DNA of 63,497 nucleotides, from the NCBI GenBank assembly GCA_004299705.1, contig SCQS01000020.1:1-63497 (forward strand). Reading direction: 5' to 3'. A program made the position numbers and the translations under genes. The DNA is from Rhodanobacteraceae bacterium. Its GTDB lineage: Bacteria; Pseudomonadota; Gammaproteobacteria; Xanthomonadales; Rhodanobacteraceae. The notes under the pieces are model-generated. The model made no database searches and was not told the DNA's origin. It worked only from the letters and a program-made list of their open reading frames with translations. This document shows positions 1 to 63,497 of this stretch, piece after piece. Every line of letters starts with the position of its first letter. Within the stretch, counting starts at the first letter, position 1.

Positions 1-470
1 TCTCGATTGCAACCATGCGCTTCCGGCTCGCCCGCACGATCGCCCGACACCTGTCACGATGTCCTTGCTGCGGCAAGGCGCAGCGGCGAATCCCGCATGT
101 TTAGTAACACAGTAGAACTACCGCCAACTGGGCAACAGCCAATCCATACATCCCCGTTGGCGGCACACCGACGGCATACGGGCGAGCGAACGAAAAGGTC
201 GGGCTGGAAACGATCGCTTTTCTGCGCAACTCGCTTCACTGAAAGTTCAGGCCCTGGAGCTGGCAACAACGTTGGTTGGCTGCTCGAAGCGAACTCGCCG
301 ATAGATGCCACGAGAGTCAGATCCTTGAGTCGAGCAGATGCGATCGTGTGACGTTTTCGAGCCGTTATCGCCTGGATGCTGCACGGCTCTGGATTGCACT
401 TGGGCCGGCGTCGGCACAGCGGTAGCAATCATGTAAAGTCGGATCGTGAATGGCCGGGAACGGCCCGTGT
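1..470. other. Intergenic, no gene recognised
   Basis: The reading frames here (for example minus strand 54-428) give arginine-rich, low-complexity translations with no recognisable domain and no convincing ribosome binding site. The stretch lies downstream of the leftward hexosaminidase gene. I see no clear terminator hairpin with a T tract. Confidence 0.5.
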
Positions 471-2690
471 TCACCGCACGATGATCTCGTCCGAAAAAAT
501 CCAGCCGTTGCCGCTGCCGTCGGCGGGTTGGTACGGTTCGGCCACCACGCGCACGTAGCGCGCGGTGATCGCGGCCTTGGACGAGAACGTCACGTTGCGT
601 ATTTGCGGCCGGGTGTCGTTCGGCTCGACCTTGATCGCAACGGTCTTGACGATGTTCCAGTGCTTGCCATCTTCCGAGGTTTCGAAAGTCACCTCGCGCG
701 GCAGCAGGATTCCGACCGGCGCGTATTGCAGGAAGCGCGCGTCGATGGAATGCAGTGTGGTCGGTTGCTGCAAGTCGATGCTGGCGTCCATGGTTCCGCC
801 TTTCCAGCCGTCCCAGGTGCCGTCGCTGAAATTCGTGCCCATGTCGGCGACGCCGAGGATGCCATTGGTGAGCGTCAGCGGGCCGCCGGTGTATTGCCGG
901 GCGGGCAGGGTGGCAAACGTCACCGGGTCGCCCAATGCGAGGTTGTGCACGAACCGGAACGTCCGCGCATCGTCGTATTGCCAGTCGCCGCGGAACGGCG
1001 CGACGGTGATGGTCACGGGGTCGTACAGGTCCAGCACGTCGCCGAACCACGGCGAGCGCGCGGTCGGTTGGCCGCCGTCGGTGGTGTAGCGCATGCGAAT
1101 ATCGTCGAAGCCGCGCACGACGCTCAAGCGCCAGCGCTTGTACAGCGGGTCGAAACTCGCGTGGTAATCGACGATGTCCTTGTCCGCGGGGCCGACCGCG
1201 ACGTCCTGTGATGCCAGCCAGTCTTCCTGCACGCGCACGCGCCTCAGGAAATCCGGCCAGTCGCGCGCCTGCGGATTCCAGAAGTGCTCGGCGATCGCCA
1301 GCAGGCGCGGATACAGCAATGCCATCGCGTTCGTCGGGGTCGCCATTTCGCTCCACAGCGGCGCCTCGCCACCCAACACTTTTTTCGGGTGATCCATGTA
1401 GATCGGCTTGGCCAGCGGGTCACTGCGGTACAGATCCTGCAAGGTACGGTCGTTGATCGATGCCGCGACCTGATTCAAATAGAACGGTCCCGCCAGGATG
1501 ATGCGGTTGCCGTTGGCGAGGGCCTGCGCGGCCTGGTCGTCGTGCCACACCTCGACGATGGCGTTGGCATCTATGCCGCCCTGCAAAATTTCGTCCCAGC
1601 CGATCATGGTTTTGCCGTGACGCGCGAGATATTTCTGGATGTGGCGCACGAAGTAGCCGTGCAGTGCCGGTTCGCCGTGCAGGCCGTCGGTTTTCGCGAG
1701 TTGCCGGCACGGCGCGCAGTCGGCCCACGCATCGTCCGGCACTTCGTCCGCGCCGATGTGCATGTAGGGCGATGGGAACAGCGCCATCACCTCTTCAAGC
1801 ACGTTTTCAAGGAACGTGAACGTCTGCTTGTCGATGCAATCGACCCGGTCGGTGCCGCCGCGCGTCGCCAGCACCTCGGCGGGCTTGCCGCTGCAGGAGA
1901 TGTCCGGATAGGCCGCGATCGCGGCGGTGGTGTGTCCGGGCATTTCGATTTCGGGCACCACCATCACGTTGTGTTGGCGCGCGTAGTCCACCACCTCGCG
2001 AATCTCGGCCTGCGTGTAGAAACCGCCGTGGCGGCGACCTTCCGCGTCGGTGCGCCATGCGCCCACGCCGGTCAATTTCGGATAGCGCTTGATCTGGATA
2101 CGCCAGCCCTGATCGTCGGTGAGGTGCCAATGGAATACATCGAGCTTGTAGTACGACATCGTGTCGATCAGCTTCTTGATGAAACCGACCGGGTAGAAAT
2201 GCCGCGACACGTCCAGCATCACCCCGCGCCAGGCGTAGTGCGGTGCGTCTTCGATATGCACCGCCGGGATGCCTGGATTGGCGACGCGCTGCACCGGCAG
2301 CAATTGCCGCAACGTCTGCACGCCCCAGAACAGGCCGCGGTCGTCGGCGGCGCTGATCGTCACTTGCGAGGGCGTGACATCCAGCCGGTACGCTTCGTCG
2401 CCCTTGATGGATGGATCGATGCGCAGTGCGATCGGCGCGTCGGCGGATGTCGTCGCCACCTTCAACGCGATACCGGTTTGCGCCGCGATGGCGTCACGCA
2501 GGAATCCCGCGATCCACCGTGCGCGCGCATCGGCAGGCGCCGCGATGCGTTCGCCCGCGCGCAGTTCGAACGAGCCACGATCGACCACGACATGTTGCGG
2601 CTCGGGAATGATGTTCAACTGCGCGCGCGCGGCGATGCTTGCAAACAGCAGCGCTGCGAACAGCCATGCCCCGCAGATCGGTCGCTTCAT
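471..2690 (-). CDS. Exported beta-N-acetylhexosaminidase, GH20
   Basis: Exo-hydrolase that removes terminal N-acetylhexosamine (GlcNAc, possibly GalNAc) from chitooligosaccharides or peptidoglycan fragments, outside the cytoplasm. The 739-residue product starts with a Sec signal peptide (basic MKR, hydrophobic core, likely cleavage after ARA at residue 23). An N-terminal GH20b-like domain follows to about residue 150, then the TIM barrel with MLDVSRHFYP, FHWHLTDDQGWR and the catalytic Asp315-Glu316 pair in HIGADEVPDD. The last 200 or so residues look like beta-sandwich modules with a discoidin-like region. ATG follows an AGGGG ribosome binding site. It is the last gene of a leftward operon, 42 nt after murQ, so amino-sugar salvage is its probable job. 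NagZ (GH3) is absent here and this enzyme may fill that role; that is inference. Confidence 0.92.
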   Translation of the reverse strand: MKRPICGAWLFAALLFASIAARAQLNIIPEPQHVVVDRGSFELRAGERIAAPADARARWIAGFLRDAIAAQTGIALKVATTSADAPIALRIDPSIKGDEAYRLDVTPSQVTISAADDRGLFWGVQTLRQLLPVQRVANPGIPAVHIEDAPHYAWRGVMLDVSRHFYPVGFIKKLIDTMSYYKLDVFHWHLTDDQGWRIQIKRYPKLTGVGAWRTDAEGRRHGGFYTQAEIREVVDYARQHNVMVVPEIEMPGHTTAAIAAYPDISCSGKPAEVLATRGGTDRVDCIDKQTFTFLENVLEEVMALFPSPYMHIGADEVPDDAWADCAPCRQLAKTDGLHGEPALHGYFVRHIQKYLARHGKTMIGWDEILQGGIDANAIVEVWHDDQAAQALANGNRIILAGPFYLNQVAASINDRTLQDLYRSDPLAKPIYMDHPKKVLGGEAPLWSEMATPTNAMALLYPRLLAIAEHFWNPQARDWPDFLRRVRVQEDWLASQDVAVGPADKDIVDYHASFDPLYKRWRLSVVRGFDDIRMRYTTDGGQPTARSPWFGDVLDLYDPVTITVAPFRGDWQYDDARTFRFVHNLALGDPVTFATLPARQYTGGPLTLTNGILGVADMGTNFSDGTWDGWKGGTMDASIDLQQPTTLHSIDARFLQYAPVGILLPREVTFETSEDGKHWNIVKTVAIKVEPNDTRPQIRNVTFSSKAAITARYVRVVAEPYQPADGSGNGWIFSDEIIVR

Positions 2691-2732
2691 GTCAGCCCCT
2701 TTCCAGGCATTCCCGGGGCGACCCGGGAGGTT

Positions 2733-3695
2733 TCACGATGTCGGCTCTGCGTGGTCCTGGCGATGGCCCGCGAGTGCAGCGCGCACCCCTCCGCCGCTGG
2801 CATCGAGGCGACGCCGGGCTTCGGCCACGTCGCAGCCGGCCAGCAATGCCATGACCGCCGTCTTCACTTGCCCGTTGGCCGCCGCCAGCGTTGCCGCCGC
2901 CTTGGCTTCGTCGGCGCCGGTGATGCCGCGGACAATGCGCAGCGCGCGGCGTTTCAGCTTGGCGTTGCTGGCGCGCAGGTCGATCATGTACGGCCCCCAG
3001 GTCTTGCCCAGGCGCACCATCACAGCCGTGGACAAGGTGTTCAACGCAATTTTCTGCGCGGTACCGGCGGCGAGGCGGGTCGAGCCCGCGATCACTTCCG
3101 GGCCGGTCGCGAGTTCCACGGCGTCCTCGGCCGCTGCAGCCAGCGGGCTGCCGGGATTGTTGACGATCGCGGCGGTGTACGCGCCGGCCTTGCGGGCATG
3201 CGAAACGGCACCGACCACGTAGGGCGTACGACCGGAAGCGGTGATCCCGACCACGGTGTCGTCGGCGCGCAAACCCGCCGCGTCGAGATCCGCGGCGCCG
3301 GCCGCGGCGTCGTCTTCGGCGCCCTCGATCGCGTTCACGAAGGCCGCGTTGCCGCCGGCCAGCAACGCCGTGACCAATTCCGGTGGCGTGTTGAACGTGG
3401 GCACGCACTCGGCCGCGTCCAGCACCGCGAGGCGCCCTGAGGTACCCGCGCCGACGTAGATGAGACGGCCGCCTTTTGCCAAGCGCGCCGCCACCGCTTC
3501 GGCCACGCGCGCCAGTTGCGGCAACGCCGCGATGGCGGCGCGTTGCGCCGCATCCTGGCCCTCCACCAGCACGCGCACGATTTCCGCGACCGGGCGCTGG
3601 TCGAGGTCGGCGAGTTCCGGGCGCAGTCCTTCGGTCGCGAGTGCATCCAGTGCTTTCGTCGCACCGGGCGACAGCTTGGTATCGGGATGGGTCAT
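2733..3695 (-). CDS. murQ: N-acetylmuramic acid 6-phosphate etherase MurQ
   Basis: Cytoplasmic lyase that cleaves the D-lactyl ether of MurNAc-6-phosphate to give GlcNAc-6-phosphate and D-lactate, the committed step of MurNAc salvage. The 320-residue protein has the SIS-fold signature GAGTSGRLAVLDAAECVPTF (phosphosugar binding, with the family's conserved acidic residue), a second conserved block ITASGRTPYVVGA, and GSTRLAAGTAQKIALN. A helical C-terminal part follows (DEAKAAATLAAANGQVKTAV), typical of the family. E. coli MurQ is about 298 residues, so length fits. The ATG at 3695 overlaps the stop of the upstream kinase by 4 nt (ATGA), which indicates translational coupling. The next gene downstream is the GH20 hexosaminidase. 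No MurR-type regulator is present in the window. Confidence 0.95.
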   Translation of the reverse strand: MTHPDTKLSPGATKALDALATEGLRPELADLDQRPVAEIVRVLVEGQDAAQRAAIAALPQLARVAEAVAARLAKGGRLIYVGAGTSGRLAVLDAAECVPTFNTPPELVTALLAGGNAAFVNAIEGAEDDAAAGAADLDAAGLRADDTVVGITASGRTPYVVGAVSHARKAGAYTAAIVNNPGSPLAAAAEDAVELATGPEVIAGSTRLAAGTAQKIALNTLSTAVMVRLGKTWGPYMIDLRASNAKLKRRALRIVRGITGADEAKAAATLAAANGQVKTAVMALLAGCDVAEARRRLDASGGGVRAALAGHRQDHAEPTS

Positions 3696-4695
3696 CGTGG
3701 TTCCGTTGCAAGATGGACAGGACGGTGTTCCGCGCCAACGCGGCGTGTCCCCGCACGCACGATCCAGGGTTCGTGGATGCCGCCATCGGTGGCAAGGCGA
3801 CGCGCGCCGTCCAGCGAAGTGCCGCGTGCGGTGCAGACTTGCAACGGCAGCGCACTGCGCGCCAAGGCTGCACGCAACGGGTCCAGCAGGATGGCGCCGA
3901 GTTCGGTCAGGCCGCCGACGATCGCGACCGGCAGCGGGGTCACGTCCTTGAGGGCCGCCGCGCCGGCAAGTGCCGATTGCGCGAGCGCGCTCGCCGCCGT
4001 GTGGATCAAATCGATGGCAACCGGATCCGCGTGTTCGGCCGCGCGCACGATCGCCGGCACGAAAGCCGCCGCGATCCGCGCCGGGTTGTCGTCCATGCTG
4101 AGCTTCAAGGCCAATGCTTCCGGGCTGTCGAACTGCTGCCACGCCGCTTCGCACAGGCGGGTCGCGGGGCCGCGCCCGTCGTGCGCGCGTGCCGCGGCGC
4201 GCAGCCCTGCCAGGCCCAGCCAGGCGCCGCTGCCGTCGTCGCCGAACCACGGCCCCCAACCATCGACGTGGTGGAATTGGCGATGGGGTCCGATCGCGAC
4301 CACGACCGCACCGGTACCCGCCGCCAACACCGCGCCGGGTTCGCCACCCAGCGCCCCGGCGTGCGAGGTGACGGCGTCGCTGGCCAGCGCGACCGTGCGC
4401 GCCGACAGGGTTTGGCGCAGGTGCTCGGCCAGTTCGCGCGCCGCCTCGGGCGCGATCAGTACACCCGGCGCGCCAATGCCGATGGCATCGACGTATTGCA
4501 GTTTCAGTTCGGCCAGCAAAGGCGCGACCACCGCGAGGATCGCCTTCGCGGCCACCGCCGCACCGTCCGGACCGGTCAGTCCGAGGGTGCCGTCGCCGTT
4601 CGCGCTCGCGACGGGCTCGGCAGCGTCGCTTTGCCACAACGCCGCGCGGCAGCCGGTGCGACCGAGATCGATCGCGAGCGTCGACGATGCTTCCA

Positions 4696-4696
<1 letters not shown>
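3692..4696 (-). CDS. murK: BadF/BadG-type N-acetylglucosamine / N-acetylmuramic acid kinase
   Basis: Cytoplasmic ATP-dependent sugar kinase of the BadF/BadG/BcrA/BcrD actin-like fold. The 334-residue product shows the phosphate-1 loop AIDLGRTGCRAALW at the N-terminus, GIGAPGVL, the phosphate-2-type AAGTGAVVVAIG, the glycine-rich GWGPWFGDDGSGAWLG typical of GlcNAc kinases, and an adenosine-type block VAIVGGLTEL. Members described from Clostridium (MurK) phosphorylate both GlcNAc and MurNAc at O-6. The stop overlaps murQ by 4 nt and the start overlaps the murA stop by 1 nt (TGATG). Being coupled to murQ makes MurNAc-6-phosphate the likely product. The symbol is inferred from context; a plain GlcNAc kinase (NagK-like) is the alternative. 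Confidence 0.85.
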
Positions 4697-7697
<3,001 letters not shown>

Positions 7698-8071
7698 CAG
7701 GCGAGCTTCAGCGCGTTCATGGTCGCGCCGGTGGTCGGGTGGTCGTATTCATGTGCGCCAAAATATACGAGTCGGGCGTGCGCAACAAAGGCCACATGCA
7801 GCCCTGGTCGCGCCTTTGACGGGCTCCGTTTTTCGATGCCTGCGCCCTGTATCCGGCGGCTGTGCGGTCACGGTGTGCTTGCAGGGCCACAACCTGGGGT
7901 TATGTCATCTGCTTATCTTTTCATTGGCGATGGCATCTGCTGCTGCCTACGCTCATGTGAGCGGCAATTCGTTGGTCGCCTGTTTGAACATCAAAGCCGC
8001 GATGGGCCGGGTGGCAAAGCCACACTGCGCCCGCGCGTGGTTGTCCGGGATTCACTGAGTGGGGAAATCTC
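7698..8071. promoter_or_regulatory. Divergent intergenic region between symporter and TonB receptor genes
   Basis: A 374-nt gap between the leftward salvage operon and the rightward receptor operon, so both promoters should lie here. GGGGA sits about 6 nt before the receptor ATG. A TTGACG hexamer near 7816 has no good partner -10, and I see no convincing operator palindrome. No regulator gene is in the cluster. Small frames here have no recognisable content. Confidence 0.4.
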
Positions 8072-11000
8072 ATGAGCCGCAACAACGTTTCGCATGCGTC
8101 GCGTCGCAACCGCTTCCTCCAGCGCAAGGCGCTGGCCTTGGCCATTGGTTCCATCGCGCTCGGGGTCGCGGGTGGCGCTTGGGCGCAGGCCACCACTGGC
8201 ACCATTTACGGCACGGTACCCGCGGTAGCCGGTGAAACCATCCAGATCATCGGCGGGGCCGGGTTCAACCGCACCATCACGGTCGGGCCGTCCGGCAAGT
8301 ATTCGACCACCGTTCCGGTCGGTACCTACACGGTATCGCTGGTGCAGAACGGCAAGATCGTCAGCACCCAGCGCGACATCAGCCCGGTTGCGGCGGGCGC
8401 CGTGGAAGTGGACTTCACCGCCAAAACCGCGGTCAAGCCCAGCGAAACCCTCAATGCGATCAACGTGACCGCCAATGCGATCCCGGTGATCGACGTGAAA
8501 ACCACCAACCAGGTTCTCACCATCACGCAACAGCAGTTGCAGGTGTTGCCGTTGGGCCGCAGCGCGGAAGACATCGCGATGCTGGCGCCGGGCGTGCAGC
8601 CGGGCTCTGCGGTGTTGGTCGGCGGCCCGCTGGGCACCGCGGCGGTGACGTTCGGCGGTGCTTCGACGGCGGAGAACCAGTATTACATCGACGGCATGCT
8701 CACCAGCGCCGTGCTGGACAACCAGGGCGGCATCGGCTTGCCGTACAACTCGATCGAGCAGCAACAGACCTACATCAGCGGTTACGGCGCCAAGTACGGC
8801 CGCTCCATCGGCGGCGTGATCAACCAGATTGGTCGAAGCGGCTCCAATGAATGGCACTTCGGTTTCCGTGCGCAGTGGACGCCAAAGGACTGGCAAGCTA
8901 CGCCGGACAACACCTATTGGAACAACCCCTACGTCACCACGCCCGGCCTGATGAAGGGCGATTTGTACCAGTACGCCCAGAACGACCACAGCATGAATAC
9001 GGTCTACGACGCGTACGTCAGTGGCCCAATCGTCAAGGACAAGTTGTTCTTCTTCCTGAGTGCCGAACGGGACGACAGCAAGAGCTATTCCCTGGGTTGC
9101 GAATTTTGCGCCGCCACGTTCAGCCAGACCCACACGCCCAAGCTCTATTTGAAAGTCAACTGGAACATCAACGACAGCAACTTCTTGACCGCGACCGCGC
9201 TGCAGAGTTCGTTGAAAACATGGGCATGGAACTACAACAACGATTACACCACGTACCAGCCGACGACTTTCTACAGTCAGGGCCAGACAGGCAAGAACAT
9301 CTACCGGATGCTGGCACTGAATTACACCTCGTACATCACCGACGACCTGACCCTGCATGCGATGGTGGGCAAATCGCGCGAGGAATACGGGACTACCCAG
9401 CCGTCCTATCCGGGCTTTGACCCGAGCCTGCCGTTCGTTGGCAGCATATCAAATGAAAATCCGGCCTTTACGCCGAATGGACCGATCAAGAACCCGCAGT
9501 ACCTCACGATCGGTCCGGACAACCATCAGGTCAACCTGCTCGACTACCGCGTGGACCTGGATTACAAATGGCGCAACCACGATTTCCAGTTCGGTATCGA
9601 CAACGACGTGCAGAGTGACCTCAATGACGGCGTGCAAACCACCGGTCCGGGTTACGGTTGGGCCTACGGCAAGATCGGGACCGCCGATCTCGGCAAGCCG
9701 ATCATCGGTACCGATCCCAACACCCCGCCGTACGTAGCTCCCGTGACTTCCAATCCCGCGGGTGCTGGCGGTTACTACGTCACCAAGCTCATCCAGTCGT
9801 ACTTTCCGTCTACCCGCGTCGTCGAACACGCGCAGTACATCCAGGATCGTTGGCAGATCACGCCGCGCTTCCTGCTGACCCTGGGTCTGCGCAATGACCA
9901 ATTCGTCAACTACGACGCCGCAGGCCGTCCGTACATCAGGCTGACCAAGCCGAACTGGTCGCCGCGCATCGGCTTCAGCTGGGACGTGCATGGTGATTCC
10001 ACCCTGAAGGTGTTCGGCAATGCCGGACGTTATTACCTGACACTGCCAGTGGGCGTCGGCACGACCGTTGCCGCTCCCGTCGTCAACATCTCGGAATACG
10101 GAACCTATACCGGCATCGACCAGGTCACCGGCGCGCCGACAGGCTTCCAGCCGCTGCCGCAGAATCCGGCGGGCGGGGTTTCGTGTTGCAACCAGTACGG
10201 TTACCCGCGCAACAACTTGACCGTGGCTTCGCAGAACATCAAGGCACCGTACTCCGACAATTTCGTGCTGGGCATGCAGCAGCAGTTGAATTTCCTTGAC
10301 ACCCGCTGGGTATTCGGTGCGACCGGCACCTTCGAAAAACTGGGCGAAATGATCGGCGGCACCGACGATTCCCTGTCGATGTGCGCGGAGGGCGTGCGCG
10401 AGGGTTATACATGGATGACCCCGCAAACCTGCAGTCAATGGATCCAGAGTCCGGTGATGGTCAATCCCGGTGTCGACCAGAAGATTTACGTGAAGGCGCC
10501 GGACGGTTCACTGCGCCTGATCAACTGGACCGCGCAGGATCAAACCTTCCAAATGGGACCGAAGCGCAATTACTACTCGCTGGATCTGTCGCTTACCCAT
10601 GAATGGGACGGCAAGTGGTTCGCCAAGTTCGACTACGTGTTCTCGCGGTTGTACGGCAACGATGCGGGCCCGGTCGGGCCGATGTACGAGTCCAGCGGCG
10701 TGGTTGCTTATCTCACCGCGGTATGGGCGTACCCCCGCATCATGGACAACTCGAACGGTTTGCTGGGCACCAACCGCAAACACTCGTTCAAGATCTACGG
10801 CGCCTATGCGATCACCCCTGACTGGATCGTGGGCGCCAACCTGTGGATCGCATCGGGCACGCCGCGGATGTGTCGTGGCGCCTATGGGCCGAATCAGATC
10901 CGCCTGCACACGGGCAGCCAGTATCACTGGTGCGCCGGCATTCCCATCGCGCCGGGTTCGGGGGTTCCGCCGGACGGGACCAAGAGCACGCCGTGGATTC

Positions 11001-11212
11001 ACAACGTGAACCTGAGCGTGGATTACAAACCGGGCTGGGCCCAGCACAAGCTCGACTTCAAGCTGCAGGTGTTCAACGTGTTCAACAAGCAGACGCCCAC
11101 GTTCTACGGCGATTATTTCATCACCACGGGCAGCCCCGGTTTCTACTACAACATGATCGAGGCGCGCATGCCGCCGCGTTCCGCGCAGTTCTCCATTGCC
11201 TACAATTGGTGA
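8072..11212 (+). CDS. Oar-like TonB-dependent outer-membrane receptor
   Basis: Outer-membrane active transporter of 1046 residues that would use TonB energy to import a large or scarce ligand. The signal peptide runs through ALGVAGGAWA (likely cleavage after residue 38). An N-terminal carboxypeptidase-regulatory-like beta-sandwich follows (TTGTIYGTVPAVAGETIQI, about 40-115), then a plug domain (TNQVLTITQQQLQVLPLGR, APGVQPGS, YYIDGMLTS, GGVINQIGRSG) and a long barrel ending in the aromatic C-terminus IAYNW, as expected for BAM substrates. This domain order is the Oar-like subgroup common in Xanthomonadales. The stop overlaps the next start (TGATG), so it is coupled to a TPR-sulfotransferase gene. 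Divergence from the symporter/murK/murQ operon and co-direction with namZ suggest muropeptides or amino sugars as ligand; that is inference. Confidence 0.9.
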   Translation: MSRNNVSHASRRNRFLQRKALALAIGSIALGVAGGAWAQATTGTIYGTVPAVAGETIQIIGGAGFNRTITVGPSGKYSTTVPVGTYTVSLVQNGKIVSTQRDISPVAAGAVEVDFTAKTAVKPSETLNAINVTANAIPVIDVKTTNQVLTITQQQLQVLPLGRSAEDIAMLAPGVQPGSAVLVGGPLGTAAVTFGGASTAENQYYIDGMLTSAVLDNQGGIGLPYNSIEQQQTYISGYGAKYGRSIGGVINQIGRSGSNEWHFGFRAQWTPKDWQATPDNTYWNNPYVTTPGLMKGDLYQYAQNDHSMNTVYDAYVSGPIVKDKLFFFLSAERDDSKSYSLGCEFCAATFSQTHTPKLYLKVNWNINDSNFLTATALQSSLKTWAWNYNNDYTTYQPTTFYSQGQTGKNIYRMLALNYTSYITDDLTLHAMVGKSREEYGTTQPSYPGFDPSLPFVGSISNENPAFTPNGPIKNPQYLTIGPDNHQVNLLDYRVDLDYKWRNHDFQFGIDNDVQSDLNDGVQTTGPGYGWAYGKIGTADLGKPIIGTDPNTPPYVAPVTSNPAGAGGYYVTKLIQSYFPSTRVVEHAQYIQDRWQITPRFLLTLGLRNDQFVNYDAAGRPYIRLTKPNWSPRIGFSWDVHGDSTLKVFGNAGRYYLTLPVGVGTTVAAPVVNISEYGTYTGIDQVTGAPTGFQPLPQNPAGGVSCCNQYGYPRNNLTVASQNIKAPYSDNFVLGMQQQLNFLDTRWVFGATGTFEKLGEMIGGTDDSLSMCAEGVREGYTWMTPQTCSQWIQSPVMVNPGVDQKIYVKAPDGSLRLINWTAQDQTFQMGPKRNYYSLDLSLTHEWDGKWFAKFDYVFSRLYGNDAGPVGPMYESSGVVAYLTAVWAYPRIMDNSNGLLGTNRKHSFKIYGAYAITPDWIVGANLWIASGTPRMCRGAYGPNQIRLHTGSQYHWCAGIPIAPGSGVPPDGTKSTPWIHNVNLSVDYKPGWAQHKLDFKLQVFNVFNKQTPTFYGDYFITTGSPGFYYNMIEARMPPRSAQFSIAYNW

Positions 11213-12912
11213 TGGCGTGGGAATGCGCGGCGAGTGGGGATGGGTTGAACGACGTGACGAACCAACCCATCCTCCTTCCGGCCTCGCCTTCGAAGGCAGA
11301 GGGAGCAATTGCGCCGCCGCCTTCACCCGTCGTTGCACGGTTGCTGGCGAGGGCGCGTCGCGAATGGGAGGCTCATCAATTCGAGGCCGCCAAGCAGTCG
11401 TTGGCCAGCGCACTGGCGCTGGCACCGGACGATCCGAGGGCCGTGCGGATGCTGGGCATGGTCGCGCGCAGCCAGGGCGATTACGCCAAGGCGGTGGAGT
11501 ATTTTCAAAAGGTACTCGGGGTATGGCCCGAGGATCCGTTCCTGCGCATTGAATTGGGTCTTTCGCTGGCTTCGCTTGATGAAGTCGAAGCCGCGACGTC
11601 GCACTTCAGGTGCGCCTGCGAGTTGGCGCCGGATTCCGCATCGGCATGGTTCAATTTGGGCGAAACGCTGTGGCGGCAGGCCCGCGGGAAGGAAGCCGTA
11701 GCGGCCTTGCAGCGAACACTCGAACTCGAACCCGCGCACGTCGAGGCGCGGCTTTCGCTGGCGCGCGCACAGGCCGGGCTGGGTCATTTCGAGAAAGCGG
11801 TTGCGGAATGGCGTGAGGTCGTGCGCCGCGACCCGGTCAATGCCGACGCCTGGTACGGCCTGTCGCTGAATGCGGATCGGTTCGACGCCGTGGATACGGC
11901 CCAGTTGCAGCACGCTTTCGCACGCCGGGACTTGCCTGCACGTGCGCACTACTTGCTCAGTTTCGCTCTGGTGAAGGCGCTGGAAGATCAAGGTGATTTT
12001 GCGAAGGCCTTCGAAGTTCTGCAGGAGGCCAATGCGGCGCAACGCGCGAACGCGCGGACGGCCTGGGATGCCGCAGGCGAGCGCGGATTGGTGGATGCGA
12101 TCCTTGCGGTGTTCGCGGATGTCATTCCTCCACCAACCCATTCCCATCCCGGCCCTTGCCTTGAGAGGGAGGGAACGGAAGCCGGCATCGGCAAGCAGGC
12201 CATCTTCGTCACCGGCATGCCTCGTTCCGGGACAACCCTTGTCGAACAAATCCTGGCCTCGCATTCGGATGTCGAAGGCGCCAACGAAATCAGTAACATG
12301 CCGTCGATCATTGATGAGGGATCCCGCCGCCGTGGCGCGGCCTTTCCGGCGTGGGTGAACGATGCCTCGTCCGGGGATTGGCGGCGGCTCGGCAACGAAT
12401 ACCTGGCGAGAACCGCGCGTTGGCGCGCGCACAAACCGCGCTTTGTCGACAAGCATCTTTCGAACTGGCATTTCGCGGGCGCGATCCTTGCGATGCTGCC
12501 GGCGGCCCGCGTGATCATCGTCCGGCGCGATCCGGTCGAGACGTGCCTTGCGTGCTACCGCCACTGCTTTACAGATGCTGCGGGTTTCGCGACCGACCTG
12601 GACGACCTTGCGGATTACTGCAACGGCTTCATGCGCCTGACGCGGTTTTGGCTCGACAAGTATCCGGATCGGGTGTTCGTGCTGGATTACGAATCCCTGG
12701 TTGCCAACCCGGAACCCGTCATTCGCGACGTCCTGGATTTCTGCGGATTGTCGTTCGAGCCCGCCTGCCTCGCGCCCCACGAAACCTCGCGCGCGGTGTT
12801 GACGCCCAGTGCCATGCAGGTGCGGCAGCCGATCAAGCCCAATGCGGCGCGCGCCGGCCGCTACGGAAACAAACTGGAGCGCCTGCGTCAGCGGTTGCAC
12901 GACGCGGTGTGA
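11212..12912 (+). CDS. TPR-repeat sulfotransferase
   Basis: Predicted cytoplasmic PAPS-dependent sulfotransferase of 566 residues. The N-terminal half is a run of tetratricopeptide repeats (for example FEAAKQSLASALALAPDD, DYAKAVEYFQKVLGVWPED, GKEAVAALQRTLELEPAH, FEKAVAEWREVVRRDP). The C-terminal half holds the PAPS-binding loop FVTGMPRSGTTLVEQILASH (about 332-351) and the 3'-phosphate region VIIVRRDPVETCLACYRHCF. ATG at 11212 overlaps the receptor stop. Pairs of Oar-like receptor and TPR-sulfotransferase recur in Xanthomonadales and Caulobacterales, with acceptor unknown. The cysD and cysNC genes 6 kb downstream make the PAPS donor. Two short stretches, near residues 17-32 and 308-322, look like in-frame remnants of an intergenic repeat. 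A start further downstream is possible because the first 35 residues are not TPR. Confidence 0.85.
   Translation: MAWECAASGDGLNDVTNQPILLPASPSKAEGAIAPPPSPVVARLLARARREWEAHQFEAAKQSLASALALAPDDPRAVRMLGMVARSQGDYAKAVEYFQKVLGVWPEDPFLRIELGLSLASLDEVEAATSHFRCACELAPDSASAWFNLGETLWRQARGKEAVAALQRTLELEPAHVEARLSLARAQAGLGHFEKAVAEWREVVRRDPVNADAWYGLSLNADRFDAVDTAQLQHAFARRDLPARAHYLLSFALVKALEDQGDFAKAFEVLQEANAAQRANARTAWDAAGERGLVDAILAVFADVIPPPTHSHPGPCLEREGTEAGIGKQAIFVTGMPRSGTTLVEQILASHSDVEGANEISNMPSIIDEGSRRRGAAFPAWVNDASSGDWRRLGNEYLARTARWRAHKPRFVDKHLSNWHFAGAILAMLPAARVIIVRRDPVETCLACYRHCFTDAAGFATDLDDLADYCNGFMRLTRFWLDKYPDRVFVLDYESLVANPEPVIRDVLDFCGLSFEPACLAPHETSRAVLTPSAMQVRQPIKPNAARAGRYGNKLERLRQRLHDAV
11262..11306 (+). 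repeat. Degenerate repeat copy A within sulfotransferase gene
   Basis: Starts CCAACCCATCCT, continues through CCGGCC and GCCTT, ends AGAGGGAG. The same order of blocks recurs at 12133-12176 in the same gene. Both are translated in frame, into non-TPR linker sequence. Confidence 0.45.
12133..12176 (+). repeat. Degenerate repeat copy B within sulfotransferase gene
   Basis: Starts CCAACCCATTCC, then CCCGGCCC, TTGCCTTG and AGAGGGAG. It resembles copy A at 11262-11306 and encodes the linker PTHSHPGPCLEREG between the TPR part and the sulfotransferase domain. Confidence 0.45.
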
Positions 12913-12939
12913 GCGCTGTTTGAATCGAGAGTGGAGACC

Positions 12940-14649
12940 ATGAGAATTACGAACAAACTGTTCTTTTTGTTGATGACGGCTCTGCCCGTGGCCGCAATCG
13001 CGGGCACGGCGGCTTCCGCCAACGCGTATCCATGGGGCGAACCCGGGTGTCCGTGCGCGACGGTGTTGAAGACCGGATCGGCCGCGTCGGCCGGATTGGT
13101 GGGCGCGAAGCTGGATGCGATCGACGGCACCGTCAAGGCGTTCATCGCGGACAAGACCGCGCCCGGCGCGGTGGTGCTGGTCGCCCGGCGCGGCGTGATC
13201 GCCAAGTGGCAGGCCTACGGCGACGCGGTGTTGTACACGGATGCGAAGTTCGACAAGGTGGCGCATCCGGTGCCGATGACCAAGGACACCATCTTCGATC
13301 TCGCGTCGGTCAGCAAGCTGTTCACCGCGGTCGCGGTGATGCAACTCTGGGACGAGGGCAAGGTCGATCTCGACGCGCCGGTGGCGAAATACCTGCCGAA
13401 GTTCGGCGTCAACGGCAAGCAGGACGTCACGGTGCGCGAACTGTTGACGCACACCTCGGGCTTCCGGCCGGACCCGCCGATTCCCCTGTACAAGATTCCC
13501 GGCAGCCGCGCGGATCGCATCGACAACGTGCTGCAGCAGCCGCTGGAATACCCGCCGGGCACGCATTACGTCTACAGCGACATGAACTTCATCACGCTGG
13601 GCGCCTTGGTCGAGAAACTGAGCGGCGAGCGCGAGGACCAGTTCGTCAAGCAGCACATCACCGGCCCGTTGCACATGACCAGCACGATGTACGACCCGCC
13701 CGCAAGCCTGGAACCGCGGATCGCCGCGACCGAGTACCAGCCGTGGACGCATCGCGGGATGCTGCGCGGCCAGGTGAACGACGAAAACGCATGGGCGCTG
13801 GATGGTGTCGCCGGCCACGCGGGCGTGTTCAGCGACGCGCACGACCTCGCGATTTTCGGGCAGATGATGTTGAACGACGGCACCTACGATGGCGCTCGAA
13901 TCCTGTCCGCACGCGCGGTGCGGCTGCTCGAAACCAACGCGGATTCGAAATTCCCGCTGACCGGTTGCGGCGATCCCAACGGCGCCAAGGTGCCCGGCAG
14001 TTGCGTGGGCAATGTCTCGCGCGTCTACAACGAGGATGCGACCGGGCTCGGCTGGTCGATCGATCGCGGTTATCTGATGGGCGCGCTGTCCGGGCCGCAC
14101 ACCGTCGGGCATGAAGGCTTCACCGGCACGATGATCGCCATCAACAAGCCGAACGACATCGTCGTGGTGATGTTGACCAACCGCGAACATCCCACCCGCA
14201 ACGGCCCGTCGATCGTGACGGCGATTCGCCATGTCTACACCGACGTCGCCGACGCGATTCCGGTGGTGGCGCCGGGCGGCGGCGATGCGTGGTTCTCGGG
14301 ATACGGCAGTTACCTCAATCGCACCCTGACCGCCAAGGTCGGCGCGGGCGGCGGAACCGTGTCGTTCAAGACCTGGTACCGCACCGATCCGGGCGGCGAT
14401 TACGGCGTGGTCGAGGCATCGCCGGACGACCAGCACTGGAAGACGCTCGCCCAGTTCACCGGCTCCAGCAATGGCTGGCGGTACAAGCGTTACGCATTGC
14501 CCGCCGGCACGCAGTACGTCCGTTTCGATTACCGCACCGATTCCGAGATCAACGGCCGTGGCTGGTACCTGCACGACGTGAAGATCGGCGGCCACCCTCC
14601 CGCGTCCTGGGCCAACCCGGACAACGGCTGGGTGAAGCGCGGGAACTGA
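12940..14649 (+). CDS. Exported beta-lactamase-fold serine hydrolase, AmiE-like
   Basis: Secreted or periplasmic serine hydrolase of the class C beta-lactamase/S12 fold, 569 residues from the ATG at 12940 (preceded by a GAGAGTGGAG-type binding site; a GTG 9 nt upstream is less likely). After a signal peptide (LLMTALPVAAIAGTAASA) the catalytic domain has Ser123-x-x-Lys126 in LASVSKLFTAV, a second-motif tyrosine in YVYSDMNFITLG, and VAGHAGVFS and GHEGFTGT towards its C-terminal end. A C-terminal beta-rich domain of roughly 120 residues (WFSGYGSYLNRTLTAKVGA onward) resembles a carbohydrate/MAM-like sandwich. In Bacillus subtilis an enzyme of this fold (AmiE, YbbE) is an N-acetylmuramyl-L-alanine amidase encoded with NamZ. 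Here the stop overlaps the namZ start, so the same job is likely but not proven; an esterase is the alternative. Confidence 0.82.
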   Translation: MRITNKLFFLLMTALPVAAIAGTAASANAYPWGEPGCPCATVLKTGSAASAGLVGAKLDAIDGTVKAFIADKTAPGAVVLVARRGVIAKWQAYGDAVLYTDAKFDKVAHPVPMTKDTIFDLASVSKLFTAVAVMQLWDEGKVDLDAPVAKYLPKFGVNGKQDVTVRELLTHTSGFRPDPPIPLYKIPGSRADRIDNVLQQPLEYPPGTHYVYSDMNFITLGALVEKLSGEREDQFVKQHITGPLHMTSTMYDPPASLEPRIAATEYQPWTHRGMLRGQVNDENAWALDGVAGHAGVFSDAHDLAIFGQMMLNDGTYDGARILSARAVRLLETNADSKFPLTGCGDPNGAKVPGSCVGNVSRVYNEDATGLGWSIDRGYLMGALSGPHTVGHEGFTGTMIAINKPNDIVVVMLTNREHPTRNGPSIVTAIRHVYTDVADAIPVVAPGGGDAWFSGYGSYLNRTLTAKVGAGGGTVSFKTWYRTDPGGDYGVVEASPDDQHWKTLAQFTGSSNGWRYKRYALPAGTQYVRFDYRTDSEINGRGWYLHDVKIGGHPPASWANPDNGWVKRGN

Positions 14650-15914
14650 TGCCGACTCGCATGCGCACGGGTACGCATATGGCGTTGGTCTTGCTGACCA
14701 TGTTGCTCGGCTGCGCGGTGTTTGCGACGCCGGGCGTTGCGGCCGCATCGTCGAGTGCGGATCACGCAGCACGCGTCGAACCCGGCATCGAGGTGTTGCT
14801 GCACGATCGGCTGGACCTGATCCGCGGCAAGCATGTTGGCCTGATCACCAACCCGACCGGCGTCGATCCCGACCTGACCAGCGATGCCGTGTTGCTGCAA
14901 CACACGCCTGGCGTGCACCTGGTCGCGCTGTACGGGCCGGAGCACGGCATCGAGGGCGCGCACCAGGCCGGCAAGCAGGTTGCGGGCGGCGCGCGCGACC
15001 CGGAAACTGGGTTGCCGGTCTACAGCCTGTACGGCGCCCATCGCGAGCCAACGCCCGCGATGTTGAAAGGCGTGGACGTGCTGGTGTACGACATCCAGCC
15101 GGTCGGCGCGCGCTTCTACACCTATCTGTACACGATGGCGGATGCGATGAAGGCGGCGGCCCGCGCGCACATCCCGTTCATCGTGCTGGATCGGCCGAAT
15201 CCCATCGACGCGGTGACGGTGCAGGGCCCGGTGCTCGAACCGAAGTACGCATCGTTCGTGGGCGAGTATCCGATTCCGCTGCGTTACGGGATGACCGTGG
15301 GCGAGCTGGCCGAACTGTTCAACAACCAGTTCGGCATCCACGCCGACCTGATCGTGGTGAAGATGCGCGGTTACAAGCGTTCCATGTACTACGACGACAC
15401 CGGGCTGCCGTTCGTGATCCCGTCGCCGAACATGCCGACCGTGCATACGGCGCTGGTGTATCCGGGGATGGGGCTGGTCGAGGGCACCAACGTTTCCGAG
15501 GGACGCGGCACCACGCGTCCGTTTCAGATGATCGGTGCGCCGTGGATCGATGGGGTGGCGCTGGCGCGCGCGCTGAACGCGGCGGGCCTGAAGGGCGTGC
15601 GCTTTCGGCCCGCGTACTTCACGCCGACGTTCTCCAAGTACCAGGGCCAGTTGTGTGGCGGCGTCGAGATGTACGTGTTCGACCGCGACACCTTCAACCC
15701 GGTCGTGGATGCGTTGACGCTCGTCAAGACCATCCACGATCGCTATCCGAAGCAATTCAAGTTCGACGCGAGTGACTTCGATCGCCTGGTCGGCAACGGT
15801 TGGGTGCGTGAGGATATCGAGAAGGGTGTGTCGGTCGCGGCGATGCGGAAGCGCTGGCAAAAACGCCTCGATGTGTTCAAGTCCGAACGTGCGAAGTACT
15901 TGCTCTATTACTGA
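14649..15914 (+). CDS. namZ: NamZ-type exo-beta-N-acetylmuramidase (GH171, formerly DUF1343)
   Basis: Predicted exo-lytic enzyme that releases MurNAc from non-reducing ends of peptidoglycan fragments outside the cytoplasm. The 421-residue product has an N-terminal export signal (MALVLLTMLLGCAVFA) with a possible lipobox LLGC, so it may be a lipoprotein. The family blocks are GKHVGLITNPTGVD, the active-site block ALYGPEHGIEGAHQAGKQV (Glu98-His99), VYDIQPVGARFYTYLYTM, VLDRPNPI, the proline-rich PSPNMPT and GTNVSEGRGTTRPF. Function rests on the B. subtilis founder of GH171 (YbbC/NamZ). ATG overlaps the stop of the AmiE-like gene (TGATG). A second in-frame ATG 12 nt on is possible. With murQ, a murK-like kinase and an importer 8-10 kb away, the locus has the core of a MurNAc salvage route. 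Confidence 0.88.
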   Translation: MPTRMRTGTHMALVLLTMLLGCAVFATPGVAAASSSADHAARVEPGIEVLLHDRLDLIRGKHVGLITNPTGVDPDLTSDAVLLQHTPGVHLVALYGPEHGIEGAHQAGKQVAGGARDPETGLPVYSLYGAHREPTPAMLKGVDVLVYDIQPVGARFYTYLYTMADAMKAAARAHIPFIVLDRPNPIDAVTVQGPVLEPKYASFVGEYPIPLRYGMTVGELAELFNNQFGIHADLIVVKMRGYKRSMYYDDTGLPFVIPSPNMPTVHTALVYPGMGLVEGTNVSEGRGTTRPFQMIGAPWIDGVALARALNAAGLKGVRFRPAYFTPTFSKYQGQLCGGVEMYVFDRDTFNPVVDALTLVKTIHDRYPKQFKFDASDFDRLVGNGWVREDIEKGVSVAAMRKRWQKRLDVFKSERAKYLLYY

Positions 15915-15970
15915 GGTTTACTGAATCAAGTGGCGTTCGCGTGACCACACGAACCGTTCAAGTACCACAT

Positions 15971-16232
15971 CGTCATTCCGGGGCCGGCCGAAGGCCGGAA
16001 CCCGACTGCGAAGGCAGGATGCCGGAGCGAACACCGGCGAAGCCGGTGGCCCGAAGGGCAAGCCGCATGGATGCGGCGAGTTTATCCATGTTGATTTTCG
16101 TACGAGTGATCAAGGTCAAAGTAGATTGACTCGCGCCATCCTTGGCGCTCGCCCCGCGGGCCGCCTTCGACGTTCGCATTTGCAATCCTGCAAATGCAGT
16201 CGGATCGCCGCTCCGCGGCGTCCGGAATGACG
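15971..16232. repeat. Composite hairpin array bounded by an inverted REP-like pair
   Basis: Outer arms CGTCATTCCGG (15971-15981) and CCGGAATGACG (16222-16232) are perfect inverses. Between them lie several short perfect hairpins: CACCGGC/GCCGGTG with a GAA loop, GCCGCAT/ATGCGGC, ATTTGCA/TGCAAAT and CGCCGC/GCGGCG. No gene is seen; a small plus-strand frame (15941-16129) has no recognisable content. The array fills most of the 364-nt gap between namZ and the GH18 gene. Confidence 0.7.
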
Positions 16233-16278
16233 CCGAGTTATTACTCATTTGCGCAAGATTCAAAAACCAGGATCGACT

Positions 16279-18354
16279 ATGCGAACCGTACGAATACAAG
16301 CTGCCTGTTTCTGCGTCACCCTCGTGCTGCTTTGCGGGCTGGCGCACGCCCGTGGCACGGTCCCGACCTTTGATCGCACCATCGGCGGGAATACCTACAC
16401 GTTCGTGGGGCACGATCCGGCGGTGCAGGGCACCACGGTGATCCCGGTGCTGCTGGTGCCGATCAGGCTCGAATTCGCTGGCAAGTCGGATGCGATGGAT
16501 GCCACGCCCGATGTACCGCACATTCTCCGCTCACCCATTTTTTCAAAGTACGACTTCGCCAAGGGCAAGCCGGCGCAATACACCGATGCCTTGCTGCGCG
16601 CGACGTTCCCGCAGGGCGCACGCGGACACACCTTGCTGGGAACCCCGAAGGTCAAGGCGATCACGATCGAGATTCCGCCGGGCCATGGTTACCTGCTGCA
16701 TTCGAAACGGGAAGGGCGGTCGTTCGCGGTCGTCGATTCGCAGTACGTGGAGCAACAGTTGTTCCGGCAGATCCCGAAGCAGCGCGACCGGCTCGTGATC
16801 GCGGTGACGCACGACACCACGTTCTATGCGATGTCCGATGCGACGGTGTGCTGCAGTTGGGGCACCCACGGCGTGGATCGCGCGACGGGGAATTCGTTCG
16901 TGCTGGGAAGCTACATCCACGATGCGCCCGGCATCGTCCGCGACCGCGACATCCAGCCCCTGACCGAACAACTCGCGGAATTCTTCAATGACCCATTGCA
17001 CGATCCGGCGACGTACTTCCACAAGGATGCCGCGCCGGGAAACTGGTTTGCCACCTGGCGGCGCCCGTTCGGCGATCATTACTGCGGCGGTTCCGGTGTC
17101 GGCACGAATTACTTCCTGCTGGAGCCGACCGACAGCAACCTCAAGAACAACTTTCCGGCGTCGACCCCGTATGTCGCGAAGGCCGAGGGATTCGACTACC
17201 ACCTGCAGAACGTGGCGCTGCTCGCGTGGTACCTGCGCGAGGGTAACGCGCAGGCCTACAGTTTTCCCGACAAGGCCGCGCTGAAGCGTCCCGCCGAATC
17301 TTGCGAGCGGCTTGCCGAACGACAGACCGTGCCGGATGCAAAACCGGTTGCATCATCCGGCTCCGGCAACGGACATTGGCTGATCGGTTACTGGACCGGT
17401 TCCGGCTACGGCGGCGTCAAACCGCTGCGGTTGCGGGATGTCTCGCCGCAATGGGACGTGGTCATCGTCGCGTTCGCGTCGCCCGCCGAGGGCGCGCCGG
17501 AAGGCACCTTGCGGTTCACGCCGCCTACGGGCATGACGCCGGACGAGGTGAAGTCCGACATCGCCTATCTCAAGCGCCGCGGCAAGAAGGTGATGATCTC
17601 GCTGGGCGGCGGCGGCAAGTACTTCAAGCTGGATCAGGCGCAGGACATCCCGAACTTCGTCGACTCGGTGTCGAAGATCGTTTCGGAGTACGGGTTCCAG
17701 GGCATCGACCTGGATTTCGAAAGTCCCTCGCTGGAGTTGGCTCCCGGCGACACGGATTTCAGGCATCCGACCACGCCCTCGATCGTGAACCTGATCCGCG
17801 GCCTCAAGCAGTTGCGGGCACGCTTCGGGCCCGGCTTCATGATCAGCCTGGTGCCGGAGGGCACGCAGGTGCCGGGCGGCTACCCGAGCTACGGCGGACA
17901 ATTCGGATCGTACCTGCCGATCGTCCAGGCACTCCGCAACGACCTGGCGTTCGTGGACGTGCAGGACTACAACACGCCGCCGTTGCAGGGCCTGGACGGC
18001 GAGATCTACCAGTCGCACACGCTGGATTACCACGCGGCCATGACCGAACTGCTGTTGCACGGCTTCGACGTGGGTGGCAACCCGAAGATGTTTTTCCCGC
18101 CGCTGCCGGCGGACAAGGTCGCGGTCGGGTTCCTGACCGGCTACGACACCCCCGAACTCGTCCACCGAGCGATGCAGTACCTCATCACCGGCAAGGCATC
18201 GGGCGATGTCGCGTACAAGCTGCGTAAGCCCGGCGGCTATCCGGCGATGATCGGGGCGATGTTCTGGACCATCGATGCCGACCACAACGAAGGCTATCGG
18301 TACTCGAACCTGATCGGGCCGCAACTGCACGGATTCGCAAGACCGCAGCGGTGA
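16279..18354 (+). CDS. Exported two-domain protein with C-terminal GH18 (chitinase-like) domain
   Basis: Secreted protein of 691 residues. The start is ATG at 16279 with AGGA 7 nt upstream. A signal peptide (CVTLVLLCGLAHA) precedes an N-terminal domain of about 300 residues that I do not recognise (THDTTFYAMSDATVCCSWGT, GSYIHDAPGI, HYCGGSGVGTNYF, with several Cys and His). After a Ser/Gly linker (about 358), a GH18 barrel follows: WLIGYWTGSGYGG, KVMISLGGGGKYF, then GFQGIDLDFES with the family DxDxE residues Asp477, Asp479 and Glu481 (proton donor), and FVDVQDYNTP. GH18 enzymes cut chitin or related GlcNAc polymers by substrate-assisted catalysis. Setting beside namZ and GH20 fits amino-sugar degradation. 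The N-terminal domain could be a binding or protease-like module. Confidence 0.85.
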   Translation: MRTVRIQAACFCVTLVLLCGLAHARGTVPTFDRTIGGNTYTFVGHDPAVQGTTVIPVLLVPIRLEFAGKSDAMDATPDVPHILRSPIFSKYDFAKGKPAQYTDALLRATFPQGARGHTLLGTPKVKAITIEIPPGHGYLLHSKREGRSFAVVDSQYVEQQLFRQIPKQRDRLVIAVTHDTTFYAMSDATVCCSWGTHGVDRATGNSFVLGSYIHDAPGIVRDRDIQPLTEQLAEFFNDPLHDPATYFHKDAAPGNWFATWRRPFGDHYCGGSGVGTNYFLLEPTDSNLKNNFPASTPYVAKAEGFDYHLQNVALLAWYLREGNAQAYSFPDKAALKRPAESCERLAERQTVPDAKPVASSGSGNGHWLIGYWTGSGYGGVKPLRLRDVSPQWDVVIVAFASPAEGAPEGTLRFTPPTGMTPDEVKSDIAYLKRRGKKVMISLGGGGKYFKLDQAQDIPNFVDSVSKIVSEYGFQGIDLDFESPSLELAPGDTDFRHPTTPSIVNLIRGLKQLRARFGPGFMISLVPEGTQVPGGYPSYGGQFGSYLPIVQALRNDLAFVDVQDYNTPPLQGLDGEIYQSHTLDYHAAMTELLLHGFDVGGNPKMFFPPLPADKVAVGFLTGYDTPELVHRAMQYLITGKASGDVAYKLRKPGGYPAMIGAMFWTIDADHNEGYRYSNLIGPQLHGFARPQR

Positions 18355-18380
18355 GAATTCCCGCCGGCTCGAAGGGCGAC

Positions 18381-18453
18381 CCGCGCGTGTAATCGCGCGG
18401 CATGAATGTCGGGCATGTCCTGATTGCGGCCGCGCATCTCGGGGCGCGGCCGC
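18381..18453. terminator. Two GC-rich hairpins between GH18 gene and cysD
   Basis: Hairpin 1 is CCGCGCG/CGCGCGG (18381-18400). Hairpin 2 is a perfect 10-bp stem GCGGCCGCGC/GCGCGGCCGC (18426-18435 with 18444-18453), 70 nt before the cysD start. No T tract follows, so termination of the GH18 transcript or attenuation of cysD are both only possible. Confidence 0.35.
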
Positions 18454-18522
18454 GTGCGTTATCCTTGCCTTCAGGTCGCATCCCGTTACATGGCCGTTCG
18501 TGCCCGCGGAATCCACATCCAC

Positions 18523-19431
18523 ATGAGTGTTACCCGATTGCACACCCACCTCGACCGGCTTGAAGCCGAATCGATCCGCATCATGCGCGAGACGGTGGCC
18601 GAGTGTAAAAAACCGGTGCTGCTGTATTCGGTCGGCAAGGATTCCTCGGTGCTGCTGCACCTGCTGCTGAAGGCGTTTTATCCCGCCCGGCCGCCGCTGC
18701 CGATCATGCACGTCGACACCTTGTGGGAGTTCCGCGAGACGATCGAATTCCGCGATCGCGTCGTGCGCGAAAAGAACCTCGACCTGATCGTGCATACCAA
18801 CCAGAATGGCGTGCGGCAGGGTTTGAATCCACTTGTCGATGCCTCGAAATTCATCTACGCGATGAAAACCGAGGCGCTGAAACAGGCGCTGGCCGAACAT
18901 GGTTTCGATGCGGCGATCGGCGGTGCGCGGCGCGACGAGGAGCAATCGCGTGCCAAGGAACGCGTGTTCTCGCTGCGCGGTGCCGGCCAGCGCTGGGAAC
19001 CGCGCAAGCAGCGCCCGGAACCGTGGGGTCTTTACAACACGCGCCTGGGGCCGGGCGAGACGTTGCGCGTGTTTCCGATTTCCGACTGGACCGAGCTGGA
19101 CGTGTGGCTGTACATCCGCCGCGAGGGCATCGGCCTGGTGCCGCTGTATTTCGCGGCTGAGCGGCCGACCTTCGTCCGCAATGGCGCGCTGCTGGTGCGC
19201 GACGACGAACGCGTGCCGCTGGAACCGGGCGAAAAACCGATCGCCAAAACCGTGCGGTTCCGCACCCTGGGTGGCTGGCCGCTGACCGCCTGCATCGAAT
19301 CCGACGCGGCCGACCTCGACGCGATCATTGCCGAAATGGTGGATACCCGGCAGTCCGAACGTGCCGGCCGCATCATCGACCTCGACCCCGCCGATTCCAT
19401 GGAGCGCAAGAAGCGCGAAGGATATTTTTAG
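18523..19431 (+). CDS. cysD: Sulfate adenylyltransferase subunit 2, CysD
   Basis: Catalytic ATP-pyrophosphatase-fold subunit of ATP sulfurylase, which forms adenosine 5'-phosphosulfate from sulfate and ATP together with the GTPase CysN. The 302-residue length equals E. coli CysD. Motifs are the PP-loop [73 protein letters not shown] and the C-terminal [14 protein letters not shown] at 18523 is chosen by alignment with E. coli; an ATG at 18490 would add 11 residues. The partner cysNC follows after 272 nt of palindromic sequence. No cysH, cysI or cysJ is in the window, so the reductive branch is elsewhere; PAPS may also feed the upstream sulfotransferase. Confidence 0.95.
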
Positions 19432-19446
19432 TACCAAAAGCTTTTT

Positions 19447-19533
19447 GACACGGATAAACGCGGATCAAAACGGATACGGCTGTCGAACGCTTGCTTGTGG
19501 ATTCATCCGCTTTTATCCGTGTCGATCCGTGTC
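19447..19533. repeat. Imperfect inverted repeat (ACACGGAT type) between cysD and cysNC
   Basis: Left arm 19447-19475 begins GACACGGATAAACGCGGAT and right arm 19505-19533 ends ATCCGTGTC. Each arm is itself made of repeated CGGAT units, so several pairings are possible. Confidence 0.7.
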
Positions 19534-19578
19534 TGAGTGCTGTTTCCTGATTAGCGTCGTGTGTCAGTAAGAAGTTGT

Positions 19579-19628
19579 CGTCATTCCGGGGCCGCCGGCG
19601 ATGAAGCCGCAGGCGCCCCGGAATGACG
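19579..19628. repeat. REP-like palindrome (CGTCATTCCGGGGC type)
   Basis: Perfect 14-bp inverted repeat, CGTCATTCCGGGGC (19579-19592) with GCCCCGGAATGACG (19615-19628). The same CGTCATTCCGG core bounds the array at 15971-16232. Confidence 0.75.
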
Positions 19629-19703
19629 AGAAAAAGAACGGTTGCCGACATGTGGCGCAAATCAGGTGCTGTTTTGTCTCCCATCACGAATTTCTGAAAA
19701 CCA

Positions 19704-21581
19704 ATGGCCGTAGCCAACGAAATCATCCTTCCCGCCGCGCGTCTGGCCGCGCTTGAAAACCGCGACACGCTGCGCTTCGCGATGTGCGGCAGCGTCGATG
19801 ACGGCAAGAGCACCCTGCTGGGGCGCCTGCTGGCCGAGTCCGGGGTGGTGCCGGACGACCGCCTCGCGCAGATGATCCGCGACAGCAGGAAGCACGGCAC
19901 CTGCGGTGGCGCGCCCGACTACGCGTTGCTGCTGGATGGCCTCGAGGCCGAGCGCGAGCAGGGCATCACCATCGACGTGGCGTGGCGCTATTTCGGCACC
20001 GACAAGCGCGCCTTCATCGTCGCCGATTGCCCCGGCCACGCGCAGTACACCCGCAACATGGCCAGCGGCGCCTCCAGCGCGGAACTCGGCGTCGTGCTGG
20101 TGGACGCGCGCGCGGGCGTGCAGACCCAGACCCGCCGGCACACCGCGATCCTCGCGATGTTCGGCCTGCGGCATGTGCTGTTCGCGGTCAACAAGCTGGA
20201 CCTGATCGACTACAACCATGCGCGCTATCACGCGATCGAGCAGGAGTGCGTGAAGCTTGCGCACGATCTCGGCATCGCGGGTGCGGATGCGATTCCGGTG
20301 TCGGCGATCAACGCCGACAACCTCGTGACGCGTTCCGCGAACACGCCGTGGTACACCGGCAAGCCGCTGCTGGAATACCTCGAAACCGTGCAGGTCGAGC
20401 GCAAGGTGGAAGAGGCTTTTTCGCTGCCGGTGCAATGGGTCAACCGGCCCGACCACAAGTTCCGCGGCTACGCCGGATTCATCGCGGGCGGCCGCGTCGC
20501 GCCCGGCAACGAAGTCGTGGTGCTGCCGTCGGGCCGGCTGTCGCGCATCGCCAAGGTGATTGGCGGCGACCGCGAACTCGAATCGGCCGAAGCCGGGCAG
20601 GCGGTCACGGTCACCTTGACCGATCAGATCGACGTGGCGCGCGGCGACGTGATCGCCGATCCCGCGCTGCCGCCCGAGGTCGCCGCGCAATTCGCCTGCC
20701 ACCTGCTGTGGCTGGACGACAGCACCTTGCTGCCGGGCCGGCGTTACCTGATGAAACTCGCCACGCGCGTGATCGGCGCGCAGGTCACCGAGATCAAACA
20801 CCGCGTCGATCCCGATACCCAGGCGCACCTCGCCGCGACGCGGCTGGTCGCCAATGAGATCGGTTACTGCAATCTGTCGCTGGATGCCGAGATCGCCTAT
20901 CGCCCGTACAAGGAAGACCGCCGCCTCGGCGGTTTCATCCTGATCGACCGCGAGTCCAACGCGACGGTCGGTTGCGGCACGCTGGATTTCGGCCTGCGCC
21001 GCGACAGCAACGTGCACTGGCAACAGCTCGACGTCGATCGCGAGGCGCGCGCCAAGGTCAAGGGCCAGGCCCCGCGTTGCCTGTGGTTCACCGGTCTTTC
21101 GGGCGCGGGCAAATCCACCATCGCCAACCTGGTCGAACGGCGCCTGCTGGCCGACGGCTTCCACACCATCCTGCTGGACGGCGACAACGTGCGCCATGGC
21201 CTGAACCGCGACCTCGGGTTCACCGATGCCGACCGCGTCGAGAACATCCGGCGCGTCGCCGAAGTCGCCAAGCTGATGATGGACGCGGGCCTGATCGTGC
21301 TGGTGTCGTTCATCAGCCCGTTCCGCGCCGAACGCCAGATGGCGCGCGACCTGATCGGCGAGGGCGGTTTCATGGAAGTGTTCGTGGACGCGCCGCTGGC
21401 GGTGTGCGAGGGGCGCGACGTCAAGGGCCTGTATGCCAAGGCGCGCGCCGGCAAGATCGAAAACTTCACCGGCATCGGCTCGCCCTACGAGGCGCCCGAA
21501 TCGCCCGAGGTCCACCTGCATTCGGATCAGGAATCGGCTGCCGATTCGGCGACCCGGGTCGTGAAACTTCTGGTCTCGTAA
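19704..21581 (+). CDS. cysNC: CysNC: sulfate adenylyltransferase GTPase subunit fused to APS kinase
   Basis: Bifunctional 625-residue enzyme for PAPS synthesis. The N-terminal CysN part (about 1-440) is an EF-Tu-like GTPase that drives ATP sulfurylase: P-loop [16 protein letters not shown], switch [14 protein letters not shown], and NKLDLID for guanine, followed by two beta-barrel domains. The C-terminal CysC part (about 450-625) is APS kinase: P-loop [33 protein letters not shown], and [16 protein letters not shown]. The fusion is common in Xanthomonadales and other Proteobacteria. ATG at 19704 directly follows the repeats after cysD. The gene is convergent with the downstream SDR gene, with a REP-type palindrome between them. 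Confidence 0.96.
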
Positions 21582-21608
21582 GCGACCGCGCAATTCAATT
21601 CTTTTGTC

Positions 21609-21674
21609 GTCGTTCCCGCGCAAGCGGGAACCCTGTGTCTTTTCAATGGATGTCCGCTTGCGCTGGCATGACGT
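21609..21674. repeat. REP-type palindrome between convergent cysNC and SDR genes
   Basis: Inner hairpin GTTCCCGC (21612-21619) and GCGGGAAC (21624-21631) with loop GCAA, and a further CCGCTTGCGC...ATGACG half to 21674 that can pair with the left half. It is well placed to act as a shared end structure for both transcripts, although no T tract is seen. Confidence 0.65.
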
Positions 21675-21699
21675 CAAGAGAGGGCTCGGGGTTTGTGCT

Positions 21700-22506
21700 T
21701 CAATCGCGCAAGCGAAAGCCGCGCGAGCGCCGCATGAGGAGGTTCAGCGCCGCGCGATCCGGCAGCAGCTCGAACAGCACCTTGATCGCGCGGTTCACGC
21801 GCCCCGGCACGCACACCACGCGTCCGCGTTCGACTGCATCGAGTCCTTGCCGCACCACGTCGTCGGCGTCGCTCCACATCCAGCCCGGCAGCTTCGAAAC
21901 CAGTTGCCGCGCCTGGCTGACGTCGTGGAACTCGGAATGGGTGAAGCCGGGGCACAGCGCGCAGACGTTGATGCCGAGCGCGCGATTTTCCAGCGCCAGT
22001 GCCTGCGACACGCGCACCAGGAATGCCTTGGCCGGCCCGTACAGCGTGTTGCCCGCGGTGCCGGGGATCAATCCCGCCAACGATGCGACGTTGACGATGC
22101 GCCCGTAGCCGCGTTCGCGCATGGCCGGCAGCAGCAAGTGGCACAGTTCAAGCGGTGACGCGACCAGCACCTGCATGAAACGCGCGTGCGTGGCCCAGTC
22201 CACCTTGTCGTAACGGCCCGGCACGCCGTAGCCGGCGTTGTTGATCAGGATGTCGATCACGCGACTGCCGTGCGTGGCGTTGGCAACGATGCGCGCCGGT
22301 GCGGCGGGGTCGGCAAGATCGTCGGCGATCACGTCGATGTCGATGCCGTGTTGCGCGCGCAGTTCGTCGGCCAATCCTTCCAGCCGATCCACACGCCGCG
22401 CGGTCAGCACCAGGTCGCAACCGCGTGCCGCCAGTTGCCGGGCGAATTCGGCGCCGATGCCGGCGGAAGCCCCGGTGACCAAGGCGCGGCGGGGAGGTAA
22501 GTTCAT
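21700..22506 (-). CDS. Short-chain dehydrogenase/reductase (SDR family)
   Basis: Classical NAD(P)-dependent oxidoreductase of 268 residues with a Rossmann fold; substrate unknown. Motifs: cofactor loop ALVTGASAGIGAEFARQL with LTARRVDRLEGL after beta-2 (the Arg pair suggests NADP preference), DILINNAGYG, the catalytic Ser in VNVASLAGLIPG, and Tyr-x3-Lys in LYGPAKAFL. Start ATG at 22506 is set by the motif distance from the N-terminus. The C-terminal region (LPDRAALNLLMRRSRGF) is hydrophobic-basic, as in DltE/YqjQ-like SDRs. The gene is divergent from tpiA and convergent with cysNC, so it is probably monocistronic. Context gives no functional hint. Confidence 0.88.
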   Translation of the reverse strand: MNLPPRRALVTGASAGIGAEFARQLAARGCDLVLTARRVDRLEGLADELRAQHGIDIDVIADDLADPAAPARIVANATHGSRVIDILINNAGYGVPGRYDKVDWATHARFMQVLVASPLELCHLLLPAMRERGYGRIVNVASLAGLIPGTAGNTLYGPAKAFLVRVSQALALENRALGINVCALCPGFTHSEFHDVSQARQLVSKLPGWMWSDADDVVRQGLDAVERGRVVCVPGRVNRAIKVLFELLPDRAALNLLMRRSRGFRLRD

Positions 22507-22544
22507 GCGTGTTTCCCAAGTTGCGAGGAAGTTTTGGTCGATCC

Positions 22545-22624
22545 TGCCGTTCGCCCTTCGATACCTCAGGACGAACGGCAAATATTCGACCCCGTTCGTG
22601 GTGAGGTATCGAACCACGAGCGGG
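22545..22624. repeat. Paired REP-like hairpins between SDR gene and tpiA
   Basis: Hairpin 1 pairs TGCCGTTCG (22545-22553) with CGAACGGCA (22572-22580). Hairpin 2 pairs CCCGTTCGTGGT (22591-22602) with ACCACGAGCGGG (22613-22624), one mismatch. Loops GATACCTCA and TGAGGTATC are complementary, so the two units form an inverted doublet. Confidence 0.7.
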
Positions 22625-22714
22625 ATACAGCGGTCGAGGAACCCAACAGCGGGAGTTTGCGCGGGCACGCCGCTCTTGGCTATTCTCGCTGACCCGAGGA
22701 ACACGGAGCGCGCC

Positions 22715-23461
22715 ATGCGCCGCAAGTGGGTGGGTGGAAACTGGAAGATGCACGGCTCGCGCGCGATGGCGTCCGCCCTGGCGGGGGCGATCGTCGAGGC
22801 GCGCAACGGGCATTGCGATGTCGCGATCTTCCCGCCGTTCCCCTATCTGCGCGAAGCCTGCGCGGCGTGCGCGGGTTCGCAGGTGATGGTGGGCGGGCAG
22901 GACCTGAGCGAACATGAAACCGGCGCCTTCACCGGCGAGGTGTCGGCGGCGATGCTGCGCGACGTGGGTTGCGGCGCCGTGCTTGCGGGGCATTCCGAGC
23001 GCCGCCAATACCACCACGAAACCGATGCGCAGGTCGCGGCCAAGGTCGCACAGGCGCTCGAACACGATCTCGCGCCCGTGCTGTGCGTGGGCGAATCTCT
23101 GGACGAACGTGAAGCCGGACAGACCGCTGCGGTAGTGGCGCGCCAGTTGGGCGCGGTGGTCGCGCATTGCGGCATCGCCGCGTTCGGACGCATCGTGGTG
23201 GCCTACGAGCCGGTCTGGGCCATCGGCACCGGCCGCACCGCCAGCCCGGCCCAAGCCCAGGAAGTCCACGCGCTGTTGCGTAGCCAGCTCGCCCGTGACG
23301 ATGCTAGAATTGCCGGTTCGACCCGCATCGTTTACGGCGGCAGCGTCAAACCCGGCAATGCCGCCGAGTTGTTCGCCCAAGCCGATATCGATGGCGGCCT
23401 GATCGGTGGCGCGGCCTTGCAGGCCACCGACTTTCTTTCGATTTGTTCGGCGGCGGGCTGA
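22715..23461 (+). CDS. tpiA: Triose-phosphate isomerase TpiA
   Basis: Glycolytic/gluconeogenic enzyme that interconverts dihydroxyacetone phosphate and glyceraldehyde 3-phosphate. The 248-residue TIM barrel shows GGNWKMH (catalytic Lys), the catalytic His in LAGHSERRQYH, the catalytic Glu in VVAYEPVWAIGTG, and the phosphate loops YGGSVKP and GLIGGAAL. Start ATG at 22715 follows CGGAG. The order tpiA-secG-tRNA-Leu-nuoA is shared by many gammaproteobacteria. Only 28 nt separate it from secG, so the two are likely cotranscribed. Confidence 0.97.
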   Translation: MRRKWVGGNWKMHGSRAMASALAGAIVEARNGHCDVAIFPPFPYLREACAACAGSQVMVGGQDLSEHETGAFTGEVSAAMLRDVGCGAVLAGHSERRQYHHETDAQVAAKVAQALEHDLAPVLCVGESLDEREAGQTAAVVARQLGAVVAHCGIAAFGRIVVAYEPVWAIGTGRTASPAQAQEVHALLRSQLARDDARIAGSTRIVYGGSVKPGNAAELFAQADIDGGLIGGAALQATDFLSICSAAG

Positions 23462-23489
23462 AGCCCTGCTTTCGTACGGGAACATCCAG

Positions 23490-23981
23490 ATGCTGTTCAC
23501 GATTTTCAGCGTGTTCTACGTGCTCATTGCCGCGGCGATGATCGTGTTGATCCTGATGCAGCGCGGCGACGGCGCCAACGCCGGCGCCAGCTTCGGCGGC
23601 GGCGCATCCGGCACGGTGTTCGGCGCGCGCGGCGCGGCCAGCTTCCTGACCCGCACCACCGGCGTGCTGGCGGCGCTGTTCTTCATCCTGAGCCTCGGCA
23701 TGGGCATTTACCTGAGCCATCACGGCGTCGCGCCTTCGCCCAAGCAGTCGCTGGGCGTGATGGCGGGCGTGGGCAGCTCGGCCCCCGCGACGTCCGCGCC
23801 GGCAACCAGCGCACCGGCAAGCGCCGCGCCGGTCGGCAGCGCTCCGGCAACTTCGGTGCCGGTCCAGCACTCCGAGGTACCGACCGCGCCGGCCGCGGCC
23901 AAGTCGGCAGTCCCGGCGGCGCCGAAAACGTCCGCGCCCGCGAAGGCACCGGCCAGCAGCGCTCCGTCCGCTTCGCATTGA
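23490..23981 (+). CDS. secG: Protein-export membrane protein SecG
   Basis: Small inner-membrane subunit of the SecYEG translocon. The 163-residue product has two transmembrane segments (about 2-20 and 55-75) separated by the conserved cytoplasmic loop LMQRGDGANAGASFGGGASGTVFG, the SecG hallmark. The C-terminal 85 residues are a low-complexity Ala/Pro/Ser tail with repeated APATSAPA units, longer than in E. coli (110 residues in total), probably disordered and tolerant to change. Start ATG at 23490. A tRNA-Leu gene follows after a short hairpin. Confidence 0.95.
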   Translation: MLFTIFSVFYVLIAAAMIVLILMQRGDGANAGASFGGGASGTVFGARGAASFLTRTTGVLAALFFILSLGMGIYLSHHGVAPSPKQSLGVMAGVGSSAPATSAPATSAPASAAPVGSAPATSVPVQHSEVPTAPAAAKSAVPAAPKTSAPAKAPASSAPSASH

Positions 23982-24000
23982 TATTGCTTTGGTGAGAAAT

Positions 24001-24020
24001 CGGGCACACGGATGTGCCCG
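24001..24020 (+). terminator. Hairpin between secG and tRNA-Leu
   Basis: Perfect 8-bp stem CGGGCACA/TGTGCCCG with loop CGGA, 20 nt after the secG stop. No T tract follows, so it may be a processing or stabilising structure rather than a terminator. Confidence 0.4.
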
Positions 24021-24044
24021 GCGGATCCCAGGGATGGGTACTAC

Positions 24045-24129
24045 GCCCAGGTGGCGGAATTGGTAGACGCACCACCTTGAGGTGGTGGCGCTGAAAGGCG
24101 TGCGGGTTCGAGTCCCGCCTTGGGCACCA
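24045..24129 (+). tRNA. leuU: tRNA-Leu (anticodon GAG)
   Basis: Long-variable-arm tRNA of 85 nt including an encoded CCA. The acceptor stem pairs GCCCAGG with CCTTGGGC (one G-T pair). The D arm begins GTGGCGGAATTGG. The anticodon stem CCACC/GGTGG encloses loop TTGAGGT, giving anticodon GAG for CUC/CUU. The T arm GCGGGTTCGAGTCCCGC is canonical. The position after secG matches E. coli leuU, which has the same anticodon. Confidence 0.97.
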
Positions 24130-24231
24130 ACACGACGAACGCGCGATTGCGAAACACTCGCATCGCGCGTTTTTCGTTTGCGGGCCGTCACGGTTGCGTC
24201 AAGGAAAGCCCATTCGTGGCATTCACCGCGA

Positions 24232-24260
24232 TTGCGACATCCGCCAGCGCGTGAGAAAAT
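24232..24260 (+). promoter_or_regulatory. Candidate sigma-70 promoter for nuo operon
   Basis: TTGCGA (24232-24237) and GAAAAT (24255-24260) are 17 nt apart, 26 nt before the nuoA ATG. Each hexamer matches the consensus at 4 of 6 positions, so this is only a candidate. Confidence 0.3.
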
Positions 24261-24285
24261 CCCAAAGCTAACCCGGACGAACCTC

Positions 24286-24642
24286 ATGCTTGCAGGCTAC
24301 TGGCCCATCCTTCTGTTCCTGTGCGTCGCCGGCGCGATCGGCGTCGCGCTGATCATCATCGGCTGGATCGCCGGGCCGCGCCGCCCGAGCGCCGAGAAGT
24401 ATTCGCCCTACGAGTGCGGCTTCGAAGCCTTCGAGGGCACGCGCATGAAGTTCGACGTGCGCTACTACCTGATCGCGATCCTGTTCATCCTGTTCGATCT
24501 GGAAATCGCGTTCCTGTTTCCGTGGGCGACGGTGTTCTCGAAGATCGGCGCCGTGGCGTTGATCGAGATGTTCACCTTCCTGCTGCTGCTGGTCGTGGGC
24601 TACGTGTACGTCTGGAAAAAAGGTGCTCTCGAATGGGATTGA
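24286..24642 (+). CDS. nuoA: NADH:quinone oxidoreductase subunit A
   Basis: Small membrane subunit of respiratory complex I, 118 residues with three transmembrane helices. The conserved loop [18 protein letters not shown] between TM1 and TM2 carries the family Cys near the quinone channel. [25 protein letters not shown] is the diagnostic TM2 block. It begins the 14-gene nuo operon. Its last 10 nt overlap nuoB, as in many bacteria. Start ATG at 24286 is fixed by family length. Confidence 0.96.
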
Positions 24643-25190
24643 TCCAAGCCATCGACAAGTCGATGCACAACCCGGTTCCGATCGGGAAGGTCGACGACAT
24701 CCTGCGCCCCGAGGCCGACAACCCGATCATGCAGCGCGGGTTCGGCGTCACCACGGTGGACGCGCTGTTCAACTGGGCGCGCACCGGTTCGATGTGGCCG
24801 ATGACCTTCGGACTGGCCTGCTGCGCGGTGGAAATGATGCACGCGGGCGCCGCGCGCCTGGACCTCGACCGCTACGGCGTGATCTTTCGCCCGTCGCCGC
24901 GCCAGTCCGACGTGATGATCGTGGCCGGCACGCTGGTCAACAAGATGGCGCCGGCGCTGCGCAAGGTCTACGACCAGATGCCCGAACCCAAGTGGGTGAT
25001 CTCGATGGGTTCGTGCGCCAACGGCGGCGGCTATTACCACTATTCGTATTCGGTGGTGCGTGGCTGCGATCGCATCGTGCCGGTGGATGTTTACGTGCCG
25101 GGTTGTCCGCCGACCGCCGAGGCGCTGATTTACGGGATTCTGCAATTGCAGAAGAAGATCCGCCGCACCAACACGATCGTCAATCGTTAG
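24633..25190 (+). CDS. nuoB: NADH:quinone oxidoreductase subunit B
   Basis: Peripheral-arm subunit holding the terminal [4Fe-4S] cluster N2 that reduces ubiquinone. The 185-residue protein has the adjacent Cys pair in [13 protein letters not shown], the third Cys in [22 protein letters not shown] and the fourth in [16 protein letters not shown]. It overlaps nuoA by 10 nt. The stop codon TAG (25188-25190) abuts the 265-bp structured repeat that separates it from nuoC. Confidence 0.97.
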
Positions 25191-25455
25191 GGTCTGTTCG
25201 CCGTGCGCCAAGTGACCGCGCCGTCGGCCCTTGGCCTGCAGGGCAAGGAAGAGTGAGGAAGATGTATGTCGATACATAGACGAACGATGACGCCGCCATG
25301 CGGGCCAAGGGCCCCGGCCCGAAGGGTTGCTCCGCAGCGGCCGCCATACGGCGGTGCGCGCCTTGACCATAGTCCCGCTATGGCGCTGCGGCGCGCGCCT
25401 TGTCTGGCGGCCGCTGCGGAGCAACGCGGTTCATTTGGCGCACGGTGAACAGACC
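25191..25455 (+). repeat. 265-bp structured repeat, copy 1 (nuoB-nuoC junction)
   Basis: Fills the whole gap between the nuoB stop and a point 4 nt before the nuoC ATG. It has three nested stems. The outer arms 25191-25211 and 25435-25455 give 21 pairs, one of them G-U in RNA. Stem 2 is 25226-25236 with 25303-25313 (11 pairs). Stem 3 is 25326-25346 with 25405-25425 (21 perfect pairs) and encloses a CCATAG/CTATGG hairpin. The loop of stem 2 holds ATGTAT/ATACAT (25262-25277). A second copy at 33546-33811 keeps all three stems by compensatory changes. No transposase-like frame is present, and I see no target-site duplication. Confidence 0.9.
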
Positions 25456-25459
25456 CATC

Positions 25460-26200
25460 ATGAGCCAGACCACACCCGAACAACTGGCCGACCGACTGCG
25501 TGCGCGTTTCGGCGACGCCATCGACAACCTCGATGTGTCGCATGCGCAGACGACGATTGAAGTCGTGCCCTCACATTTGGTCGCGGTCTGCACCGCGTTG
25601 CGCGACGAGGCCGAGTTCCGCTTCGAGCAGCTTTCCGACCTGTGCGGCGTGGATTTCCTCTCATTCGGCGAAGGCGAGTGGAAGACTTCCGAGGCCGCCA
25701 CCTCGACCGGTTTCGGCCGCGGCGTGGAAGGCGACAATGTGCAGGGTCGTTTCGGCTGGGAAGACCGCCCGCAGCACCCGCAGTTTCTGCGCCGCTTCGC
25801 TTCGGTCGCGCACCTCATTTCCTACGAACACAACGTCCGCCTGCGCGTGCGCTGCTTCGCGCCCGAAGATGCATTGCCGGTGCTGCAGACCCTGACGGGG
25901 GTGTGGCCGTCGGCCAACTGGTACGAACGCGAGTCGTTCGACCTGTACGGCATCGTGTACGAAGGCCATCCGGATCTCCGCCGTATCCTCACCGACTACG
26001 GTTTCGTCGGGCACCCGTTCCGCAAGGATTTCCCGTTGATCGGCAACGTCGAGGTGCGTTACGACCCCGAGGCCAAGCGCGTGGTATACGAGCCCGTCAC
26101 TTCGGTGACGCCGCGGGTCACGGTCGCGCGCGTGGTGCGCGAAGACTCGCGCTGGAAGACCGCGCGCGCCGAAGCCGCCGACGACTGGAAGGACAACTGA
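25460..26200 (+). CDS. nuoC: NADH:quinone oxidoreductase subunit C
   Basis: Peripheral-arm subunit (30 kDa type) of complex I, 246 residues, separate from nuoD rather than fused. Diagnostic blocks are [63 protein letters not shown], and [22 protein letters not shown] at 25460 sits 4 nt after the structured repeat. The reading frame stays open upstream into the repeat, but the family N-terminus begins at MSQTTPEQ. The only Shine-Dalgarno-like run (GGTGA) lies inside the 3' arm of the repeat's outer stem, so folding may affect initiation. The stop is 1 nt before nuoD. Confidence 0.95.
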
Positions 26201-26201
26201 G

Positions 26202-27464
26202 ATGGCCGACGCCGGCGAAATCCGCAGCTACACCATGAACTTCGGCCCGCAGCATCCGGCCGCGCACGGGGTGCTGCGCCTGGTGATGGAGATGGAAGGC
26301 GAGACCATCATCCGCATCGATCCGCACATCGGGCTGCTGCATCGCGGCACCGAGAAGCTGGCCGAGTCCAAGCCGTTCAACCATTCGATCGGCTACATGG
26401 ACCGGCTCGACTACGTGTCGATGATGTGCAACGAACACGCCTACGTGCGTGCGATCGAGCAACTGGTCGGCATCGAGCCGCCCGTGCGCGCGCAGTGGAT
26501 CCGCACGCTGTTCGACGAAGTCACGCGCATCCTCAATCACCTGATGTGGATTGGCTCGAACGCGCTCGACCTCGGCGCGATGGCGGTGTTCCTGTACGCG
26601 TTCCGCGAACGCGAGGAACTGATGGATTGCTACGAGGCGGTGTCGGGCACGCGCATGCATGCGACGTACTACCGTCCGGGTGGCGTGTACCGCGATCTTC
26701 CCGCCAAGATGATCCAGTACAAGGAGTCGCCCTGGCACAAGGGCAAGGACTTGAAGCGCATGAACGCGTGGCGCGAAGGGTCGATGCTGGATTTCCTCGA
26801 CGCGTTCGCGGCGGATTTCCAGCACAAGGTCGATGAGTACGAAGAACTGCTGACCGACAACCGCATCTGGAAACAGCGCACCGTCGACATCGGCATCGTC
26901 AGTCCCGAGCAGGCCTATGCGCTGGGCATGACCGGCCCGATGCTGCGCGCCTCCGGCATCGAGTGGGACCTGCGCAAGAAGCAGCCCTACGCGAAATACG
27001 CCGAGGTCGATTTCGAGATTCCGGTCGGCACCCACGGCGACTGCTACGACCGCTACCTGGTGCGCGTCAACGAAATGCGCCAGTCGGCCCTGATCATCCG
27101 TCAGTGCGTAGACTGGCTGAAAAAGAATCCCGGCCCGGTGATGATCGAGAACTACAAGGTCGCGCCGCCCAAGCGCGAGGACATGAAGGAATCGATGGAA
27201 GCGTTGATCCATTGGTTCAAGCTGTTCACCGAGGGTTTCAGCGTGCCGGCCGGCGAAACCTATGCCGCGGTCGAGGCGCCCAAAGGCGAGTTCGGCTGCT
27301 ACATGATTTCCGACGGCGCCAACAAACCGTTCCGCGTGCACCTGCGCGCCCCCGGTTTCGCGCACCTGTCGTCGATCAACGAAACCACCAAGGGTCACAT
27401 GCTGCCGGACGTGGTGGCGATGATCGGCACCTATGACCTGGTGTTCGGGGAGGTCGACCGATGA
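26202..27464 (+). CDS. nuoD: NADH:quinone oxidoreductase subunit D
   Basis: 49-kDa-type peripheral subunit, 420 residues, that forms the quinone-reduction site with NuoB. Motifs: [22 protein letters not shown] (quinone-site His in the HPAAHG loop), [30 protein letters not shown], the near-C-terminal [31 protein letters not shown]. Start is ATG at 26202, 1 nt after nuoC. The gap to nuoE contains a long perfect inverted repeat. Confidence 0.97.
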
Positions 27465-27475
27465 AAACCGGGGTG

Positions 27476-27561
27476 AAAACCGGGGTCAGAGTGCACTTTC
27501 GTGCACAGAACCCCGCCGCCCGTCGTGATGTCCTACGAAAGTGCACTCTGACCCCGGTTTT
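27476..27561. repeat. Perfect 27-bp inverted repeat between nuoD and nuoE
   Basis: Arms 27476-27502 and 27535-27561 are exact inverse complements over 27 bp around a 32-nt loop; the core is GGGGTCAGAGTGCACTTT. A partial extra unit (GAAAACCGGGGT) precedes the left arm. From memory, this core resembles a REP family seen at many loci in Xanthomonadaceae. Confidence 0.85.
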
Positions 27562-27582
27562 CCTTCCCGCAGGGGGGCAGCC

Positions 27583-28110
27583 ATGAAAGCCACCGGCAAT
27601 TTCGACAAGGTGAAGGACGTCGACCCGATGACGGTGTTGACGGCCGAAACGCGCGCGCACATCGACCATTGGATCGCGAAGTTTCCGCCCGAGCGCAAGC
27701 GCTCGGCGCTGATCCAGGGCCTGATGGCGGCGCAGGAGCAGAACCAGGGTTACCTCACCGACGCATTGATGGCCGCGACCGCGAAGTATCTCGGCTTGCC
27801 TCCGTTGTACGCCTACGAGGTCGCGACGTTCTATTCGATGTTCTCGACCGAGCCGGTCGGGTGCCACGAGGTGTCGGTGTGCACCAACATTTCGTGCTGG
27901 CTCAACGGCGCCGACGGCATCGTGCAGCACTGCGAGAAGAAGCTGGGCGTGAAGCTGGGCGAGAGTACCGCCGACGGGCGCGTCTTTCTCAAGAAGGAAG
28001 AGGAATGCCTGGCGGCCTGCTGCGGCGCGCCGATGATGACCGTGGATGGCCATTACCACGAGCATCTCACGCCCGAGAAGGTCGATGAAATTCTGGACGG
28101 ATTGAAGTAG
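27583..28110 (+). CDS. nuoE: NADH:quinone oxidoreductase subunit E
   Basis: 24-kDa-type subunit of the NADH dehydrogenase module, 175 residues, thioredoxin-like fold with [2Fe-2S] cluster N1a. The four ligands are in SVCTNISCWLNGA and EEECLAACCGAPMM. LMAAQEQNQGYLTDALM and YAYEVATFYSMFS are family blocks. Start ATG at 27583 follows AGGGGGG; an upstream GTG at 27541 lies in the inverted repeat and would add 14 non-family residues. The TAG stop is provided by the first bases of a REP-type palindrome (28107-28156). Confidence 0.95.
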   Translation: MKATGNFDKVKDVDPMTVLTAETRAHIDHWIAKFPPERKRSALIQGLMAAQEQNQGYLTDALMAATAKYLGLPPLYAYEVATFYSMFSTEPVGCHEVSVCTNISCWLNGADGIVQHCEKKLGVKLGESTADGRVFLKKEEECLAACCGAPMMTVDGHYHEHLTPEKVDEILDGLK

Positions 28111-28156
28111 GAGCGCGCCTGCGCGCGACATGAGTCGCCTGCAGGCAGGCTCCTAC
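28107..28156. repeat. REP-type palindrome (GTAGGAGC type) between nuoE and nuoF
   Basis: GTAGGAGC at 28107 pairs with GCTCCTAC ending at 28156, with inner CGCGAC / GTCGCC parts. The first bases include the nuoE stop codon TAG. The motif resembles a REP family widespread in pseudomonads and xanthomonads. Confidence 0.8.
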
Positions 28157-28171
28157 ACAAGAGAACAAAAC

Positions 28172-29485
28172 ATGTCATACGGACCCGCACCGCAGGAACA
28201 CCAGGTCGTCTACACCACGCTGCATTTCGAGCAGCCGTGGACGCTCGAGAATTACCGCAAGGTCGGCGGCTGGCAGGCGTGGGAGAAGATCCTGGCCGAG
28301 AAGACCGATCCGGCCGCGATCGTGGACGAACTGAAGAAAAGTTCGCTGCGCGGACGCGGCGGCGCGGGTTTCCCGACCGGCATGAAGTGGTCGTTCATGC
28401 CGCGCAGTGCGCCGGGCCAGAAATACATCCTGTGCAATTCGGACGAATCCGAACCGGGCACCTGCAAGGATCGCGACATCCTGCGCTTCAACCCGCACGC
28501 GGTGCTGGAAGGCATGGCGATCGCTTGCTACGCGACCGGCTCCACCGTGGCCTACAACTACCTGCGCGGCGAGTTCCACCACGAACCGTTCGAGCACATC
28601 GAGCAGGCGCTGCACGAAGCCGAAGCCTCGGGCCTGCTGGGCAAGAACATCAAGGGCAGCGGGGTGGACGTCACCATCCACAACGCGCTTGGCGCCGGTG
28701 CCTACATCTGCGGCGAGGAAACCGCGCTGATGGAATCGCTGGAAGGCAAGAAAGGTTGGCCGCGCTACAAGCCGCCGTTCCCCGCCAACTTCGGCCTGTA
28801 CGGGCGTCCCAGCACCATCAACAACACCGAAACCTATGCTTCGGTGCCGGCGATTTTGCGCCGTGGCGCCGAATGGTTCCTCAACATCGGCAAGCCCAAC
28901 AACGGCGGCCCCAAGGTGTTTTCGGTTTCGGGCCACGTCAACCAGCCGGGCAACTACGAGATCCCGCTGGGCACGCCGTTCAAGGATCTGCTGGCGATGG
29001 CCGGTGGCGTCCGCAATGGCCACCAGTTGAAGGCCGTGATCCCGGGCGGCTCGTCGATGAAAGTGTTGATGGCCGACAAGATGCTGGAATGCAACATGGA
29101 CTTCGACTCGCTGCGCAATGCGGGTTCGGGCTTGGGCTCGGGCGCCGTGATCGTGATGGACGAGACGACCTGCATGGTGCGCGCCTGCGAACGCATCAGC
29201 CAGTTCTACCACATGGAATCCTGCGGCCAGTGCACGCCGTGCCGCGAAGGCACCGGCTGGATGCACCGCGTGCTGTCGCGCATCGTCGCGGGCGGTGGCA
29301 CCCCCGAAGACCTGCATCGCCTGAAAGCCATCGCGGGCCAGATCGAGGGCCACACCATCTGCGCGTTCGGCGAAGCCGCGGCGTGGCCGGTGCAGGCGTT
29401 CCTCGCGAATTTCTGGGACGAGTTCGAGTACTACTGCAAGAACGGGCACTCCATGCTCGATGATGCGCAGAAGGTGGCAGCATGA
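28172..29485 (+). CDS. nuoF: NADH:quinone oxidoreductase subunit F
   Basis: 51-kDa-type subunit that binds NADH, FMN and the [4Fe-4S] cluster N3; 437 residues. Motifs: SSLRGRGGAGFPTGMKWSFM (FMN/NADH glycine-rich loop), LCNSDESEPGTCKDR, GAGAYICGEETALMESLEG, and the cluster ligands in ESCGQCTPCREGTGW plus a distal Cys in GHTICAFGEAA. ATG at 28172 is chosen because the 14 residues upstream derive from the REP palindrome. The next gene nuoG starts after a 133-nt gap with another inverted repeat. Confidence 0.97.
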   Translation: MSYGPAPQEHQVVYTTLHFEQPWTLENYRKVGGWQAWEKILAEKTDPAAIVDELKKSSLRGRGGAGFPTGMKWSFMPRSAPGQKYILCNSDESEPGTCKDRDILRFNPHAVLEGMAIACYATGSTVAYNYLRGEFHHEPFEHIEQALHEAEASGLLGKNIKGSGVDVTIHNALGAGAYICGEETALMESLEGKKGWPRYKPPFPANFGLYGRPSTINNTETYASVPAILRRGAEWFLNIGKPNNGGPKVFSVSGHVNQPGNYEIPLGTPFKDLLAMAGGVRNGHQLKAVIPGGSSMKVLMADKMLECNMDFDSLRNAGSGLGSGAVIVMDETTCMVRACERISQFYHMESCGQCTPCREGTGWMHRVLSRIVAGGGTPEDLHRLKAIAGQIEGHTICAFGEAAAWPVQAFLANFWDEFEYYCKNGHSMLDDAQKVAA

Positions 29486-29508
29486 CGCACAACCATCAGA
29501 GCAATAAC

Positions 29509-29580
29509 TGTCCGCAAAGAACGCAAAGAACGCAAATGAGAAGCAGAACATTCGCGTTCATTCGCGTTCATTTGCGGACA
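29509..29580. repeat. Imperfect inverted repeat (TGTCCGCAAA type) between nuoF and nuoG
   Basis: Left arm 29509-29539 begins TGTCCGCAAAGAACGCAAAG and right arm 29550-29580 ends TTTGCGGACA. Each arm carries tandem AACGCAAA or TTCGCGTT units, giving many alternative pairings. Confidence 0.75.
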
Positions 29581-29618
29581 AATGCTTCCGCTTTTGCTGG
29601 CTTGAATGGAGCGACAGC

Positions 29619-32015
29619 ATGAGCGCGCAACCCCAAGACACCGCGCCGCCGGTCGAGATGGTGGAGTTCGAGGTCGACGGCCATCCGGTCCGCGCGCCCA
29701 AGGGCTCGATGATCATCCAGGCCACCGACGCCGCGAAGATCCCGGTGCCGCGTTTCTGCTACCACGAGAAGCTGCCGATCGCGGCCAACTGCCGCCAGTG
29801 CATGGTGGAAGTGGAGATGGGCGGCAAGCTGGTGCCGAAGCCGCAGCCCGCGTGCGCGACGCCGATCGCGCCGGGCATGAAGGTGTTCACGCGCTCGCCC
29901 AACGCCATGAAGTGGCAGCGCAACACCATGGAGTTCCTGCTGATCAACCACCCGCTGGATTGCCCGATCTGCGACCAGGGCGGCGAGTGCGAACTGCAGG
30001 ACGTCTCGATGGGATTCGGGCGTTCGGTGTCGCGCTTCAGCGAGCGCAAGCGCACCGTGGCCGACGAAAACATCGGGCCGCTGGTCGCGACCGAGATGAC
30101 CCGCTGCATCCACTGCACGCGCTGCGTGCGCTTTGTGGGCGAGATCGCGGGCACACATGAACTCGGCGACATGAGCCGCGGTGACCGCCACGTGATCGGC
30201 ACCTACATCGGTCGCAGCATCGATTCGGAGCTGTCCGGGAACGTGATCGACGTGTGCCCGGTCGGCGCGCTCACCGACAAGGTGTTCCAGTTCAAGGCGC
30301 GTGCGTGGGAACTGATCGCCAAGCCTTCGATCGGCTACCACGACGCGCTGGGTTCCAACCTGTGGCTGCATACCAAGCGCGGCCAGGCCTTGCGCGCGGT
30401 GCCGCGCGATAACGAAGCGATCAACGAATGCTGGCTGTCCGACCGCGACCGCTACAGCCACCAGGGCCTGTACGCGGAGGATCGCGCGCAGAAGCCCATG
30501 GTTCGCAAAGGTGGCGAATTGGTCGAAGTCGACTGGGACGAAGCCATCGCGTTCGTCGCGGCTGGCTTGAAGAAGGCCGGCAACGACATCGGCGCGCTGC
30601 TCGCGCCGATGACCTCGTGCGAAGAAGGCGCGCTGCTGGCGCAGCTGGTGCGCGGCCTCGGCAGCGAGCGCATCGATCATCGCCTGCGCGTGCAGGATTG
30701 CTCGGACGGCGGCCCGGCCGGCGCGACCTTCGAAATGCCGGTGGCGGATGTCGCCAGGGTTTCGGCGGCGTTGATCGTGGGCAGCAACCCGCGCCACGAG
30801 ATGCCGCTGTTGAACCATCGCCTGCGGCATGCCAGCCGGCACGATGCCTCGAAGCACCCGGCGTCGAATCCAGCGCATTACGACATCTCCACTGTGCACG
30901 GCGCGAAAATCTTCGCGATCAACCCGGTGCATTTCGACTACAACTTCGAGCTGGCGGGCGAAGTCGCGGTGGCGCCGCAGCATCTGGTCGGGGCGTTGCT
31001 GCGCACGGCCAAGGCGGCGGGGGTGCAGAGCCACGAACGTGCGCTGGCCGATGCGATCGCCGCGGCGCCGGACGATGCCGACGCGCGCGCGTGGATCGCC
31101 ACGCTGAAGGATGCGCCCGCTTCGGTGGTGATCCTGGGCGACGCCGCCACGCAGCACCCGCAGGCAGCCTGGCTGCGCGCGCTGGCGCGTGCGATCGCCA
31201 AGGCGACCGGCAGCGCGTTCGACGAAATCCCGACGGGTGCGAATGCCGTGGGCCTCGCGCGCGTGGGCGCGCAGTCGGCTGGCGGCGCCAAGGCCATTCT
31301 GGAACAGGCGCCGAAGGCATTGATTACCTGGCAGACGGGTTCGCAGGATACGTTCGCGCCGGCCGCCTACGACAAGGCGCGCGAAGGCGCCGGTTTTTAC
31401 GTGTATGCCGGTGCGTATGCCTGCGCAGGCGTCAGGCGCACCGCCGATGCGGTGCTGCCGCTGGGGCTGCCGCCCGAGATCGACGGCACTTATGTGAACG
31501 TGGATGGCATCGCGCAATCCGTGGCCGCGGGTTCACTGCTGCCGGGCGACGCGCGGCCGGGCTGGAAGGTGCTGCGCGCGCTGGGTGCCGCGCTGGGCGT
31601 CGCCGGATTCGACTTCGTCGACATCCAGGACGTGCATGCGCGGATTGGGGGTGATTTGTCAAAACGGATTGAACTCGCAAGCCGAACCCTCACCCCCACC
31701 CCTCTCCCGGTGGGAGAGGGGCTGCATCGTGTTGCCAGCGTCGGCATCTACCGCACCGACGCGGTGGTGCGGCGCGTCAAGGCGTTGCAGGCGCATCCGC
31801 TGAACCGCGCACCGGCCTTGCGCATTTGCGCGGATGATGCGCGCACGCTGGGTCTGCTGGATGGCGTCAAGGCCGACGTCAACGGCGCGACCTTGCCGGT
31901 CGTCATCGACGCCGCGGTGCCGAAGGGCTGCGCGTGGATCGAGGCCGGCTACGCCGTCACCGGGTCGCTGCCGCCGCATGGCGCGGCCCTCACCATCAGG
32001 GCGGCGACCGCATGA
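29619..32015 (+). CDS. nuoG: NADH:quinone oxidoreductase subunit G
   Basis: Largest peripheral subunit, 798 residues, carrying several Fe-S clusters. The N-terminal [2Fe-2S] domain has [15 protein letters not shown] and [22 protein letters not shown] gives the His-Cys3 [4Fe-4S] site. [10 protein letters not shown] and DVCPVGALT give a further cluster. A molybdopterin-oxidoreductase-like domain follows ([13 protein letters not shown] onward). A REP-type palindrome is embedded in frame near residues 690-702 and is read as [12 protein letters not shown] between the catalytic-like domain and the C-terminal [18 protein letters not shown]. Since the frame is kept and flanking blocks are intact, the gene is probably functional. 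The stop overlaps nuoH (ATGA). Confidence 0.96.
31690..31721 (+). repeat. REP-type palindrome inside nuoG coding sequence
   Basis: A perfect 10-bp stem CCCCTCTCCC (31699-31708) and GGGAGAGGGG (31712-31721) with loop GGT, preceded by CTCACCCCCA. The protein reading is [12 protein letters not shown], a peptide often seen where this palindrome lands in genes. It keeps the frame. Confidence 0.85.
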
Positions 32016-33049
32016 ATTACATGAACCTGACATCCGATCCGCTGATTTTCGGCTTGACGCTGGGCTACGTGCTGGCGATTGCGGTGCCGTTGATCATCGC
32101 GGTGGCGATGTACGTGTGGTGGGAACGCAAGGTGATCGGCTGGATGCATGTGCGGATGGGGCCGAACCAGATCGGTCCGTTCGGGCTTGTCCAGGCGTTC
32201 GCGGACGTGGTGAAGCTCCTGATCAAGGAGATCATCGTTCCGACCAACGCCAACCGCTTCCTGTACTTCACCGCGCCGCTACTGTCAGTCATTCCTGCGC
32301 TGGCGGTGTGGGCCGTGGTGCCGTTCAACCAGGGTTTGGTGCTTTCCGATGCCAATGCCGGCGTGTTGTACCTGCTGGCGATGACGTCGTTGGGGGTGTA
32401 CGGCATCATCCTCGCCGGCTGGTCGTCCAATTCGCGCTATGCGCTGCTGGGGGCGATGCGCTCGGCCGCGCAGATGATTTCCTACGAAATCTGCATGGGC
32501 ATGGCGCTGGTATGCGTGCTGGTGCTCGCCGGCAGCCTCAATTTCACCAGCATCGTCGACGCGCAGGTGGGGCATCAGGGTTTGTTCGACTGGTTCTGGT
32601 TGCCGCTGCTGCCGATGTTCTTCGTGTTCTACATTTCGGGCGTCGCGGAAACCAACCGCCTGCCGTTCGACGTGGCCGAGGGCGAGTCGGAAATCGTCGC
32701 GGGCTTCCACGTGGAATATTCGGGTTCGGTGTTCGCTTTGTTCTTCCTGGCCGAGTACGCCAACCTGATCCTGGCGGCATTCATGGTGTCGCTGCTGTTC
32801 CTGGGCGGCTGGCTCAGCCCGTTCCAGGGCTGGCACCTCGGCTGGTTGTCGATATCCGGCTGGTGGTGGCTGTTCGCGAAGTTCTTCATCCTCGCGACAT
32901 CGTACGTGTGGCTGCGCGCAACCTTTCCGCGCTACCGCTACGACCAGATCATGCGGTTGGGCTGGAAGGTATTCATTCCGATCTCGATCCTGTGGATCTT
33001 CGTGGCCGGCATCCTCAAGTATTTCCATTTGGTTCCAATGGGGCTTTGA
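32012..33049 (+). CDS. nuoH: NADH:quinone oxidoreductase subunit H
   Basis: Membrane-arm subunit at the junction with the peripheral arm, 345 residues, about eight transmembrane helices. It forms part of the quinone channel. Diagnostic: [37 protein letters not shown], the acidic loop [30 protein letters not shown], and [25 protein letters not shown] overlaps the nuoG stop by 4 nt. The stop is 1 nt before nuoI. Confidence 0.97.
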
Positions 33050-33050
33050 G

Positions 33051-33542
33051 ATGAAACGAGTGATTGAATATCTCAAGAGCTTGATGCTGCTGGAACTTGC
33101 GGCGGGGTTGTGGTTGACCCTGAAGTACCTGTTCAAGCCGAAGTACACCGTGCGATTTCCGATGGAAACCATCCCGCGTTCGGTACGCTTCCGCGGCCTG
33201 CACGCGCTGCGCCGCTATCCGAACGGCGAGGAACGCTGCATCGCGTGCAAGCTGTGCGAGGCGGTGTGCCCGGCGCTGGCGATCACCATCGATTCGGCGC
33301 CGCGCGCCTCGGACGGCCAGCGCCGCACCACGCGCTATGACATCGACCTGTTCAAGTGCATCTATTGCGGCTTCTGCGAGGAGAGCTGCCCGGTCGATTC
33401 GATCGTGCTGACCGACATCCTGGAATACCACTTCGAGCGCCGTGGCGAGAACGTGGTGACCAAACCGCAACTGCTGGCGATCGGCGACCGCTTCGAGAAA
33501 TCCATCGCCGCCAATCGTGCGGTCGACGCGGCCTACAGGTGA
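33051..33542 (+). CDS. nuoI: NADH:quinone oxidoreductase subunit I
   Basis: Peripheral subunit with two [4Fe-4S] clusters (N6a, N6b) of the 8Fe ferredoxin type; 163 residues. The cluster motifs are [16 protein letters not shown] and [16 protein letters not shown]. An amphipathic N-terminal helix ([20 protein letters not shown]) anchors it to the membrane arm. [22 protein letters not shown] is a family block. Its stop (33540-33542) lies 3 nt before the second copy of the structured repeat. Confidence 0.97.
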
Positions 33543-33545
33543 TGG

Positions 33546-33811
33546 GGTCTGCCAACGCCCGCCCACGTGGCCGCGCCGTCGGCCATTTGCCCGCAGGGCA
33601 AGGAAGAACGAGAGAAATGTATGTCAATACATGAACGAGTGATGACGCAGCCATGGGGGCAAATGGCCCCGGCCCGAAGGGTTGCCCCGCAGCGGCTACC
33701 ATACGGCGGTGCGCGCCTTGACCATAGGCCCGCTATGGCACTGCGGCGCGCGCCTTGTCTGGTAGCCGCTGCGGGAGCAACGCGGCTCGCGTGGGCGGGC
33801 GTTGGCAGACC
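33546..33811 (+). repeat. 266-bp structured repeat, copy 2 (nuoI-nuoJ junction)
   Basis: Second copy of the element at 25191-25455. The outer arms 33546-33567 and 33790-33811 are perfect 22-bp inverses, but apart from the first six bases (GGTCTG) their sequence differs from copy 1. Stem 2 is 33581-33592 with 33657-33668 (12 pairs) and again differs from copy 1 while pairing fully. Stem 3 is 33681-33701 with 33760-33781, one bulged base, with two base pairs swapped together relative to copy 1. The ATGTAT/ATACAT hairpin sits at the same offset (71 nt). The element ends 3 nt before the nuoJ ATG. Confidence 0.9.
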
Positions 33812-33814
33812 CGT

Positions 33815-34453
33815 ATGACCCATGCGATCTTCCAGATGGTCTGCTTCATCTTGTTCGCCGTGGTCGCCGTGGGTTCGGCGCTGGCCGTGGTGTCGGTGAA
33901 GAACACCGTGCACGGCGTGCTGGCCCTGGTGCTGACATTCTTCTCCACCGCCTGCCTGTGGATGCTGGCCGAGGCCGAGTTCCTGGCATTGGCACTGGTG
34001 GTGGTCTACGTCGGTGCGGTGATGGTGCTGTTCCTGTTCGTGGTGATGATGCTGGACATCGACCTCGAACCGATGCGCGAGGGCTACATCAAGTACCTGC
34101 CGATCGGCATCGGCGCCGCCGTGATCATGTTGATCGAGATGCTGGGCATCATCGGCATCAAGACCTTCAACGTGCAGGCCGGCCCCAATCCCGCGGGCGC
34201 TTCCAACGTCGAGTGGCTGGGGCAGGCGCTGTTCACGCATTTCCTGCTGCCGTTCGAAATCGCGGCGTTGATCCTGACCGTGGGCCTGGTCGCGGCGGTG
34301 GTGCTGGCGTTGCGCGTGCGCAGCTTCTCCAAGCATCAGAACCCGGCGGCACAGTCGGCGGTGCGCGCGCCGGGTCGTGTACGCATGGTCAAGATGGCGG
34401 CGGTGACGCCCGCCGCGCCGGAACCGAAACCCGCGGAGGAGCCGCAGGCATGA
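33815..34453 (+). CDS. nuoJ: NADH:quinone oxidoreductase subunit J
   Basis: Membrane-arm subunit, 212 residues, five predicted transmembrane helices. Family blocks are [52 protein letters not shown] (with the pi-bulge TM3), and a C-terminal helix [18 protein letters not shown]. The tail after it (about 45 residues, Ala/Pro-rich, basic) is longer than in E. coli. ATG at 33815 is 3 nt after the structured repeat; an in-frame extension into the repeat exists but is not family sequence. No clear Shine-Dalgarno is free of the repeat. The stop overlaps nuoK by 4 nt. Confidence 0.95.
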
Positions 34454-34758
34454 GCATTCCCCTTTCCTGGTTCATCGTGTTCGCGACGGTGCTGTTCTGC
34501 ATCTCGATCGCGGGCATCTTCGTCAATCGCAAGAACGTGATCGTGCTGCTGATGTGCATCGAACTGATGCTGCTGGCCGTCAACACCAACTTCGTCGCGT
34601 TCTCGCGTTACCTCGGCAATCCTGGCGGGCAGGTGTTCGTGTTCTTCATCATGACGGTGGCGGCCGCGGAATCGGCCATCGGCCTGGCCATCGTCGTCCT
34701 GATGTTCCGCAATCGCCGCACGATCAACGTCGGCGAAATCGATACGTTGCGCTACTAG
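34450..34758 (+). CDS. nuoK: NADH:quinone oxidoreductase subunit K
   Basis: Small membrane-arm subunit, 102 residues, three transmembrane helices. The conserved membrane glutamates used in proton transfer are in [20 protein letters not shown] and [21 protein letters not shown] overlaps the nuoJ stop (ATGA). A 95-nt gap with a short GCCGCGCC/GGCGCGGC hairpin separates it from nuoL. Confidence 0.97.
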
Positions 34759-34853
34759 AAGGGGATTTCGATGCCACATCGTGTCGCACGATGCCGCGCC
34801 CTTCCTGGCGCGGCCAACCGGCAAACCAGCGCCGTGATCCATGAGGTGCAAGC

Positions 34854-36866
34854 GTGATCAGCCAGAATCTCTTGATCGTACTGGCCGGCGCCCCGCTGGT
34901 GGGCGCGTTGATCGCGGGCCTGCTGCGCAACCAGGTCGGCCGCGCGGGCGCGGCCGGCATCGCGATCGTGTCGGTGGCGCTGTCGTTCGCGCTGTCGTGC
35001 ATCGTCTTCTACCAGCTGGTGTGGGGCGGGGCGCCGGTATTCAACCACGACGTCTACACCTGGCTGCAGGTGGGCAAGCTGACCATCGGCATCGGTTTCC
35101 TGGTCGACCGCCTGACCGCCTTGATGCTGGTGGTGGTGACCTTCGTGTCGCTGATGGTGCACATCTACACCATCGGCTACATGCGCGAAGACCCGGGCTT
35201 CCAGCGTTTCTTTTCCTACATCGCGTTGTTCACGTTCTCGATGCTGGTGCTGGTGCTGGCCAACAACTTCCTGCAGTTGTTCGTGGGCTGGGAGCTGGTG
35301 GGCCTGGTGTCGTACCTGCTGATCGGCTTCTGGTTCGAGAAGCCCAGCGCCAGCTTCGCCGCGCTCAAGGCCTTCATCGTCAACCGCGTGGGCGACTTTG
35401 GCTTCATCCTCGGCATCGCCTGCGTGCTGTACGCCTTCCACACGCTGGATTACTCGGCCGTGTTCGCGCAGGCGCCGTCACTGGCAGGTCGAACCATCAC
35501 GGTGGTCGGCGGACACCCGTGGTCGCTGGCCACGCTGATCTGCCTGCTGCTGTTCGTGGGTGCCTGCGGCAAGTCGGCGCAGGTGCCGTTGCACGTGTGG
35601 CTGCCCGATTCGATGGAAGGCCCGACCCCGATCTCGGCCTTGATCCACGCGGCGACCATGGTCACGGCCGGCGTGTTCATGGTAGCGCGCATGTCGCCAC
35701 TGTTCGAGATGTCGCAGACCGCGCTGTCGGTGGTGTTGATCGTGGGCGCGACCACCGCGTTCTTCATGGGCCTGGTCGGCATCGTGCAGAACGACATCAA
35801 GCGCGTGATCGCGTACTCGACGATCTCGCAGTTGGGTTACATGGTCACGGCACTGGGCGCGTCGGCCTACGCGGCTGGCATCTTCCACCTGATGACCCAC
35901 GCATTCTTCAAGGCGCTGCTGTTCCTGGGCTCGGGCTCGGTGATCATGGCCATGCACCACGGCCAGGACATGCGCTACATGGGCGGCCTGCGCAAGCGCA
36001 TGCCGATCACCTACCTGACAATGTGGGCGGGCTCGCTGGCCTTGTGCGCGGCGCCGGGTTTCTCGGGATTCTTCTCGAAGGACCAGATCATCGACGCGGT
36101 GGGCGAGTCGCAGATTTTCGGCCACACCTACGCGTACTGGTGTGTGCTGCTGGGCGTGTTCGTGACCGCGCTGTACACGTTCCGGATGCTGTACATGACC
36201 TTCCACGGCAAGCCGCGCTGGCGCGTCGAGCACAGTCATGGTGACGACCACGGCGGGCACCATGAGCAGCCCGGCGTATTGCCGCACGAACCGAAGGAAC
36301 AGTCGTTCGTGGTGACGTTCCCGCTGGTGATGCTGGCGATTCCATCGATCATGATCGGCTGGGTCACGGTCAAGCCGCTGCTGTTCGGCGACTGGTTCCA
36401 GGGCGCCATCAAGGTGCTGCCGGCCCACGACGTGCTGGCGAAGATGGCCGAGGAGTTCCACGGCACCGTGCCGATGTTCTGGCACGCGTTCGTGACACCG
36501 GCGTTCTGGATCGCCTTCGCCGGATTCGCGGTCGCGACCTACGTGTACCAGTTCAACCCCAAGGTCGCCGACCGCGCGGCGCGGATGTTCCTGCCGATCT
36601 TCAAGATCCTCACCCGCAAGTTCTGGATCGACGAGGTCTACTACAACCTGTTCGCGCGCGGCGGGGTGAGGCTCGGGCGCGTGTTCTGGAAGGGCGGCGA
36701 TGCCGGCCTGATCGAGGGCACGGTCAACGGTTCCGCGTTCGTGGCCGAGCGCAGCTCGCGCGTGTTCCGTCGCCTGCAAACCGGCTTCCTGTACCACTAC
36801 GCATTCGCGATGATCGTCGGGTTGATCCTGCTGTTGGGCGGCCTCTGGTATTGGGGGCTGAGATGA
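34854..36866 (+). CDS. nuoL: NADH:quinone oxidoreductase subunit L (GTG start)
   Basis: Distal antiporter-like proton-pumping subunit, 670 residues, about 16 transmembrane helices with the long lateral helix near the C-terminus. Blocks: VGWELVGLVSYLLIGFWFEKP (TM5 Glu), VPLHVWLPDSMEGPTPISALIHAATMVTAGVFMVARM with the broken TM7 and lysine/histidine line, and MTHAFFKALLFLGSGSVI. The start is GTG at 34854 with GAGGTG upstream. A His-rich cytoplasmic loop HSHGDDHGGHHEQ (about 460) is notable. The gap to nuoM is a 253-nt palindromic composite. Confidence 0.97.
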   Translation: MISQNLLIVLAGAPLVGALIAGLLRNQVGRAGAAGIAIVSVALSFALSCIVFYQLVWGGAPVFNHDVYTWLQVGKLTIGIGFLVDRLTALMLVVVTFVSLMVHIYTIGYMREDPGFQRFFSYIALFTFSMLVLVLANNFLQLFVGWELVGLVSYLLIGFWFEKPSASFAALKAFIVNRVGDFGFILGIACVLYAFHTLDYSAVFAQAPSLAGRTITVVGGHPWSLATLICLLLFVGACGKSAQVPLHVWLPDSMEGPTPISALIHAATMVTAGVFMVARMSPLFEMSQTALSVVLIVGATTAFFMGLVGIVQNDIKRVIAYSTISQLGYMVTALGASAYAAGIFHLMTHAFFKALLFLGSGSVIMAMHHGQDMRYMGGLRKRMPITYLTMWAGSLALCAAPGFSGFFSKDQIIDAVGESQIFGHTYAYWCVLLGVFVTALYTFRMLYMTFHGKPRWRVEHSHGDDHGGHHEQPGVLPHEPKEQSFVVTFPLVMLAIPSIMIGWVTVKPLLFGDWFQGAIKVLPAHDVLAKMAEEFHGTVPMFWHAFVTPAFWIAFAGFAVATYVYQFNPKVADRAARMFLPIFKILTRKFWIDEVYYNLFARGGVRLGRVFWKGGDAGLIEGTVNGSAFVAERSSRVFRRLQTGFLYHYAFAMIVGLILLLGGLWYWGLR

Positions 36867-36883
36867 GCATCGTGAAGAGCGGT

Positions 36884-37100
36884 ACCGGGGACCGGGGACC
36901 GGGGGCCGGCAAAGCCGCGCCAGCGATTACCCCCTTCCAAAGGAAGGGGGTCGCCGCGCAGCGGCGGGGGGATGATGAAACCCGGAGCCACAGCCATCCC
37001 CCTCGATCCCCCTTCCTTCGGAAGGGGGAAGGCGGCCGGAAAGCCCTGGCGCGTGCTGCGCGCGGATCCTGCTCTTGGTCCCCGGTCCCCGGTCCCCGGT
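36884..37100. repeat. Composite inverted repeat between nuoL and nuoM
   Basis: Outer arms are three GGGGACC-type units: 36884-36904 is the exact inverse of 37080-37100 (21 bp). Inside are two near-identical hairpins of opposite orientation: ACCCCCTTCC/GGAAGGGGGT (36929-36951) and TCCCCCTTCC/GGAAGGGGGA (37007-37029). Between these GGGGGATG and CATCCCCC can also pair, so the inner part is an inverted REP doublet. No gene is seen. Confidence 0.85.
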
Positions 37101-37119
37101 CCCGTTTCAAGGAACACGC

Positions 37120-38631
37120 ATGACCACCTTGCCCATCCTCAGCATCCTGACCTGGCTGCCTTGCGCAGGCGCGATTCTCGTGCTGCTGGCCGGCAACGCG
37201 CGTCCGCACGTCGCGCGCTGGCTGACGCTGGCGTTTACCGTCATCACTTTCGCGCTCAGCCTGGTGATGCTGACGCAGTACCGGATCGGTCCCGGCGGCT
37301 TCCAGCTGCAGGAAAACCTGCGCTGGATTCCCGGCATCAATACCAGTTACCACCTTGGTGTCGACGGCATTTCCGTCGCGCTGATCATCCTGACCACCTT
37401 CACCAGCATCCTTGTGATCGCCGGCGCCTGGCAGGTGATCAAGACCCATGTGCACCAGTACATGGCCGCGATGCTGGTGCTGGAAGGCCTGCTGATCGGC
37501 GTGTTCTGCGCGATGGATGCGCTGCTGTTCTACCTGTTCTTCGAGGCCATCCTGATCCCGATGTTCTTCCTGATCGGCATCTGGGGCGGCCCGCGGCGCG
37601 TGTATGCGACGCTGAAGTTCTTCATCTACACGTTCTTCGGCTCGATCTTCTTCCTGATCGGCCTTTTGTACATGTACCACCGCGCCGGCACCTTCGACCT
37701 GCAGACGCTGTGGAACTTTCCGTTCACGATGAAGGAACAGTCCTGGCTGTTTTTCTCGTTCCTGATCGCGTTCGCGGTGAAGACCCCGATGGTGCCGGTG
37801 CACACCTGGTTGCCTGATGCGCACGTGGAGGCGCCGACCGGCGGCTCGGTGATCCTGGCCGCGATCATGTTGAAGGTCGGCACCTACGGCTTCATCCGCT
37901 TCTCGCTGCCGATCGTGCCGGACGCGTCGCAACATTTCGCGTGGCTGATCATCGTGTTGTCGCTCATCGCGATCATCTACATCGGCTATGTCGCGCTGGT
38001 GCAGCCGGACATGAAAAAGCTGGTCGCGTATTCGTCGATCGCGCACATGGGCTTCGTCACGCTGGGCTTGTTCATCGTGTACATGCTGGCGCGCCAGATG
38101 CACGACATCCAGACCGCGCAGCTGGGCGTGCAGGGCGCGGTGGTGCAGATGATTTCACACGGCTTCGTGTCGGGTGCGCTGTTCACCTGCATCGGCGTGA
38201 TGTACGACCGCCTGCACACCCGCGAGATCGCGGCCTACGGCGGGTTGGCCAAGGTGATGCCGTGGTTCGCGGCGTTCTGGGTATTGTTCGCGATGGCCAA
38301 TACCGGCCTGCCGGGCACCAGCGGCTTCGTCGGCGAATTCATGGTGATCCTGTCCAGCTTCAGCGCCAACCCGTGGATCGCGCTGTTCGCCGCCTACTCG
38401 CTGATCATCGGCGCCGGCTACACGCTGTGGCTGATCAAGCGCATCGTGTGGGGCACCGCGCCCACCAAGGAAGCCGCTTCGATGCCGAAGTTGAATGCGC
38501 GTGAAGCCTGGGTGCTGACGGCCTTCGCGGTCGCGGTGCTGGCCATGGGCATCTACCCATGGCCGTTGATGCACCTGATGGATTCCTCGGTCGCGCAGTT
38601 GGTCACGCACGTGATGACGTCGAAGATCTGA
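37120..38631 (+). CDS. nuoM: NADH:quinone oxidoreductase subunit M
   Basis: Antiporter-like proton-pumping subunit, 503 residues, 14 transmembrane helices. Motifs: YHLGVDGISVALIILTTFTS, FFEAILIPMFFLIGIWGG (TM5 Glu), KTPMVPVHTWLPDAHVEAPTGGSVILAAIMLKVGTYG (broken TM7, Lys), YSSIAHMGFVTLG, and MISHGFVSGALFTCIGVMYDR. ATG at 37120 follows AAGGA, just past the composite repeat. The gap to nuoN is 76 nt with no evident structure. Confidence 0.97.
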   Translation: MTTLPILSILTWLPCAGAILVLLAGNARPHVARWLTLAFTVITFALSLVMLTQYRIGPGGFQLQENLRWIPGINTSYHLGVDGISVALIILTTFTSILVIAGAWQVIKTHVHQYMAAMLVLEGLLIGVFCAMDALLFYLFFEAILIPMFFLIGIWGGPRRVYATLKFFIYTFFGSIFFLIGLLYMYHRAGTFDLQTLWNFPFTMKEQSWLFFSFLIAFAVKTPMVPVHTWLPDAHVEAPTGGSVILAAIMLKVGTYGFIRFSLPIVPDASQHFAWLIIVLSLIAIIYIGYVALVQPDMKKLVAYSSIAHMGFVTLGLFIVYMLARQMHDIQTAQLGVQGAVVQMISHGFVSGALFTCIGVMYDRLHTREIAAYGGLAKVMPWFAAFWVLFAMANTGLPGTSGFVGEFMVILSSFSANPWIALFAAYSLIIGAGYTLWLIKRIVWGTAPTKEAASMPKLNAREAWVLTAFAVAVLAMGIYPWPLMHLMDSSVAQLVTHVMTSKI

Positions 38632-38707
38632 TGCTTTATCGAAAAGTGCAGGCAGGGATGCCGACTCTTGATTCTGGCGACCATGGACGATCGCAAAGGA
38701 AACTCCC

Positions 38708-40147
38708 ATGTTTTCATTGAATGACCTGCTGGTGATCCTGCCCGAGCTGTACCTGACCGCCGCGGCGTGCCTGGTGCTGCTGTTCGACGTGTTCCTCGAC
38801 GACGAACATCGCGACGCGACCCACTGGGTTGCGATCGTGGTGATGCTGGTCGCGATCTTCCTCGTCATTCGCGGCCAGCCGCCCGAAACCGTCACCGCGT
38901 TCGGCGGAATGTTCGTGCGCGACCACATGGCCGAAATCCTCAAGGTCACGGTGCTGATCGCCACCATCCTGATGTTCGTGATGGCGCGGCCATGGCTGAA
39001 GGATCGCAAGCTCTTCATCGGCGAGTTCTATTCGCTGTCGATCTTCTCCGTGCTGGGCGTGATGTTCCTGGTTTCCGCCGGCAGCCTGGTCACGGTGTAC
39101 CTCGGCCTGGAACTGTTTTCGTTGCCCGCATTCGCGCTGGTCGCGCTGAACCGCGAGTCGAAGCTGTCGTCGGAAGCCGCGATCAAGTTCTTCGTGCTCG
39201 GTGCGCTGGCCTCGGGCCTGCTGCTGTTCGGCATGTCGCTGATCTACGGCGCCACCGGCACGCTCGACCTGCACGCGATCTTCGCCGCGATCGGCACCAC
39301 CCAGCACCTGCACCTGCTGCAGTTCGGGCTGGTGTTCCTGGTGGTCGGGATCGGCTTCGAATTCGGCGCGGTGCCGTTCCACATGTGGCTGCCCGACGTG
39401 TACGAAGGTGCGCCCACGCCGATCGCGATGTACATCAGTGCGGTGCCGAAGCTGGCCGCGATCGGACTGGCCTACCGCCTGCTGGAAACCGGCCTAGGCC
39501 CGCTGGCCGGCGACTGGCGCATGATGCTGGCGATCATGGCGGCGCTGTCACTGGTGGTCGGCAACGTGGTCGCGATCGCGCAGACCAACTTCAAGCGCAT
39601 GCTGGCGTACTCGACCATCTCGCACATGGGCTTCGTGTTCCTGGCGCTGTCCAACCCGACTCCGGAAGGCTACGCATCCGCGTTGTTCTACGCGGTGTGT
39701 TTCGCGCTGATGGAAACCGTGGCCTTCGGCGTTATCCTGGCACTGTCGCGCAAGGGTTTCGATTGCGACATGATCGACGACCTGAAAGGGCTCAACCAGC
39801 GCTCGCCGTGGATGGCGGGGATGATGGCGATCGCGATGTTCTCGCTGGCCGGCATCCCGCCGCTGTGGGGCTTCGCCGCCAAGGTGCTGGTGCTGAAGGC
39901 CGCCATCGACGGCGGCATGTTGTGGTTGGCCATCGTCGCGATCATCTGCGCCATCATCGGCCTGTTCTACTACCTGCGCGTGGTCAAGGTGATGTACTTC
40001 GATGCGCCCGCCGAGGACGTCGAGCTTTCGCCGAAGCCGGACATCGCGCTGCGCTGGCTGCTGTCGATCAACGCGCTGGGCCTGATCGCGATGATCGGCT
40101 TCTCGGGCGTGTTCTTCACCTGGTGCCAGCACGCGTTCGGGGTTTGA
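38708..40147 (+). CDS. nuoN: NADH:quinone oxidoreductase subunit N
   Basis: Third antiporter-like subunit, 479 residues, 14 transmembrane helices. Motifs: VYLGLELFSLPAFALVAL (TM5 Glu), EAAIKFFVLGALASGLLLFGMSLIYG, GAVPFHMWLPDVYEGAPTPIAMYISAVPKLAAIGL, YSTISHMGFVFLAL and AGIPPLWGFAAKVLVLKAAID. It ends the operon. With nuoA to nuoN all present and intact, the organism makes a full proton-pumping complex I. Confidence 0.97.
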   Translation: MFSLNDLLVILPELYLTAAACLVLLFDVFLDDEHRDATHWVAIVVMLVAIFLVIRGQPPETVTAFGGMFVRDHMAEILKVTVLIATILMFVMARPWLKDRKLFIGEFYSLSIFSVLGVMFLVSAGSLVTVYLGLELFSLPAFALVALNRESKLSSEAAIKFFVLGALASGLLLFGMSLIYGATGTLDLHAIFAAIGTTQHLHLLQFGLVFLVVGIGFEFGAVPFHMWLPDVYEGAPTPIAMYISAVPKLAAIGLAYRLLETGLGPLAGDWRMMLAIMAALSLVVGNVVAIAQTNFKRMLAYSTISHMGFVFLALSNPTPEGYASALFYAVCFALMETVAFGVILALSRKGFDCDMIDDLKGLNQRSPWMAGMMAIAMFSLAGIPPLWGFAAKVLVLKAAIDGGMLWLAIVAIICAIIGLFYYLRVVKVMYFDAPAEDVELSPKPDIALRWLLSINALGLIAMIGFSGVFFTWCQHAFGV

Positions 40148-40403
40148 TCGACCAGACAACTTCACCCTTGGGAACGAGGGGCGGAGCGACTGCTAAACAT
40201 GGGGGGCCGCCCACCCATGTTCGTCCTCCGCGGCCATGGTGTGGGATTAGTCCTTCGCCGCGTGCCGATCCGTCGGGCCGGATGATGGCGGCGTGCATCG
40301 CGCAACCAAGTGGGCAGCGCAGACACAAGTTGTCTTGGCTGCAGCCGGCAGGACGCGTGGCCCCGAGGTATCTGCAAACGTCCCCAGTGCAGTCGCGGGC
40401 GTC
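40148..40403. other. Convergent intergenic region with hairpins (nuoN / proA)
   Basis: 256 nt between convergent genes. A strong hairpin AACATGGG (40196-40203) and CCCATGTT (40214-40221) has a GC-rich loop that can itself pair. A second one involves ATCCG/CGGAT near 40265-40280. Neither is followed by a T tract. The structures could end transcription from both sides. No gene is seen. Confidence 0.45.
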
Positions 40404-41678
40404 TCACGAAGGAGTGTGCGTCCGGCTTTCCGGGTGCCGTACTTCGCCGTGGCCGCGCAGCACGAAGCGTTCGATGGTGAGCGCCTCGGCGCCCATCGGT
40501 CCGTAGGCATGGAGGCGCGTGGTGGAGATGCCGATTTCGGCGCCCAGTCCGAGCTCGCCGCCGTCGCTGAACCGCGACGAGGCGTTCACCATGACCACCG
40601 CGGCGCGCAGCGCGTGGACGAAGTGGTCGGCCGTTTCGGCATCTTCGGTCGCGATCACTTCGGTATGGTCGGATCCGAACTTGCGGATGTGGGCGATCGC
40701 GGCGTCCACATCCTCGACCACGCGTACCGCGAGTTTCAGCGCGAGATACTCGGCTGCGTAGTCGGCCTCGGTCGCGGCCGGCATGTCCGGCACCAGCGCC
40801 CGCGCGCCTTCGTCGCCCACGAGTTCGACGCCGCGTGCGCGCAGCGCCGCCGCCGCGCGTGGCAGGAATGCGGGCGCCGCGCCCGCGTGTACCAGCAGCG
40901 TCTCGATGGCGTTGCACGCGGCCGGACGGCTGCACTTGCCGTCGATCGCAAGTTCGATGGCGTGGTCGAAGTCGGCTGCCGCATCCACGTACAGGTGGCA
41001 CACGCCCTTGTAGTGCTTGATCACCGGCACGCGCGCGTGCTCGGTGACGAACCGGATCAGCCCCTCGCCGCCGCGCGGAATCGCGAGGTCCACGATGTCT
41101 GAAAGCTGCAGCAGTTCGAGCATCGCGGCGCGATCCTGGTCCAGCAGCAGCACGGCGTGCCGGGGCAGGCCCGCGCGTGCCAGCGCGCGGTGCAGGCACC
41201 CGGCGATGGCGCGGTTCGAGCGCACGGCTTCCGAACCGCCGCGCAGGATCACCCCGTTGCCGGCCTTGAGGCACAGCGCCGCCGCGTCCGCCGTCACGTT
41301 CGGCCGCGCTTCGTAGATCAGGGCGACCACGCCCAGCGGCACGCGGACGCGTTCGATCACGAAGCCCTTGCGCGCGCGCCGGCGCCGCGTGACCCGACCC
41401 ACCGGATCGGGCATCCGGGCGATCGCGCGGATGCCCTTGACGAGATCGCGCAGCCGCTGCGGATCCAGTGCCAGCCGGTCCAGGAACGCCGGCGTCGCGC
41501 CGGCTTGGCGGGCCGCGGCGAGGTCGTCGGCATTGGCGGCGAGGATCGCGGTTGCGTTCGCGGCAAGCTCGTTGGCGATGTCGTCCAGCAGAGCGGTCTT
41601 GGCGTGGCTGTCCAGCTCGGCGACCGCCTGGGCGGCGAGCTTGCACGCCAATGCCGCATCGCGAATGGACTCAGGCAT
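40404..41678 (-). CDS. proA: Gamma-glutamyl phosphate reductase ProA
   Basis: NADPH-dependent aldehyde-dehydrogenase-fold enzyme that reduces gamma-glutamyl phosphate to glutamate semialdehyde in proline synthesis. The 424-residue protein shows [39 protein letters not shown], the catalytic Cys in [30 protein letters not shown] and [23 protein letters not shown] at 41678 overlaps the proB stop by 8 nt; a TTG 18 nt further upstream is possible. The pair forms a proBA operon in the order needed for channelling the labile intermediate. Confidence 0.95.
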
Positions 41679-42867
41679 CGGCCTTGCTGCCTCCAACTGT
41701 GCGCCGCATGGCGCCGGGGAGTGTCACGAGGTCGTTCCGGTGCACCACGGCGCGACCGTAGGTGTAGCCGAGGCGTTCCCGGATCGCGTCGCTGTGGCAG
41801 CCGCAGATCAGGCGAAGTTCGCTCGCACCGTACTGGGCGATGCCGCGCGCGACCGGGAGTCGTTCACCGACGGCTGCGATCTCCACCACGTCGCCGCGCT
41901 CGAAGGCGCCTTCCACCGCGACCATCCCGGTCGGAAGCAGTGACGCGCCGTTGTTGCGCAGTGCGCGTACTGCGCCGGCATCGATCTGGATGCGGCCGGA
42001 AGACGCTGGTACGTGCAGCAGCCAGTGAGTGCGTGCGTGGGGCCGGGTGTGCGGGCTGCGCACGCGGGTGCCGCGCAGCTTGCCGCGCACCAGCAGTTCT
42101 GCAATCTCCGGATTGCGACCGCTGAAGAGGATGGTGTCGATCCCGGCCGCCGCCGCCTTTTGCGCAGCTTCCAGCTTGCTGCGCATGCCGCCGGTGCCGA
42201 ACGGACTGGCGGTCCCGGTCGCCATCGCCAGCAACGCCGGGGTCAGCGCCACCACTTCGTCGACCGCTTGGGCGTGTGCATCGGCATGCGGATCGCCCGT
42301 GTACAAGCCCGCGACGTCCGTCGCGATCAGCAGCAGGTCCGCGCCGATCAGGCCCGCGACGATCGCCGCGAGGTTGTCGTTGTCGCCGAAGGTCAGTTCG
42401 TCCACGGCGACCGAATCGTTCTCGTTGATCACCGGCACCACGCCGTAGCGCAGGAGTTCTTCGAGCGTCGCGCGCGCGTTGAGGTAACGGCGCCGGTTGC
42501 GGAGGTCGTCATGGGTCAGCAGCACCTGCGCGAGCGGGCATTCGAACAGGCCTTGCCACAGCTCGACGGTATGCGTCTGGCCGATGGCGGCGAGCGCCTG
42601 GCGATTTGCGAAGTGGTAGCTGCGTCCACGGCCGCCCTCGAGTCCATGCGCCGCCATCATCGTCCGGCCCGCCGTGACCGCGCCGGAGGAGACCAATACC
42701 ACCTCCCGCCCGGTAGCGCGACTCGCGATCACGAAACGCGCAAGGCCGCGTGCGTGGACGTCGCTGAGTCCGCCGTGTCCGCCGGTAAGAAGGCTGCTGC
42801 CGACCTTGAGCACCGCGCGGCGCCACGCCGGCAACACCTGTTCCTTGAAATGTTCGCGCACGTTCAT
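41671..42867 (-). CDS. proB: Glutamate 5-kinase ProB
   Basis: ATP-dependent kinase that activates glutamate for proline synthesis and is usually feedback-inhibited by proline. The 398-residue product has the amino-acid-kinase domain ([84 protein letters not shown]) and a C-terminal PUA domain (about 300-380). ATG at 42867 follows GAAGG. The 216 nt upstream, to amtB, hold no recognised gene. Confidence 0.95.
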
Positions 42868-43083
42868 GCCCTTCGCGATGTGGGTGTTTCGGCGGGTACG
42901 GGTTGCCGATGGCTCGCTCGACATCTTCATTTTGCGATAGCCCGCGACCGCCGATGGTCTGCCTTGCCAGCCAGCCGATGCGCGTTTGCTGCGGTGCAAT
43001 ATCCTACATTTGGAGTGGCGCTATCCACGGTTTTGAACCCTGCAATCGCGGACAAGGCTTGCTTGCGTGCTTCGCTGGCTGGC

Positions 43084-44433
43084 TCATTCTTCATAGGCGC
43101 TTTCGCCATGCGATGTGATGTCCAGCCCTTCGCGCTCCGCATCGTGGCCCACGCGCAGGCCGAACAGCGCGTGCACAAGCAAATAGGCCAGCAGCGACAC
43201 CGTGCCGCTCCACAGCAAGGTGATGCCGATGCCCAGGGCCTGGATGCCGAGTTGGTGCACGATCGAGAAGTCCGCCGCGCCGGTGCCGCCGAGCGAAGCC
43301 GCCGTGAACACTCCGGTCAGCAGGGCGCCGGTGATACCGCCGATGCCGTGCACGCCGAACACATCCAGCGCATCGTCCGCGCGCAGGATTTTCTTCAGTC
43401 CGCTGACACCCCACACGCAACAGACGCTGGCCAGTGCGCCGATCGCCAGCGCGCCCATCGGCCCGACCGTGCCGCAGGCGGGGGTGATCCCAACCAGCCC
43501 GGCCACCGCGCCGGAGGCGCAACCCAGCATCGACGACTTGCCCTTGTGCACGCCCTCGATCAACACCCAGGCCAGCACCGCTGCGGCGGTTGCCAGCAGG
43601 GTGTTGAGGAAGGCCAGCGCTGCGCCGGCGTTCGCTTCCAGGTTGGAGCCGGCGTTGAAGCCGAACCAGCCGACCCACAGCAGCGCCGCGCCGATCATGG
43701 TGAAGGTCAAATTGTGCGGCTTCATCGGTTCGTGACCCAGGCCCACGCGCGGACCCACCAGATAGGCGCCAACCAGCCCCGCGACGCCCGCGTTGATGTG
43801 CACCACCGTGCCGCCGGCAAAGTCCAGCACCCCCAGACCGGCCAGGAAGCCGCCCGGGCCCCACACCATGTGGGCGATCGGCAGGTAGGCGAAGGTAAAC
43901 CACAGCGCCGAGAACAACAGCACCGCGCCAAATCGCATGCGCTCGGCGAACGAGCCGACGATCAGCGCACCGGTGATGCCTGCGAAGGTGGACTGGAAGG
44001 CGATGAAAACATATTCGGGCAGCTTCACCGCGCTGGTGAAGGTGTTCGCCAGACTGTCCTTGGTCACGCCGTGCAGGAACAGTTTGCCGAAATTGCCGAT
44101 GACCGCATTGCCGGAGCCGAAAGCCAGGCTGTAACCGTAGAACACCCACAGCACCACGATCAGCGAAAACACCGTCATCACCTGGATCAGGATCGACAGC
44201 ACGTTCTTCGCGCGCACCAGCCCGCCATAGAACAGGGCCAGGCCCGGAACCGTCATCAACAACACCAGCAAGGTCGACGTGAGCATCCACGCCACGTCGC
44301 CCTTGTCGACCACCGGCGCTGCGGCCGCTGCGGCGTGCGCGCGCGGGGCCAGCAGCAACAACCCGAACAGGGCCAGCGACGGCAACCATGCCAGCAGGCC
44401 ACGCCGATTGCGGAACAACGGTAAGCTTTTCAT
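43084..44433 (-). CDS. amtB: Ammonium transporter AmtB
   Basis: Inner-membrane ammonium channel, 449 residues from the ATG at 44433, which has GAGG 7-8 nt upstream; a further ATG at 44457 overlaps the glnK stop and would add 8 residues. A cleavable signal peptide (LFGLLLLAPRAHA) precedes 11 transmembrane helices. Blocks: VPGLALFYGGLVRAKNVLSI, FAGITGALIVGSFAERMRF, DFAGGTVVHINAGVAGLVGA (twin-His pore residue), FGFNAGSNLEANAGAALAFLNTLLA, and VFGVHGIGGITGALLTGVFT. It is coupled with glnK, whose PII product plugs the channel when nitrogen is plentiful. Confidence 0.95.
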   Translation of the reverse strand: MKSLPLFRNRRGLLAWLPSLALFGLLLLAPRAHAAAAAAPVVDKGDVAWMLTSTLLVLLMTVPGLALFYGGLVRAKNVLSILIQVMTVFSLIVVLWVFYGYSLAFGSGNAVIGNFGKLFLHGVTKDSLANTFTSAVKLPEYVFIAFQSTFAGITGALIVGSFAERMRFGAVLLFSALWFTFAYLPIAHMVWGPGGFLAGLGVLDFAGGTVVHINAGVAGLVGAYLVGPRVGLGHEPMKPHNLTFTMIGAALLWVGWFGFNAGSNLEANAGAALAFLNTLLATAAAVLAWVLIEGVHKGKSSMLGCASGAVAGLVGITPACGTVGPMGALAIGALASVCCVWGVSGLKKILRADDALDVFGVHGIGGITGALLTGVFTAASLGGTGAADFSIVHQLGIQALGIGITLLWSGTVSLLAYLLVHALFGLRVGHDAEREGLDITSHGESAYEE

Positions 44434-44453
44434 GGAAACCTCGCGCGGCGGAT

Positions 44454-45610
<1,157 letters not shown>

Positions 45611-45719
45611 CGATCTGCTCCGTCGTCACACCTGGCGCAGGATCCATCGATGCTTTTGGTTTCTGCAATGCAACAAGCATCGGGGCTACGCTGCGACGCG
45701 TTGCCATGGCTTGTGTGTC

Positions 45720-45734
45720 GCAAGTTTCGTGCCG
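45720..45734 (-). promoter_or_regulatory. Sigma-54 promoter for torF-glnK-amtB
   Basis: On the minus strand the sequence is CGGCAC-GAAAC-TTGC, matching TGGCAC-N5-TTGC at all but the first base, with correct GG to GC spacing. It lies 110 nt before the torF ATG, giving a leader of about 98 nt. Confidence 0.65.
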
Positions 45735-45776
45735 ACGGTCAAAACGCCGTTTTGTGGCGTCGCAGCATCAGCGTGA

Positions 45777-45793
45777 TGCAACTGGGTGGTGCC
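45777..45793 (-). promoter_or_regulatory. NtrC-like binding site upstream of torF
   Basis: TGCAAC-TGGGT-GGTGCC matches the NtrC consensus TGCACY-N5-RGTGCA at all but two positions. Its centre is about 77 nt upstream of the predicted start site of the sigma-54 promoter, nearer than is typical, but usable. Confidence 0.4.
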
Positions 45794-45826
45794 CGACGCA
45801 CCAACAGTGGGAAGAAAATGCACATT

Positions 45827-45860
45827 GATGGTGCGGTAGCCGAATCAACCCCGCACCATC
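45827..45860 (-). terminator. Candidate terminator downstream of aceA
   Basis: Perfect 10-bp inverted repeat GATGGTGCGG (45827-45836) and CCGCACCATC (45851-45860), 33 nt past the aceA stop in its direction of transcription. The minus strand then reads AATGTGCATTTTCTT, a weak T-rich run. The rest of the torF/aceA gap holds the sigma-54 promoter region. Confidence 0.45.
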
Positions 45861-45892
45861 AGCGCGCGCAAGGTTTTTGATTTGATGCGAAG

Positions 45893-47185
45893 TCAGGCCA
45901 TCCCTTGCCGGAACTGCGCCTGCTCGGTCGAGCCTTCCAGTGCCGAAAGCGAGGAGCGGCCGCCCGCGATCACCTGGTTCACGGCATCGAAGTAACCGGC
46001 GCCGACCTCGCGCTGGTGGCGCGTGGCGGTGTAGCCGTCCTTCTCCGCCGCGAACTCGGCTTCCTGCAGTTCCACGTACGCAGTCATCTGGTGTTCCCTG
46101 TAACTGCGGGCCAACTGGAACATCGAGTGGTTGAGCGCGTGGAATCCGGCCAGCGTGATGAACTGGAACTTGTAACCCATTCCCGCCAGTTGTTGCTGGA
46201 ACGTTGCGATGGTGGCCTCATCGAGATGCTGCTTCCAGTTGAAGCTGGGCGAGCAGTTATAGGCCAGCAGCTTGCCGGGGTATTTCGCCAGGATCGCAGC
46301 GGCGAATCGGCGTGCCTGTTCGAGGTCGGGTTTGGATGTCTCGCACCACACGAGATCGGCATACGGCGCGTAAGCAATGCCGCGCGCGATGGCCTGCTCG
46401 ATACCCGGTTTCGTGACGAAGAATCCTTCGACGGTACGTTCGCCGGTGCAGAACGTACTGTCGCAGGCATCGATGTCCGAGGTGAGCAGCGCCGCGTCCA
46501 TTGCATCGGTGCGCGCAACAATCAACGTTGGCACGCCGGACACATCGGATGCAAGACGCGCCGCCACCAGCTTGCTGACCGCTTCGGACGTCGGCACCAG
46601 CACCTTGCCACCCATGTGGCCGCATTTCTTCGCGCTGGACATCTGGTCCTCGAAATGTACTCCCGAGGCGCCCGCAGCGATCATGTGCTTCATCAATTCG
46701 AAGGCATTCAGCACGCCACCGAAGCCCGCTTCCGCGTCGGCCACGATCGGCACCAGCCAGTCGATGTCGTCGTGGCCCTCGCTGTGGTGAATCTGGTCGG
46801 CGCGCATCAGGGCGTTGTTGATCCGGCGCACCACGTTCGGCACGGCATCGACCGGGTACAGCGATTGGTCGGGGTACATCGTGTCGGCGGTGTTGGCGTC
46901 GGCGGCGACCTGCCAGCCAGAGAGGTAAATCGCCTTCAAGCCGGCCTTCACCTGCTGCACGGCCTGGTTGCCGGTGAGCGCGCCCAGTGCGTTGATGAAC
47001 GATTCGTGTTGCAGGTCGTGCCACAACCGCTCGGCGCCGTGCCGTGCCAGCGAATGCTCGACGTGCAGCGTGCCACGCAGCCGCACCACGTCGGCTGCAG
47101 AATAGCCGCGGGTCACGCCGGTCCAGCGTGGATGGTTGTCCCAGTCGAGCTGGAGTTGTTCGGCGGAAGCAAGCTGGTTTTTCAT
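45893..47185 (-). CDS. aceA: Isocitrate lyase AceA
   Basis: First enzyme of the glyoxylate shunt, splitting isocitrate to succinate and glyoxylate for growth on C2 units. The 430-residue protein has [50 protein letters not shown], the catalytic signature [17 protein letters not shown] with its Cys, [10 protein letters not shown], and [17 protein letters not shown] at 47185 follows GGAG. It lies 26 nt after aceB, so aceBA is an operon. The gene sits next to the alcohol and acetate oxidation genes that would feed it. Confidence 0.97.
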
Positions 47186-47211
47186 GGTCGGCTCCGTAAC
47201 GGAATGGACGG

Positions 47212-48816
47212 TCAGTGCAGTTCGGGGTAGGCGCGCAGGGTCAGGAACTCTGTCAACGTGTCCGCGCGAACCAGTTCGCCAAGCAGGCGCGCGGCTTCCG
47301 TGGCACGGGTCGAGCCGGTCACGCCGGCTGCGGCCAGCGCATGGGACTCGGCTGCGAGTACCTGGTCGAACCGCGCGAGCGTGATCGGGGCGCCGTCGTC
47401 GAAGTCGAGGCCGTTGCCCTGGTGCAGCCACTGCCACAACTGGGTCCGGGCAATTTCTGCGGTGGCGGCGTCCTCCATCAGGTGATGGATCGGCACGCAT
47501 CCCTGGCCATCGAGCCAGGCCGCGACGTAGCGCAGCGCCACTTCGACGTTGTTGTCGAAACCCGCGTGGGTGATGCTGCCGCCGCAGGGTGCGATCAGCG
47601 CATCGCGCGTCACCTCGGCGTCATCGCGCGTGACGTGCAGCTGGTTGGGCGTCGGCATGTGCGCGTCGAACACCTCGCGGGCAATCGGCACCAGCGCAGG
47701 ATGGGCGACCCAGGTGCCATCGTGGCCGTCGGTGACTTCACGCAGTTTGTCCGCGCGCACCTTGTCCAGCGCGGCGTCGTTGGCGGCCGCGTCACCCTTG
47801 ATCGGAATTTGCGCTGCCATGCCGCCCATCGCGAATGCGCCGCGTCGGTGGCAGACCCGGATGAGGTGCCGCGAGTAGCTGCGCAGGAACGGCACCGTCA
47901 TCGTGACCTGTCCGCGTTCCGGCAGCACCCGGTCGGCGTGGCGGCGCAGCGTCTTCAGGTACGAGAAGATGTAATCCCAGCGGCCGCAGTTGAGGCCCAC
48001 CGCACGTCCGCGCAGGGCGTGCAGGATTTCCTCCATCTGGAAAGCCGCAGGCAGGGTTTCGATCAGCACCGTGACCTTGAAGGTGCCGTGCTCAAAACGC
48101 AGCTCGCGCTCGGCATACGCCAGCACGTCTTCCCACCACGCTGCTTCTTCCATCGACTGCAGTTTCGGCAGGTAGAAGAACGGCCCGAGTCCACGCTTTT
48201 CCAGGTCGTGCGCGTTGTGCAGGGCGAACAGGCCGAAATCGAACAGGGCGCCCGAAATCGGTTCCCCGTCAATCAGCACGTGGTCTTCCGGAAGGTGCAG
48301 GCCGCGCGGGCGCACCATCAACACGGCGGTATCGGGTTTCAGCCGGTAGCCGCGTCCATTCGGCGCGTGGTATTCGATCTTGCGCGTCACCGCATCGCGC
48401 AGGTTCACCTGGCCGTCCATCAGGTTCCTCCACGTCGGGGTGGTCGAATCCTCGAAATCGGCCATGAACACGTTGGCGCCGGAGTTCAGCCCGTTGATCA
48501 CCATCTTGCGGTCCACCGGACCGGTGATCTCGACGCGGCGGTTCTGCAACGCCGCGGGGATGGGCGCGACATGCCATTCGGCGGTGCGGATTGCGCGAGT
48601 GTCGGGGCGGAAGTCCGGCAATGCACCCGCGTCGTAGCGTTTCTGTGTCTCTGCGCGTTCGGCCAGCAGCGCCCTGCAGCGCGCGTCGAAGTGGTCATGC
48701 AGGTTGGCCAGGAATACCAAGGCCCTTCTGGAAAGGATTTCGGCGTGTGCCGGACCCACGCAGCCGCGGATCTCGATGCCTGTCGTGTCGTGCGGTGCTT
48801 CCATCGGCGTATCCAC
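47212..48816 (-). CDS. aceB: Malate synthase A, AceB (GTG start)
   Basis: Second enzyme of the glyoxylate shunt, condensing glyoxylate with acetyl-CoA to malate. The product has 534 residues, close to E. coli AceB (533). Blocks: [105 protein letters not shown] and [18 protein letters not shown] at 48816 is chosen because GAGGAG lies 6 nt upstream; an ATG 12 nt later is the alternative. The gene diverges from a LysR-type regulator gene. Confidence 0.96.
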
Positions 48817-48948
48817 GGCGATCTCCTCTTGCGGTTGTCGGCGTTGCAACCGAAACTATGTTGCACTGCACGAATTGACAAAACAGAATATTTAACGTTT
48901 GACATTGACAATGCGCAACCAAGCTGTAGCTTACTGATTGGAATGCAA
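48817..48948. promoter_or_regulatory. Divergent promoter region aceBA / lysR-type gene
   Basis: Contains three TTGACA hexamers on the plus strand (48875, 48899, 48905) and, on the minus strand, TTGTCA followed 17 nt later by TAGTTT, a weak candidate aceB promoter. A TTGCACTGCA partial palindrome sits at 48861. LysR proteins usually bind such divergent gaps; a precise operator cannot be set. Confidence 0.35.
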
Positions 48949-49977
48949 ATGACATCCAGAAAACCGGGCAAGAAAGGTGCGGCACGGCGCCCATTGCGCC
49001 CCGCCGGTTTGGCCAACGCGGGCGAGAGTGCGGCCCGGTTCTACTACAAGGGCAACCGCTACAAGCAACTGCGCGCCTTTGTCGCGATCGTCAAGCTCGG
49101 CACCCTGGCGCGTGCCGCGGAATCGCTGTTTCTGTCGGCGCCGTCGATCAGTCTCCAGCTGCAGGCACTGGAGCGGGAGCTGGGCGCGCAGCTGGTGGAG
49201 CGTGGGCGACGACGCATCGTCGTGACCCGCGCGGGCGAGGCTCTGTACGAGCAGGCGAAGCCGTTGGTCGAGGGGCTGGATGCGCTGGACACGCAGTTCC
49301 ACAGCGCCGTCGCGGGCCTGGGGGCGGGCGAGCTCACCATCGCGGCGGGGTCGTCGACGATCCAGTATCTGTTGCCGTCGCTGGTCGCGAGGTATCGGGA
49401 AAAATTCCCGGGCGTGCGCCTCCAGCTTGCCAACGTCACCGGCAAGGACGGCCTGGCGATGCTGCGTTCCAACGAGGTGGATTTCGCGGTGGGATCCATG
49501 CTGGACGAGCCACACGACATTACCTATCAGCCGTTCCGCCACTACGACCCCATGCTGATCCTCCCGATCGGGCACCCCCTGGCGACCAAGCCCGATCTGC
49601 ACCTCGCCGACTTGTCGCAGTTCGGACTGATCCTACCGCCGCACCGCCTGACGACCTACCGCCTGGTGGATCTGGTGTTCCAGCGGAACAAGGTTCCTTA
49701 CACCGTCGCGATCGAAGTGGGCGGATGGGAAGTGATCAAGCAGTACGTTGCGATGGGCCTCGGCATTTCCATCGTCACCAGCATCTGCCTGACGGACGCC
49801 GACAGCGAAAGGCTGGTCGCGCGCGACATGCAGGCGTGGTTTCCGCAGCGCAGCTACGGCGTGGTGATACGCAAGGGCAAGTATCTTTCAACCGAGGCGA
49901 GGGACTTCATGGCCATGGTCAAGCTTGGCATGCTCACGCATCGCGAACACGACGAACCCGGGGACTCGGAGCGTTGA
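48949..49977 (+). CDS. LysR-family transcriptional regulator, likely of aceBA
   Basis: DNA-binding regulator of 342 residues. A basic N-terminal extension of about 35 residues precedes the winged helix-turn-helix (LRAFVAIVKLGTLARAAESLFLSAPSISLQLQALERELGAQLVERGRRRIVVTRAGEAL). The effector-binding domain of the periplasmic-binding fold follows (GELTIAAGSSTIQYLLPSLVARYREKFPGV; NEVDFAVGSML; GLGISIVTSICL). Start ATG at 48949 is favoured by TGGA 6 nt upstream; an ATG at 48943 is equally in frame. Divergence from aceBA is the standard arrangement for a LysR regulator and its target. The ligand may be a glyoxylate-shunt metabolite; that is inference. CysB-like regulators have similar layouts. Confidence 0.88.
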   Translation: MTSRKPGKKGAARRPLRPAGLANAGESAARFYYKGNRYKQLRAFVAIVKLGTLARAAESLFLSAPSISLQLQALERELGAQLVERGRRRIVVTRAGEALYEQAKPLVEGLDALDTQFHSAVAGLGAGELTIAAGSSTIQYLLPSLVARYREKFPGVRLQLANVTGKDGLAMLRSNEVDFAVGSMLDEPHDITYQPFRHYDPMLILPIGHPLATKPDLHLADLSQFGLILPPHRLTTYRLVDLVFQRNKVPYTVAIEVGGWEVIKQYVAMGLGISIVTSICLTDADSERLVARDMQAWFPQRSYGVVIRKGKYLSTEARDFMAMVKLGMLTHREHDEPGDSER

Positions 49978-50057
49978 TCGAACCCCGTGCTTTGCCAAAA
50001 CGGTCGCACTGGCTGCTGCGCTACGGTGCTGTCTTGTCTGCAGCGCTGGCAAGAGCA

Positions 50058-51935
50058 TCAAATCGCGGATGACTCTTCGCTCATTCGCCGGTATATCGTG
50101 CTGCGACTGATGCCCAACTTGCGTGCAGCGGCCGTCACGTTGCCATCGCACGACGCGAGTGCGGCATCGATCGCATGCAACTCGATTGCGTGCAGATCTC
50201 CGGACGCGTGGGCCAGGGTCGCGGAAGCCGTGATGGATTGCCGCACCCTCAAATCGTGCGGCAAGTCTGCCTGCGAGAGGGTCGTCCCGGCATTCCCGAG
50301 TGCCATCAAGGTGCGCAACACGCTTATCAGTTGCCGGATGTTGCCAGGCCATGGCATCGACGCCAGTTCCCGCACCAAGTCATCGTCCAAATACATCGAC
50401 ATCTTCTCGGAGCCCAAAGCCTTCCAGAACCGGCTGATCAAGCCCGCGAGATCGGGCTGTTTGCACAGGGCCGGCAAGTGCAAAACGGACTGTGCAACGC
50501 GGTAATAGAGATCGGCACGAAACTCGCCGCACGCGACGGCGCAGCCGAGATCCCGATGCGTGGCGGCGATGACGCTGACGTCGATGGCAAATGCACGGCT
50601 CCCGCCCAGTGGCGTGACTTCGCGCTCCTGCAGCACGCGCAACAAACGGCTCTGCAAGGCCAACGGCATGTCGCCCAATTCATCGAGAAACAGCGTGCCA
50701 CCATCCGCCTGGCGCAGCAGACCCGGGGCCCCGTCGCGCTTGGCGCCCGTGAACGCGCCGGGGAGATACCCGAACAACTCGGATTCGATCAAGCTTTCCG
50801 GCAACGCTGCGCAGTTGACCGCGACGAATGGGGCCGCGGAACGCACGCCCCGCCTGTGCAGTTCACGCGCGACCACCTCCTTGCCGGTGCCGGTTTCACC
50901 CTGCAGCAGCAGCGGGATATCCGCATCCAGCAGTTTCACCACACGATCGAGCTCGGCGTCGAACTCTGTCGAGAAGACCGGACTCGTGGGTACGGATGCC
51001 GGCTTGGCACCCGGTTTCAGTGCGCGATTGGACAGGTAAGTACGACTCGGCAAATCGCGCCGCGCGTGCATCATCTTGCCGTCTTGGCAGCGCATGTCGC
51101 TGATGCCCCCGAACCGTGGCAGCGCCGACGCAAAAAGTTCGTGGTGACGTAGTTTCCCGAGTTCGCTCCAATCGATGCCCAGCAGTCGCAGCGCCCTGCG
51201 GTTGGCGGCTACAAGCTTGTGGTCCTCGAAGACGAGCATGCCCTCGCGGGCAGTACCCAACAGGTCCGGATCGCTCTGGATGCGTACGATGTCACCGCTG
51301 TCGAATTCGCTTTCGAACAGACGGTGTTCGATCTGCTCGACCGCGAGTTGCACCATGCCAAGCGCGAGCCGGTGATGTACCGAAGCCTCGCCGGAAAGAT
51401 CGAGCACCCCGACCACTTTGCCGTGCGGGTTGAGGATTGGCGTGGCCGAGCAGCTCAATACCTTGTGCGGCATGTAGTAATGCTCGGCGCCGAGCACCTC
51501 GACCGAACGGCGTTCGACAATGGCGGTGCCCACCGCGTTCGTGCCTGTCGCGGATTCCGTCCATGGCACACCCGGGCGCAGCGACACACGCGCAGCCTTG
51601 TCCAGGAAGTCCGCGCTGCCCAGCGCGTCCAGGATGAAACCATCTGGTGCGGCAAGAATCACGATGCTGTCCGCGCGATTGACGCCGGTATGCAGCGCCT
51701 CGAGTTCCGGCCGACACAGCTTGCGCAACTGCTCGTAGCGTTCCTGCATCACCCGCAAGGCGTGCTGCTCGACTGGCGTGACGCTGCGGTAATCGTTCGC
51801 GACAAGACCCATTTCGCGGCAACGCTGCCACGACGCCAGGATGGAGCCCGGCACAAGACCGCGCGGATCCGAACCGTCGTCGAAGAACAGATGACGCGCT
51901 TGCTTGATCGAATTGGACGGACTGGAGGGAGACAC
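50058..51935 (-). CDS. Sigma-54-dependent activator, AcoR-like (GAF-AAA-Fis)
   Basis: Enhancer-binding protein of 625 residues that opens sigma-54 promoters. The N-terminal half has a GAF-like sensor region (about 60-210; [40 protein letters not shown]) and a PAS-like part ([28 protein letters not shown]). The AAA+ domain has Walker [16 protein letters not shown], the sigma-54 loop [14 protein letters not shown] and Walker [15 protein letters not shown] Fis-type helix-turn-helix ends the protein ([20 protein letters not shown]). Start GTG at 51935 follows GAGG by 6 nt. It diverges from the aldehyde dehydrogenase gene, where a matching palindrome and a sigma-54 promoter are found. AcoR-type regulators respond to acetoin, alcohols or aldehydes. 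Confidence 0.92.
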
Positions 51936-51948
51936 CAAATACCTCGAG

Positions 51949-51965
51949 TGTCGCAACTTGCGACA
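51949..51965. promoter_or_regulatory. Palindromic upstream activator site (AcoR-like regulator)
   Basis: TGTCGCAA-C-TTGCGACA is a perfect 8+8 palindrome. It lies 14 nt upstream of the regulator's GTG and about 165 nt upstream of the sigma-54 promoter of the dehydrogenase operon, a normal enhancer distance. It could serve both activation and autoregulation. Confidence 0.6.
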
Positions 51966-52129
51966 GTGCGTTGCAGGTACGTTTCAATACAAAACACATC
52001 GCGTGATGGAATGCAAGCTGCGTCCGTTGGTGAACGATGGTGCATGGCACAAATCAGGATTGCTCTTTTCAAGTCTGCAAGGGTATTTGTCGTAGACGCA
52101 CCGCAATATCCAGCGGCTCTTGAAGCGGT

Positions 52130-52145
52130 TGGCATGGTGCATGCT
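52130..52145 (+). promoter_or_regulatory. Sigma-54 promoter of the alcohol/aldehyde oxidation operon
   Basis: TGGCAT-GGTGC-ATGC matches TGGCAC-N5-TTGC at eight of ten fixed positions with the invariant GG and GC correctly spaced. It lies 38 nt before the aldehyde dehydrogenase ATG. The regulator encoded divergently has the sigma-54 contact loop. Confidence 0.6.
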
Positions 52146-52183
52146 CCAACAGGTTGCTCGTCGCCACCATCGGAGTACAGACC

Positions 52184-53704
52184 ATGACGAAACTGGAACA
52201 GCAACAGCTTGCGGTAAAGGTGCCTTTCAAGACGCGCTACGGCAATTACATCGGCGGCAAATGGGTGCCGCCCATCAGCGGCAAGTACTTCGAGAACGTC
52301 ACGCCGATCACTGGTCATGCCTTTTGTGAAGTTCCGCGATCGGACAAGGACGACATCGAGGCCGCATTGGACGCCGCGCACGCCGCCAAGGACGCCTGGG
52401 GCAAGACGTCGCATGCCGCGCGCGCGCGCATCCTCAGCCTGATCGCCGATCGCATGGAGCAGAACCTCGAGGTGCTGGCCCACGCGGACACCTGGGACAA
52501 CGGCAAGCCGATCCGCGAAACGCTGAATGCCGACGTGCCGTTGGCAATAGACCATTTTCGTTATTTCGCCGGATGCATTCGGGCGCAGGAAGGCACGCTC
52601 GATCAGATCGATGACGACATGGTGTCCTACCAGTTCCACGAGCCGCTGGGGGTGGTCGGTCAGATCATCCCCTGGAACTTTCCGCTGCTGATGGCTGCGT
52701 GGAAGCTGGCGCCGGCACTGGCAGCGGGCAATTGCGTGATACTGAAGCCGGCCGAACAGACGCCCGTGAGCATCCTGGTGTGGGCCGAGATCGTGGGCGA
52801 CCTGCTGCCGCCCGGCGTGCTCAATATCGTCAACGGCTTCGGTCTTGAGGCCGGCAAGCCGCTGGCATCCAGCAGCCGGATCGCCAAGATCGCGTTCACC
52901 GGGGAAACCACCACGGGACGGCTGATCCTGCAGTACGCCAGCCAGAACCTGATCCCGGCCACGGTGGAACTGGGTGGCAAATCACCGAATGTCTTTTTCG
53001 ATGACGTGGCGGCGAAGGACGACGATTTCTTCGACAAGGCCGTGGAAGGGTTCGTGCTGTTCGCGTTCAACCAAGGCGAAGTGTGCACCTGCCCAAGCCG
53101 AGCGCTGATCCAGGAATCGATCTTCGACAAGTTCATGGACCGCGCGATCAAGCGGGTCAACGCGATCAAGCAGGGCAACCCGCTCGATCCGTCGACGATG
53201 GTCGGCGCGCAGGCTTCCAGCGAGCAGATGGAGAAGATCCTTTCCTATCTCGACATCGGCAAGCAGGAAGGCGCCAAGGTATTGACTGGCGGCGAGCGGA
53301 ACGTGCTGGGTGGAGACCTCAAGGGCGGCTACTACGTCAAGCCCACCGTTTTCCAGGGCAACAACAAGATGCGCGTCTTCCAGGAAGAAATCTTTGGCCC
53401 GGTGGTTTCGGCGACCACCTTCAAGGACGACGACGAGGCGCTGGAACTCGCCAACGACACCTTGTACGGCTTGGGCGCCGGCGTGTGGAGCCGCGACGTC
53501 AACCGCTGCTACCGCATGGGGCGCGGCATCCAGGCCGGACGCGTGTGGACCAACTGCTACCACGCGTATCCGGCGGGTGCGACCTTTGGCGGCTACAAGC
53601 AGTCCGGCTACGGTCGCGAGACGCACAAGGTGATCCTCGAACACTACCAGCAGATCAAGAACATGCTGGTCAGCTACTCACCCAAGAAACTCGGATTTTT
53701 CTGA
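52184..53704 (+). CDS. NAD-dependent (acet)aldehyde dehydrogenase, ExaC/AcoD type
   Basis: Cytoplasmic aldehyde dehydrogenase, 506 residues, that would oxidise acetaldehyde to acetate. Motifs: [74 protein letters not shown], the general-base Glu in [16 protein letters not shown], and the catalytic Cys in [11 protein letters not shown], whose CTCPSR context is typical of the ExaC/AcoD/AldB group. ATG at 52184 follows GGAG by 8 nt. It is the first gene behind the sigma-54 promoter. DUF779 genes, one of which is found 4.5 kb downstream, are frequent companions of this group. Confidence 0.93.
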
Positions 53705-53715
53705 TGCTCCCTCAT

Positions 53716-53808
53716 CCGCGGCCGCCTGGTGGCGGCCGCGGGTCTCCGATGCGCATGGATGCACCGGGCCTTGGCCCGGTTCCATCTACCGCGATGCCTT
53801 GGCATCGC
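53716..53808 (+). other. Three tandem hairpins between aldehyde dehydrogenase and porin genes
   Basis: Perfect stems, one after another: 53716-53726 with 53731-53741 (11 bp, CCGCGGCCGCC type, loop TGGT), ACCGGGCC/GGCCCGGT (53763-53780, loop TT) and GCGATGCC/GGCATCGC (53791-53808, loop TT). None is followed by a T tract. They probably act in mRNA processing or partial termination, setting different levels for the flanking genes. Confidence 0.7.
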
Positions 53809-53828
53809 CCCAACTGGGGAACGCACAC

Positions 53829-55046
53829 ATGAAGCAACGTTTCGTAAAGAGAAACTCCTCGTGCCGTCAGGCTGCTTCATTGCGGCGGCGCTACTTGGTC
53901 GTTGCGCTCGGATTGGCGGCGGCCTGTCCCCTGGCAGCCAACGCCACTTCATTCAGCGCCAATGGCTTCACGGTGGACATCAGCGGGTTCGCCAACGCCT
54001 TTTACACGGTCACGAGTTGTTCCGACAACTCGGTTGGTGGTTTGGCGCTGGCGGGTGAAACACTGGGTTGCGGCGGTCAGAAGGATCGCACCACCATCGG
54101 CAACGGATTGCTGCCCAACGAACTGATCACCAAGGTCACCACGACCCAGGATGGCATCGACATAGGCGCGGAACTCGGACTCGGGGTACCCATCGCCACT
54201 TCGTCGGCGATCGGCCAGAACAGCCAGGTCGACGTGCGACAGGCCTACTTCACACTCGGTACCGCCAGCTTCGGAACCGTCAAGCTGGGTCGCGACTACG
54301 GTATCTTCGGCGCCAACGCGATCCTCAACGACATGACCCTGCTCGGCACCGGCATGCCGGTGCAGGCGACCCAGCGCGGCCGCGTGTCGCTGGGCCACAT
54401 CGGCGCGGGTTACACCTATCTGGGCACCTACAGCCAGATCACCTACACCTCGCCGGCGATGTCCGGCTTCACCTTCACCGGCGGTGTCGTCAGTCCGGTC
54501 GGCACCAGTCTGTCCGCCGTTGCCTACGACTCGCGCACCGATCCGCAGATCCAGTTGCAGCTTGCGTACTCGAACGGCCCTTTCAAGGGCTGGATTGGCG
54601 GCAAGACCCAGAAATTTTACGCGCCGGCCGGCTCCGGGGTTCAGGACTTCACGATGTCCGCAGGTGAGATCGGCGCGCTGGTCAAGCTCGGCGGGTTCAC
54701 CTTGCTCGCCAACGTGCAGGCTGGCCGCGGCTTGGGCATTCTGAGTGATGGTGACCAGGGGCCAGTGAAGGGTGTGAACTATCTGCTGCAAGGCACTTAT
54801 CAGGTGACGCCCAAGTTCAAGCTCGGCTTGAGTGGCGGCGTCGATCGCAACAGCAACAACAATTTCTTCAACCGGACTTACAACGCCAGCTTCAAGTCCA
54901 ACGCCAACATCACGGCGGGTGCCTACTACGCGCTGACCAAGAGTGTGACGCTCGACGTCGAGATCAGCCAGACCCGTTCCAAGGACTACCTCGGCAACAG
55001 CGAGCACATGAACGGCCTGTCCGCCGGCGGCATCGTTTTCTTCTGA
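53829..55046 (+). CDS. Gram-negative-type porin
   Basis: Outer-membrane beta-barrel porin of 405 residues. A signal peptide (RYLVVALGLAAACPLAANA) precedes ATSFSANGFTVDISGFANAFY, then alternating strands. It includes the porin blocks QAYFTLGTASFGTVKLGRDYGIFG and GRVSLGHIGAGYTYLGTYSQITYTSP, and ends in the aromatic AGGIVFF needed for BAM insertion. ATG at 53829. Lying between an aldehyde dehydrogenase and a quinoprotein alcohol dehydrogenase, it likely admits the alcohol substrate or a metal complex to the periplasm. The real cargo is unknown. Confidence 0.88.
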   Translation: MKQRFVKRNSSCRQAASLRRRYLVVALGLAAACPLAANATSFSANGFTVDISGFANAFYTVTSCSDNSVGGLALAGETLGCGGQKDRTTIGNGLLPNELITKVTTTQDGIDIGAELGLGVPIATSSAIGQNSQVDVRQAYFTLGTASFGTVKLGRDYGIFGANAILNDMTLLGTGMPVQATQRGRVSLGHIGAGYTYLGTYSQITYTSPAMSGFTFTGGVVSPVGTSLSAVAYDSRTDPQIQLQLAYSNGPFKGWIGGKTQKFYAPAGSGVQDFTMSAGEIGALVKLGGFTLLANVQAGRGLGILSDGDQGPVKGVNYLLQGTYQVTPKFKLGLSGGVDRNSNNNFFNRTYNASFKSNANITAGAYYALTKSVTLDVEISQTRSKDYLGNSEHMNGLSAGGIVFF

Positions 55047-55078
55047 TCCATGCGACCCACCTGTTCCAGGAGACTCCC

Positions 55079-56788
55079 ATGACAACCGTAAAAGCATTTT
55101 GCAAGACCGCACTTTGCACTGCGATCGTGGCCGCGATGAGCGCCGCTGCCTTCGCTGCGACGCCTTCGTACCCAACCGTTACCCAGGCCACGCTGGACAA
55201 CGCAGCCAGCAACAACGGTTGGTTGATGTACCGCCGCGACTACACCAGCAATGGCTACGCGCCATTCAAGGACATCAACACCAGCAACGTGGCGAACCTC
55301 AAGGAGGTGTGGAGCTACGTCAATCCCATCAACGATCAAGGCTACGAATCGCCGCCGATCGTCAATGGCGACTACATGTTCGTGACCACGCCCAAGGACG
55401 AATTGCTGGCGTTCGAGGCCACCTCCGGCAAGCTGCTGTGGAAATACACGAAGAACCTTTCCGACACCGGCCTCAAGACGGTCTGCTGTGACGTCGTCAA
55501 TCGTGGCGTGGCGTTGTACGGAGACAAGGTTTACATGGCGACACTGGACAACTACGTGGTGGCGCTGAACGCCAAGACCGGCAAGGTCGTGTGGCAGAAG
55601 CAACTGATCGCACCGGATATCGGTTACGCGATGACGCTGGCGCCTCTGACGGTCAAGGACAAGGTGATCGTGGGCGTGTCGGGCGGCGAGTACGGTGCCC
55701 GCGGTTTCATCGAGGCGCTCAACGCCAAGACCGGCAAGGAGGTCTGGAAGACCTACACGATCCCGGCACCGAATCAGCCGGGCGGCAACACCTGGCCCAA
55801 GGGTGCATACAAGACCGGCGGCGGTGGCGCGTGGCTCACGGGCACCTACGATGCCGCCACCAACACGTTGTTCTGGGGCGTCGGCAACCCGGGGCCGTGG
55901 CTGGCGACCTTGCGTCCCGGCAAGAACCTTTACACCGATTCCGTGATCGCGATGAACCCCGCCACCGGCAAGATCAAATGGCACTATCAGTACACGCCGA
56001 ACGACACCTGGGACTACGATGGCGTGAACGAAACCGTGATGACGAACATCGACTACCAGGGCAAGCACTACAAGGCACTGGTGACGGCGAGCCGCAACGG
56101 CTGGTTCTACGCGATCGATCGCGTCAACGGCAAGCTGATCTATGCCAAGCCGTTCGTCACCGCAACCTCGGTCAACGGCATCAAGGACGGCCAGATGACC
56201 ACCGATGACGCGCTGCGCCCGGCCGTCGGCAAGCAGGTGTTCACCTGCCCGAGCTTCCTTGGTGGCAAGAACTGGTGGCCGATTTCGGTGGACCCCGAGA
56301 CCCACATGGCATACGTGCCCGCCATGCACACCTGCATGACGATCTCTGGCACCACGGTTGCCTACAAGGCTGGCTTGCCGTTCCTCGGCGAGAAGTTCAA
56401 CGTGATGGCCGACCCGAAGTTCCCGAACCAATGGGGTGACGTGATCGCAATCGACCTCAACACGGGCGACCAGGCTTGGCATTTCCCGTCCGCACTGCCG
56501 TGGAACGACGGCATGGTGAGCACGGCCGGCGGCCTGGTCTTTTCGGGCAGCGCGGATGGTTATCTGTACGCGTTCGATGCCAAGACCGGCAAGGTGCTGT
56601 GGAAGAGCCCCAAGATGACTTCCGGCATCATCGGCGTGCCCACCACATGGAAGGTCGATGGCAAGCAATACGTGTCGCTGTGGGCCGGGTGGGGTGGCGC
56701 CACGCCGATCTGGGGCGGTGACATGGCCAAGGATCCCGCGGTGAAGGATATTCCACGCGGTGGCCATCTGTACGTGTTCTCGCTGTGA
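55079..56788 (+). CDS. PQQ-dependent alcohol dehydrogenase, predicted lanthanide type
   Basis: Periplasmic quinoprotein that oxidises primary alcohols and passes electrons to cytochrome c. The 569-residue product has a Sec signal (cleavage near AAAFA, residue 26) and an eight-bladed propeller with repeated W-docking motifs (LLWKY, VVWQK, EVWKT, VLWKS). The vicinal disulfide pair is Cys136-Cys137 (TVCCDVV). Metal ligands are Glu204 (SGGEYG) and Asn270 (GVGNPGPW). The catalytic Asp312 is followed by Tyr313-Asp314 in TWDYDG; the extra Asp two residues on is the known mark of lanthanide-dependent XoxF/PedH enzymes, where calcium enzymes have Ala, Ser or Thr. The length is shorter than XoxF (about 600), closer to ExaA-like ethanol enzymes. 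No pqq biosynthesis gene is in the window. Confidence 0.93.
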   Translation: MTTVKAFCKTALCTAIVAAMSAAAFAATPSYPTVTQATLDNAASNNGWLMYRRDYTSNGYAPFKDINTSNVANLKEVWSYVNPINDQGYESPPIVNGDYMFVTTPKDELLAFEATSGKLLWKYTKNLSDTGLKTVCCDVVNRGVALYGDKVYMATLDNYVVALNAKTGKVVWQKQLIAPDIGYAMTLAPLTVKDKVIVGVSGGEYGARGFIEALNAKTGKEVWKTYTIPAPNQPGGNTWPKGAYKTGGGGAWLTGTYDAATNTLFWGVGNPGPWLATLRPGKNLYTDSVIAMNPATGKIKWHYQYTPNDTWDYDGVNETVMTNIDYQGKHYKALVTASRNGWFYAIDRVNGKLIYAKPFVTATSVNGIKDGQMTTDDALRPAVGKQVFTCPSFLGGKNWWPISVDPETHMAYVPAMHTCMTISGTTVAYKAGLPFLGEKFNVMADPKFPNQWGDVIAIDLNTGDQAWHFPSALPWNDGMVSTAGGLVFSGSADGYLYAFDAKTGKVLWKSPKMTSGIIGVPTTWKVDGKQYVSLWAGWGGATPIWGGDMAKDPAVKDIPRGGHLYVFSL

Positions 56789-56802
56789 GGGATGAAGGGG
56801 CG

Positions 56803-57984
56803 ATGATCCGATCAACCTCCAAGCTGGCCATCCGCTGCGCATCGTTGGTCGCGGTTGCCGCCGTACTTTTGTACGGCGGCGCCGCGGCGGCGGCGGAACT
56901 TTCCGTATGCATCGACACGAGCAACCCGATGGCGGCAATCGAGACGCACCTCGCCCATGCGGTCGCCGTGCACGAACATGCCTCCCTGCGTGTGCATCAT
57001 TTCGACAGCGGCGAGGGCGACGAGCCCTATGACCTGAAGGATTTTGCCAAGCTGGCGAATGACAGCTGCGCGCTGGTGCTGGGTTTCCCGATCGACACGG
57101 ATGCCGTCAAGGTGGATCTGGGTGGGCTGCATGCCAGTGCGCCGTACGCGCATACGGGGTTCGCGCTGGTGACGCCACGGGACAGCAAGGCCACGACGCT
57201 GGAACAGTTGCCACATGGCAGCAAGGTGGAGGTGACCTATCTCACAACGCCGAACATCTATTTCGTCGAGCATCCCGATCTCATTGCGGGCGTTGCGCTG
57301 AATACCGATGATGCGCTGAAGGTATTGACTTCGGGCCAGGTCGATGCCGCGATACTGTGGCAGCCCGCGGTGTCCCGGTATCTGGCGGAACACCGCCTTG
57401 AAAACCGTTACACCGCGCATCCGCTGCGGTTGGTGCACGCCAACTTCAATCTGGTGGCGCTGTATGCCAGCCAGCATGCGCCGGCGGCCGCGGCTTTCGA
57501 CAAATCCATCGTGGCGATGCAGGCTTCGGGAGCGTTGCGGCGCATACTTGCGCCCTACGTCGAGGCGGGTGCGCTGCCCGCATCCAAAGGCACCGCAGCA
57601 GCGGACGATCCCCCGGCCAGCGCGGATTCGTCGGCGCACTCCGCAAAAGCAGCCTTGTACACCCAGGCCCAGGCCACGGCCGGCAAGCAGAAATTTCTCG
57701 ACGACTGCGCGCTATGTCATGGCAAACAACTGGAAGGATTCGTTGGCCCGGCGTTGAAAGGCAAGCACTTCGCGCCCGCCAAGGCGGACTATCACGTCAG
57801 CGACATCTTTGCCATCGTGTCGAAGAACATGCCGGCAAGTGATCCTGGCAGCCTGGACCACCAGACTTACGTCGAAATCATGGCTTTCTTGTTGCAGGAG
57901 AACGGCTACCCGGCCGGCAGCAAGGCGCTGACCTTCGAGGAGGCCGAACATTCACAGGTGCTGTTTGTTTCACCCGGCAAGTGA
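56803..57984 (+). CDS. Fusion of MxaJ/XoxJ-like periplasmic binding protein and cytochrome c
   Basis: Exported 393-residue protein. The start is ATG at 56803 after AAGGGG; an in-frame GTG at 56785 is weaker. After a signal peptide (ASLVAVAAVLLYGGAAAAA), residues 35-265 form a type II periplasmic-binding fold (ELSVCIDTSNPM, YDLKDFAKLANDSCALVLGFPIDTDAV, GFALVTPRDS, VDAAILWQPAVSRYL) like MoxJ/XoxJ. A linker rich in Ala/Ser leads to a class I cytochrome c domain: heme motif Cys302-x-x-Cys305-His306 (CALCHG) and a likely Met ligand Met343 in SKNMP. It directly follows the alcohol dehydrogenase (14 nt), so it is probably its dedicated electron acceptor joined to its maturation partner. Confidence 0.88.
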   Translation: MIRSTSKLAIRCASLVAVAAVLLYGGAAAAAELSVCIDTSNPMAAIETHLAHAVAVHEHASLRVHHFDSGEGDEPYDLKDFAKLANDSCALVLGFPIDTDAVKVDLGGLHASAPYAHTGFALVTPRDSKATTLEQLPHGSKVEVTYLTTPNIYFVEHPDLIAGVALNTDDALKVLTSGQVDAAILWQPAVSRYLAEHRLENRYTAHPLRLVHANFNLVALYASQHAPAAAAFDKSIVAMQASGALRRILAPYVEAGALPASKGTAAADDPPASADSSAHSAKAALYTQAQATAGKQKFLDDCALCHGKQLEGFVGPALKGKHFAPAKADYHVSDIFAIVSKNMPASDPGSLDHQTYVEIMAFLLQENGYPAGSKALTFEEAEHSQVLFVSPGK

Positions 57985-58188
57985 CCGACACGAGAGTATC
58001 GCCGCTTGCGCCCGCTCGATGCTTGCCGGATCCACGCGCAACGCCGGATTGCGCGGCCATTGGACATGGTGGTTCCCCGCACACCCATGTCCAAGGCATA
58101 ACCTCGCTGGTCTCCTGTGCAAGGATCCGGCGCTCTCCGTTTGGGGGAGACTTGACTGGCTGATGTGATTGGATGGAGTCAAATCATC

Positions 58189-58572
58189 ATGTCTGAAACA
58201 GAACCCATCGCAAAAGTGCTCTCCACGCCCGCGGCAGACGCACTGATCGAGCGTCTGCGCAAGAAGAACGGCCCGGTGCTGTTCCACCAGTCGGGCGGCT
58301 GTTGCGACGGCTCTTCGCCAATGTGCTACCCCCAAGGTGATTTCATCCTGGGCGACCAGGATGTCTTGCTGGGCGAGATCGACGGCGCGCCGTTTTACAT
58401 GAGTCCGTCGCAATACGAATACTGGAAGCATACCCAGTTGATCATCGACGTCGTCGAGGGGCGCGGCGGGATGTTTTCCCTTGATAACGGCGAGGGGGTA
58501 CGATTTCTTACCCGCTCGCGGCTGTTCAGTGACGCAGAGATCGACCAATTGAAAAAAGAAGGTCGCATTTGA
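58189..58572 (+). CDS. DUF779 family protein
   Basis: Small cytoplasmic protein of 127 residues, no signal peptide or membrane segment. Family blocks are GPVLFHQSGGCCDGSSPMCYPQGDF and FYMSPSQYEYWKHTQLIIDVVEGRGGMFSLDNGEGVRFLTRSR. The clustered Cys (GGCCDGSSPMC) could bind a metal or guard a thiol. Genes of this family often lie next to acetaldehyde dehydrogenases of the ExaC type, as here, but their role is not known to me. ATG at 58189 has GGAG 10 nt upstream. About 200 nt without a recognised gene separate it from each neighbour. Confidence 0.85.
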   Translation: MSETEPIAKVLSTPAADALIERLRKKNGPVLFHQSGGCCDGSSPMCYPQGDFILGDQDVLLGEIDGAPFYMSPSQYEYWKHTQLIIDVVEGRGGMFSLDNGEGVRFLTRSRLFSDAEIDQLKKEGRI

Positions 58573-58778
58573 TTTGCGTGGGGCACTTGCACGGCAAGCG
58601 CGCTTATCAAGACCCGTTCATCTGTCGGTGTCTGCCTCTGACTCCCCTATCACGGTGGGCATCGAGCCTTTTATTTACGAACCCGCTGTCGATGTTCGCG
58701 GCACGTCAAGAATCTGTGTGAGGTGCATGGAGGTGTTGCGCTCGTACTGCCTTGAATAACGAGGTGACCGGAGAGTGG

Positions 58779-61184
58779 ATGCGTTCCCATTGCAGCCGAC
58801 TTTGTTCTGATTTGAATATCAAGACCCTTTGCGGAGTCATCCTGATGACATTGCCCGGCGTCGCATTCACGGCTCCTCCGGTTCAGCAGCTCGGCGAGAT
58901 CGTGGTGATCGGGGTCACGCCGCTGCCAGGGCTTGGCATGCCGGCGGATCAGGTTCCGCTGAATGTCCAGACTGCGCAGGCCGATGACGTGGAGCAGATA
59001 CATGGGCAGTCGCTGACCGACTTGTTGCGGGACAATTTCCAGGGCGTCGACATCACGCAATCACAAGGCAATCCGTGGCAGGCCAACCTGCATTTCCACG
59101 GGTTCACCCTGTCGTCCCTGCCGGGTTCGCCTTCGGGCATCTCGGTCTATGTGGACGGCGTGCGCCAGAACGAGTCCTTTGCCGAGACGATGAACTGGGA
59201 GGCGATTCCCAACTTCGCGATCCGCAATGTCGAACTGGTTCCGGGCTCCAATCCGTTGTTCGGACGCAATACGCTGGGCGGCGCGCTGGTGTTGACCACG
59301 AAGAGTGGATTCACCGATCCCGGCGGGTCGTTGGATGTCTCGGGCGGCTCCTGGGGCCGCATCCAGACCGACGCGGATTTCGGCGTGCACGGAAAGACCC
59401 TCGGGTTCTACGCGGGTGTCGGCAGCGACTACGAAACGGGTTGGCGTGAATATTCGCCGAGCCGCGTGCAGCAGGCATTCCTGCGTGCCGACTGGCGACC
59501 CGACGAGGCCACCGACATTGCGTTGAGCTACACCGGCACGCACGCGAAATTGTATGGCACCCAGACCATCCCGATCGAGTGGGCCAGCACCCCGAAGACA
59601 GCCTTCACCTGGCCCGACTCGTTCACCAACAACCTCGGCCAATTCAACCTGCGTGGTTCGCGCCAGATGCGCGGCGGGTGGTCGCTTCAGGCCAACGCGT
59701 ACCTGCGTATCTCGCAAAGCCGCAACTTCAACAGCAACACCAACGACTTCAACCGTTACGACCTGGCAGTGGATGGCCCGCTGGGCTACACCGCCAACGG
59801 CCCATTCGACTCCGATTCGGTTGGCCAGTATTTCTATGCGGGGCTGGCGCCTGCCTACGATCCTTATGATCCCGCGGCGACGCTCAACAACGTGCCTGCG
59901 TCAAACGTGCTGAGCAACGTGCGTACGCACGGCTACGGCGGTTCCTTCCAGGTCGTGCACGACGGCAGTCTTGGGGGGCAGACCAATCAGTTCACCGCGG
60001 GCGTGGGGCTGGATGCCGGCACCAGCCTTTACACGCAGTCCGGACAACCCGCGTTCTTTCCCTTTGATCCATCACTGCGCGGTGAAGCTGTCGGCTTGCT
60101 TCCGTTCGCGCATGATCCGATGACCCTCGCGGGAACATCCGACCGCGATTACGGCGTGTATTTCCTGGATGCCCTCGCACTCTCCGACGCCGTGCACGCC
60201 ACGTTTGGCGCACGCTACGACTACAGCGTACTTGCAGTGCGCGACCTCTCCGGCAAGGCGCCCGCGATCGACGGCCGCCAGACGTTCCATCGCGTCGATC
60301 CGAGCGTTGGATTCACCTGGACGGTCGCCCACGGTCTCGGCGCGTACGTGAACTACGACGAAGGCATGCGCACACCCACGCCGATCGAAGTCGAGTGCGC
60401 AAGCCCGGCAGCACCGTGCTCGCTGCCCAACGATTTCACCGGCGATCCGCCACTGAAACCCGTCGTCGCGCACACCGTGAGCGGCGGGTTGCGCGGAAGC
60501 TTTGCGGGAGGCCATCTGCATTGGAATGTTTCGCCGTACTACACCCGCGTCGACAACGACATCCTCACGATCTTCACCGGCGGCAGCTCGCAAGGCTACT
60601 TCGCCAACGTGCCGCGAACCCTGCGCAAAGGTGTCGACATGGGGATCGGCGGCCAGCTTGGAAAATTGCAATGGCAGGCCAACTACAGCTACGTCGCAGC
60701 AACGTACGGCGCCGCGTTCGCGGAGCAGGCGCGGAACAACTCCAGTGCGGACACCGATGCTGTCATTCACGTGCGCAAGGGCGACCGGATGCCGGGCGTG
60801 CCGCGCAATCTGCTCAACCTTGCCGCCGAATATCAGTTCACGCCGCGCTGGTCGTTTGGCGGCAACCTGCGCGCCTATTCGAGTCAGTATGCGGTGGGCG
60901 ACGAGAACAACCAGGATCGCCATGGTCCGGTGCCAGGGTACGCCGTGGTCGACCTGGACCTGCATTACCGGGCATCCCGGGCACTGTCTTTCTTCGCGGA
61001 GATCGACAACCTGTTCAACCGACATTACTTCGTCAGCGGCAGCTTGAGCGACAACGTGTTTGACACACCGAACCGGCTGATCGATGCCACGGGTCCGGGA
61101 ACGCCAACCTTGTTCGTGGTCCCCGGCGCGCCGCGTGCCTGTTTCGTCGGTTTGCGCTATGACCTGGGAAAACAGGAGGACTGA
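58779..61184 (+). CDS. TonB-dependent receptor of the alcohol-oxidation locus
   Basis: Outer-membrane receptor of 801 residues from the ATG at 58779 (GGAG 5 nt upstream). It has a signal peptide (CGVILMTLPGVAFT), a TonB-box-like stretch (LGEIVVIGVTPLPG), a plug domain (LTDLLRDNFQGVDITQSQGNPWQANLHFHGF, ISVYVDGVRQNESFAETMNWEAIP, VELVPGSNPLFGRNTLGGALVLTTKSG) and a barrel of about 600 residues with the final VDLDLHYRASRALSFFAEIDNLFNRHYF and FVGLRYDLGKQED. It is 5 nt from the PqqU-like gene and shares a strand with the lanthanide-type dehydrogenase. A role in importing a metal chelate such as a lanthanophore is plausible (compare LutH), but iron-siderophore uptake cannot be excluded. Confidence 0.88.
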   Translation: MRSHCSRLCSDLNIKTLCGVILMTLPGVAFTAPPVQQLGEIVVIGVTPLPGLGMPADQVPLNVQTAQADDVEQIHGQSLTDLLRDNFQGVDITQSQGNPWQANLHFHGFTLSSLPGSPSGISVYVDGVRQNESFAETMNWEAIPNFAIRNVELVPGSNPLFGRNTLGGALVLTTKSGFTDPGGSLDVSGGSWGRIQTDADFGVHGKTLGFYAGVGSDYETGWREYSPSRVQQAFLRADWRPDEATDIALSYTGTHAKLYGTQTIPIEWASTPKTAFTWPDSFTNNLGQFNLRGSRQMRGGWSLQANAYLRISQSRNFNSNTNDFNRYDLAVDGPLGYTANGPFDSDSVGQYFYAGLAPAYDPYDPAATLNNVPASNVLSNVRTHGYGGSFQVVHDGSLGGQTNQFTAGVGLDAGTSLYTQSGQPAFFPFDPSLRGEAVGLLPFAHDPMTLAGTSDRDYGVYFLDALALSDAVHATFGARYDYSVLAVRDLSGKAPAIDGRQTFHRVDPSVGFTWTVAHGLGAYVNYDEGMRTPTPIEVECASPAAPCSLPNDFTGDPPLKPVVAHTVSGGLRGSFAGGHLHWNVSPYYTRVDNDILTIFTGGSSQGYFANVPRTLRKGVDMGIGGQLGKLQWQANYSYVAATYGAAFAEQARNNSSADTDAVIHVRKGDRMPGVPRNLLNLAAEYQFTPRWSFGGNLRAYSSQYAVGDENNQDRHGPVPGYAVVDLDLHYRASRALSFFAEIDNLFNRHYFVSGSLSDNVFDTPNRLIDATGPGTPTLFVVPGAPRACFVGLRYDLGKQED

Positions 61185-61189
61185 CTGCG

Positions 61190-63379
61190 ATGTCCGCGAC
61201 TCCGCAATACCGCTTGCCAGTCAGAGTGGCGCCGTGTGGCTTGTCGCTGCGCCGGGCCGTGCTGGCGTTTGCATGCGTATCCGTACTGGCGCCGGCTGCT
61301 TTTGCGCAGCCGCCCGTGCCGAGGGACAGCAAGCCGAAGCAGCTTCCCACGATCGTGGTCACGGCAACCCGGATCCCCGAGCCTGCGTTCGATGTGCCTG
61401 CATCCATCAATTCGGTGCCGGTCGGCAGCGTGGATGCCGATACGCCCGGCATCAATGCCTCGGAATATCTGAGAAACGTACCGGGCGTGATGGCGCGTGA
61501 CCGCCAGAACTATGCCCAGGACGAGCAGATATCGATCCGTGGATTCGGTTCGCGCGCGACCTTCGGGGTACGCGGCGTGCGCCTGTACACCGACGGCATC
61601 CCGGCGACCATGCCGGATGGCCAAGGCCAGGTATCCAACTTCGACTTCGGCGGGGCGGACCGGATCGAGGTGCTGCGCGGTCCGTTTTCCGCGTTGTACG
61701 GCAACTCCTCGGGTGGCGTGATCCAGATCTTCACGGCCGATGGCAGCCACCCGCCCGAGCTGCTCGCCGATTTCGGTGGCGGCAGCTATGGTGCATGGAA
61801 GGCCGATTTCGGGGCCCGCGGCACGCAGGGCGGATTCGGGTACAACCTCGATTTGTCGGATTTCAACGCGGATGGTTATCGCCGCCACAGCCAGGTCGAA
61901 CGCATCAACGGCAATGCCAAATTCGACTGGAAAGTGGGGACGCGCGGCAAGCTGACCGTGATATTGAACACGGTGTCGCTGCCGCAGACGCAAGACCCGC
62001 AAGGGCTGACCTGGGCGCAATACCAGGCCGATCCGCGCCAGGCCGCGCCTTCCGCGCTCAAGTTCAACACGCGCAAGAGCGTCCACCAGTGGCAGGGCGG
62101 TGCGGTATATACCCAGCAAATCACGCCCCACCAGAGCGTGCGTGCGATGGTGTACTACGGCCAGCGCGGCATCCAGCAGTTCCTGTCGGTGCCGGTGGGC
62201 GCGCAGAAGAGCCCCACGAGTTCGGGTGGCGTGGTCGATCTCTATACGCTCTACAAAGGGACGGATTTGCGCTGGACATGGTCCGGCGACCTCGCCGGGC
62301 GACCCTTCAACCTCGTTGCAGGCATGGCCTACGACGACGAAGCCCAGCACCGTAATGGCTACGACAACTTCGTCGGCAACGTGCTGGGAGTCACCGGCGC
62401 GTTGCGCCGCGACGAACAGGACAACGTCTATGACGTCGACGAATACGCGCAGGGAACCTGGAAGTTCGCGGAGCGCTGGTCGCTCACCCTCGGCGCGCGG
62501 CACAGCGTGGTGCGCTTCCGCTCGACCGATTTCTACATCACCAGCAAGAACCCCGACGGCAGCGGCACGGCCGCGTATGGTTCCACCAATCCGGTCGCGG
62601 GCCTGATGTTCGACGCCACCGACCACTGGCACCTGTACGCATCCTACGGAACCGGATTCGAAACCCCCACCTTCAGCGAGATCGGCTACCGCCCGGATGG
62701 CGAGACCGGGCTCAACTTTGATCTGCGCCCGGCCCGTTCCAAAAACGGCGAGGTCGGCTCGAAGTGGAGCTTCGCCGGCGGCGGCAACCTGGATGTCGCG
62801 TTGTTCGACGCCAACAGCCGCAACGAGATCGCGGTGTTGTCGAGCAGCGGCGGGCGCACCATCTACCAGAACGTCGGCGCGTCGCGACGGCGCGGTGCCG
62901 AAGTCGGGCTGCAGTTGCCGCTGGGTGATGCGTGGCGATTGAACGTGGCGTACACATACCTGCAGGCGCAGTTCCGCAATGCATTCGGCGACTGCGGTGG
63001 TCCGTCGGGCTGCAAGGTTCCGGCGGGCACGCGCATGCCCGGCGTGCCGCGGCAATGGCTGCACGCGGGTCTCGACTGGGGCGGAACCGTTGGCTGGCAC
63101 GCGGGCATGAGCGTCGATGCGGTGGGCGCGGTCAGCGCTGACGACGCCGACACGCTGACGGCCCCGGGCTACGCGACCGCGGGCGTGAACGCGGGTTACG
63201 CGTTCGATACCCGACGCTACCAGGTCGTACCTTTCGTGCGCATCGACAACCTGTTCGATCGCAAGTACATCGGATCGGTCATCGTCAATCAGACCGGCGG
63301 CGCCAGTTTCGAACCGGCACCGGGGCGAACCGCCTGGCTGGGGGTCAAGGTCACCTTGAGGAGGTTCAGTGATGAATAA
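61190..63379 (+). CDS. pqqU: TonB-dependent receptor, PqqU (YncD)-like PQQ transporter
   Basis: Outer-membrane receptor of 729 residues. Start ATG at 61190 with AGGAGGA upstream. Signal peptide (AVLAFACVSVLAPAAFA), TonB box (LPTIVVTATR), then a plug very close to E. coli YncD as I recall it: RQNYAQDEQISIRGFGSR, GVRLYTDGIPATMPDGQGQ, and RIEVLRGPFSALYGNSSGGV. Shared barrel parts are YGTGFETPTFSEIGYRPDG, SSSGGRTIYQNVGASRRRGAE, and the C-terminal RIDNLFDRKYIGSVIVNQTGG with FEPAPGR. YncD has been shown to take up PQQ and renamed PqqU. Here it lies 4.4 kb after a PQQ enzyme and overlaps the acetyl-CoA synthetase start by 8 nt, which supports the same role. Confidence 0.85.
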   Translation: MSATPQYRLPVRVAPCGLSLRRAVLAFACVSVLAPAAFAQPPVPRDSKPKQLPTIVVTATRIPEPAFDVPASINSVPVGSVDADTPGINASEYLRNVPGVMARDRQNYAQDEQISIRGFGSRATFGVRGVRLYTDGIPATMPDGQGQVSNFDFGGADRIEVLRGPFSALYGNSSGGVIQIFTADGSHPPELLADFGGGSYGAWKADFGARGTQGGFGYNLDLSDFNADGYRRHSQVERINGNAKFDWKVGTRGKLTVILNTVSLPQTQDPQGLTWAQYQADPRQAAPSALKFNTRKSVHQWQGGAVYTQQITPHQSVRAMVYYGQRGIQQFLSVPVGAQKSPTSSGGVVDLYTLYKGTDLRWTWSGDLAGRPFNLVAGMAYDDEAQHRNGYDNFVGNVLGVTGALRRDEQDNVYDVDEYAQGTWKFAERWSLTLGARHSVVRFRSTDFYITSKNPDGSGTAAYGSTNPVAGLMFDATDHWHLYASYGTGFETPTFSEIGYRPDGETGLNFDLRPARSKNGEVGSKWSFAGGGNLDVALFDANSRNEIAVLSSSGGRTIYQNVGASRRRGAEVGLQLPLGDAWRLNVAYTYLQAQFRNAFGDCGGPSGCKVPAGTRMPGVPRQWLHAGLDWGGTVGWHAGMSVDAVGAVSADDADTLTAPGYATAGVNAGYAFDTRRYQVVPFVRIDNLFDRKYIGSVIVNQTGGASFEPAPGRTAWLGVKVTLRRFSDE

Positions 63380-63497
63380 GACGCATCCCGTTCCGTCCGC
63401 CTTCGCCGCCGCCGAGCAGATCAAGCCGGACGACTACGCGCGCCTGTACGCGGAATCGCTTGCCAACCCGGAGAAGTTCTGGGCCGAAGCCGCCAAG
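63372..63497 (+). CDS. acs: Acetyl-CoA synthetase, N-terminal fragment (runs off the window)
   Basis: The first 42 residues are present: MNKTHPVPSAFAAAEQIKPD then DYARLYAESLANPEKFWAEAAK. The pattern Ile-x-Pro-x-x-Tyr followed by Leu-Tyr-x-x-Ser-x-x-x-Pro-x-x-Phe-Trp is the acyl-CoA synthetase N-terminal (ACAS_N) block. The enzyme would convert acetate, CoA and ATP to acetyl-CoA. The ATG overlaps the end of the PqqU-like gene by 8 nt, with GAGG 6 nt before the ATG, so it belongs to the same operon. It completes the route alcohol, aldehyde, acetate, acetyl-CoA. Other ACAS_N enzymes (propionyl-CoA synthetase) cannot be ruled out on this length. Confidence 0.8.
   Translation, partial: MNKTHPVPSAFAAAEQIKPDDYARLYAESLANPEKFWAEAAK

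Follow-up and report, generated by a model that had tools for sequence, protein, structure and literature searches.

Why do two junctions of the nuo operon in a Rhodanobacteraceae bacterium carry long paired structures whose arms differ between the copies and still match? We addressed this in the window, the whole 63,497-nucleotide stretch of DNA that was analysed, and in related genomes. The earlier note had described two elements of 265 and 266 nt with three long stems, and the coordinates, lengths and all three quoted stems are present in the sequence. Copy 1 (265 nt, 25191..25455; this and every other feature of the two copies lies on the + strand) sits between nuoB and nuoC, with its left edge abutting the nuoB stop codon TAG (25188-25190) and its right edge 4 nt upstream of the nuoC ATG (25460). 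Copy 2 (266 nt, 33546..33811) sits between nuoI and nuoJ, beginning 3 nt past the nuoI stop codon TGA (33540-33542), and 3 nt separate its right end from the nuoJ ATG (33815); the flanking genes were assigned through NCBIfam.

Both copies share one layout, in which an outer stem (P1) is followed by a left hairpin (P2), a linker hairpin and a right hairpin (P3). The left arm of P1 in copy 1 (25191..25219), comprising a left terminal inverted repeat and an inner extension, pairs with the right arm and right terminal inverted repeat (25426..25455), with 21 positions paired including one G-U, and copy 2 forms 22 perfect pairs between 33546..33567 and 33790..33811 (23 including a flanking G/C). P2 consists of a 5' arm (25220..25244 in copy 1), a purine-rich core with a small tip hairpin (25244..25294) and a 3' arm (25295..25318), and its stem reads GGCCCTTGGCC/GGCCAAGGGCC in copy 1 and GGCCATTTGCCC/GGGCAAATGGCC in copy 2 (33581..33592 and 33658..33669). 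Within the core of copy 1, the purine-rich strand CAAGGAAGARYGAGGAAG stands opposite GACGARYGATGACGC, single pairs are interrupted by G-A/A-G steps, and the hairpin TGTAT-GTCG-ATACA (25262-25277) closes the structure. Across relatives (34 and 42 sequences) this core combines many invariant columns with covarying R-Y pairs, an invariance to be read in the light of many of those sequences having been picked through a pattern in the same core. The linker hairpin CCC-GAA-GGG (25319..25325) has a three-base loop that differs among relatives. P3 begins with GTTG in its 5' arm (25326..25346), carries its own tip, a covarying hairpin CCATAG-(loop)-CTATGG (25348..25385), and ends with CAAC in its 3' arm (25405..25425); the corresponding arms of copy 2 are 33682..33702 and 33760..33781, and two pairs are exchanged together between the copies (CCGCCA/TGGCGG versus CTACCA/TGGTAG). 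We saw no promoter- or terminator-like site in copy 1, and a role as a simple terminator is therefore unsupported.

The pairing of these arms is constrained. The RNA folding energies of copies 1 and 2 lie 16.1 and 14.7 standard deviations below those of dinucleotide shuffles, none of 200 being as low, and the opposite strand of copy 1 folds too (z -12.0). An alignment of 42 of the 45 reference copies from several genera (the longer L203, L325 and L352 omitted) shows 77 of 97 pairs altered on both sides and a standard pair in 96.1% of cells, as against 75.9% (sd 0.4) after shuffling. Constraint follows from changes on both sides of a pair, which number 810 cells compared with 212 (sd 13) in shuffled alignments, with none of 500 shuffles as high, and from a control in which the structure was slid by 1-3 columns and only 30.4-39.4% of cells paired. 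The covariation that the earlier note had seen between two copies thus extends to all long stems in a wide alignment, and its view that the element is no simple decayed insertion stands.

The element belongs to a dispersed, multi-copy family with full copies of about 260-300 nt and no evident coding content. Its own genome holds 7 strong matches, and DNA similarity finds it in 22 of 61 genomes (its own included), all of the same family. We also built a covariance model (R1) for the P2 domain from 34 hand-picked sequences and searched this order with it, scoring at most 12 candidates per genome; at E <= 1e-4 the core was matched in 73 of the 299 genomes sampled, spread over 33 of 86 genera. Scanning genome contigs for a P2-core pattern gave 111 stretches, and the 80 of these that were listed fall in Dyella, Rhodanobacter, Pseudoxanthomonas, Lysobacter, Luteimonas, or metagenome-assembled genomes labelled Lysobacterales, Lysobacteraceae, Rhodanobacteraceae or Proteobacteria. 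Weaker model matches occur in other families of the order (L377-L396, from G108, G124, G059, G053 and G051; E about 1e-6 to 1e-15). The earlier note knew no named family with this layout, and a covariance-model search of Rfam 15 likewise brought no family to its gathering threshold for the element; the best scores below threshold were Xoo5 (16.8 bits with 50 needed), which we rejected as a homologue, and MIR8788 (23.3 with 124 needed). No description of the element turned up in the full-text literature searched, a collection mostly outside which subscription papers fall, and we describe a new MITE-type family. Several features that mark a MITE can be seen: short, non-coding copies of about 260-300 nt at many loci, terminal inverted repeats resembling those of three of four IS5-family elements (16-17 of 20 bases, each matching a P1 subfamily), and CTAG on both sides of 19 of 20 copies in one burst, together with empty nuo junctions in relatives and a TA duplication that the flanks suggest.

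The two nuo copies are recent insertions, present in this species and in none of the congeners examined: the nuoB|nuoC junction is short and empty in 15 of 15 of them and the nuoI|nuoJ junction in 14 of 14. A role specific to nuo mRNA is accordingly not supported, given both these empty junctions and the same element at many other loci. In a complete genome, G019, with 24 model matches (21 with E of 1e-20 or better), 20 fetched copies form a burst of near-identical elements, each 263 nt between CTAG flanks. The left flank is CTAG in 20 of 20 and the right in 19 of 20, the exception (L360) reading CTAA. Calling frames by codon usage on 300-nt flanks, we found that the best-scoring flanking reading frame stops exactly at the element in 17 of 19 well-bounded copies (L376 left out), so that the TAG of CTAG is the stop codon of the flanking gene. 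Other genera show flanks such as TTAG..CTAA and TTAG..CTAG, which would fit a YTAR target in which TA, and not all four bases, is duplicated; IS5 duplicates PyTAPu, most often CTAG, according to a passage in PMC5493358. Some Dyella-type copies have matching three-base flanks (e.g., TTA..TTA or TGA..TGA), and the duplication may therefore differ between subfamilies.

Sequence resemblance at the ends points to the probable mover. One end of an insertion sequence in G121, GAACGTGTTCAAAGTCTCGC, matches Dyella copies of the element (GAGCCTGTTCAAAGTCTCCC) at 17 of 20 bases and its other end at 16 of 20; an IS of Dyella tabacisoli (GGGCGTGTTAACACTATAGG) likewise matches Pseudoxanthomonas copies (GGGCCTGTTAACGCTATTGG) at 17 of 20, its two ends reaching 17 and 16 of 20 against copies of other genomes. 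An IS5-type remnant in G019, found through PF13340, matches the burst of its own genome at 16 of 20 on the right and 13 of 20 on the left, where both ends are taken to belong to one element. Controls in which the end was shuffled beyond base 7 averaged 10.7-13.2 with maxima of 14-17; only the best ends of two IS beat every control (17 versus 15), the 16 of the G019 remnant equals the control maximum, and a multi-copy IS of G032, several copies of which also sit at CTAG, does not beat its own. The IS transposases combine PF13340 with a DDE domain, and all six transposase pieces have NF033580 (IS5 family) as their best NCBIfam match, three above the cut-off and three below it. Since G121 has no model match of the element and the Dyella tabacisoli copies seen carry another P1 type than the one its IS end resembles, these two IS are cognate to copies of other species, not to copies in their own genome. 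A search with PF13340, which occurs in 4 of 16 genomes, gave no transposase with P1-matching ends in this genome, G013, G266 or G304, each with several to many copies. Among the matches listed for Pseudoxanthomonas wuyuanensis, eight end pairs span 263-298 nt and five ends are single, with no long autonomous element with the same ends within 1.5 kb around the five; end matches in G019 (at most 3 mismatches) included no intact long pair. None of the IS sequences inspected showed the P2/P3 interior, and the element itself carries no transposase. Among other candidate movers, RAYT was rejected: PF01797 (Y1/RAYT), although 11 of the 16 genomes searched have it, is absent from G013, G266 and G304, each with at least 11 copies.

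For the outer stem the best reading is a pair of terminal inverted repeats from an IS5-type transposon, and we consider it probable that the nuo elements are recent insertions of a non-autonomous MITE-type element that spread with IS5-family transposases and whose inner hairpins are kept paired by selection. If P1 consists of transposon ends, its apparent covariation would arise from the need of both ends to suit a single transposase, different subfamilies having followed different transposases.

Mismatches within the stems distinguish between double-stranded ends and folded single strands. Under strand-symmetric mutation, G-U and A-C mismatches should be equally frequent; an excess of G-U indicates that the written strand folds, and an excess of A-C that its complement does. 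We aligned arms with both mismatch types scored alike, dropped 11 duplicate records and all but one copy of the G019 burst, and left poorly aligned arms uncounted; the cells are not phylogenetically independent, and relatedness of copies remains in the counts. P1 is neutral (G-U:A-C 48:47 in 112 elements), consistent with double-stranded transposon ends, whereas P2 leans to G-U (99:22 in 105 elements) and P3 to A-C (25:163 in 106 elements). By position, P3 has A-C ahead at 16 of the 19 that could be decided (p 0.004) and a ratio of 19:70 once the three most loaded positions are removed; P2 has G-U ahead at 12 of the 17 decided (p 0.14), its bias lying mostly in three positions and falling to 30:19 without them (p 0.15). 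Counting unique local contexts gave 50:47 for P1, 44:11 for P2 (p 9e-6; 64 elements only) and 22:83 for P3 (p 2e-9). A first subset showed the same directions in the window's genus (P2 17:6, P3 9:37) and in pooled other genera (P2 48:13, P3 13:38), while a fixed-column alignment, whose structure came from a program that accepts G-U as a pair, gave 51:17 for P2 and only 27:41 for P3, with columns split 11:12. An opposite strand bias of P2 and P3 is therefore likely, and firmer for P3 than for P2. In our reading, selection would act on each hairpin in the strand that runs inward from the end to which it belongs, P2 as + and P3 as -. The earlier note had argued for selection on a folded RNA or cruciform DNA, and this view divides: the inner hairpins behave like folded single strands, on opposite strands, and the outer stem, on balance, appears to be a transposon end in double-stranded form. 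More generally, comparing G-U with A-C mismatches offers a means of telling double-stranded ends from single-stranded hairpins by sequence alone.

The same opposite bias might arise if P2 and P3 were recognised as single-stranded DNA hairpins during transposition, one per strand, in the manner of REPINs or IS200/IS605. G-T pairs are tolerated in DNA hairpins too, and the absence of a bias over all stems in copies that have stayed in place (below) would suit such recognition. We nevertheless consider it unlikely, as the termini, the targeting of CTAG and the TA-type flanks point to a DDE transposase and away from HUH enzymes, and the copy-rich G013, G266 and G304 lack Y1/RAYT genes. P2 and P3 also look unlike in sequence, whereas a REPIN consists of two inverted REPs.

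Somewhat less likely still is a regulatory role in place, with a folded RNA of the riboswitch or leader type acting and being selected within nuo and other mRNAs. This reading draws on copies at one locus in different species, identified as orthologous from their flanks. Three close pairs with well-defined bounds show differences of 4.2, 5.3 and 6.4% in the element, compared with 26-29% in the fastest codon phase of the flanking genes (L063/L068 and L070/L087 are 94 and 92% identical when aligned with margins), and some copies that stay in place thus appear to evolve slowly. Five looser orthologous pairs differ by 17-36% and are not slow relative to whole flanks. Of the changes within the stems of six close comparisons (two sharing a copy), 37 break a pair from one side, 25 alter one side but leave it paired, and only 6 are compensated. 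The ratio of G-U to A-C among in-place changes is 8:1 in P2, which would suit a selected RNA, but 10:11 in P3, 3:0 in P1 and 19:20 over all stems. Given this mismatch mix and the pairs that are not slow, we dropped low in-place divergence as proof of a local function. Because in-place changes are mostly one-sided and few are compensated, most of the covariation seems to have arisen in the moving lineage and not in nuo mRNA.

Start codons near the ends bear on the regulatory reading in both directions. Among the first 56 copies (43 from the window's genus and 13 from others), 34 have a start codon (GTG and TTG included) at most 10 nt from the right end and 7 have one that close to the left end. 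When ATG starts within 22 nt were counted in 154 of the 165 copies collected, 31 of 43 copies of the window's genus had one at the right end and 1 of 43 at the left, compared with 9 of 91 (right) and 30 of 91 (left) in other genera and 0 of 20 at either end in the young G019 burst. Older copies are thus enriched beside start codons, which speaks for a regulatory RNA, but the orientation is opposite in the two groups, and no congener examined has the nuo insertions. The lineage-specific orientation might reflect selective retention of copies next to start codons. Bridging of a Shine-Dalgarno signal by the stem was rejected as a general rule, the joined flanks of 34 copies showing no general signal over shuffled flanks; at nuoJ, AGGTGA stands ahead of the element and the same motif occurs in several empty congeners, which is suggestive of such bridging there.

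Comparably improbable is the idea that mutation itself maintains the pairing, through template switching in replication or conversion between arms that rewrites one arm from the other. The earlier note had named inversion within a copy as a possible source of matching arms, and inversion does occur: L437 (G019 contig 1, 1001234-1001381), a 148-nt derivative, has an inverted P2 tip and has lost P3. P3 has also collapsed to short near-perfect hairpins in L199, L154 and L350, and the strand neutrality of P1 mismatches would be expected on this account as well. Mutational rewriting, however, predicts neither the opposite strand bias of P2 and P3 nor loops conserved over the order, and two-sided changes are few among in-place orthologs (6 paired versus 62 one-sided). 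Finally, an IS630/Tc1-mariner transposase would suit the CTAG target and TA-type flanks (a passage in PMC2170065 has ISY100 duplicating TA and cites a title on IS630 and CTAG), but we regard IS630 as a very improbable mover, since PF13358 occurs in only 2 of 16 genomes, with one match in this genome and none in the burst genome G019, and P1-like ends were found on IS5-family elements instead.

Under the reading that we prefer, a MITE-type element moved by IS5-family enzymes, the transposase would recognise P1 as double-stranded ends, insert the element at CTAG and duplicate TA. In GC-rich genomes CTAG seems to occur mostly at TAG stop codons, so that insertion would leave the gene intact, often in an operon junction. 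Selection in the moving lineage would keep P2 and P3 paired, and copies would so accumulate different but matching arms. A transcript that passes the stop codon into either end would meet a hairpin at once, and for nuo the prediction is that read-through RNA adopts the complete fold in the gap between two genes. The most likely rationale for the inner hairpins, one that we would still expect to fail more often than hold, lies in RNA: the hairpin at the entry may insulate, protect or process the mRNA, making the insertion tolerable. Service to transcripts from either side would explain why constraint falls on the inward-read strand. We tentatively propose a bidirectional selfish RNA shield, in which the hairpin at each end would be selected in the transcript that enters there and the mRNA of the gene hit would gain a structured 3' extension. 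If this proposal were true, an IS5-type passenger could establish itself in essential operons, nuo among them, with little cost, which raises the concrete question of how passenger elements stay harmless in operons.

Several known repeats resemble the element in part. The Correia/NEMIS elements of Neisseria, as portrayed in sections of PMC10969869 and PMC2229807, are likewise small MITEs with terminal repeats and TA at their ends, dispersed near genes and giving folding transcripts; those sections describe RNase III cleavage of some Correia/NEMIS transcripts at the terminal repeats and changes in mRNA stability by ERIC and Correia elements through RNase E or RNase III. By description, the element here stands apart from Correia/NEMIS in its three long stems, conserved two-hairpin interior, opposite strand bias and hosts. 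RUP of S. pneumoniae, an IS630-driven MITE, was also assigned its mover through matching ends and TA targets (in the part of PMC2229807 devoted to it), but our element has IS5-family ends and a conserved internal structure. The CIR repeats of Caulobacter and Brucella share the form of two long inverted repeats as two arms with a linker and TA ends; compared by description, they differ in hosts, and the account of CIR within PMC2229807 gives their mobility mechanism as unsettled. REPINs, too, comprise two inverted hairpin units, are dispersed and are thought to need a protein in trans (a passage of PMC3116915), whereas they are RAYT-associated, PF01797 is absent from three genomes rich in our element, and its two units differ. 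There is also a likeness to IS5-family IS (NF033580, PF13340), whose terminal repeats resemble P1 subfamilies and several of whose G032 copies sit at CTAG; its lack of a transposase and its P2/P3 interior set our element apart from the IS sequences inspected.

The element described here is non-coding and abundant within one bacterial order; we found no name for it, and it accounts for hairpins in a core operon. The findings also counsel caution, as stem covariation among paralogous repeats can stem from transposon ends and selection in a moving lineage, not from a local regulatory RNA.

Variants of the element were seen as well. Short forms (L199, L154, L220, L350 and L283) have P3 collapsed into a short hairpin or consist of P1 alone. 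A small nested hairpin module, CCCCGGATCAAGTCCGGGGCAGGC, occurs at varying sites within copies of different genera, namely between P1 and P2 (L063, L078, L079, L087, L091 and L093), in the linker hairpin (L165) and in the P3 tip (L340). A divergent hairpin element at CTAG (L436, G019 contig 1, near 4196765) has another P2 loop and the same CCCnnnGGGTTG..CAACGC layout, which suggests a wider superfamily. The nuo operon itself holds further repeats: the nuoD-nuoE junction (27475-27562) carries a second, different one, an inverted repeat whose 28-bp arms (GAAAACCGGGGTCAGAGTGCACTTTCGT and the complement) match perfectly across a 32-nt spacer, and at 36880-37104, downstream of a frame ending at 36866, GGGGACCGGGGACC repeats stand opposite their complement with CCCCCTTCC..GGAAGGGGG inverted repeats in between, a third kind of repeat within the operon.
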